Shown here: in pieces, positions 1-35,710 of the stretch
How positions within the stretch are numbered: the stretch's first letter is position 1
Layout of the letters: every line of letters starts with the position of its first letter
DNA from: a virus
Strand: one strand, 5' to 3'
Virus record (IMG/VR): IMGVR_UViG_3300010885_052394
Coordinates: 1-35,710 of that record
Length of the DNA: 35,710 bases
Made by a program: the position numbers and the translations under genes
Notes under the pieces: model-generated
The model's database searches: none
The model's input: the letters and a program-made list of their open reading frames with translations, nothing else
Told to the model about the DNA's origin: nothing

Positions 1-1
1 T

Positions 2-460
2 AACTATGACATCAAGATCATGGATCCACAGCAGATCTTGCATAACATATACTTTCCAGAAGTCAAAGTAGATCCAGTAGATACTCTAGTTTGCTCTCCG
101 ATTAGAAATCAAAAGAGTCTAGCTGAGATCGGAAAGTCCTTCAAAGATGGACTTGATAAAGAAGAGTGGGAAGAACTAGAGAGAAAGTACAAGATAGTCG
201 ACTACAGGACTCCAATAGATGAAGCTTTCAAGAGCTTCGAGAAGTGCAAGTACTTCATCGGCTATCAGGGAAGCTGCGCTTGGATAGCTAGGCTCTTTGG
301 AGTACCGATGACTATACACACTGCAACGAAGAAGTTGGCTTACTGGCAATTTCCATGGTGCGATGGGAGCTTCTGGAGCTTAGATGAGATAAAGAGTGAT
401 AGAGATGAGTACATTAAAGATCTACGTAGGGCACGATCCGAGAGAGCAGCTAGCATATGA
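2..460 (+). CDS. Glycosyltransferase-like protein, 5' end cut by window
   Basis: The frame is open back to the left window edge, so this is probably the C-terminal 152 residues of a longer protein. An ATG lies at 20 but has no convincing ribosome binding site. The segment IGYQGSCAWIARLFGVP, about 60 residues before the end, resembles the nucleotide-sugar-binding C-terminal part of GT-B glycosyltransferases of the heptosyltransferase (GT9) kind, where a similar Gly/Ser-rich turn is followed by an Ala-Leu-Gly-Val-Pro motif. That is a resemblance judged by eye. The end overlaps the next glycosyltransferase gene by 56 bases, so the two are probably co-translated. The likely role is to modify a glycan of the host surface or of the virion. 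The substrate cannot be inferred. Confidence 0.6.
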   Translation, partial: NYDIKIMDPQQILHNIYFPEVKVDPVDTLVCSPIRNQKSLAEIGKSFKDGLDKEEWEELERKYKIVDYRTPIDEAFKSFEKCKYFIGYQGSCAWIARLFGVPMTIHTATKKLAYWQFPWCDGSFWSLDEIKSDRDEYIKDLRRARSERAASI

Positions 461-1085
461 TGTATGCGCTAGCTCAATAGAGATACGCTCTTCTGCTAAA
501 GTCAACAAGCTCATGAGCGCTGGTATACCTGAGTTTACTCGTCCTCGAGAAGCTACTCAGTCGACCGACTTCACCTATACTCGATTCATGGTGCCCTACT
601 TGAACAACTACACTGGATGGGCCCTGTTCGTCGACTGCGACTTTATCTTTCTCGAAGATCCAGAGAACTTACTTCGACACTACCCAGAGCTGAGAGAGCA
701 CCCAGTCAGCGTCGTGAAGCACCCGACTTACCTTCCCCATACGGAGATAAAGATGGACGGTGTGAGCCAGCACTCGATGTGGAGAAAGAACTGGGCGAGC
801 TTGATGCTGTTCAACTGCGCTGAGTGCAGGATGCTGACACCTGAGTACGTTAACACGCATAATCCGGGGAGGGAGATGCACCAGCTACTCTGGGCTCCAA
901 GCATAGGATCCATTCCTCTCGACTGGAACTGCCTAGACAACTACTACCACCTAGAGAACCCAAAGGCCATTCACTACACCGATGGCGGTCCGTGGTTCGA
1001 GAACTACAAGGACACTCCCTACAGCTACTTATGGGAGATTGAGCGTCACACACTAGCGATCAGAATGAGCAATGACACCTTTTGA
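405..1085 (+). CDS. GT-A type glycosyltransferase
   Basis: This 226-residue protein has the layout of a GT-A glycosyltransferase. The N-terminus (KIYVGHDPRE, residues 5-14) is the usual first strand. A TRFMVPYL segment (59-66) comes before the metal-binding DxD motif FVDCDF, with Asp77 and Asp79. Near the C-terminus are IHYTDGGPWF and a Trp-rich end. Such proteins transfer a sugar from a nucleotide donor and occur often in marine T4-like phages. I chose the ATG at 405 because the family starts just before KIYVG; an in-frame GTG at 396 would add three residues. The gene overlaps the upstream glycosyltransferase by 56 bases and gp59 by 14 bases, so it is coupled to both. The acceptor is unknown. 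Confidence 0.8.
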   Translation: MSTLKIYVGHDPREQLAYDVCASSIEIRSSAKVNKLMSAGIPEFTRPREATQSTDFTYTRFMVPYLNNYTGWALFVDCDFIFLEDPENLLRHYPELREHPVSVVKHPTYLPHTEIKMDGVSQHSMWRKNWASLMLFNCAECRMLTPEYVNTHNPGREMHQLLWAPSIGSIPLDWNCLDNYYHLENPKAIHYTDGGPWFENYKDTPYSYLWEIERHTLAIRMSNDTF

Positions 1086-1686
1086 AGCATACAAGCTTTA
1101 CAACGCCATAAGCATGCACTTCACGACCGACTACGACTACTTTAAGTACAATGGAAAGACGCGCGCTTCGGAGTCCACATTTGAGAGTCGCAAGGACAAG
1201 TACATGTTCTATAAGCTCTCAAAGCACGAGGACCCCCTGACTTTCTTAGTGTCGAACTTCGTGGATGGAAAGAAGCTCTGGGTAGGCGACCTATTCAGCA
1301 CTGACAAGCAGCTAGCGTACAACGAGTACCTGAGGCGAAAACAGTCGTTGACATATTTGTTCGAGTGTGATATAGATAATCTATTGGAGGACTTTGACGA
1401 GAACTTCCAAGTACCAGATGGTGGGTACCCCCACCTACTAAATCTGCTTGTTCGCAAGAAGATAATGAGAGAGTCATTTATTATTATTCAAGACTGCGTG
1501 AGATTCTTCTCTTCTTGGAACAAGCAGATCACCGATCCAGTATTATGGCCTCAGATTGCCATGAGCTGCAGGAAACTACATCCTTTCATGAGTTATGAGA
1601 GAGATAAATATTGTGCTATCCTTAAAAATAAGTTTAAGGGTAATACATCGCAAAATACAACGCACATGGAGAATACACATGACTAA
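1072..1686 (+). CDS. 59: Loader of gp41 replicative helicase (gp59-like)
   Basis: The 204-residue product matches T4 gp59 (about 217 residues) in layout. An N-terminal YKLYNAISMHF stretch is followed by YDYFKYN, then SRKDKYMFYKLS, an FLVSNFV helix, and LWVGDL. These resemble the T4 protein as I remember it. In T4, gp59 binds forked DNA coated with gp32 and loads the gp41 helicase, coordinating recombination-dependent replication. The gene sits directly before gp32, its physical partner, and overlaps the gp32 start: the ATG at 1679 lies inside the last codons of gp59. The start at 1072 overlaps the preceding glycosyltransferase by 14 bases. No strong Shine-Dalgarno sequence is visible, which suggests translational coupling. 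Confidence 0.88.
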   Translation: MTPFEAYKLYNAISMHFTTDYDYFKYNGKTRASESTFESRKDKYMFYKLSKHEDPLTFLVSNFVDGKKLWVGDLFSTDKQLAYNEYLRRKQSLTYLFECDIDNLLEDFDENFQVPDGGYPHLLNLLVRKKIMRESFIIIQDCVRFFSSWNKQITDPVLWPQIAMSCRKLHPFMSYERDKYCAILKNKFKGNTSQNTTHMENTHD

Positions 1687-2572
1687 TACATTCGAAGCCC
1701 TCAAGCAAAATCGCAAGTCAAACTTTGATAAGCTGACTGCAGAGTTGACCAAAGTCAACCAGAACTACCAGGACAGCGGTGATGACAAGAACCAGTGGAA
1801 ACCAGACGTCGACAAAGCCGGCAACGGCTATGCGGTCATTCGTTTTCTTCCAGCTCCAGCTGGGGAAGACGTTCCCTTTGTTCGCATTTGGGACCATGGG
1901 TTCCAAGGTGATGGAGGTTGGTATATCGAGCGTTCGCTTACCACCCTCGGGAAGCCCGACCCCGTCTCCGAGTACAACACGAAGCTCTGGAACTCCGGGA
2001 TTGAGGCTAATAAAGAGATAGTCCGCAAGCAGAAGCGCCGCCTCTCTTACTACTCAAACATCTACGTAGTTAAGGACCCAACTCGCCCTGAGAACGAGGG
2101 CAAGGTGTTCATCTACAAGTACGGCAAGAAGATCTTCGATAAGATCAACGAGGCCATGCACCCACAGTTCAGCGATGAGAAGCCGATCAACCCATTTGAT
2201 CTCTGGGAGGGCGCTAACTTCAAGTTGAAGATCCGCAACGTAGCTGACTACCGCAACTACGACAAGTCGGAGTTCGACAAAGCCGGCCCACTTCTCGATG
2301 ATGATGAGGCACTTGAGAATGTTTGGAAGAGTGAGCACTCACTTCAAGAGCTCATCGATCCAAAGAACTTCAAGTCTTACGAGGAGCTCAAAGCGCGCCT
2401 CGAGCGGGCTCTCGGTGTAGCTGACAGCGCTCCTAAGACTTCTTACCGCGATGAGGAGGCGTTCCCAGCTCCGCAGAAGTCAGCTGAGCCAAAGGCAGCT
2501 CCGGTAGCTTCCGCACCGTGGGATGACGAGGACGACGACCTCAGCTTCTTCAAGAAGCTGGCTAAGGACTAA
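1679..2572 (+). CDS. 32: Single-stranded DNA-binding protein gp32
   Basis: This 297-residue protein coats ssDNA in replication, recombination and repair. Family landmarks are AGNGYAVIRFLP, NIYVVKDP, ENEGKVFIYKYGKKIFDKI and PFDLWEGANFKLK. The N-terminus has a basic NRKS patch like the T4 cooperativity (LAST) motif, and the end is acidic (DDEDDDLSFF), as in the partner-binding tail of T4 gp32. The ATG at 1679 is preceded by GGAG at 1668-1671, an ideal spacing. The frame runs further upstream to 1595, but those residues are not family-like. The protein contains no cysteine, so the T4 His-Cys3 zinc site is absent. All 13 arginine codons are CGN, unlike the structural genes. The stop overlaps the stop of the convergent tape-measure gene. 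Confidence 0.95.
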   Translation: MTNTFEALKQNRKSNFDKLTAELTKVNQNYQDSGDDKNQWKPDVDKAGNGYAVIRFLPAPAGEDVPFVRIWDHGFQGDGGWYIERSLTTLGKPDPVSEYNTKLWNSGIEANKEIVRKQKRRLSYYSNIYVVKDPTRPENEGKVFIYKYGKKIFDKINEAMHPQFSDEKPINPFDLWEGANFKLKIRNVADYRNYDKSEFDKAGPLLDDDEALENVWKSEHSLQELIDPKNFKSYEELKARLERALGVADSAPKTSYRDEEAFPAPQKSAEPKAAPVASAPWDDEDDDLSFFKKLAKD

Positions 2573-4995
2573 GCGCCAAAAGCGTAAGTACCGTATAGGG
2601 TATTATCCCACGGGTCCGGTTCTTTTGTAGGAGTAATGATGCCGGAGGATCCACCGCCTCCGGCATTTCCATGATTGACGTTGTTTATAGTATCACCCTG
2701 CTTGATGATGGTAGTGGACCCCCCATCTTGCCTGTCCCTGTTCAAGTTCTGCAGAGCTGACGCTGATGTCTTCTGAGCTGGAACTAAGTCGTCATCTTGC
2801 TGCAGCTCTTCTGGATGAGCTTTGAAGTAAGCTGCCGGATCTTCGTTGATCTCTTTCATCTTCCTAGCTGCTTCTATAGCTTTCTTCTGGTCAGCCGTGT
2901 ACAGCTCTTCTGGCACTTTCTTGTCATCGATCATGACCGGAACGTTACCTAAGAGAGAAGCGTGGTGGTCTTGCTCGGGAATTCCCATTCTCATAGCGAA
3001 GTCGTCGATCATGTTTAGAGACTTGATAGTATCTTCTTCTTGCTTTGCTTGCTCTTTTAGAATGCTCTCTTCGAAGCTGCCCTTCTCTACGTTTCCTGAA
3101 TTGAGCTTTCTTCTAGCTCCGGACTCGCGATCAACTCTACCGCGACCTCTCGCCCTGAAATCTCCTTTGTCAGCTAAGTTTCCGCGCTGAGCTTGCTGCT
3201 GGTCAAGCGATGCGCTGTTGTCTTCTGGAGATTCATAAAGTCCAGTGAAGTTACCCATAGCATCATATACTGGAGCTCCCTGAGCAGCTTGGTTCTTTTT
3301 GTCGACCTCTTCTTTAGAGAGCTTTCTTCCGGTGCTCGGGTCGAACTCTGCGTTTTTAGCGTTGTCCATTCCCCTCTCTAAGTCACTCATTGGCTTCTTC
3401 TCAGAGTCAGGAGATGCTGACCACAGACTTCTCAGCGCCTGCTCCGCCGCGGCCGTGATGCCACTTAATCTCTCTTTTGCGTCAGGATCCGATTCAGGGT
3501 ATAGCGGGCTGCCGTCTTCATCTTGATATATCTCAGCATAGAGATCTCTAGCAAAGCTAGCTATGTCGACTCCGATCGACGCGGCAGTTCCAGCTCCAGG
3601 TATAGCTCCAGCAACACCCGACAGCAGGTCCATTCCAGCTCCGACCCAGTCGCCTGAACCTAAGACCCTAGACAAGCCAAATCCCAGACCAACTAGAGCT
3701 CCAGCAATTGGTATCTTTCTTAGAGCTGAGCCTATGCCCTTCTTTGCCGCTAGCTTTGCAGCTACTGTAGCTATCTCCTGCTCACTCTTCTTGGTGACGG
3801 TCTTAGCTACTTTCTTTGCTACTCCGCTCTCCACTTTCTTAGCTGTAGTTGCTTCAGCATCTTTAGCTGCGGTCTTAGCGACGTTGGTCTCAGCTGATTT
3901 CGGTGCTTCAGGCTTTACTTCAGGCTTTACTTCAGGCTTTACTTCAGGCTTTACTTCAGGCTTTACTTCAGGCTTTACTTCAGGCTTTGGCTCGGGTTTA
4001 ACTGTATTCTCTACTGTAGTAGCTAAGCTCTCTATAGCGAAAGGTGCAGCTACGACTGCAGCTACTCCAAGTCCTTCTAGAACGGTAGCATCTTCTCCTA
4101 GACTTTTTAGAGTGTCCAGCAGCTTCTGACCAGCATCACCAGCAGTCTCTACTGCCGATGATAGCATCTCTTTTCTCTTCTCGGGATCATTCTCGCTATA
4201 GTAGGCTAGAGCGAACTCTACACCGAGGCCAGCTGCCGCGAACGCAGCGAGTATAGCTGCTTTCTTTCCGACGAACTTAGCTCCAGCACCAATAGCGCTA
4301 GCGAACTTGCTGAACTTTCCCCTACCAGCACCGAGCTTCATCTTTCTAGACTCGAGCGCAGCGCCTCTCAGCGGCTTTCCGTTCTTGTCTAAGTGAACTT
4401 CACCTTTGCCAGCTTTGCTTCCGGGTCTAACTTTTGTCTTTGGCTCTTCTACTTTAGGGGAGCGTCCTCCAAACAAGCTAGTGCCAATTCCAGCTAGACC
4501 TGATAGCAGACCACCGAATCCTCCTCCACTACCGCTATCGTCTCCTTGACCACCAGAACTTCCAGATGCTCCAGCTCCAGTTGAAGAGAATCCAGTCTTA
4601 GACTGGCTCTGCTTTAACTGCTCAGCTGCTCTGGTCTGAGCTAGATTGCTGGTCGTGAGTAAGCGATTAAGAAGCTCGTTGTTGGACTCGTAGTACTTCT
4701 GGTTAGATGACAGTATCGCGTCGAGAGTAGTTCTAGCTTTCTTTATCTCATCTCTTATGACAATTTGATCTTTTCTAAGATCACCTATATTCTTAGCTAC
4801 ATCCGACTCCGGAGCTAAGCTGGTAGTAGAAGATGCCATTACTTTAGATGCAGGTGTAGCCAGCGCAGCTCCGATCTGGGCTTTTCTGGTCTTGAGCGCT
4901 ATCAGCTCTTCTTGAGCTGCCGCGACTGCGCGGAGGTTCTTTCCCTCGCTCTTCTCAATGATCGCTTTTAGAATATCTGAGTTGTCGTTTGCCAT
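2569..4995 (-). CDS. Probable tail tape-measure / tail core protein
   Basis: The product has 808 residues. Residues 1-130 are charged and helical, likely coiled coil. Residues 134-177 are Gly/Ser-rich. Hydrophobic Ala/Gly-rich helices follow near 240-265, 305-325 and 430-490. A KPEV repeat lies at about 333-364, and the C-terminal part is polar with a Gly-rich linker. Hydrophobic helices within a long helical protein are typical of tape measures, which set tail length and pass into the host envelope. I did not recognise sequence similarity to T4 gp29. The main evidence is position: its ATG overlaps the stop of the frameshifted gp51-like reading frame (TGATG), just as the tape measure follows the chaperone in lambda-like tails. 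An internal hub protein is the alternative. Confidence 0.6.
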   Translation of the reverse strand: MANDNSDILKAIIEKSEGKNLRAVAAAQEELIALKTRKAQIGAALATPASKVMASSTTSLAPESDVAKNIGDLRKDQIVIRDEIKKARTTLDAILSSNQKYYESNNELLNRLLTTSNLAQTRAAEQLKQSQSKTGFSSTGAGASGSSGGQGDDSGSGGGFGGLLSGLAGIGTSLFGGRSPKVEEPKTKVRPGSKAGKGEVHLDKNGKPLRGAALESRKMKLGAGRGKFSKFASAIGAGAKFVGKKAAILAAFAAAGLGVEFALAYYSENDPEKRKEMLSSAVETAGDAGQKLLDTLKSLGEDATVLEGLGVAAVVAAPFAIESLATTVENTVKPEPKPEVKPEVKPEVKPEVKPEVKPEVKPEAPKSAETNVAKTAAKDAEATTAKKVESGVAKKVAKTVTKKSEQEIATVAAKLAAKKGIGSALRKIPIAGALVGLGFGLSRVLGSGDWVGAGMDLLSGVAGAIPGAGTAASIGVDIASFARDLYAEIYQDEDGSPLYPESDPDAKERLSGITAAAEQALRSLWSASPDSEKKPMSDLERGMDNAKNAEFDPSTGRKLSKEEVDKKNQAAQGAPVYDAMGNFTGLYESPEDNSASLDQQQAQRGNLADKGDFRARGRGRVDRESGARRKLNSGNVEKGSFEESILKEQAKQEEDTIKSLNMIDDFAMRMGIPEQDHHASLLGNVPVMIDDKKVPEELYTADQKKAIEAARKMKEINEDPAAYFKAHPEELQQDDDLVPAQKTSASALQNLNRDRQDGGSTTIIKQGDTINNVNHGNAGGGGSSGIITPTKEPDPWDNTLYGTYAFGA
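2639..2666 (+). terminator. Hairpin 67 bases after gp32, possible terminator
   Basis: ATGCCGGAGG and CCTCCGGCAT form a perfect 10-base-pair stem around an 8-base loop, followed by TTTCC on the plus strand. It could end the gp59/gp32 transcript before it runs antisense into the tape-measure gene. The U-tract is short, so intrinsic termination is uncertain. The hairpin lies inside the coding region of the opposite gene, where it encodes a Gly-rich linker. Confidence 0.45.
3911..3982 (-). repeat. Six perfect 12-bp tandem repeats (KPEV)
   Basis: The plus-strand unit GGCTTTACTTCA occurs six times without a mismatch, followed by degenerate copies. Read on the minus strand it encodes KPEV repeats flanked by KPEP and KPEA. 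The result is a stiff, charged linker between two hydrophobic parts of the probable tape-measure protein. Because the unit is a whole number of codons, copy number can change without breaking the frame. Confidence 0.95.
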
Positions 4996-5171
4996 CAGCC
5001 CTGTCTTTTCTTATTCTGTTCCTCGACATATTGCGATATCATCTCAACGTAGATGTCCCTCTCATAGGGGTACAGATTATTCAAGTCAGCTATTGAGTAT
5101 TTATGATGATGCACCAGCGCGAACTCTATTTTATAAAAGAGGGCCACGCTGCTGTACCCAGTTAAAGTGTA
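4995..5171 (-). CDS. 51: gp51-like extension of gp26, reached by -1 frameshift
   Basis: This frame is open from the slippery site at 5177-5171 to a TGA at 4997-4995 and codes for 58 residues. Fused after gp26 residue 228, it would give a 286-residue protein. It contains LNNLYPYERDIYVEMISQYV followed by a charged end, which resembles C-terminal extensions of tail-assembly chaperones and gp51. It has no ATG; a GTG near the beginning could give a separate 50-residue protein. The upstream frame is closed by a TAA before the slippery site. The TGA overlaps the ATG of the tape-measure gene (TGATG). In lambda the G/GT chaperone wraps the tape measure and recruits tube subunits. Separate translation from the GTG is the main alternative. 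Confidence 0.72.
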   Translation of the reverse strand, partial: YTLTGYSSVALFYKIEFALVHHHKYSIADLNNLYPYERDIYVEMISQYVEEQNKKRQG

Positions 5172-5854
5172 AAAAAATCTTTGAGCCCACTCAGCTTGAC
5201 CTCCTTCTTAGTTCCGTCCGGCATGAGAACTTCCGAGTCAAGTTCTACGACGGGCATTGACTTGAAGAACTCAGTCATCTTCGCTGTATTCTCCATTGGA
5301 AGTGATAAGATGAATGTCTCTAGCTCATCTTTAGTAAAGTCGCTGTAGACTTTATTGTCATCCATAACGCTGACTATGCAGTCGATAAACACCGAGAAGA
5401 CTTTATCTGGATCAGAATCGTCTTCTTCTAGAGATATAACTTGACTCAAGTTTGGGTAGCGCATCTTTATTGAGATGCTATCGTTGATCTTTATTATGCT
5501 GCTGTGACCTTCTTTGAACTTGACTTTAACTTGCCCTAGGTCTATCTTGAACGGCACTCTCTTTCCATCATTCTCTAAGAACATATCCACCTCATTACTG
5601 ATGGACACTTTTCTCAAGTTGACGAATATGTACTCGATATCAAAGATCGCTAGCTTATCTACGTCGATGTCATCGAATACGCAGTTGCGTATGATCTGCT
5701 TTAAGCAGGAGATGACCTCCTCTAAGTCATCTGACATCCTCACCATCAACAGGAGCTTCTCTTCCTGAACGGTGTACGGTCTAAAAGATATCGTCTTATT
5801 TGTAGAAGGTACTACCAGCTTGTATACTGGGTGCTTAATCTCTGGTAACGGCAT
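5162..5854 (-). CDS. 26: Baseplate hub / tail-assembly chaperone gp26-like
   Basis: This 230-residue protein resembles T4 gp26 (208 residues) and the T4_baseplate family. It has FRPYTVQEEKLLLM near the N-terminus (about 24-37), then a cysteine region and DIDVDKLAIFDIEYIFVNLR, the typical core. In T4, gp26 is needed for baseplate hub assembly. Here the gene lies between a tail-tube-like gene and a probable tape measure, the position of the lambda G chaperone. The C-terminus carries a T_TTT_TTT slippery site that would extend it with a gp51-like segment. A GAGG lies about 8 bases upstream of the ATG at 5854, and 17 bases separate it from the preceding gene. Confidence 0.8.
   Translation of the reverse strand: MPLPEIKHPVYKLVVPSTNKTISFRPYTVQEEKLLLMVRMSDDLEEVISCLKQIIRNCVFDDIDVDKLAIFDIEYIFVNLRKVSISNEVDMFLENDGKRVPFKIDLGQVKVKFKEGHSSIIKINDSISIKMRYPNLSQVISLEEDDSDPDKVFSVFIDCIVSVMDDNKVYSDFTKDELETFILSLPMENTAKMTEFFKSMPVVELDSEVLMPDGTKKEVKLSGLKDFFTL
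5171..5206 (-). promoter_or_regulatory. Slippery heptamer T_TTT_TTT with upstream SD-like sequence
   Basis: On the minus strand the end of gp26 reads GAT TTT TTT ACA CTT TAA, so T_TTT_TTT (5177-5171) is in the right phase for a -1 slip, two sense codons before the stop. A perfect AAGGAGGT lies at 5206-5199, 21 bases upstream. Internal Shine-Dalgarno sequences stimulate -1 slippage in E. coli dnaX, though at a shorter spacing. I saw no convincing downstream hairpin. Confidence 0.72.
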
Positions 5855-5871
5855 AGTATATCCTCATCACA

Positions 5872-6540
5872 TTAAAAATTATCTTTATTGTATCCCGGAG
5901 CTAATCTCTGGTCTATCTTAGGTAAGTTACTCTGACTCTGCGATGTCTGCGGTACAGTCGAGTTAGGTACGCTCTTCGTGTTCCAAGTATTGTAGGCCAT
6001 CACAATTGGGAGCCTAGCGAGTGAGTCGTTCTGCTCCCATCCAACTCCAACATCTCCCATCTGAACTGGGAACGCGTGCACTAGAGTGTAGACGGTGATG
6101 TCTTTACTATCGGGAGTCATGAAGTGAATGTCCACAGTTCCCTCGTACTCCTCTGGCCATGACCACTCACCGTAGTCGAGGCCTGAAGAGTTAGCTACGC
6201 CGACACCAATTCTACTCCAGTTATTAATCAGAGCCATCCACTTTGTGAAGAACTCAATGACGCTTCCCTTAGCGTCTATCATGAAAGAAAGCTGGACATC
6301 ATTGAAGTCCGCGCTCAGCGGTCTCTTCTCCGTCGTGCCGTATCCGGGAGTCTTGACGTTCTGAGTTCCATAGCTGAGTCCCGGAAGAGAAGCCGCATCG
6401 CAGAAAAAGCTAGCTTGCCTAGAGTACTCATTTCCAATTAGAGATGCCGGAGGTGTTATGGATACGTAGAAGTGAGATGGCTTAGCCAACCCGCCGAGAG
6501 CGCTTATAGCGCTTGTTATGTCATTTATTGAGAACGCCAT
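5872..6540 (-). CDS. Tail-tube-fold protein (gp19/gp54-like)
   Basis: The 222-residue product has the pattern of phage tail-tube proteins. KPSHFYVSITPP forms the first strand. The next segment is FFCDAASLPGLSYGTQNV, the usual Cys-Ala-Leu-Pro-Gly turn. FNDVQLSFMIDAKGSVIEFF and a Trp-containing helix (KWMALINNW) follow, and then the strands TVDIHFM and TVYTLVHAFPVQMG. T4 gp19 and the tube-initiating baseplate proteins gp54 and gp48 share this fold. Its location in the baseplate cluster favours a tube-initiator (gp54-like) over the major tube protein, but sequence reading cannot settle this. Its start overlaps the stop of the upstream gene by one base (TAATG). A TATAAATA box lies 166 bases upstream. 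Confidence 0.68.
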   Translation of the reverse strand: MAFSINDITSAISALGGLAKPSHFYVSITPPASLIGNEYSRQASFFCDAASLPGLSYGTQNVKTPGYGTTEKRPLSADFNDVQLSFMIDAKGSVIEFFTKWMALINNWSRIGVGVANSSGLDYGEWSWPEEYEGTVDIHFMTPDSKDITVYTLVHAFPVQMGDVGVGWEQNDSLARLPIVMAYNTWNTKSVPNSTVPQTSQSQSNLPKIDQRLAPGYNKDNF

Positions 6541-7127
6541 TATGCTCTTCTTATTTTGTTCTGTGAGTCTGAGTATACCTGCCTCTTGTTGACAGTGAAT
6601 CTCTCAAGTGGCAGGAACAGCGCTATATCCCACTCGTTCGATGGAACTAAGAGGAACCTAGTCTGAAGCTGCGAGAAGAGGTACCTCTTTACGCACGGTC
6701 TAAAGTATTTATACTTAGCTGAGCCGTTGAGCAGGTCGTACGACATCCTGAGCTTGGTCTTCTCATCGAACTTCTGGTTAGTTGACAGATCATAGAGAGC
6801 GTCCATCAACCTAGCCCTGAGAAGGTGAGGTAGGTAGTGGAGGTTCATTCCCAAGAACCCATCGGCGTCAACTGAGAATGGAAACACGAGTGGGAACTTA
6901 TCGTAGTAGGGCAGAGTGTCTTTGTGCTTAGCGTCGTAGGCGAACATGTACATGTACCCCGGCATCGGCTTCGTTCTCTGGAGCTCAGTGTGACCAGCGA
7001 CGAGCTTCTTCTCGTTGACTCTAGCTACTTCCCTAGCTTTCTCTCTGAACCAATCTCTAGAGTCCAAGAACCCCGGCCTCGCGAAGCTCGTCCTGCCTTG
7101 CTCGAGTATGTCAGCAAATAATGGCAT
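6540..7127 (-). CDS. 2: Probable DNA-end protector (gp2-like)
   Basis: This 195-residue protein has a highly conserved-looking core: GYMYMFAYDAKHKDTLPYYD, then FPLVFPF, GFLGMNLHYLP, RARLMDALYDL, FRPCVKRYLFSQLQTRFL and EWDIALFLPLERF. I associate this family with proteins called gp2, the DNA-end protector, in marine T4-like phages. T4 gp2 is longer, about 274 residues. It binds DNA ends in the filled head and guards them against host RecBCD. The T4 order of gene 4 followed by gene 2 on the strand opposite gene 53 is kept here and supports the call. It overlaps gp4 and the next gene by one base each. If it is not gp2, it is a conserved virion protein of unknown role. Confidence 0.52.
   Translation of the reverse strand: MPLFADILEQGRTSFARPGFLDSRDWFREKAREVARVNEKKLVAGHTELQRTKPMPGYMYMFAYDAKHKDTLPYYDKFPLVFPFSVDADGFLGMNLHYLPHLLRARLMDALYDLSTNQKFDEKTKLRMSYDLLNGSAKYKYFRPCVKRYLFSQLQTRFLLVPSNEWDIALFLPLERFTVNKRQVYSDSQNKIRRA
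6706..6713 (-). promoter_or_regulatory. Possible late promoter TATAAATA within the gp2-like gene
   Basis: The minus strand reads GTATAAATAC here, a perfect match to the T4 late -10 element. It lies 166 bases before the tail-tube-like gene and could raise expression of the tail genes downstream. It also encodes KYKY in the gp2-like protein, so it may be chance. Confidence 0.35.
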
Positions 7128-7564
7128 TACTTAACACCTATGTCTTTCTCAGTCATGATCTTGAACTCCCAGTTCCTGTCTCTACAGAACTCGGTGGCAG
7201 CTCTCCACTTAGCTTGATTGACGCCGTAAGTGAGTACCTCATTGATGTACTTTCTAGACCTCTCGCTTTTTCTGACTGGCTCTAGGGTCTGTGCGTACGG
7301 CTTTACTTCTATGATAAGAGTATTTATCTTGTCTTCGTTAGTTCTCATCTGGACATAGAAGTCCGGAAAGTACCTGTGTATCCTGTTGTCGACTGGGGAC
7401 CTGTAAGGTATCACGACTTCTTCTGAGCCCCACTTTATAACACTCGTGTGGCTGTCAAAGTACCTCATGAGTCTGAGCTCCCATAAGCTCCTGTAGATTA
7501 TGTTGCTCACGTCTCCGATGTACTTCTGCGGGAACTTTGGCTTGAACTTTCCTTTGTAAGACAT
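7127..7564 (-). CDS. 4: Head-completion protein gp4 (TnsA-like nuclease fold)
   Basis: The 145-residue product closely follows T4 gp4 (150 residues, also called gp50/65). It starts GKFKPKFPQKYIGD, then IIYRSLWELRLMRYFD, WGSEEVVIPYRSP, HRYFPDFYVQ, and a TLIIEVKPY strand. The glutamate in the YRSLWE segment, the Asp of YFPDF and the Glu-x-Lys of IEVKP have the arrangement of the PD-(D/E)xK endonuclease core found in TnsA. The protein acts late in head maturation, before tail attachment, and may trim or seal packaged DNA. It is the first gene of the minus-strand late unit, 32 bases after a TATAAATA box, and its stop overlaps the next start (TAATG). Confidence 0.93.
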   Translation of the reverse strand: MSYKGKFKPKFPQKYIGDVSNIIYRSLWELRLMRYFDSHTSVIKWGSEEVVIPYRSPVDNRIHRYFPDFYVQMRTNEDKINTLIIEVKPYAQTLEPVRKSERSRKYINEVLTYGVNQAKWRAATEFCRDRNWEFKIMTEKDIGVK

Positions 7565-7574
7565 CTATTCTCGC

Positions 7575-7582
7575 TATAAATA
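7575..7582 (+). promoter_or_regulatory. T4-type late promoter for gp48 and the baseplate unit
   Basis: A perfect TATAAATA lies 34 bases before the gp48 start codon. A start site about six bases downstream would give a leader of roughly 29 bases that includes AGGA at 7603-7606 as the ribosome binding site. It faces the minus-strand box at 7596-7603. Confidence 0.8.
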
Positions 7583-7595
7583 TAACTGTACACTG

Positions 7596-7603
7596 TATTT
7601 ATA
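7596..7603 (-). promoter_or_regulatory. T4-type late promoter for gp4 and the minus-strand tail unit
   Basis: The minus strand reads TATAAATA here, 31 bases before the gp4 start at 7564. Its predicted start site is near 7590, almost the same base pair as the predicted plus-strand start. The two boxes are 13 bases apart around a central TGTACA palindrome, so the polymerases would compete for one site. Confidence 0.8.
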
Positions 7604-7616
7604 GGAATACCGGCCG

Positions 7617-8441
7617 ATGTCGACATACGACTACAGGGACGACAAGTCTAAATACTACACTCGAATAACTGAGTACAAGTACTCAAGGGAAGTTCCGGGG
7701 TCTAGTGCTAAGAGAACTGTCGAGAACTACTACTTTCTTCCACTTCCTGAGAACTTACCAAATGATCACTACTCAGCTGATATCCAGTCCTTTGATCTAG
7801 GTGAGATAGGTACGTCGATCGACATAATGAAGCGCGGGATTGCTGGATCATCGATGGTGGAGATGGTCGGGGCAGCTGCAGCTGGTGGTGTAGCTATCTC
7901 AGGAATCATGGCTGCTATGGGAATAAAAGCTGGAGCTCACGTAACTGATGCTCTAGCAAAAGGCGGTGTTGCTGGAGCAGCTGCGCTCCCGTTCGCTTCG
8001 GCTTATGGTGGAGTAACTAGGAACCCTCACACAGCTCTTATCTTCAACAAGATGAACATGAGATCTTTCTCTCTCGCTTTCAAGATGTCCCCTAGGAACC
8101 AAGCGCAGAGCAGGAGAATAAACGACATTATAAACATGCTAAAGCTCAGGATGCATCCTACTTACAACGCTACTGGCAAGGGATTCGCTCTCGACTACCC
8201 GAACTTATTCACCGTGCAGTTTGCCGGTCTGGACTACGAGGGATATCCTAAGATAGACTTCTCATTTCTGCAAGACATGCAGGTGAATAACTCTCCGCAG
8301 GGAGTTGCTGTTTACAAGGGGGGTTACCCATCATTCATTGAGCTGCAGCTGCAGTTCGGTGAGATAGACATGAAGACGAGAGAGTCATTCTCCGGTCTAG
8401 GTCCAAGCGGTCAAGCTCCTGCTGGAAGTACGAGGTTCTGA
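7617..8441 (+). CDS. 48: Baseplate tail-tube cap gp48-like
   Basis: The 274-residue product is a tube-fold connector protein. An N-terminal YYFLPLPENLPNDHY is followed by an Ala/Gly-rich region (about 80-135). Then comes the gp48/gp54 signature: NPHTALIFNKMNMRSFSLAF, KMSPRNQAQSRRINDII, a MHPTYN turn, DYPNLFTVQF and YPSFIELQLQFGEI. In T4, gp48 (364 residues) binds on the hub together with gp54 and starts tail-tube growth. The gene follows a perfect late promoter and has AGGA ten bases upstream of the ATG. Its stop overlaps the gp53 start (TGATG). The Ala/Gly-rich segment is hydrophobic and may contact the tape-measure protein. Assignment as gp54 instead of gp48 is possible. Confidence 0.75.
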   Translation: MSTYDYRDDKSKYYTRITEYKYSREVPGSSAKRTVENYYFLPLPENLPNDHYSADIQSFDLGEIGTSIDIMKRGIAGSSMVEMVGAAAAGGVAISGIMAAMGIKAGAHVTDALAKGGVAGAAALPFASAYGGVTRNPHTALIFNKMNMRSFSLAFKMSPRNQAQSRRINDIINMLKLRMHPTYNATGKGFALDYPNLFTVQFAGLDYEGYPKIDFSFLQDMQVNNSPQGVAVYKGGYPSFIELQLQFGEIDMKTRESFSGLGPSGQAPAGSTRF

Positions 8442-8992
8442 TGGCGTACTTCGGTAGCTTTCCAAAGATAAACTACTTCAACTCGACTACTAGGAACATC
8501 ATCTTGAGGGCCGCTATAATAACGGACATCTTCAAGAAGACCGATGCTTTCTACACTTATATAGTGAAGGAAGGTCAGAGGCCAGATAACGTAGCTGCTG
8601 AAGTGTATGAAGATCCGACTAAAGACTGGGTGGTGTTCTTCAGCAACAGCGTCGTTGACCCATACTATGACTGGCCTCTCAGCGATAATGATCTGAAGAA
8701 GTACTTAGAGAACAAGTACTCAAAGACTATATATGAGCTGCAGAGCCAAATAGAGCACTACGAGTATACTGGAGTTGGTGGAGAGTCAGATCTAGACATC
8801 GCTCGTAAGTCGTGGACCCTAAGCACTACTACTTACAATACTCTATCTCCAACTGACAGGTCCGGATGGACTCCGGTCTACACTTACGACTACGAAGTTG
8901 AACAGAACGACTCAAAGAGAGTTATCAACTTGCTATCTCCAATATACCTACCACAGCTGACAAGAGAACTCGCGAGCATATTCAATAAATGA
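8441..8992 (+). CDS. 53: Baseplate wedge protein gp53
   Basis: This 183-residue protein is close in length to T4 gp53 (196 residues). It shows the family pattern MAYFGSFPKINYF, then a helix with FKKTDAFYTYIVKEGQRPDN, then VAAEVYEDPTKDWVVFFSNS and VDPYYDWPLSDNDLKKYL. In T4 the matching segment reads about YGNPQLYWVLLM, with NYDPYYGW. gp53 joins neighbouring wedges and closes the baseplate ring around the hub. It overlaps gp48 by one base and the gp27-like gene by four bases (ATGA). Its position between gp48 and the hub genes is usual for marine T4-like phages. Confidence 0.9.
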   Translation: MAYFGSFPKINYFNSTTRNIILRAAIITDIFKKTDAFYTYIVKEGQRPDNVAAEVYEDPTKDWVVFFSNSVVDPYYDWPLSDNDLKKYLENKYSKTIYELQSQIEHYEYTGVGGESDLDIARKSWTLSTTTYNTLSPTDRSGWTPVYTYDYEVEQNDSKRVINLLSPIYLPQLTRELASIFNK

Positions 8993-10410
8993 CTGATAGT
9001 GCAAATCCCTTCACAGCTAGGGTAGTCGATATACAGATGACCAAGTTCAACGGCGGGGATCCAATGGGGATCATGCCGCAGGTCATGGAGCTGAACATAT
9101 ACCAGTCGGTGTTCTCTCCTATCATAAAAGCTGAGTTGGTCATAAACGACCTCATCAACATACTCGGCAACTACCCGATATCAAATGAAGAGTACGTCAC
9201 TATAACTCTAGATCAAGATTCTGGAATTGAGCCAAATGAGAGACAGAAGTTTGAGCTTAAGTTCGTTATAGTTAGCGTTGAGAAGATCGTCGTAGATGAT
9301 GCCGGCAGGTCCATGGCTTACGTGATGCAGCTCGACAGCGTCGAGGCTTTCGTTAACGCTAAGACCAAGATCTCAAAAGCATACAAAGACACTATTGAGA
9401 AGATGATAGAGTCCATAGTAACTGAGTACTTAAAGTCCGACAAGAAGCTGAACATACTGGCTGACACTAAGAAGTCGAGGGACCTCGTAGTTCCCTTGCT
9501 CAGGCCATTTGCCGCTCTCAATTGGATGTGCAAGTTCGCTGTCTCAGCTGAGTCAGAGAAGCACTACACCCACATGTTCTTTGAGAGCATGGCCGCGGGC
9601 GATGGCTTTGAGGGTGGTAGCATGAAGCCGGGGTTCGTGTTCAAAGCCCTACAGAGACCATCTTTCAGGGGAGCTCTGGACGAAGCCGCAATAAACTCAG
9701 CTGCAGTTCAGCCCTACTTCTACATATCTAACATTGAGGCTGTGAGGAACAGCCCAGCCCAGATGAAGAGCTTGATGTCTAGGGGGTTCAGCGAGGCTAG
9801 GTCGGTGCTCAGCGTAAAGCTTAACAAGAGATATGCTGGACTAGAGAAGATCATAGGTGGTTACTTTGAGAATGAGTACGTTGAGATCAACATGCTCCAG
9901 AAAGACCACAAGATAACTAAGACGTCTCTGAGGGATTCATTCAATAGCCTATATGTAAATAAGCTGAACACGCAACCTTACATAGACGACGTCATCGACT
10001 TCGATGATAGAGATGAGACGGCGCCTAGGACAAAGTACATCATCAACAACTACGATGACTTGAACCAGCCGAGCTTGAGGGATAAGTGGGGCAGGGGAAC
10101 TAGATCGCTCTTTGCTTATGGCCAGATCAACTTGACCATATCGATACCGACTGACTTTCTCTTGAGGCCAGGAGACCTGATCTACTTGAACTTGCCGGAC
10201 GTGCACGGATTCCAGACTATCGATGACGAGAAGTACATATCTGGGCTGTTCACCATATGTGAGATAAAGAATACTCTCAGAGTGAATGGCGATACAGTAA
10301 CAGTTCTCAAGATCAACAAGGACTCTTACTTGAACTCACTATTCGAGAAGACGCTCTTCGCTCCTGACTCAGCTTCACCAGCATTTGGAAATCCACAGGT
10401 GACAGCATGA
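8989..10410 (+). CDS. 27: Baseplate hub protein gp27-like
   Basis: The 473-residue protein has the hub layout. It begins with a beta strand (ARVVDIQMTKFNGGDPM), followed by MELNIYQSVFSPIIKAELVI, characteristic of the first tube-like domain of gp27. Central segments LRPFAALNWMCKFAV and HYTHMFFE match hub domains. The C-terminal part ends with LTISIPTDFLLRPGDLIYLN, the repeated tube-like domain. T4 gp27 has 391 residues and forms a trimeric collar that holds the gp5 spike. The next gene encodes the gp5-type partner and overlaps it by four bases. All 19 arginine codons are AGG or AGA. Confidence 0.85.
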   Translation: MTDSANPFTARVVDIQMTKFNGGDPMGIMPQVMELNIYQSVFSPIIKAELVINDLINILGNYPISNEEYVTITLDQDSGIEPNERQKFELKFVIVSVEKIVVDDAGRSMAYVMQLDSVEAFVNAKTKISKAYKDTIEKMIESIVTEYLKSDKKLNILADTKKSRDLVVPLLRPFAALNWMCKFAVSAESEKHYTHMFFESMAAGDGFEGGSMKPGFVFKALQRPSFRGALDEAAINSAAVQPYFYISNIEAVRNSPAQMKSLMSRGFSEARSVLSVKLNKRYAGLEKIIGGYFENEYVEINMLQKDHKITKTSLRDSFNSLYVNKLNTQPYIDDVIDFDDRDETAPRTKYIINNYDDLNQPSLRDKWGRGTRSLFAYGQINLTISIPTDFLLRPGDLIYLNLPDVHGFQTIDDEKYISGLFTICEIKNTLRVNGDTVTVLKINKDSYLNSLFEKTLFAPDSASPAFGNPQVTA

Positions 10411-11336
10411 TAAATGAGGACTTCTACGGAGACCAGTTCAAGTGGTTCATCGGCGTCGTCAAGGACAGCTTCGGTGACAAGAACAGAGTTCGCGTTAGGA
10501 TATTCGGCGTCCATCGCGCCGATGACATAACCGATGTCTCAGATGGAGATCTACAACCAGCTCTGGTATTGTACCCAACGACAGGCGGCCATACATCAGG
10601 CGGCAGCATGTCGCACGGTCTAGTTAACGGAACGTGGGTCTTCGGATTCTTCGCAGACGGCGATGACTGTCAGCAGCCAGTCATTCTCGGAGTTATTGAC
10701 GGTGGAGCCGGCTCCGCTTCAACGTCAATTCCGAGAAATGGAGCTGAGTCTCCAGGATCACCCGGAGACTCTGGAACTGGCAGCTCAACTACTGACTCTC
10801 CGGGAACAACATCTACGTCAGTTAATCTCCCCGGAAATAGCAACGTCGAGAAAGCTTACAACATGATACGCGATCTCATAGAGAAGAGCGGTCAGTCAGG
10901 TGGTGACGTTCACGCGCAGGCGTGCGGTATACTCGGTAACATCATAGCAGAGAGCCAGTGCAATCCAAATGCTGGGTTCAGCAAAGCTGCCATCGATACG
11001 GATGGTGGTAAGACGTACGGAATATGCTCTTGGAATACAAACAGCGGTAGGCCACAGAAGATGTTCAGAGAGTACGGCGATCACCCTACTCTAGACCAGC
11101 AGATCTCCTTCATGTGGGGAGAGCTCATGACGTGCGAGAACAAAGCTTTCAAGAGAATCATGGCCGCTAGGAATGTCATGGAGGCTACTCAGGCGATGTG
11201 CTTCTATGAGAGACCAGCATGCTACAAGAGAACTTATATAGATACAAATAACAAGACATTCCCTCCTAGAATTGAGGCTGCCCAGAAGCTCTACAGCAGC
11301 ATCAAGTACACTCCAATTGATAAGAGGACGAACTGA
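10407..11336 (+). CDS. 5: gp5-type hub protein: OB domain plus tail lysozyme
   Basis: Residues 12-100 form an OB-type domain as in T4 gp5 and VgrG: WFIGVVKDSFGDKNRVRVRI and later VNGTWVFGFFADGDDCQQPV, ending in ILGVIDGG. A Ser/Thr/Pro/Gly linker covers about 101-145. Residues 146-305 match the phage tail lysozyme family (Phage_lysozyme2): CGILGNIIAESQCNP with candidate catalytic Glu182, then YGICSWN, a QQISFMWGEL helix, and AMCFYERP. It would cut peptidoglycan during injection. T4 gp5 (575 residues) also carries a beta-helix, but here that part is missing and lies two genes downstream (11716-13695). The start overlaps gp27 by four bases. The lysozyme domain is not of the T4 type. Confidence 0.85.
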   Translation: MINEDFYGDQFKWFIGVVKDSFGDKNRVRVRIFGVHRADDITDVSDGDLQPALVLYPTTGGHTSGGSMSHGLVNGTWVFGFFADGDDCQQPVILGVIDGGAGSASTSIPRNGAESPGSPGDSGTGSSTTDSPGTTSTSVNLPGNSNVEKAYNMIRDLIEKSGQSGGDVHAQACGILGNIIAESQCNPNAGFSKAAIDTDGGKTYGICSWNTNSGRPQKMFREYGDHPTLDQQISFMWGELMTCENKAFKRIMAARNVMEATQAMCFYERPACYKRTYIDTNNKTFPPRIEAAQKLYSSIKYTPIDKRTN

Positions 11337-11338
11337 TA

Positions 11339-11713
11339 ATGGAAGTCGTTGGTCCAGCTTTCGTCGCGAGATCATCTAACATAGAGTTCTCCACGACTAA
11401 GACTCTGAGGAACGAGGACGTGGATATCCAGTCGCTCAGCGCTAACTTCGTGCTTGACTTGAACGGCACGATATACAAGCTGAGCGACCCATCACCGGAC
11501 AGCGCTACGGTCATTCTCGTCGGCGGCCTCGATACTTTCATTCATGAGAAGAACAAGAGGGACCCGAAGTTCTACATGACTACTAGACAGAAAGTCGTCA
11601 TATATAATATACTGAAGATAGTAGCCCAGAATACCGATACAGCTAAGATCACCGGAACTGACGGAGTTCTGGACCAGATAGTGCACGCAACTTACTTTAA
11701 CTACTGTGGATAA
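11339..11713 (+). CDS. Small amidase-like protein, probably inactive
   Basis: This 124-residue protein lies between the lysozyme hub gene and the spike gene, with two-base gaps on both sides, so it is probably a spike-cluster protein. It resembles the later half of the N-acetylmuramoyl-L-alanine amidase (Amidase_2) fold. The parallels are NFVLDLNGTIYKL (compare a strand with Asp-Gly-Thr), VILVGGLDTF, TTRQKVVIYNILKIV (compare the TxxQ helix) and a C-terminal cysteine. The first zinc histidine and the usual GH pair are not visible, so catalysis is doubtful. The likeness is visual and tentative; it may simply be a structural adaptor. Confidence 0.45.
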   Translation: MEVVGPAFVARSSNIEFSTTKTLRNEDVDIQSLSANFVLDLNGTIYKLSDPSPDSATVILVGGLDTFIHEKNKRDPKFYMTTRQKVVIYNILKIVAQNTDTAKITGTDGVLDQIVHATYFNYCG

Positions 11714-11715
11714 AC

Positions 11716-13695
11716 ATGGCAAGAGAAGATGGATTTAACGACAACAAGGGCGCAACTAAGAGCGTAACCGGTCGCGAGGGCGACGGCTTAACTGCCAGCA
11801 CGACGTGGAACACTATGGCGGCATCGCCGTTCAACACGTACGAGGTGTCTGTTAAGAAGGGCGGCAAGCCAAGTGACGCTACTGAGGTGTACACGGGTCC
11901 TGGAACAGGTACCGCTCAAGGCGTTGGCAGCTCAGAGGACGTTAAGGGGTGGGTGACTGATACAGGCAACAGGGTCACCATAAGCGGTACTCCAGGATCT
12001 GAGAGCATTGAGCTCATTCACCACTCTGGCGCGCAGATCATCATTGACGTAGATGGGTCTATATTCCTCATGCCTACGGGCAAGAAGGGCTTCGGCTTAC
12101 ACGCAAACAAAGGCGACGGAGTCATCTCTGCGCAGGGAAGGTTGATCTTAAAAGGCCACAGCGATATCACCATCGAGACCGAGGGAAGTATGAACTTCAA
12201 CGTTGGGCAGAACATGTTCATGCACGTCGGTGGTGACATGGTCGTCGATGTCGGCGGCTCTTACTCTGAGTCGATTGATGGCGCCAAGACGATGGAGGTC
12301 GTTAAGGACATCTCTCTCACTACTGGAGCTGCCATGAGAGAGACAGTTGCGGGCGACAAGAGAACGCAAGTCGTTGGAGATATACGATATGACGCTGGAA
12401 AGAACATAGAGTCTAGAGCTGATAAGGACATAAACCTCTACAGCCAAAAGAGCGTTCACATCAACTCAAAACAGAACTCAACTTACGAGGTAAATGCTGG
12501 TAAGCTAACGATGCTCTCATCAGACGATTTTGTCGTCGGTACAAATAGCGGAATGTACATCTCATCTAAAGACGCTGTAGCTATTGAGGCAGCTGCTGGA
12601 ATGGCGCTGAGAGCTACTGGAAGCCTGATACTTTCAAGCAAAGCTACAGCTTACTTAGACGCGGTCACTAAGCTCGACGTCAGGTCAGCAGCTATAGACC
12701 TAAGCGCTACTGGACAATTCAGGACTCTCAGCGGCTCAACTAAGCTCAACTCAACGAGTACATTTACTCTCGACTCTACTGGAGCAGTAGACCTCCGGGG
12801 CTCTACTATAGACTTAAACAAGGGATCACCATCTGCTGCTACGACCAACTCAGTTGAGACTGATAATCTCAGGGCTCTTCCGGCGTTCGAGGCACCTGAA
12901 GCTCCAGAGTTTCCAGACGCTAACACCATCATCGATAACATGACTTCTGAGAGGGAGTCTCCCAACTTTCCAAAGAACGCTAATAAGATGTCAGCACACG
13001 AGATGTCGATATACCAGAACGAGGGCGATACGCCAGATCCAAAAGCAAAAGCTAGATCTGACCAGAACGCCTCAGCCGGATCTCTCTACTCAAAGGGCGA
13101 TGATGCCGGCACTATACCGGACAGCTCCCTAACATACGACGGAAGCGGAAATACTCTAAAGGCAGTAGCATCACCTTACTTGAGCGCTATGCCTACGTCC
13201 GTGTACAACAGCAGTGAGAAGCTATCGAGAAGCGTGACGGTAGGTGGATTCCCCGGACTCGGCACGCTTCCGAAGACGCAGATGGGCTACTCGCAGAAAG
13301 AGATCTTAGAGAACGTAATGCACTTAGCTTACAACATCATGGACCCACTTCTCGAGAAGTTCGGATCAACGATTCACTTCTCTCATGGAATCAGGCTTGG
13401 CCAAGGTGGATCTCGTCACTATATTGGAAAGGCAGTAGACTGTGGATCGGCATCAAGAAGTCACGCAGAGACGGCAATGATAGCTAAGTGGATAGTAGAG
13501 AACTTACCTTATGATAGGGTGTTCTTAGAGGCCAACCATCAGGGAACTATCCACTGTCACGTCGAGGCAGCTCCTGCTGGAACATCTGGCGCTAAGACGG
13601 TCTGGACCTGCGCTGAGCCATCGTGCCACTCTAGGCAAGATGGCCTGGTGTTATCATACGCTGAGCAGGGCTTGAAGAACATGGGATTTGCATAA
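11716..13695 (+). CDS. Cell-puncturing spike: beta-helix with M15-type peptidase
   Basis: The 659-residue protein joins a gp5C/VgrG-like spike to an enzyme. Residues 75-130 form an entry domain (RVTISGTPGSESIELIHHSG, then VDGSIFL). Residues 130-385 repeat short strands with V-GD or V-GG turns, for example NVGQNMFMHVGGDMVVDVGG, as in triple beta-helices. A low-complexity linker covers about 385-500. The C-terminal domain has SRHYIGKAVD, with His568 and Asp575, and IHCHVEA, with His613 and His615. These give the zinc-ligand pattern of M15 (D-Ala-D-Ala carboxypeptidase or endopeptidase) enzymes. It would cut peptide cross-links, complementing the lysozyme of the neighbouring hub protein. The stop overlaps the next start (TAATG). 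Confidence 0.75.
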   Translation: MAREDGFNDNKGATKSVTGREGDGLTASTTWNTMAASPFNTYEVSVKKGGKPSDATEVYTGPGTGTAQGVGSSEDVKGWVTDTGNRVTISGTPGSESIELIHHSGAQIIIDVDGSIFLMPTGKKGFGLHANKGDGVISAQGRLILKGHSDITIETEGSMNFNVGQNMFMHVGGDMVVDVGGSYSESIDGAKTMEVVKDISLTTGAAMRETVAGDKRTQVVGDIRYDAGKNIESRADKDINLYSQKSVHINSKQNSTYEVNAGKLTMLSSDDFVVGTNSGMYISSKDAVAIEAAAGMALRATGSLILSSKATAYLDAVTKLDVRSAAIDLSATGQFRTLSGSTKLNSTSTFTLDSTGAVDLRGSTIDLNKGSPSAATTNSVETDNLRALPAFEAPEAPEFPDANTIIDNMTSERESPNFPKNANKMSAHEMSIYQNEGDTPDPKAKARSDQNASAGSLYSKGDDAGTIPDSSLTYDGSGNTLKAVASPYLSAMPTSVYNSSEKLSRSVTVGGFPGLGTLPKTQMGYSQKEILENVMHLAYNIMDPLLEKFGSTIHFSHGIRLGQGGSRHYIGKAVDCGSASRSHAETAMIAKWIVENLPYDRVFLEANHQGTIHCHVEAAPAGTSGAKTVWTCAEPSCHSRQDGLVLSYAEQGLKNMGFA

Positions 13696-15653
13696 TGACT
13701 GTGAAATTTACTGAGGATATCTCTGGTAGTAAAGAGAGCGCAACGTACATGGCTACTACGTGCCAAGCGTACGTCCAAGCTATAGCTGACGCGAAGAACG
13801 AGGACGTCGAGGGAACTTTCAAGCAGCCGACCGGCACGTTCACTTACAAAGCTAGCCCAAAGAACAACCCGACGACGAGCCCAGTTCCACAGCAGCCGGC
13901 GACTGGGGCTGGCGGTGATGGCGTTCCTATCAACAGGGACACGACCGCTCTAAAGCACAAGAACGTCTTTCATGAGTCCGGACCGAGCTCAGATCCGGAC
14001 AACAAGGCCTCCACTCAGAGCTTCAACAGCGCCGTATCGACTGCCTTTAATGTTATCGCTCTAGCTACTTCTCTTAGAACTCTGATACCTCAGACGAGCG
14101 CTCTTAGGAACACTAAGACTAACTACTACTTGACTGATACTGAGAAAGCACTCATAGCAGCTAAGGCCACTGAGTTCGCCAGCTACGGCATGGTCAGGTT
14201 CGACGTTCTCGAGGACTTTCTCTATGTTCTGGTAGCGATCGACAACTACGATGATCTACAGCTGGTCGCTAGCGTTACTAACATACCTGAGCTGGACAAC
14301 TCATATCTCGTCCGGGACCCGATGGGAATACTGTCGGTTAGGGATCTCTATAAGATAGGATACATGGCTCATGGCCTATCATCGCTGACAAAGCAGATCG
14401 ACCACAGCACTTACCCTCAAGCTCAGTCAAGTTCCGATCACACTGGCTCAGCGTTTGGCGCTCTTCTAAGCGTGGCCGCGTTCTCATCAAGCCCGATGGG
14501 AGCTCTGTCGAACGTTCTAGGCCCAGCTGGAGCAGCTTACTCAATGGGACTATCTGGAACTGCTATGCTATCTCAGGCAGCATCGCTGAGCTCAGCGGGA
14601 TCAATACCGAGCTTTCCGGGCGTTGACTCAGTGTCGATAACTATCGCTAAGATGCAAGTCGCGCTGCTATCTCTTGCAAATATAGTTGCTCCATTCGGAA
14701 CTCCTACTGGATACACTAACTGCCAAGGTCAGATTGATCACTGCGGTGATGTTATATCGAGCTTGAATGAGATAAAAAGCTACGTCGATGAAGCCAACAG
14801 CACTATCACTACTCACAAGATCTACACGCTGACTCCAGTGCAAGCTCACTTGTCTAGCTTCTCAAAAGACTTGAGAAATGCAATAGGGTTCGCTACTCAG
14901 CTGGCATCAGCTACCTCAACGAACCAGAGCAAGACTCCGGACATGCTGACTCAGCTAGGTAAGATCAAGATAGTTGTTGGAACTCTAAATACTACCGGCA
15001 GTTCTATAGCCGCAGAGATAGCAGCGATACAGTCTCCTGGAAACTTGAGCAGCGCTGCATCAGCTCTCACTAGAACCGGAGGCATGGCTACTTCATCTGT
15101 ATTAGCTGAGCTGACGATGGGACAGAGAATCCCCCCGTCGGTCATATGCAATAACCCGATGATGCAGCCGCCGTCATTTGCGGGCAGAGCGTTCTTTGGC
15201 GAGGGGCTGACACCTAGGATCTCCACTGACCAGATGTTCTCTAGGAGAATAGCGACTTACCCGACGTCATCTGCTGGATCCGGCGTTATGTCCTTCCAGA
15301 TGCAGAACTTCGGATCATTTGGTTCCTCAATGAGCTTGACGTCACTCATATCTAGGGTGATGATCGGCGTAGCTATACCTCCTGTATCTGGAGCTCTAGC
15401 TTCGATGATCGGTGGTCAAGCTAGCCAGATAGCCAGCTTACTGGGGTGCGCCGCCGCTGCGATGATAGATCCTAGGAGAAGCGATCACTCTATTCCATTT
15501 ATGATAGCTGCTTCAGCGAGTATGGTGCAGGACACCAGATCTCCTTTCTCTACGAGCGTGTTCTCTTCCGGATGGAAGCAGGCAGCCGGCGTTGGAAATG
15601 ACCTGCAGAGATATTCTCCGCAATACTTAAGAAACATCAGGACTAACTTATAA
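13695..15653 (+). CDS. Unrecognised baseplate-cluster structural protein
   Basis: I do not recognise this 652-residue protein. Its N-terminal 100 residues are polar with Pro/Thr/Gly-rich stretches. A helical region with FASYGMVRFDVLEDFLYVLV lies at about 155-190. Long Ala/Ser/Gly-rich and weakly hydrophobic stretches follow near 250-320 and 510-600, for example VMIGVAIPPVSGALASMIGG. The gene sits between the spike gene and gp25 with one-base overlap at its start, so it is probably a virion protein of the hub or spike. The hydrophobic stretches could be membrane-active or could pack inside the tube. The stop codon lies within a TATAAATA sequence. Confidence 0.7.
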   Translation: MTVKFTEDISGSKESATYMATTCQAYVQAIADAKNEDVEGTFKQPTGTFTYKASPKNNPTTSPVPQQPATGAGGDGVPINRDTTALKHKNVFHESGPSSDPDNKASTQSFNSAVSTAFNVIALATSLRTLIPQTSALRNTKTNYYLTDTEKALIAAKATEFASYGMVRFDVLEDFLYVLVAIDNYDDLQLVASVTNIPELDNSYLVRDPMGILSVRDLYKIGYMAHGLSSLTKQIDHSTYPQAQSSSDHTGSAFGALLSVAAFSSSPMGALSNVLGPAGAAYSMGLSGTAMLSQAASLSSAGSIPSFPGVDSVSITIAKMQVALLSLANIVAPFGTPTGYTNCQGQIDHCGDVISSLNEIKSYVDEANSTITTHKIYTLTPVQAHLSSFSKDLRNAIGFATQLASATSTNQSKTPDMLTQLGKIKIVVGTLNTTGSSIAAEIAAIQSPGNLSSAASALTRTGGMATSSVLAELTMGQRIPPSVICNNPMMQPPSFAGRAFFGEGLTPRISTDQMFSRRIATYPTSSAGSGVMSFQMQNFGSFGSSMSLTSLISRVMIGVAIPPVSGALASMIGGQASQIASLLGCAAAAMIDPRRSDHSIPFMIAASASMVQDTRSPFSTSVFSSGWKQAAGVGNDLQRYSPQYLRNIRTNL

Positions 15654-15656
15654 ATA
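15649..15656 (+). promoter_or_regulatory. TATAAATA abutting the gp25 start, doubtful late promoter
   Basis: The sequence matches the late promoter element and overlaps the stop codon of the preceding gene. It ends only four bases before the gp25 ATG. A T4-like start site would fall at or just after that ATG, so it could not make a normal gp25 leader. Confidence 0.25.
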
Positions 15657-15660
15657 AAAA

Positions 15661-16074
15661 ATGGCCATACAGACACTAAGAACGCCCCCGAGGTACAAAG
15701 ACTTCTACAATAACCTCGACTTAAAGCTCAACAACAGAGCTAAAGGTGACTTGTACGTTCTAGAAGATTCTGACTCAATAAAGACAGCGCTCAAGAACTT
15801 GATATTCACTGATCCAGGAGAGAGGTTCTTCAACCCAAAATTTGGAAGCGGTATCAGGAGATCTCTATTTGAGAACATCAATGTTGATACTGAATTTACG
15901 ATAAAAACAGAAATAGAAGCTACCATAAGGAACTTCGAGCCTAGAGTAAATCTAAGTGAGGTCTACGTTTCAGCTAACGCAGATGAGCACTACTACTCGG
16001 TTACGATATTGTTCTCCATATTAAATACACCAGATGTACAGACTCTGAACTTAATTCTCAATAGAGTAAGGTAA
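15661..16074 (+). CDS. 25: Baseplate wedge protein gp25
   Basis: The 137-residue product matches T4 gp25 (132 residues), a relative of TssE and other sheath-initiator proteins. It shows RYKDFYNNLDLKL, IKTALKNLIFTDPGERFFNP, FGSGIRRSLFENI and IRNFEPRVNLSEVYV, where the EPR triad is the diagnostic motif of the family. gp25 sits in the inner baseplate with gp6 and gp53 and nucleates sheath polymerisation. It overlaps the gp6 start by one base. No good ribosome binding site is visible: AGGA lies 18 bases upstream, too far for normal spacing. A TATAAATA occupies the space between. Confidence 0.95.
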   Translation: MAIQTLRTPPRYKDFYNNLDLKLNNRAKGDLYVLEDSDSIKTALKNLIFTDPGERFFNPKFGSGIRRSLFENINVDTEFTIKTEIEATIRNFEPRVNLSEVYVSANADEHYYSVTILFSILNTPDVQTLNLILNRVR

Positions 16075-17891
16075 TGGCAAATACAGGCTTTCTCTCAACA
16101 TCCGAGCTTGACTTTAACACGCTCAAGCAGAACTTAAAGACCTACTTAAAAGGCCAGAGCCAGTTCAGCGACTTCGACTTCGACGCGTCGAACATCAGCG
16201 TCCTGCTCGACATATTGACTTACAACACCTACATGAACTCTTTCTACTTGAACATGATAGGTAGTGAGATGTTCATGGACACAGCTCAGCTCAAAGAGTC
16301 GGTCGTGTCTCACGCCAAAGAGCTTAACTACTTACCTAGATCTAGAACTTCATCTGAGGCGTTCGTCAACATCACAGTCGATACCGGACTGGATACTCCG
16401 GACAACGTCGTCATACCAAAGAACTACAGGCTCGCGACTTCGGTGGACAACGAGAGCTATACTTTCTTAGTCGGCGAGGACACGATACTTATATCAAATA
16501 ACGGTATATACGCTAGCGCTAATACGCCGGTCTACGAGGGAATACTAGTAACTGAGTACTTCAACACCGTAGACTCAAATAGCAAGTACATCTTGAGATC
16601 TGGCAACGTTGACACGAGATCTATTGACGTCTACGTCGCTACGTCAAACACTAGCTCGACATTCTACCCATATACTTACGCTGAGTCGCTGTACGGCTTA
16701 ACTTCTACGTCAAATGCTTTCTTCATTACCGGTTATGGAAAAGACCAGTACGAAGTAAAGTTTGGAAACGGATCTTCCGGAAGAGCTCTGGCAAACGGAA
16801 GCTTCGTCAAGGTCCAGTACAGGGACACCAAAGGTGATGCCGGAAATGGAGCTTATAAGTTCAGCAAGACGTCGAGTATCGCTGGGTACTCAGGCGTATC
16901 GATATCGACTGTAGCTACTGCAGCTAACGGCTCTGAGAGGGAGACTGTAGATGAGATTAAGTTCAACGCTCCTAGGTTCTTCAACACTCAAGAGAGAGCT
17001 GTCACCAAAGAGGACTACATCACTCTCGTTAAAGCAAAGTTTCCCGAATTCCAAGCAGTCACAGCATATGGCGGAGAGGAGATGGATCCCCCAAGATACG
17101 GAAAAGTCGCCATCGCAGTAAAGCCGTACGGTAGCATCGCTCTCATTGCTGACTCTCTGAAGAAAGATATCGTTGACTACTTAACATTAAAGAACTTAAC
17201 TACTGAGCCGATCGTCGTTGATCCTGACTTCTTCTACGCCTCTGTCAACAGCTCAGTTAAGTACAACACCAAAGTTACAGAACTATCTTCTGGACAGCTC
17301 AAGGCTGCTGTCCAGCAGGCCATACTGAACTTCGCGAACACCAACGTCACCAACTTCGGAAGCGACCTATCGTACTCTAAGCTGGTATCAGCTATCGACG
17401 CTTCAGATGTGAGTATACTTGGAAACGACACGGAAGTGATGATCACCAGGAGGTGGGTTCCTCCAGTCCAGCAGTCGAACACCATATCATTCTCATTTAA
17501 TAACGCTCTCTATCACGAGAACAGCCTCTACTCCCTCCCGCAGGGACATGAGCTAGTTATCAAGAGCTCCGTATTCAATTACGTATCATCTGGTAACAAC
17601 ACCTACAACGCCTACGTCGGCGATGATGGTCTCGGCAACTTAAAGATATACTACGACAAGACTGACAGCACTACGGGAATAGTCAATAGGATAACGCTAG
17701 AAGAAAATGCTGGATCGGTTAACTACTATACCGGATCAACTCTCGTGACAGCCAACGTCTACTCTTATACTGGAAATCACATAAACATAACTGCTAAGCT
17801 CTCAGCCAAAGACGTTGCGATCAGCAAGAACACGTTCCTGCTCTTCAGCTCAGATGACATCAACATAACGATGATCGCTCAGACGGTATAA
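16074..17891 (+). CDS. 6: Baseplate wedge protein gp6
   Basis: The 605-residue product is close to T4 gp6 (660 residues), a baseplate_J-type wedge protein that forms the inner ring. The N-terminus reads STSELDFNTLKQNLKTYLKG, followed by FDFDASNISVLLDILTYNTY and the helix MIGSEMFMDTAQLKESVVSH, then AKELNYLPRSRTS. A central segment KFGNGSSGRALANGSFVKVQ precedes FFNTQERAVTKEDYITLVKA, typical of the J-like domain. The gene follows gp25 with a one-base overlap, as in T4-like phages, and AAGG lies just before the ATG. gp7 begins one base after its stop. Confidence 0.93.
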   Translation: MANTGFLSTSELDFNTLKQNLKTYLKGQSQFSDFDFDASNISVLLDILTYNTYMNSFYLNMIGSEMFMDTAQLKESVVSHAKELNYLPRSRTSSEAFVNITVDTGLDTPDNVVIPKNYRLATSVDNESYTFLVGEDTILISNNGIYASANTPVYEGILVTEYFNTVDSNSKYILRSGNVDTRSIDVYVATSNTSSTFYPYTYAESLYGLTSTSNAFFITGYGKDQYEVKFGNGSSGRALANGSFVKVQYRDTKGDAGNGAYKFSKTSSIAGYSGVSISTVATAANGSERETVDEIKFNAPRFFNTQERAVTKEDYITLVKAKFPEFQAVTAYGGEEMDPPRYGKVAIAVKPYGSIALIADSLKKDIVDYLTLKNLTTEPIVVDPDFFYASVNSSVKYNTKVTELSSGQLKAAVQQAILNFANTNVTNFGSDLSYSKLVSAIDASDVSILGNDTEVMITRRWVPPVQQSNTISFSFNNALYHENSLYSLPQGHELVIKSSVFNYVSSGNNTYNAYVGDDGLGNLKIYYDKTDSTTGIVNRITLEENAGSVNYYTGSTLVTANVYSYTGNHINITAKLSAKDVAISKNTFLLFSSDDINITMIAQTV

Positions 17892-17892
17892 T

Positions 17893-20811
17893 ATGGTAGA
17901 CTCAATTAAGTACATCTCTAATCTAGTAGAGAACCAGTTCCCGGCGTTCTATGCTGAAGAGGGACCAGTATTCATTGAGTTCTTAAAGGCGTACTACGAG
18001 TGGATGGAGCAGGAGGGTAATACCCTCAATAAGACCAGATCTCTATTTGACACCAGGGACATCGACACTACCGCCAATAACTTCTTGACTCACTTCAGGC
18101 AGAAGTACTTCGTCAATATACCGAAGAGCATAGAGGGTGACCAGAGATTCTTACAAGAGCACATCCTCGACTTGTATAGGTCAAAGGGATCTGAGCAGGG
18201 ACTCAAGCTCTTATTCAGGATGCTCTACAATGAGGACATCAACGTCTACATCCCGTCCAAGGACATCTTAAAGCCATCCGACGGTGTGTGGAGAGAGCCT
18301 CAGTACTTTGAGATCTCAAATAGCTTCTATAACTACAAGTACGAGAAGACCTACGTTACTGGAGCGACGAGTGGAGCTACAGCCTTCATCGACTCTTATA
18401 AGAAGATCTACGTTGATAACTACCAATCGCACGTTCTCTACATCACCAACGTGAGCGGTCAGTTCATAGTTGGAGAGCAGCTGGTCTCTGACGCTGTCTC
18501 TATAGATCAGGCTAGCTTTATCTTGGGATCTCCAGTCGGTATCACCGTCAACTTCGCGTCACCTTACCAGCCAGTAGGCGAGTTCATGAACTCGATCTCT
18601 ACGTTCGGCACTACGAACTTTAACGGCATAATTAACCATACTTACGACGTCACTGACGGCTTCATCAACTTCATAATCGTCGATGGTGGAACTAAGTACT
18701 CCCAGTTTGCTAACATATCGGTCACGACCGGCGCTAACACGATGGGCTACAACGCCAACTTCACTGGGTTTGAGCTGAGCAACCAAGTTGACTTCACTTA
18801 CAACACCGATATAATCAACTACATACCTTTTGATAAGACTCACTACTTCAACCCGAACGTGCACATATCAACACCGTACGACTTCATCAAGTTCGCGAAC
18901 AACACGTACTTCGCTAATGGAGATCTGGTCAAGTACCTGTGCGCTCCTGGAAACACAGTCTTATCTGGACTCTCTAATGGCTCATACTACTACATAGCTG
19001 GAGCGAACGACTCAAGCGTCAAGCTCTCTTCTTCTCTTACTACAAAGACATTCAACGCAAACTCAGCAGTCAACTCTACTAGCGAGTTCATAAGTATAGC
19101 GACAAATACTTTTGCTAACGGCGATATCCTGTGGTACAGGGTAGCGACGGGAAATACTGCCCTGACTAACTTAGCTAATAACTCCTATTACTACGCCATT
19201 CAAGCTAACAGCACTGGATTAAAGCTAGCTAACTCATATATTCCTAAGACTTTCAATCCAAAGCTGACTATCATAGATGAAGTCGACGACTACTATATAG
19301 CTATACCATCGCACGGCTTCGCAAATGATGATATCGTCAGGTACGTTACGTCATATGGTAATACGGCTATCGCTACTCTCGCTAATAACAGCTACTACTA
19401 CGTAGTTCAAGCTAACACCGGTGGAATAAAGCTGTCATCATCACTCGGTGGTGCAGCTATACTCTTGTTCAGCCCATCTCTGCCGAGTGAGGACGGTCAC
19501 AATATATACGGCGCTGGAACTCCTATAAACTTAACTAAGGGACTGACGGAGACCGGCCACAGCTTGACTGGATACACCTCAATCGACTTGACAGCGAGTG
19601 CAAATGAGTTTGGTCACGCCCTGATAGGTAGAGGAGTATCCTTTAACGCCAATACCGACGTGTCAAATACGGCCGACACCATAACTATACTGAACAACCA
19701 GTTCGCAAATGGAGATCTCGTTACTTACCACTGCATCGGTGGAAACACGGCGGTTGGTGGCCTCTCAAATAATACTAACTACTACGTCATCGGCGCCAAT
19801 GACGTGTCGCTTAGGCTATCATCTAACTACTACTTTACGACAGCGACGTTCAACTCAAATACCGGAGTTAACTCTACCAGTGAGTTCATAACAACGACCG
19901 CCACTAACGTCATCGTGAACAACGACATAGTGTTCTACAACACTAGCACCGGAAACACAGCCCTCACTGGGCTGTCTAATGGCTCATACTACTATGCTGT
20001 ATCAGCTAACTCACTTGGGCTGAGCTTATCAGCTACCTATGGTGGCTCTGCAATCAACATAACTAAATCGCTGACGGAATCCGGGCACAACTTAAAGAGA
20101 CTCGGTCCAGGAACTAACTTGGTCTCAGGATCAACTGAGACGGGACACTACTTGACTGGTGTCAGCAAGTTAGACATCCCGCTGAACGCGCCAACTTTTG
20201 GGCCGGCTATCAAGAACGCTAACTTAAGCACTGTCATCGACAGCTCTCTAACTTACGCGATCACCTCAGTAGGTCATATAACTAGGCTAACTGGATTGAA
20301 CCCCGGAAGGAACTACGACGGCGACGTCGTCGTCAGGGTGAGGGACAACTACATCGCGAGCTATGGTCAGTTCGACGCTAATGGAAATATAGAGGGAAAT
20401 AACGCCTCGTTCTTAGGTAGGGCGGTCAGGGGTAATGATATCCCGAACTCAGTTAAGATCAAGGACTCTGGATTTGGCCACAATCTTTCTGGAGAGAACA
20501 TAACTCTCTATAATGTAGCTAATACTAATGCTTTCATCGACGGAAATGTAGTTCTTGGCGCGATCGGCGTCTCTCCTGGATTCTATGAGGACAATAGGGG
20601 AAAGATCAGCGACGGAATGTACATTCACGATAACCTGTACTACCAAGAGTACTCATATGAGGTCCAGTTCTCTAGATCTCTCGATAAATACGTAGATATC
20701 TTAAATAAAGTCATACATCCAGTTGGAAATAAAGTGTTTGGAAAGCCGGTGCTCACTCACTTCGATAATGTACCGCTGGTAGTAGTTGACAGGGCAGTAA
20801 CACAGGCATAA
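17893..20811 (+). CDS. 7: Baseplate wedge protein gp7-like with repeat domains
   Basis: The product has 972 residues, compared with 1032 for T4 gp7. The N-terminus has the pattern common in marine myoviruses: VENQFPAFYAEEGPVFIEFL, then YYEWMEQEGN, FDTRDIDTTANNFLTHFRQK, HILDLYRSKGSEQGLKLLFR and NVYIPSKDILKPSDGVWREP. Residues 330-760 carry about five diverged copies of a module with FANGD, GNTAL, L-N-SYYY and AN-GLKLS. The C-terminal region has RDNYIASYGQF and ends with YQEYSYEVQFSRSLDKYVDI, also widely conserved. gp7 links the wedge to peripheral baseplate parts and fibres. It lies between gp6 and gp8. The repeat domain is shared with two later genes. Confidence 0.82.
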   Translation: MVDSIKYISNLVENQFPAFYAEEGPVFIEFLKAYYEWMEQEGNTLNKTRSLFDTRDIDTTANNFLTHFRQKYFVNIPKSIEGDQRFLQEHILDLYRSKGSEQGLKLLFRMLYNEDINVYIPSKDILKPSDGVWREPQYFEISNSFYNYKYEKTYVTGATSGATAFIDSYKKIYVDNYQSHVLYITNVSGQFIVGEQLVSDAVSIDQASFILGSPVGITVNFASPYQPVGEFMNSISTFGTTNFNGIINHTYDVTDGFINFIIVDGGTKYSQFANISVTTGANTMGYNANFTGFELSNQVDFTYNTDIINYIPFDKTHYFNPNVHISTPYDFIKFANNTYFANGDLVKYLCAPGNTVLSGLSNGSYYYIAGANDSSVKLSSSLTTKTFNANSAVNSTSEFISIATNTFANGDILWYRVATGNTALTNLANNSYYYAIQANSTGLKLANSYIPKTFNPKLTIIDEVDDYYIAIPSHGFANDDIVRYVTSYGNTAIATLANNSYYYVVQANTGGIKLSSSLGGAAILLFSPSLPSEDGHNIYGAGTPINLTKGLTETGHSLTGYTSIDLTASANEFGHALIGRGVSFNANTDVSNTADTITILNNQFANGDLVTYHCIGGNTAVGGLSNNTNYYVIGANDVSLRLSSNYYFTTATFNSNTGVNSTSEFITTTATNVIVNNDIVFYNTSTGNTALTGLSNGSYYYAVSANSLGLSLSATYGGSAINITKSLTESGHNLKRLGPGTNLVSGSTETGHYLTGVSKLDIPLNAPTFGPAIKNANLSTVIDSSLTYAITSVGHITRLTGLNPGRNYDGDVVVRVRDNYIASYGQFDANGNIEGNNASFLGRAVRGNDIPNSVKIKDSGFGHNLSGENITLYNVANTNAFIDGNVVLGAIGVSPGFYEDNRGKISDGMYIHDNLYYQEYSYEVQFSRSLDKYVDILNKVIHPVGNKVFGKPVLTHFDNVPLVVVDRAVTQA
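18880..20170 (+). repeat. About five copies of a baseplate repeat module in gp7
   Basis: Each copy of about 70-80 residues contains FANGD or a close variant, GNTA or GNTV, L(S/A)NGSYYY or LANNSYYY, then AN and (K/S)LSSS. Some copies end with NSAVNSTSEFI or TESGHNL. Copies begin near 18880, 19085, 19290, 19640 and 19890. The DNA copies differ strongly, so the array is old and held by selection at protein level. Confidence 0.8.
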
Positions 20812-20813
20812 CT

Positions 20814-22616
20814 ATGACCGCTATATTACTCAAGAGCTTCTCTAATAAGATCTCAACTAACATCTTCGATGAGTTCTTCAAGAACATATACACGTTTACT
20901 TTTAATGCAAACAGCGCAGTCAATAGCACTTCATACTTCATAACCGCCACGAATACAGGAGATAGTACCGTGAAGAACGGTGATACTGTGATGTACTATA
21001 CGGAAGGCGGTGGAACAGTTCTCCTCGGAGTTGCAAACGCCGGTCTGTACAACATCACTAGCGCTAACTCTACTGGATTTAAGCTAGCTAACGTATCTAC
21101 GGGAGCGACAGTAGCTCTCACCGCCAGCTCAATATCTGAGAATCACCATCTAGCAGTCCAGAATCCGAACTACTACTTCGCCGCGTCGAAGCACTCAGCT
21201 TGGGCAGATGAGAACAACCCAGACACTCCAGTTGATAACTTAAACTCCGTGTACAACTTCCAGAGAGAGATGATCTTCGGCAAGAGAATCGATAGGGAAG
21301 ATCTTACTTATATGATAAGAAAGATCTCTTGGACATCTGGGACGGTGTATGATCACTATGATGATCAAGTCACTAACTTATTTGACTCTGACTTCTACGT
21401 CTTGACTAACGAGTCTAGAGTTTACAAGTGCATAGACAACAACAACGGAGCGCAGTCGACAGTAAAGCCAACTGGAACGCTGACTACTAATTTCCAGACA
21501 GCTGACGGTTATGTGTGGAAGTACATGTACACCTTGTCAAGCACCAATAACGCTAAGTTCTCAACTTCATCTTACATCCCCATTGATCCGAACACGTCGA
21601 TAACGTCAGCTGCGTCGAACGGAGCAATTGAGTTCGTTCAAGTAGAGACTGCCGGAACTGGGTACAGGGGATTTGCTACTGGCTTTATACAGCAGGTAGT
21701 ATCTAATACATTATTCAAAGTAGAGACGGCAACGACGGCTACCTCAAATGACTACTATACTGCGAGCGGTTTCTACGTGTCAGCTGGAACTGGATCTGGC
21801 CAGCTCACTTACATAACGGCTTACACAGTAAACACTCAGGGTCACTTCATAACAACTAACGATCAAGTGAACAACCCAGTCCTCGACACGACGTCACAGT
21901 ACATCATATCACCGAGAGTAACTTTTACTGGCGATGGAACTGGCCTCAAGGCTTACTCTAATGTCAGCACAGCCGGAAATGTGTACTCAATAAACTCGAT
22001 CAACATCCTCAATCGCGGATCTGGATACTCCTATTGCGTAGCGAACGTCGTGGCTAATCCAGCTTATGGATCAGGAGCTACTCTGAGAGCGGTCTTATCT
22101 CCAGAGGGCGGTCATGGTTACAACCAAGCTGCCGAGTTAGGTTCAGCTTACTTAGCTCTGTCGGTTGACTTCGCGAACAACGAGTCGTCTGTCGTGTCTA
22201 CTCACGGCAAGTTCAGAAAAGCCGGTATAGTGTACAATCCCAAGTACTACTCTAATTCATCTCTGGGCTACGCGAACAACGCATATAACGCTCTCTACTC
22301 TATGACGGCGACTATCACTACTGCGCCGACTAAGATCTACACAGAAGGTGAGCTGATGATCGGTGGTACCTCGAACACTCACGCGATCGCGGCTTGGTCG
22401 AACAGCTCTTATGTTGAGTTCTCCTACCTCCATGGAACGTTCTTGGCATCTGAGGTAGTTACTGGCCAGACATCAGGAGCTACTGGAACAGTAATCGCGC
22501 TGTCAAATCCTGATATAAATAAGTACACAAATGAAGTTCTCTACTACGATTACTTCACGCCAATTCAAAGATCTAATACGACAACTGAGACCGTAAAGCT
22601 GTTGATCGCTATTTAA
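20814..22616 (+). CDS. 8: Baseplate wedge protein gp8 with inserted repeat domain
   Basis: The family core is clear: YYFAASKHSAWADENNPDTP, then QREMIFGKRIDREDLTYMIR, ISWTSGTVYDHYDDQ, FDSDFYVLTNESRVYKCIDN and DGYVWKYMYTLSS. T4 gp8 has 334 residues and forms wedge dimers with gp7 and gp10. This protein has 600. About 90 residues (about 27-118) are inserted between the first N-terminal strand and the YYFAASKHSAW segment. They are a copy of the module repeated in gp7 (FNANSAVNSTSYFI, then NGDTVMYY and ANSTGFKLAN). The C-terminal half adds a VETAGTGYRGFATG segment and a GQTSGATGTVIAL segment seen in other baseplate proteins. It starts two bases after gp7. Confidence 0.87.
   Translation: MTAILLKSFSNKISTNIFDEFFKNIYTFTFNANSAVNSTSYFITATNTGDSTVKNGDTVMYYTEGGGTVLLGVANAGLYNITSANSTGFKLANVSTGATVALTASSISENHHLAVQNPNYYFAASKHSAWADENNPDTPVDNLNSVYNFQREMIFGKRIDREDLTYMIRKISWTSGTVYDHYDDQVTNLFDSDFYVLTNESRVYKCIDNNNGAQSTVKPTGTLTTNFQTADGYVWKYMYTLSSTNNAKFSTSSYIPIDPNTSITSAASNGAIEFVQVETAGTGYRGFATGFIQQVVSNTLFKVETATTATSNDYYTASGFYVSAGTGSGQLTYITAYTVNTQGHFITTNDQVNNPVLDTTSQYIISPRVTFTGDGTGLKAYSNVSTAGNVYSINSINILNRGSGYSYCVANVVANPAYGSGATLRAVLSPEGGHGYNQAAELGSAYLALSVDFANNESSVVSTHGKFRKAGIVYNPKYYSNSSLGYANNAYNALYSMTATITTAPTKIYTEGELMIGGTSNTHAIAAWSNSSYVEFSYLHGTFLASEVVTGQTSGATGTVIALSNPDINKYTNEVLYYDYFTPIQRSNTTTETVKLLIAI
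22514..22521 (+). promoter_or_regulatory. Possible late promoter TATAAATA at the end of gp8
   Basis: A perfect late element lies inside the 3' part of gp8, about 105 bases before the start of the 2051-residue gene. It would give a leader of about 100 bases with AAGGA before the ATG. A chance match is not excluded, since one or two are expected in a window of this size. Confidence 0.4.
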
Positions 22617-22625
22617 GGAATAAAG

Positions 22626-25600
22626 ATGTCCGAACTAAGTAATGCTACATTAACCACTCTGTCCACTACTTACTATGATGACTTCAATGAAGATAAGAAG
22701 TTCTATAGGATCCTGTTCAGGCCAGCTTTCGCGGTTCAAGCTAGAGAGTTAACTCAGCTACAGACCATCATCCAGAAGCAGCTGTCTAGGTTCGGTGACA
22801 ACATCTTTAAAGACGGGTCGATCGTAGACGGCGTCGCGATCAACAACTACGCCAATACCCAGTTCGTGAGGTTGGTGGACAACTTACTCACTGGAAACGT
22901 GGCCATCACGGACCTAGCGACTGGAAAGTACATCATAACTAACGGTACGAACGCGAACGCAGTTAGAGCTACGGTGCTCACTGCGCAGACGGGCTTCGTG
23001 TCGACTTACCCTAACACCAACCAGCTCTACTTGAACTACTACTATACTGGAAAGACTGCCGGAAATAACGACGTCACTTCGTTCTCAAATGGTGAAACGC
23101 TCTACATCTACAACGCTAACCAGACCGCTCTAGGTACGCTGAATGGGTCTTACTTAGCGGCAACGATAAATGTGTACACCTCTAACTCATCTACTAATTC
23201 TACTGGAAATGGGTACTGCTTTGGAATCTCCGAGGGTGTCGTATACAGCAAGGGCTTCTTCCAGAAAGTAAGTAGGCAGGTCACGGTCGTTAGTAGGCAC
23301 GTCAGCAATCCAAATAACATGATCGTTGGCTTTGAGACGCGCGAGTCTATCGTTAATGAGAACCAAGACTCCTCATTGAACGACAATGCTCAGGGATTTA
23401 CTAACTACAACGCTCCTGGAGCGCACAGACTCAAGCTAGATCCCGTGTTAGTTCCGTACGACAAGGGATCCGTGTCGAACACGTTCTTTGGAATCGCTGA
23501 GTTTGACAACGGAAACTTAATAGTTAATAGGAACCCAGACTCATCTTATAACAAGATAGCGAGTGTGATGGCGACCAGGACTTTCGAGGAGTCCGGTAAC
23601 TATACTCTAAAGCCATTCACGGTTCAGACATCTCCTGTATCTGGAAACTCAGCTGCGTTCTTTTATGAGATATCTCCAGGTGTGTCTTATGTTAAAGGAA
23701 CTAGAATAGAGCTGCTGAGCACAGTGAGGAAGCAAGTACCAAGAGCTACTACCACTGCCATTACTCAGAACCAGTCAATTACCGCGAACTATGGAAACTA
23801 CATATTCGTAGATGACGTCGTTGGTGTTCCCGATTTAGATAACTTAGGCGAGGTTGTAATCTATGATGCTCCACAGAACGCCGTATCTGGTCTAGGTGGT
23901 ATCTCATCTGGAGCAACTGGAAACGCGATCGGCTACGCTAATATCAAGTCAATGGTGTACTACTCAGGAACTAAAGGCCAGAGCACTTGCCAGTACTACC
24001 TCTATCTCTTCAACATCAGGATGATCACTGGTAAATCATTTAGAAATGACGCTAAGAGCTTCTATAAGAGCTCAGCTCCTAAGTTTAAAGCCGACATAGT
24101 ACTCGATATAGGCAGCCAAGCTGTTCTGATGGACAGCACTTTAACTCCTCTAGTCTTCAGCTCAGGTGTTACATTTACGAAGAGCTTGACTCCTACTGGA
24201 GGAAGTGTTGATACCAGCTTCATCTACAGGAACACTTCGACTACTACTCTAAACTCAAATGGTACTTTCACGTTCACGCTGAGCGGCGGCTTAGGAGCCG
24301 GCGGTACTGAGAGGCTCTACGATGGTACTGCTAGGGACTACCAGATAAGCTTTACTCAGAACTCGTACTCGAGCAACGTTACCGGTACTGCGAGCGCGAA
24401 CACCACTAGCCCGATAGTAGTTGGATCTACGACTACATTCCAAACTGACTTCAAATCTGGAGATGCGATAAGGTTCTCGAACTCAACGGCTTCTTGGATT
24501 GCTACGATCAGCTCAGTGACATCAAATACCTCAATGACGCTGACAGCAAACGGATCTGCAACTTACTCAGCTTATAAGATGCAGCACTACTACGCTGACG
24601 GTTCTATTCTCAACATCACAGACTCGATGCTGTCAGTTAACCAAGCCGCGAACACCTTCACGATTACCAGTGGAATAACTTTTGACTATGGTTCTGGAAA
24701 CACCATGTACGCTCAGTATCCAGTCCAGCGTACTCTAGCCGTTCCTACTAAGAAAGTTATAAACAAGTACAGGTACGTGAAGATCGACTGCTCTAATAAT
24801 GCTGGCGGTACTGCAGGTCCGTGGTCACTTGGGTTCCCAGATGTGCATAGCATCGATAAGATTCACGTGAGCACTGCATACTCTAATACCACACCTGACG
24901 TTAAGTCTTGGTTCAACATCAACAATGGTGAAAAAGATGACGCGTACGATGTAGCGTCGATCTCAATAAAGCCAAGCAAAGCTAGCCAGATCACAGCTTC
25001 ATCTAAGATCTTAGTCAGGCTCAATCACTTCACGGCTAACACCTCAGCGGGTATTGGCTTCTTCTCGGTTGACTCGTATCCAGTTAGCACCGATGGTATA
25101 ACTTCGAACACGACTACTATCACTCTAGCTGATATTCCATCCTATACTCTAAAGAACGGTGGCACTCTTGACTTGAGAGATGCTATCGACTTCAGGCCAT
25201 ATAAAGCAAATACCGCTAATTCAGTTGGCAACTCGAATGGCACTGCCAACACAGATCCAGCAAATACTTGGATCACGATTAATCCAGGATACGCTAACAC
25301 TAACACCTACAGCGTTAGCGCTTATGGGCAGTACTTACCAGAGCCTGACTCAGTGTTCCAAGCTGACTACGAGTACTATCTTCCAAGAAGAGATCTAGTT
25401 ATTACCAGCCCAGGTGGTACTATCAAAGTAATTCAAGGTAATCCAGAGCTCAATGCTAGACTTCCTCTTAATATAAGTGACGGTAGCGTTATAGCTGAGA
25501 CTGCAGTTCCAGCTTTCCCATCTCTTACTACTAGTGAGGGAGAAGCTTCTAACAGATCTGATCTGGTGACTAAGATCATCTTGAGATCTAATAGAAGATA

Positions 25601-28600
25601 CACGATGGAGGAGATCGGAGTACTTGAGGACAGGATCAGCCGCCTTGAGTACTACACCGTTCTATCTCAGCTCGAGCAGGCTGCTAAGTCTACTAGCATT
25701 CCTAGCGATACTACTGGAGCAGATAGGTTCAAGAACGGAATCTTCGCTGAGCCTTTCAACTCACACGACAACGGCCAAGTAGGAGATCCAGCTTACTCTA
25801 TCGCTAAAGACACCGGTGAGTCGGTGATGAGGCCTAAGTTCAAAGAGCACCCTCTAGATCTCCAGTACGTTCCATCTTTATCGACTAATATCCAGAAGAG
25901 CGGAATGTTCTTGACTCTTCCCTACACTGACGAGGTATTCGCTCAGCAGCTTAATGCTTCTAAGTACAGGGTATGCACGGAGTCTATCTGGCAGTGGAAC
26001 GGGCACGTCGATCTTCTACCACAATCAGACTATCACAATGATACCACCAACGCTCCGGCAGTGAACTTAAAAGTTGACTTGAGCCAGCCTTGGAAAGACT
26101 TCGCTAACTCGGTGTTCGGAACTAACTACGACGTTCTAGACACCACGTCAAAAACATCTTCATCTGTAGTGAGCAAGACGAGCTGGGATGCCGATGGTGG
26201 AACTTACACTAAGACCAACACGTCCATCACGACGACGACTTCGGTTACTGCTAACGTAACTAACACAAAAGTAACCACTACTGAAGTAGAGCAGAAAGTT
26301 GGTAACTTCGTTCAAGATGTGTCCATCATCCCCTACATCAGAGAGCAGATCATCAGCTTCAACGCTATGAACTTGAAGCCGAACTCTAAAGTTCACGCGT
26401 TCTTTGATAGGGTCAACGTCGACGCTAGCGTCGCTCCTGGAACTCCCCTATCAACTACGAGAGGAGATTCGGCCTTCACGACTAGGTCACATTACTTCTG
26501 CACTCCGTCGGCGCCTCTTGGCACAGCTCTCGTGGCTAACTCAACTGGCGGTGTCTCTGGAATCTTCAGGATACCAGCAGCTACATTCAGGACCGGCGAT
26601 AGGGAGTTCTTACTCACTAACGTCGACAACCTAGATACTGGAGCGAACGCACAGCTGACAAAGGCTGTAGCAGTATTTACAGCGTCTGCTCTTGCAGTCA
26701 CGAAAGAGTCAGTAACTCTCACGACTATCAACCCATCTATCAAGGTCACCAGCGGAAAAGTTACTACTACTTCTTCTTCTACAACTTACCAGTCATCTAC
26801 TAGCTTTGTTAGACCACCAGATCCGCCAGATCCGCCAAATGATGGCGGCGGCGGTGGCGGCGACGATAGCAACAACGGAAATGACTCCGGCGATGATGAT
26901 CCGATCGCTCAGTCATTTAAAGTCCCAGCTACTGGCGTTAGCGAGGGGTCATATATAACCAAGATTGGTCTATACTTTAAAGCAAAAGACCCAACTCTCG
27001 GCATCTTCGTGCAGCTATGTGAGACGACCACTGGGTTCCCAGATAAGAACACAATTCTTGGGCAAGCATTCCTGCCGGCGTCATCGATTCAGGTCAGCGA
27101 TGACGCGAGCTTAGAGACAGTATTTGAATTTGAGACTCCTATTTACATCTTGAACAACAAAGAGTACGCCTACATCGTCGTCCCACAGGGCAACTCACCG
27201 GAGCCTCTTCTCTGGGTAGCTGAGACCGGCGGCGTTGATATCGCTTCTGGAAAGAACATCTTTACTGACTCGTACTCAGGCATGATGTTCGTGTCAGCTA
27301 ATAAGTCAAGCTGGACACCAATACAGAAAGAAGACATTAAGTTTAAGCTGTACAGAGCTAGGTTCACTGCGGCTTCTGGATCTGCTGTGTTCAGGAACGA
27401 AGACGATGAGTTCTTAACTCTTGACAGCATCGTGAGGATCAACTCCTCTACTGGTATTCAAGTTGGTGACGTGGTATACACGCAGAACTCAACTTCAAAT
27501 ACTGCGATCACTTTAACTGGATCTCCATTTGGTGTCATACAATCGTACGATGAGACCAACGGAACTATTGTCTTAGATAGTGCGATCGCTGGGTTCTCAA
27601 ATACTACTAATCCTAAAGTAGAGATTCACAGGATCTTGCCGGTTACGAACACATCTCTATCTAACAGCACTCTCATAGCTCTAGCAAACGTGGTCACAGT
27701 AGACAACTATACATACCACACCATCGTACCTAGGTTCGGCGCTATAGCTCCTGCTGGAACTTCATTAACATATGATTTCAAGGGAACTGATACTTCTTAC
27801 TCAACTGACTCAACTTGGTCTTCAGTACAATCAGATAAGCCAAATGAGAACATAGATAAGAGCAGGATAATTGTCAGCAGGACAAATGAAAAGAACAGCG
27901 CAGCTAATAATAAGACGACTTTCTTGAGAGCTAATTTATCAGCGACTGGATTCTACTCAGCTCCGGTCATTGACTTGAGAAGGAAGTCCGCGCTGATGAT
28001 CGAGAATCTCATCAACAACGATAAGACCAATGAGTACACCAATCACGGTAATGCTGTTTGCAGGTACATCTCAAAGACCATAGTCTTAGCTGATGGACAA
28101 GACGCAGAGGACATCAAGATATACTTGAGAGCGCATCGTCCCCAGAACACCGACATCACGGTGTATGGAAAGTTCCAAGCAGCCACAGATCCAGATATAT
28201 TTGAGAATAAGAACTGGACGCAGATGAGCTACTTAAATGGAACTAGCGACATATACAGCTCAACTTCATCTACACTCGATATTAAAGAGTACGAGTTCGG
28301 GTTCGCTAATACAGCAGCGACTACCGCTACATTCTCGGCAAATGCTGCTGTTAATAGCACCAGCGATTTCATACTGATCACCAATAACCCGTTCGTGAAT
28401 AACAACGTCGTGCAGTACTATAGGCCGGGACCGGAAGTAGATGATCCGGTTCTTCCGGGACTAGCTAACCAGACATTCTACTATGTCGTCTCAGCTAACT
28501 CAACGGCTCTATGTCTATCCGCATCGCAAGATGGCACGGCACTCGCGATCAACGCGACATCGAACGCAACGGCACTTCATACTCTAAAAGCTTACCTTCC

Positions 28601-28781
28601 ATCAATAAAGAATACCGCTTACAGCAACCCAGACAACAGCGGTATCGTGGAGTACTACAGCACTTCTGGAAGTAGGTACACTGGATACAAGTACTTCGCG
28701 ATCAAGATAGTCTTGACAGCGGCGGACGGATCTAGAGTACCAAAGCTCAATGATATGAGAGCCATAGCTCTGCAGATCTGA
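22626..28781 (+). CDS. Giant baseplate/fibre protein, DUF4815-type
   Basis: The N-terminus is that of the DUF4815 family of phage baseplate and fibre proteins: YYDDFNEDKKFYRILFRPAF, AVQARELTQLQTIIQKQLSR and FGDNIFKDGSIVDG. Middle regions have fibre-like Thr/Ser/Asn-rich strands and a helix RRYTMEEIGVLEDRISRLEY. A Pro-Asp and poly-Gly linker (DNA 26810-26900) leads to a jelly-roll-like domain starting PIAQSFKVP. Near the C-terminus (DNA 28320-28595) lies one copy of the module found in gp7 and gp8. With 2051 residues it fills the gene 9/10 position, so it probably connects wedges to fibres. AAGGA lies about seven bases upstream of the ATG. I cannot decide between gp10-like and fibre roles. Confidence 0.78.
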   Translation: MSELSNATLTTLSTTYYDDFNEDKKFYRILFRPAFAVQARELTQLQTIIQKQLSRFGDNIFKDGSIVDGVAINNYANTQFVRLVDNLLTGNVAITDLATGKYIITNGTNANAVRATVLTAQTGFVSTYPNTNQLYLNYYYTGKTAGNNDVTSFSNGETLYIYNANQTALGTLNGSYLAATINVYTSNSSTNSTGNGYCFGISEGVVYSKGFFQKVSRQVTVVSRHVSNPNNMIVGFETRESIVNENQDSSLNDNAQGFTNYNAPGAHRLKLDPVLVPYDKGSVSNTFFGIAEFDNGNLIVNRNPDSSYNKIASVMATRTFEESGNYTLKPFTVQTSPVSGNSAAFFYEISPGVSYVKGTRIELLSTVRKQVPRATTTAITQNQSITANYGNYIFVDDVVGVPDLDNLGEVVIYDAPQNAVSGLGGISSGATGNAIGYANIKSMVYYSGTKGQSTCQYYLYLFNIRMITGKSFRNDAKSFYKSSAPKFKADIVLDIGSQAVLMDSTLTPLVFSSGVTFTKSLTPTGGSVDTSFIYRNTSTTTLNSNGTFTFTLSGGLGAGGTERLYDGTARDYQISFTQNSYSSNVTGTASANTTSPIVVGSTTTFQTDFKSGDAIRFSNSTASWIATISSVTSNTSMTLTANGSATYSAYKMQHYYADGSILNITDSMLSVNQAANTFTITSGITFDYGSGNTMYAQYPVQRTLAVPTKKVINKYRYVKIDCSNNAGGTAGPWSLGFPDVHSIDKIHVSTAYSNTTPDVKSWFNINNGEKDDAYDVASISIKPSKASQITASSKILVRLNHFTANTSAGIGFFSVDSYPVSTDGITSNTTTITLADIPSYTLKNGGTLDLRDAIDFRPYKANTANSVGNSNGTANTDPANTWITINPGYANTNTYSVSAYGQYLPEPDSVFQADYEYYLPRRDLVITSPGGTIKVIQGNPELNARLPLNISDGSVIAETAVPAFPSLTTSEGEASNRSDLVTKIILRSNRRYTMEEIGVLEDRISRLEYYTVLSQLEQAAKSTSIPSDTTGADRFKNGIFAEPFNSHDNGQVGDPAYSIAKDTGESVMRPKFKEHPLDLQYVPSLSTNIQKSGMFLTLPYTDEVFAQQLNASKYRVCTESIWQWNGHVDLLPQSDYHNDTTNAPAVNLKVDLSQPWKDFANSVFGTNYDVLDTTSKTSSSVVSKTSWDADGGTYTKTNTSITTTTSVTANVTNTKVTTTEVEQKVGNFVQDVSIIPYIREQIISFNAMNLKPNSKVHAFFDRVNVDASVAPGTPLSTTRGDSAFTTRSHYFCTPSAPLGTALVANSTGGVSGIFRIPAATFRTGDREFLLTNVDNLDTGANAQLTKAVAVFTASALAVTKESVTLTTINPSIKVTSGKVTTTSSSTTYQSSTSFVRPPDPPDPPNDGGGGGGDDSNNGNDSGDDDPIAQSFKVPATGVSEGSYITKIGLYFKAKDPTLGIFVQLCETTTGFPDKNTILGQAFLPASSIQVSDDASLETVFEFETPIYILNNKEYAYIVVPQGNSPEPLLWVAETGGVDIASGKNIFTDSYSGMMFVSANKSSWTPIQKEDIKFKLYRARFTAASGSAVFRNEDDEFLTLDSIVRINSSTGIQVGDVVYTQNSTSNTAITLTGSPFGVIQSYDETNGTIVLDSAIAGFSNTTNPKVEIHRILPVTNTSLSNSTLIALANVVTVDNYTYHTIVPRFGAIAPAGTSLTYDFKGTDTSYSTDSTWSSVQSDKPNENIDKSRIIVSRTNEKNSAANNKTTFLRANLSATGFYSAPVIDLRRKSALMIENLINNDKTNEYTNHGNAVCRYISKTIVLADGQDAEDIKIYLRAHRPQNTDITVYGKFQAATDPDIFENKNWTQMSYLNGTSDIYSSTSSTLDIKEYEFGFANTAATTATFSANAAVNSTSDFILITNNPFVNNNVVQYYRPGPEVDDPVLPGLANQTFYYVVSANSTALCLSASQDGTALAINATSNATALHTLKAYLPSIKNTAYSNPDNSGIVEYYSTSGSRYTGYKYFAIKIVLTAADGSRVPKLNDMRAIALQI

Positions 28782-28782
28782 T

Positions 28783-28986
28783 ATGGCCAAGATCTTACCA
28801 ACCGATGGCTTCGTGAGGAGTCCTGAGATCCCAGGAGCTATCGTCAACGTAGATAATAGTGCTCTAGAAGCGTACAAACTTCGTCGCCAAAAAGAGAAGA
28901 CTAAGTTAGATGAAATAAATAGTCTTAAGCAAGAAGTGGCCGACATCAAGAGCCTATTAACACAGCTAATAGAGAAACTTAAATGA
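28783..28986 (+). CDS. Small coiled-coil protein
   Basis: The 67-residue product starts AKILPTDGFVRSPEIPGAIV and ends in a coiled coil from about residue 28 to 66, with Leu/Ile/Val at heptad spacing (INSLKQEVADIKSLLTQLIE). Small genes of this design lie between the giant baseplate gene and the fibre gene in other marine T4-like phages, from memory. It may trimerise and act as an adaptor or fibre-attachment helix. It is separated by one base from the giant gene and overlaps the fibre gene by four bases (ATGA), so the three are probably translated together. Confidence 0.75.
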   Translation: MAKILPTDGFVRSPEIPGAIVNVDNSALEAYKLRRQKEKTKLDEINSLKQEVADIKSLLTQLIEKLK

Positions 28987-31900
28987 CTATAATAGTAGCG
29001 AACGTAGATACCACATCGGATACATATGGTGGTCTGATCACGAAAGTAAATCAGCTCGCAAATGCTCTCGCTAACTACACGGTCACTACGAACTCCAATA
29101 CTGCTGCTGGAAACGCCGCTGTCGGGAACGCCCTGACTGCTAACGTTCTCTACGCGAACACGATAAACGGTGGTAATACATCTACGAGTAACAATCTCGG
29201 AGTTACCAGCAACCTCTACATTGTGCCGTATCCTGGAGCTAACACTCTAGTCATAACTGGAAACTCAACTATAGGCCAGTTCACCACGACCATAACCGGA
29301 AACGTGGTGACCATCAATCCGGCTAATACCAGAATAAGCGGAACGGTCTTGACCGTGAACACCGCATCGGTGAACGTCACCTCGAATACGGCAGTGACTG
29401 GAAATACCTACCTCTACGGAAACTCAACTTCGCAGAGCTTTAAGTTAACTGGAAACTCGACTACAACGAACGTCGACATCAACGTCACCTCAGCTAACTT
29501 AAACGCGATCTTCGACATTAACGGAAACACGATCGTAGGGGCGAACTCCACTCTTACTAATATCTCAGTGAGTGGAAACAGCACTACCTCGAACGTCAAC
29601 ATAAGCGCTAACGACGTATATCTAACTCCTACCTCCAACGTCAACATCACCTCCAAGCTCTACGTATCTAACGTCGTTGTGTCAGGTAACACCGACATCA
29701 CTGGGTACATCAACGTCTCGTCTACAGCCAACGTCGGTGGAGCTACGACTCTCAGGGGAACCGCGACGGTCAACGGGGCTCTAACAGTATCCAATACGGC
29801 TGCTCTTGGAAATACGACGATCACTGGCTTCGCGAACGTAACTACGACTCTCTTAGTCGGAACGTCAGCTAACGTAACTACGACTCTTGGAGCTGGTAAC
29901 ACGACCATCACCGGATTCGCGAACATAAGTAGCACACTCGCTTCAGGTAATACTACAGTAACCGGATTTGCTAACGTCACGACTACTCTTCAAGTTGGAA
30001 CTTCAGCGCAAGTAGGAACCACACTCTCTTCTGGAAATACCACTATCTCTGGATTCGTTAACTCAACTTCTTCGAACTCAGGATCGTACTCAGTAGGAGC
30101 TACGTTCACGGCTAACGCAACTCTGGTGAACGCCGCGGCGATAAACATCACCGGCCAAGTTAATACGGCAACTCTATTCTCAGCTACCTCAGCTAACGTT
30201 GGAGCCAACGTTCAGGCAAACACCTCAGCTTACTTGGTCTCAAGTAACTCAACTGTGAACACGATCATCACGGCGACGAGCATCACGCAGGCTAACACCA
30301 CAGCTACTCCATTTGTTGCTAACTCTTCTGGACTATATCATACTGGTACAGTAAACGCTGGATCTTTTAGTGTTGGGTCGAGCGATGTTATCAACTCAAC
30401 TGCTTTCTTCTTCTCCACTATAAACTCTACCTCAAATGGTCTAGTAGCCAACGCGACCAGCATCTCGATTGGTAATACCTCAGTTAACGTCAGTATCGGA
30501 GTTGCCAACTTAGCAGTCGGCACCGCATTCACCGCGAATGCATCTCTCGTAAATGCTATAGCGCTCAACGTAGTCAACCAGACGAACACCGCTACGCTCT
30601 TTGCGACCACGTCCGCGAACGTTGGAGCCAACGTTCAAGCTAACACCTCAGCGCTCTTTATTGGAAACAGCACGGTCAACTCGACCCTCTCTGCTGGCAA
30701 CTTGAACGTTAACGGAGCGTTCATAGCCAACAATACCGGAGCATATCATTCCGGCACGATGAACGCAGCCTCGTTCACTACTACCAACTTCACGGCAAAT
30801 AACTCCGGCGTGTATCCACTCTCGAACTCTGCCGGTACGGCAGTCGGGTCCTCTACTAAGAGAGTGGTGATAAGCGCGAACACCATCGACGCTACCGGAG
30901 CTACGACTCTCAATAATACTCTGGCTGCTGGAAATACGACAGTCACCGGGTTCGCCAACATCAGCTCCTCACTTCAAGTGACTGGAAATACTTCTCTTAG
31001 TGGCAACTTAGTACTTGGATCTACATCTCTACCAGTGGGCTTACAGGCAAACGGTAGCTACGGCGCCACCGGTCAAGTTCTCTTGAGCAATGGCTCAGCG
31101 ACGTACTGGGAGTACCAGTACAACATGTCGCAAGTTGTTAATCCAAATACCTCTTACATCTTCTCTAATACGACGACATTTGATACCTCTGCTAATAATA
31201 ACCAGAATAACCCGATACTCATCAAGTCGCAGAACACCGCTTCGGTAACGATACAGGGCGACAGCGCAGGTACAGCCAACTCGCTCACATCCGGCGCTTA
31301 CTTGAGAATGGGAACTAAGGGATCAGCTAACCTAGGAATCTTAGCTTTCGTTATAGGTGCTGGTAACAACGGCATCGGTGGAGCTTACACTGGAACTCTG
31401 GCGAACTCGTTCCTCCTTGGAACTACCGCTAACTCAACACTGATCCCACCGCTTCATCTCGGTGTAGCCAACGCAGTCGTCATGACGATCACCGGAAGCG
31501 CGACTGTACCTAATACCGGCTTCGGAAACACAGCTCCGGTCGACACGGTCAGAGCCGAGGGAACTTTCTCAGCTCTTAGCTCAATTGGAATTAGCAACTC
31601 ATCAGCTAACGCTCTGATGGCTAATACCACGGGCATCTACCACACCGGAACTGTGAACGCTGCCTCTTACACGACTACGAACTTCCAAGCGAACAACACG
31701 GGCGTTTACCCGCTGTCCAACAGCGCTGGAGTAGCTCTCGGATCTACTACTAAGAGGTTCAACCTCTACGCCAACAACATCGACTTCTCTGGAAGTCTCC
31801 AGACAACAGGAGCTTCTGGACTAGGTAACACTACGATCACGGGCTTCGCGAACGTCAGCACTACTCTCCAAGTAGGAACGTCGGCGCAGATCGGAACAAC

Positions 31901-32543
31901 TCTAGCAGCCGGCAACACGACGATCACGGGCTTCGCTAACGCTACTACTTCTCTTCAAGTTGGAACGTCAGCGACAATAGGCACTACGCTCTCTGCTGGA
32001 AACACGACCATCACTGGATTCGCTAACGTATCTCAGGGTGTTAACGCGAACTCATTCTCGGTTGGAACTGCATTCACGGCTAACTCAACTCTCGCGAACG
32101 TCTACGCTATAAACGTACAGACCCAAGCGAACGCCGATATCTTCTACGCAGCGTCTTACGCCAACGTAGGTACCCTACTCAGGGCAAACACCTCAGCTTA
32201 CTTAGTCTCAAGCAACTCGACTGTCAACGCGATACTGAACTCTACGTCGCTGACTTTCACCAACACGACCGCAACGCCGTTCGTCGCTAACGTCACCGGT
32301 CTCTACCATACTGGAACCGTCAATGCTGCATCGTACACGGTAGGTACTTCTCTTACTGCAAACGCTTCCGGTATATACATTGGAGCTAATAGCTTAGTTA
32401 ATACCTCAGTGCACTTCATCGGAAACTCTTCGGTAAATACAAATATATCAGCAAACCAGATTACACTGAATGGCGCTAACGTGATGACTACCGCAACGAC
32501 GCTGAAAGTATACGACGCATCCGGTACTCAAGTATTCCCATAA
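28983..32543 (+). CDS. Tail fibre protein with modular Asn/Thr repeats
   Basis: The 1186-residue product is very rich in Asn, Thr, Ser, Ala and Gly and nearly lacks charged residues, as expected of a beta-rich fibre shaft. It begins VANVDTTSDTYGGLITKVNQ with a short helix. Eight copies of NTT(I/V)(T/S)GF(A/V)N occur, many followed by TTLQVGTSA. A second module, TANAS-LVNA followed by SANVGANVQANTSA, occurs three times in variant form. A segment GATGQVLLSNGSATYWEYQ is a motif I associate with marine fibre proteins. The C-terminus ends TLKVYDASGTQVFP. The protein probably binds the host surface. Its position after the giant baseplate gene corresponds to the gp10-gp12 region in T4. Confidence 0.75.
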   Translation: MTIIVANVDTTSDTYGGLITKVNQLANALANYTVTTNSNTAAGNAAVGNALTANVLYANTINGGNTSTSNNLGVTSNLYIVPYPGANTLVITGNSTIGQFTTTITGNVVTINPANTRISGTVLTVNTASVNVTSNTAVTGNTYLYGNSTSQSFKLTGNSTTTNVDINVTSANLNAIFDINGNTIVGANSTLTNISVSGNSTTSNVNISANDVYLTPTSNVNITSKLYVSNVVVSGNTDITGYINVSSTANVGGATTLRGTATVNGALTVSNTAALGNTTITGFANVTTTLLVGTSANVTTTLGAGNTTITGFANISSTLASGNTTVTGFANVTTTLQVGTSAQVGTTLSSGNTTISGFVNSTSSNSGSYSVGATFTANATLVNAAAINITGQVNTATLFSATSANVGANVQANTSAYLVSSNSTVNTIITATSITQANTTATPFVANSSGLYHTGTVNAGSFSVGSSDVINSTAFFFSTINSTSNGLVANATSISIGNTSVNVSIGVANLAVGTAFTANASLVNAIALNVVNQTNTATLFATTSANVGANVQANTSALFIGNSTVNSTLSAGNLNVNGAFIANNTGAYHSGTMNAASFTTTNFTANNSGVYPLSNSAGTAVGSSTKRVVISANTIDATGATTLNNTLAAGNTTVTGFANISSSLQVTGNTSLSGNLVLGSTSLPVGLQANGSYGATGQVLLSNGSATYWEYQYNMSQVVNPNTSYIFSNTTTFDTSANNNQNNPILIKSQNTASVTIQGDSAGTANSLTSGAYLRMGTKGSANLGILAFVIGAGNNGIGGAYTGTLANSFLLGTTANSTLIPPLHLGVANAVVMTITGSATVPNTGFGNTAPVDTVRAEGTFSALSSIGISNSSANALMANTTGIYHTGTVNAASYTTTNFQANNTGVYPLSNSAGVALGSTTKRFNLYANNIDFSGSLQTTGASGLGNTTITGFANVSTTLQVGTSAQIGTTLAAGNTTITGFANATTSLQVGTSATIGTTLSAGNTTITGFANVSQGVNANSFSVGTAFTANSTLANVYAINVQTQANADIFYAASYANVGTLLRANTSAYLVSSNSTVNAILNSTSLTFTNTTATPFVANVTGLYHTGTVNAASYTVGTSLTANASGIYIGANSLVNTSVHFIGNSSVNTNISANQITLNGANVMTTATTLKVYDASGTQVFP
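29810..32030 (+). repeat. Fibre repeat array, including a duplicated 18-bp palindrome
   Basis: Eight copies of the NTTITGFAN module are spread over this region. A perfect palindrome, AACGTTGGAGCCAACGTT, occurs at 30195-30212 and again at 30618-30635, each within a longer near-identical block encoding ANVGANVQANTSA. Such blocks could support homologous exchange between fibre segments. Confidence 0.8.
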
Positions 32544-32554
32544 GAGATTAGTAG

Positions 32555-33664
32555 ATGGCAACTGCCCTTAAAATAAACACGGCTACATCTCCAGTCTCTC
32601 TTAAAGAAATGTCGGGAACTGAGTTTGAGTATGCTATAAACCAGATGCTCACTACGTTCGCTGGAACGCAGACCGGTGTTGGAACTCTCTCCGTTAACCC
32701 AGCTAGCACTACTGGACTAACATCAATAGGTACATTTACTGATACGTACATCAACGCTCTTCCTGGAGCGCATCCGGTCGGTACTACTCCCCTATCAGTA
32801 ACTTACACTTTCTATCAAGATCAGGGCTCTGCGGCTGAGTCGCTGACTAGGCCAGTTGAGTACTCTGCGGGTCTAAAAGAGCAAGTTGACGCTAACTTAA
32901 ATGCAGACCTCGTATCAAAAGCTCTTGCTAACTTAGTAGCTACTGGTGTTGGCTTCTACTCTCTGCAGCCAACTACTCCAACTGGCGGTACTTGGGTATC
33001 GATCTCTACGATCACGAATACTCTCGACTCAGCTACGACTAATACCACGCAGCTATGGAGAAAGACGGCTCCAGCTTCTTCTCCATCTACGGTTAGGACC
33101 ATAAAGCTAGACGCGACTACTACTCCGAAGTCGATCAAGGAGATGTCGGACGCTGAGATACAGACACTCACTGCTCGCCTTAGGAACCAGATAGTCTCGA
33201 CAGGCATCGGCAAGTACTCAGTTCAAGCTACCGCTCCAGCATCAGGTGGAACTTGGGTATCGTCAGGTACGGCCTTCTTAGACACTCGCAGGACAGCGAC
33301 CGATACAGCGTACGTTCTCAACTACACCAAAGATTATACGGGCGCTTATACTAGAAACTACACCGGCGCTTATACTAGAACTTATACCGGCGTATATAGC
33401 AAGACGTTTACTGGCTCTTATAGCGGATCTTATCAAGCATCGTATAACGGATACTTTGGTGGCGTCACGCGATCGGGCTCTTACTTGGGTAACTATCTTC
33501 TGAGCTATACTGGAGCTTATAACGCTCTTGCTTACACCGGTGTGTACTCAGGACTAGTTAGCTTAACTTACAGTAAAGCTTATAGCACGAGCTTCTCTGG
33601 ACAGACGTTAAATAGTGACAGCCCAACAATTTCAACAGTCTACTTATGGGTAAGGACCGCTTAA
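32555..33664 (+). CDS. Virion protein with C-terminal Tyr-rich repeats
   Basis: The 369-residue product has three diverged N-terminal units of about 80-100 residues. Each begins with a short helix such as SLKEMSGTEFEYAI or SIKEMSDAEIQTL and has a TG-G--S motif; the second and third also carry GGTWVS. Residues 265-345 form a Tyr/Gly/Thr/Ser-rich tract with repeated YTGAYTR and YTGVYS units. I recognise the layout from hypothetical structural proteins of marine T4-like phages but know of no function. It follows the fibre gene by 11 bases and precedes a small helical gene, so it is probably a fibre or baseplate accessory. The aromatic repeats could be a binding surface or an elongated beta structure. 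Confidence 0.7.
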   Translation: MATALKINTATSPVSLKEMSGTEFEYAINQMLTTFAGTQTGVGTLSVNPASTTGLTSIGTFTDTYINALPGAHPVGTTPLSVTYTFYQDQGSAAESLTRPVEYSAGLKEQVDANLNADLVSKALANLVATGVGFYSLQPTTPTGGTWVSISTITNTLDSATTNTTQLWRKTAPASSPSTVRTIKLDATTTPKSIKEMSDAEIQTLTARLRNQIVSTGIGKYSVQATAPASGGTWVSSGTAFLDTRRTATDTAYVLNYTKDYTGAYTRNYTGAYTRTYTGVYSKTFTGSYSGSYQASYNGYFGGVTRSGSYLGNYLLSYTGAYNALAYTGVYSGLVSLTYSKAYSTSFSGQTLNSDSPTISTVYLWVRTA

Positions 33665-33665
33665 T

Positions 33666-34118
33666 ATGGCAAGACAGATCATCAATCCTAGATGGGCGAA
33701 TGATAAGAAGACGCACATCTTAGCAACATTCAGGTACGATGACGGTAGGGAGATGGCCGCGTCGATAACTAACGTCGGCGATATCCAGAATCCTGATTGG
33801 AAAGAGATCATCGAGACGTTTGGAACTGAGTACTTAGATAAAGCAGCAGATGACGCCCTAGCAGATCACATGCGCAGGAAGCAAGAGAGAGCTGAGCAGC
33901 AGAAGATAAACATAGAGAGGGCTGCTAAAGAAGCCCTATTCAACGTTAAAGCTGAGGCTTTTGATATGGACATCGTGAAGAACTCAAAGAACCGCGACAT
34001 AAAGAACAAGATCCGCAGGGCGAGCACGATGACCGAAGTGTACACCTACACTGCGCTTCTCCACATGCTAGAAGATCCTCTCGCTAATACGGACAACACA
34101 GCTTCAGCAAATACGTGA
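33666..34118 (+). CDS. Small helical virion-cluster protein
   Basis: This 150-residue protein starts one base after the Tyr-rich protein. Its first 60 residues look like a small beta domain (HILATFRYDDGREMAASITN). Charged helices then run from about 60 to 105 (HMRRKQERAEQQKINIERAA), with a final helical segment RRASTMTEVYTYTALLHMLE. Its place at the end of the structural unit suggests a fibre-associated protein or fibre-assembly factor. Similar genes follow fibre genes in other marine myoviruses, as far as I recall. No known catalytic motif is present. Confidence 0.7.
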   Translation: MARQIINPRWANDKKTHILATFRYDDGREMAASITNVGDIQNPDWKEIIETFGTEYLDKAADDALADHMRRKQERAEQQKINIERAAKEALFNVKAEAFDMDIVKNSKNRDIKNKIRRASTMTEVYTYTALLHMLEDPLANTDNTASANT

Positions 34119-34121
34119 TAT

Positions 34122-34886
34122 ATGAATTGTGGTTATGTGTACGTTGCTTCGTGCAACAGTGAGTTCTATAGGGCGGCGATAAACTCTGCGGTATCTCTTC
34201 GGGACTACTACCCAGAAGCTAAGATCGCACTCTTCACTCATGAGAAGTTCTTAAAAAAATCAGACGAGAAGTACTTCGATCACGTGCAGACTGGCATTCC
34301 GGTCAACGAGAGAGCGAAGATGTACGGAATGGCGAGAACGCCGTTTGACCGCACGTTCTACATGGACTCTGATACTGAAATTAGATCTGAGAATATCAAA
34401 AAAGTGTTTGACATTCTTGGAGACTGTGATATAATGTTCACTAAGATAATACCACAAGTTTCCAAGGACGTATATATCGATGATGAAAATAACCTCCACT
34501 ATCATGGTGGTGTGGTCCTCTACAATAGCGATCCACTAACGATACAGCTGATGAGGGACTGGTACGAGTTCTACCAGTACCAGCAAAAATGCGAATGGAA
34601 AGAAAGCATATTCGCAGAGTACAGCGAGAAGATGAAACCATGGGACCAGTTCACCATGTGGTACCTTCTCTATAAGTACCCGAAGTACAGGGATATAAAG
34701 CACGACTTCTTTCCAAACGGTGGTACTTCCTACAACTTCATATACCTGCTTGAAGAGAGAAGAGAGAAGTACAAAGACTACTACGACTTAGAGCAGATCG
34801 TCTACCACTATACTATTCCCGGAATAAGGAAAGAAAATGCAGTCATTCTCAAGCCTCAATCCAGATCTTCTGAAGATTTTAACTGA
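34122..34886 (+). CDS. GT-A type glycosyltransferase
   Basis: The 254-residue protein begins CGYVYVASCNSEFYRAAINS, a typical first strand and helix of a GT-A enzyme. The DxD motif FYMDSDTEI has Asp82 and Asp84. LHYHGGVVLYNSD follows, which is common in GT8-like enzymes, then KPWDQFTMWYLLYKY and a C-terminal IVYHYTIPG with a histidine. These support a metal-dependent sugar transferase. It differs in sequence from the enzyme at 405-1085. No Shine-Dalgarno sequence is visible; the start is three bases after the preceding stop. The end overlaps the oxygenase-like gene by 50 bases. Possible targets are fibre proteins or host surface glycans. Confidence 0.8.
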   Translation: MNCGYVYVASCNSEFYRAAINSAVSLRDYYPEAKIALFTHEKFLKKSDEKYFDHVQTGIPVNERAKMYGMARTPFDRTFYMDSDTEIRSENIKKVFDILGDCDIMFTKIIPQVSKDVYIDDENNLHYHGGVVLYNSDPLTIQLMRDWYEFYQYQQKCEWKESIFAEYSEKMKPWDQFTMWYLLYKYPKYRDIKHDFFPNGGTSYNFIYLLEERREKYKDYYDLEQIVYHYTIPGIRKENAVILKPQSRSSEDFN

Positions 34887-35493
34887 GTTCAGCGACTTCT
34901 TCTACGGCCGAGACTTCTCTCACCTAGAGCCGCTGATCGGTAGCAACCCGAAGATGAAAGACGTCACGACTAAAGAGATGGGACCCACTGCGCTGAGTGA
35001 TGAGTACTTGTTTGCAGGACTAGATACACCGCTGAAGTACGGCTTTCCTAGGCACTCTTTTGGTCTTGAGCTCCACTACGACAGGAAGTACATTCAGGAC
35101 ACGGAGCTTCTTGACCAGTGCCATAAGACCAACGATGAGCTCATGACGTTCTTTGGAGCTAGGAACAGCGCATTGCAGATGTTCTACCCGTCAGGCGGCT
35201 ACATAGGATGGCACAACAACTGCAACGCTGCTGGGTACAACATCATACTGTCATGTAACCCCGGCGGAGATGGGTACTTCAAGCACTACGATCACGTCAA
35301 TAAGGTGTTCAACAACTTCCCTGACCAGAGAGGTTGGAACTGCAAAGTCGGGTACTTTGGTTCTGACAAAGAGCCGGAGAAGATCTTCTGGCACTGCGCA
35401 GGAACTAACACACCTCGATTAACTTTCAGCTACATCATCTACGATGAGAACATCTGGAAAGACATGATCGACGACATCAACTACGATGGTTAA
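34837..35493 (+). CDS. 2-oxoglutarate/Fe(II) oxygenase-like protein
   Basis: The 218-residue product has the double-stranded beta-helix pattern of 2OG-Fe(II) oxygenases. MFYPSGGYIGWHNN gives His126 with Asn128 where Asp or Glu is usual. NIILSCNPGGDGYFKHYD follows, then WNCKVGYFG, and WHCAGTNTPRLTFSYII gives distal His186 and Arg194, which would bind 2-oxoglutarate. Many marine phages carry such enzymes, often near glycosyltransferases or fibre genes, where they may hydroxylate proteins or sugars. The HxN pattern may be usual in this subfamily, but I cannot confirm that. AAGGA lies about seven bases before the ATG, which supports this start despite the overlap with the preceding gene. Confidence 0.68.
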   Translation: MQSFSSLNPDLLKILTEFSDFFYGRDFSHLEPLIGSNPKMKDVTTKEMGPTALSDEYLFAGLDTPLKYGFPRHSFGLELHYDRKYIQDTELLDQCHKTNDELMTFFGARNSALQMFYPSGGYIGWHNNCNAAGYNIILSCNPGGDGYFKHYDHVNKVFNNFPDQRGWNCKVGYFGSDKEPEKIFWHCAGTNTPRLTFSYIIYDENIWKDMIDDINYDG

Positions 35494-35710
35494 CTTCATA
35501 TGCTTAAAGTGGGGAGATAAGTATGGACCCGAGTACGTCAATAGGCTATACAGGTCTATTCGGAGATATTATGACGGATGTTGTAGCTTTTATTGCTATA
35601 CCGATTCTGGCTTGGACCTTGATAACGAAATAGAGATCAGGGACATCTCTGTTCTAAGAAGAGAAAACTATAAGTGCTTTACTGTCGAGAAGATCTTCTT
35701 ATTTGACTCA
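35486..35710 (+). CDS. Glycosyltransferase-like protein, 3' end cut by window
   Basis: The open frame starts with the ATG at 35486, overlaps the end of the oxygenase-like gene by eight bases, and stays open to the window edge (75 codons). The N-terminus reads VNFICLKWGDKYGPEYVNRL, followed by a Tyr-Arg helix and FYCYTDSG. This resembles the first half of a GT-A glycosyltransferase, in which KWG-KYG-EYVN and CYTD are recurrent. The catalytic DxD region would lie beyond the window. It continues the glycosyltransferase/oxygenase cluster. Confidence 0.7.
   Translation, partial: MVNFICLKWGDKYGPEYVNRLYRSIRRYYDGCCSFYCYTDSGLDLDNEIEIRDISVLRRENYKCFTVEKIFLFDS

Follow-up and report, generated by a model that had tools for sequence, protein, structure and literature searches.

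A predicted -1 frameshift joins gp26 to a gp51-like extension and would yield short and long tail-assembly chaperones in T4-like phages

Introduction

How a stretch of 58 codons lying in the -1 frame behind a gp26-family gene is expressed, and what it encodes, is the question raised by the minus strand of a 35,710-nt sequence from a T4-like marine phage (IMG/VR record IMGVR_UViG_3300010885_052394; this whole stretch is called the window). The frameshift that produces tail chaperones was described in a 2016 review as widely conserved "except T4" (PMC5009743). T4 assembly requires gp51, yet the finished particle lacks it, and both gp26 and gp51 have been catalogued as chaperones of hub assembly (PMC3004832), which fits a chaperone reading of the present locus. 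Comparative evidence indicates, with a probability of roughly 0.92, that gp26 and the -1 ORF constitute one gene for a tail-assembly chaperone pair, with short and long forms produced via -1 programmed frameshifting.

Layout of the gp26-gp51 locus

The gp26 reading frame ends GAT TTT TTT ACA CTT TAA, with the TAA at 5164-5162 of the minus strand (Table 1). A first-pass annotation of the same DNA had proposed an in-phase T_TTT_TTT just before this stop, a perfect AAGGAGGT 21 bases upstream of the heptamer, a -1 frame of 58 codons running to a TGATG that overlaps the next start, and a fusion of 286 residues; each of these was borne out, the joined product of gp26 and the -1 extension being 286 aa long.

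Table 1. Features of the gp26-gp51 locus and its neighbours in the window.
Feature	Position	Strand	Remarks
Tail-tube family protein, 222 aa, upstream of gp26	5872..6540	-	PF23849; phrog_45, E 3e-32
gp26 / TAC-N, 0-frame product, 230 aa	5162..5854	-	PF12322, phrog_150; profile E 1.2e-51
AAGGAGGT, perfect Shine-Dalgarno (SD)-like element, 21 nt 5' of heptamer; possible stimulator	5199..5206	-
Slippery heptamer T_TTT_TTT, in gp26 phase	5171..5177	-	kept in 92/93 relatives
Predicted stem-loop, begins 12 nt 3' of heptamer; possible stimulator	5108..5158	-	-20 kcal/mol, z -2.8
gp51-like extension, 58 codons, -1 frame; putative C-terminal part of long chaperone TAC-NC	4998..5171	-
TGA stop of -1 frame; shares TGATG (4997-4993) with the ATG of the next ORF	4995..4997	-
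808-aa ORF, tape-measure position	2569..4995	-	tape-measure role assigned from position only

Profile searches placed gp26 in PF12322 with 175.9 bits against a curated cut-off of 24.5, and the proposal that the extension is gp51-like was upheld by its match to phrog_634 with an E of 4e-19 (4.1e-19). The AlphaFold model of gp26 had a mean pLDDT of 94. When this model was compared with the PDB by Foldseek, no chaperone of known structure matched significantly, the HK97 tail assembly chaperone 2ob9 appearing at a non-significant E of 2.1 (TM 0.37 on target), and against viral models the named matches were mainly baseplate-hub/gp26-type proteins. The extension alone yielded a predicted three-helix model of moderate confidence, and its profile, run against PDB sequences, returned noise only.

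Conservation of frame and slippery heptamer

A run of seven T is expected by chance 2.77 times per window, so the significance of the heptamer has to rest on comparison, for which three samples of relatives were surveyed. In the first, anchored on gp26 and drawn from IMG/VR and phage records, gp51 occupied the gp26 -1 frame in 91/91 cases and an in-phase heptamer (T_TTT_TTH) was present in 92/93. The second, anchored on gp51, which avoids selecting on the gp26 end, shared nine loci with the first and gave 79/79 for the frame and 78/79 for the heptamer, whereas the third, comprising contigs within prokaryote assemblies, gave 46/46 and 45/46, respectively, with G_TTT_TTT as the exception. The sole heptamer exception of the second sample (L133) has a truncated gp26; at 1800-1960 this locus has gp26 without its C-terminal region and the slippery site, with gp51 kept, and resembles a deletion or an assembly fault.

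Searching with tblastn detected the extension in 565 phage records at E<=1, chiefly cyanophages. In P-SSM2, S-PM2, Sinorhizobium phiM19, Pelagibacter phage Mosig, Stenotrophomonas DLP_6, and Ochrobactrum ORM_20, the extension follows gp26 in the -1 frame and the gp26 end carries TTT TTC or TTT TTT, and the same arrangement was found in Aeromonas phiAS5, Vibrio VH7D, Stenotrophomonas Yut2, Agrobacterium OLIVR6, B23, Melnitz, and S-RIM4. Comparison of homologous gp26-gp51 junctions, which the first-pass annotation had suggested as a check, thus revealed conservation of both slippery site and phase in Kyanoviridae, Aeromonas, Vibrio (Schizotequatrovirus), rhizobial, and Stenotrophomonas phages.

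Nucleotide constraint was evaluated in 78 lineages less than 80% identical to each other. The residue preceding FF varies among them (S, D, N, T, or A), and the codon preceding TTT TTY (AGT, GAT, TCT, AAT, ACT, or GCT) ends in T in all 78 (log10 P -17.7 from codon usage), and the first Phe of FF is TTT in all 78 (log10 P -10.9), both values assuming independent lineages and therefore being overstated, with a clear direction. Other FF pairs in the same genes have TTC first in 42/79, and elsewhere in the 78 gp26 relatives an in-phase T_TTT_TTY was detected at 4 of 15,522 other codon positions. Exactly one codon separates the heptamer from the gp26 stop in 59/78 lineages; in L009, L212, and L228, the gp26 frame runs eight codons beyond the heptamer to its stop, as against the usual one.

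RNA elements flanking the heptamer

Among the relatives, SD-like pairing peaked for 8-mers starting 14-17 nt 5' of the heptamer, with a mean of -6.5 kcal/mol at -15 against a background of about 0.3. An SD-like element at -19..-12 was present in 60% of relatives, compared with 31% after synonymous recoding, and Glu in the SD-like region was encoded by GAG in 41/53 cases, compared with 29% in the background. The AAGGAGGT of the window pairs with the anti-SD at -12.2 kcal/mol at offset -29, farther upstream than in most relatives.

On the downstream side, 60-nt folding windows showed a mean z of -2.29 at offset 6, compared with 0.1 to -0.5 at distant positions, and strong stems stood directly 3' of the heptamer in 41/77 relatives, compared with 0-6 at control positions. 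The stem of relatives in group B has 9 bp, a 7-nt spacer, and five pairs with both sides changed, its covariation score being reached in 0/500 shuffles, and that of group K has 11 bp, a 5-nt spacer, and three such pairs. As both groups were picked for having a stem, their percentages of paired positions are biased, and it is the covariation and the slid-partner controls that are informative. The 3' end of the window's stem-loop lies at the same offset as that of the group B covarying stem. An Rfam scan of the frameshift site gave no match.

In E. coli dnaX, a -1 cassette of this type consists of an SD-like element about 10 nt upstream, the heptamer A_AAA_AAG, and a stem-loop 5-8 nt downstream. 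The present elements are of the same three kinds, differing in the heptamer, and dnaX-like spacing was seen in many relatives (14-17 nt upstream and 5-7 nt downstream), whereas in the window both spacings are longer, at 21 and 12 nt; since the stem begins at 12 nt, candidate stimulators are present there, but unusually spaced.

Under the proposed frameshift, most ribosomes would stop at the gp26 TAA to release the 230-aa short form (TAC-N), and a minority would slip -1 on T_TTT_TTT to produce the 286-aa long form (TAC-NC) carrying the gp51 domain, slippage probably being aided by the upstream SD-like pairing and the downstream stem. If the system works like lambda G/GT, the tape-measure protein would be coated by the part common to both forms, tail-tube subunits would be brought in by the gp51 part, and the short and long chaperones would be supplied in a fixed ratio; the lambda likeness and the tail-chaperone role that the first-pass annotation had seen in the extension fit this scheme. 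We infer the slippage, its rate, and the chaperone role from the conserved frame, the heptamer, the RNA elements, and homology to T4 gp51.

Alternative explanations

A small gp51 protein of its own, produced without any fusion by coupled termination-reinitiation at or just past the gp26 stop, is improbable. Database entries do treat gp51 as an independent gene, and an ATG lies within -8..+20 of the gp26 stop in 36/78 lineages, about half, but it is absent from the other 42/78, with no ATG, GTG, or TTG near the stop in 28/78 and only GTG or TTG in 14/78; in the window itself the sole candidate start is a GTG 17 nt further along, which no SD precedes. Some relatives do have an ATG just past the stop, an independent start of the kind that the first-pass annotation would have held against a fusion, but where this was checked, in group K, the ATG annotated for gp51 falls within the 5' arm of the covarying downstream stem. 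Conserved residues are moreover encoded in the frame ahead of any start, and a separate gp51 would leave unexplained both the invariant NNT TTT TTY and the loss of the heptamer alongside the fused gene, although the Vibrio phages K397 and K474, with TAATG and no heptamer, are in its favour.

Less probable still is RNA polymerase slippage on the T run, by which a fraction of mRNAs would carry the fusion in one frame; the T7 run of the window would suit it, but most relatives (47/78) have T6C, a short run, and the SD-like and stem elements, placed at ribosomal distances, would have no obvious role. That a single ORF was split by gene breakage, or by an indel introduced during sequencing or assembly, is barely credible, error-prone though homopolymers are. 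The same T7 in an independent contig from IMG/VR (L001; 7 mismatches over 5300 bases, 99.87% identity) shows that the run is not an assembly slip, and the same phase in nearly every lineage, including the isolates P-SSM2 and S-PM2, already refutes such a split. A chance ORF was rejected, as were assembly error and transcriptional slippage.

Two-gene genomes and the origin of the arrangement

Both T4 gp26 and T4 gp51 match PF12322, with gp51 running on into the extension; judged by sequence, the two are paralogues, gp51 being a gp26-like domain naturally fused to the extension. The first-pass annotation was right that genes 26 and 51 are separate in T4, where gene 51 lies on the strand opposite gene 26, but its equation of gp51 with the extension alone did not hold, T4 gp51 being a full-length gp26 paralogue to which the extension is joined. 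The distance between the FF-equivalent and the conserved FY is 13 residues in T4 gp51, the same as in the predicted window fusion, and T4 gp26 retains FF as GAG TTC TTT GAG, with no heptamer.

Among the complete phage records searched, heptamer-bearing genomes have a single PF12322 gene, whereas a pair of such genes, of which one bears a fused extension, and no heptamer were seen in T4, Ac42, SW69-9, and Campylobacter CC_R7. One PF12322 match was found in the window and one in a 71.7-kb near-identical contig, both records being fragments. One gp26-family gene with a heptamer as against two genes without one points to -1 frameshifting as the source of the short and long chaperones. CC_R7 resembles T4 in its two-gene state and differs in placement, its 246-aa fused long form and short form of ~225 aa (L012 928-1668; L187) lying ~10 kb apart.

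Vibrio K397 and K474 represent a third state, with one gene, gp51 in the -1 frame, no heptamer, and a TAATG overlap (gp51-like extension at L014 2218-2400 and L104 2220-2405), so that coupled initiation appears able to replace slippage, and a switch from frameshifting to coupled initiation is possible in these phages. With these two as the third state, the genomes checked either combine a slippery site with a single gene or have a gene pair and no such site, and gene duplication and frameshifting look interchangeable.

In the gp26/gp51 tree, the T4-type short and long forms made up one group (94/83) distinct from the frameshift types, which include the straboviruses phiAS5 and VH7D; this is consistent with duplication in the T4 lineage. 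As the tree is midpoint-rooted only and has long branches, the direction, with frameshifting ancestral and T4 derived, is one that we infer. We lean slightly towards the view that one stimulated cassette (SD-like element, T_TTT_TTY, and covarying stem) was ancestral across T4-like phages, that T4 swapped it for duplication with destruction of the slippery site, and that the hundreds of cyanophage "gp51 hub assembly catalyst" annotations would not be independent genes.

Relation to known systems

Like lambda G/GT, the locus has two ORFs, of which the second lies in the -1 frame and the first bears a slippery heptamer at its 3' end, and it follows a tail-tube-type gene and precedes a gene in tape-measure position; unlike it, the proteins belong to the PF12322 (T4 gp26/gp51) family, the heptamer is T_TTT_TTY, and relatives add the SD-like element and stem. 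T4 shares the protein family, with a short gp26 and a long gp51 carrying the extension, but has separate genes on opposite strands and no slippery site. The cyanophage "gp51 baseplate hub assembly catalyst" (T4-GC 12, phrog_634) is a homologous -1 extension past gp26 with T_TTT_TTC, differing in being annotated as an independent gene. Cyanophage gp51 was reported to be only ~20% of T4 gp51 length (Sullivan et al. 2010; PMC3037559), a truncated look that is explained if the extension belongs to a fusion. The chaperones of Vandenendeviridae and Andersonviridae likewise have a conserved -1 extension and a poly-T slippery motif near the TAC-N end, but the motif is GTTTTT and the phage families are others (PMC12846349).

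The first-pass annotation knew of no frameshift described at this place, but chaperone genes of T4-like phages, and poly-T slippery sites within them, are already on record. According to later papers that cite them, Vladimirov, Gautam and Davidson (2022, Virology 566:9-15) recognised which genes of T4-like phages encode the TACs; PRFect (PMC10885494) describes that work as finding, in some of these phages, a short gene alongside a fused long one, and in PMC12846349 it is the reference given for poly-T slippery sites in T4-like TAC-N genes. The frameshift chaperone is thus a kind already known, with the T4-like chaperones named in 2022, and the locus is less novel than first thought. No description of the SD-like element, the covarying stems, or the one-gene/two-gene exclusivity was found in the literature searched, although Vladimirov et al. 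(2022) may contain them. The present comparison indicates that a very abundant marine phage group makes its tail chaperones by recoding, and that gene callers mis-annotate the gp26-gp51 locus in many genomes.

Neighbouring genes

The 808-aa ORF in tape-measure position has hydrophobic stretches near residues 245-265 and 303-328 and a PEVK tandem repeat at 3888-3984 (minus strand), and profile searches gave it no tape-measure match. Farther upstream of gp26, a 145-aa ORF at 7127-7564 (minus strand) matches PF08722, the N-terminal domain of TnsA-like endonucleases (E 8e-23), and, by synteny with S-PM2, may encode a gp4-type head completion protein.
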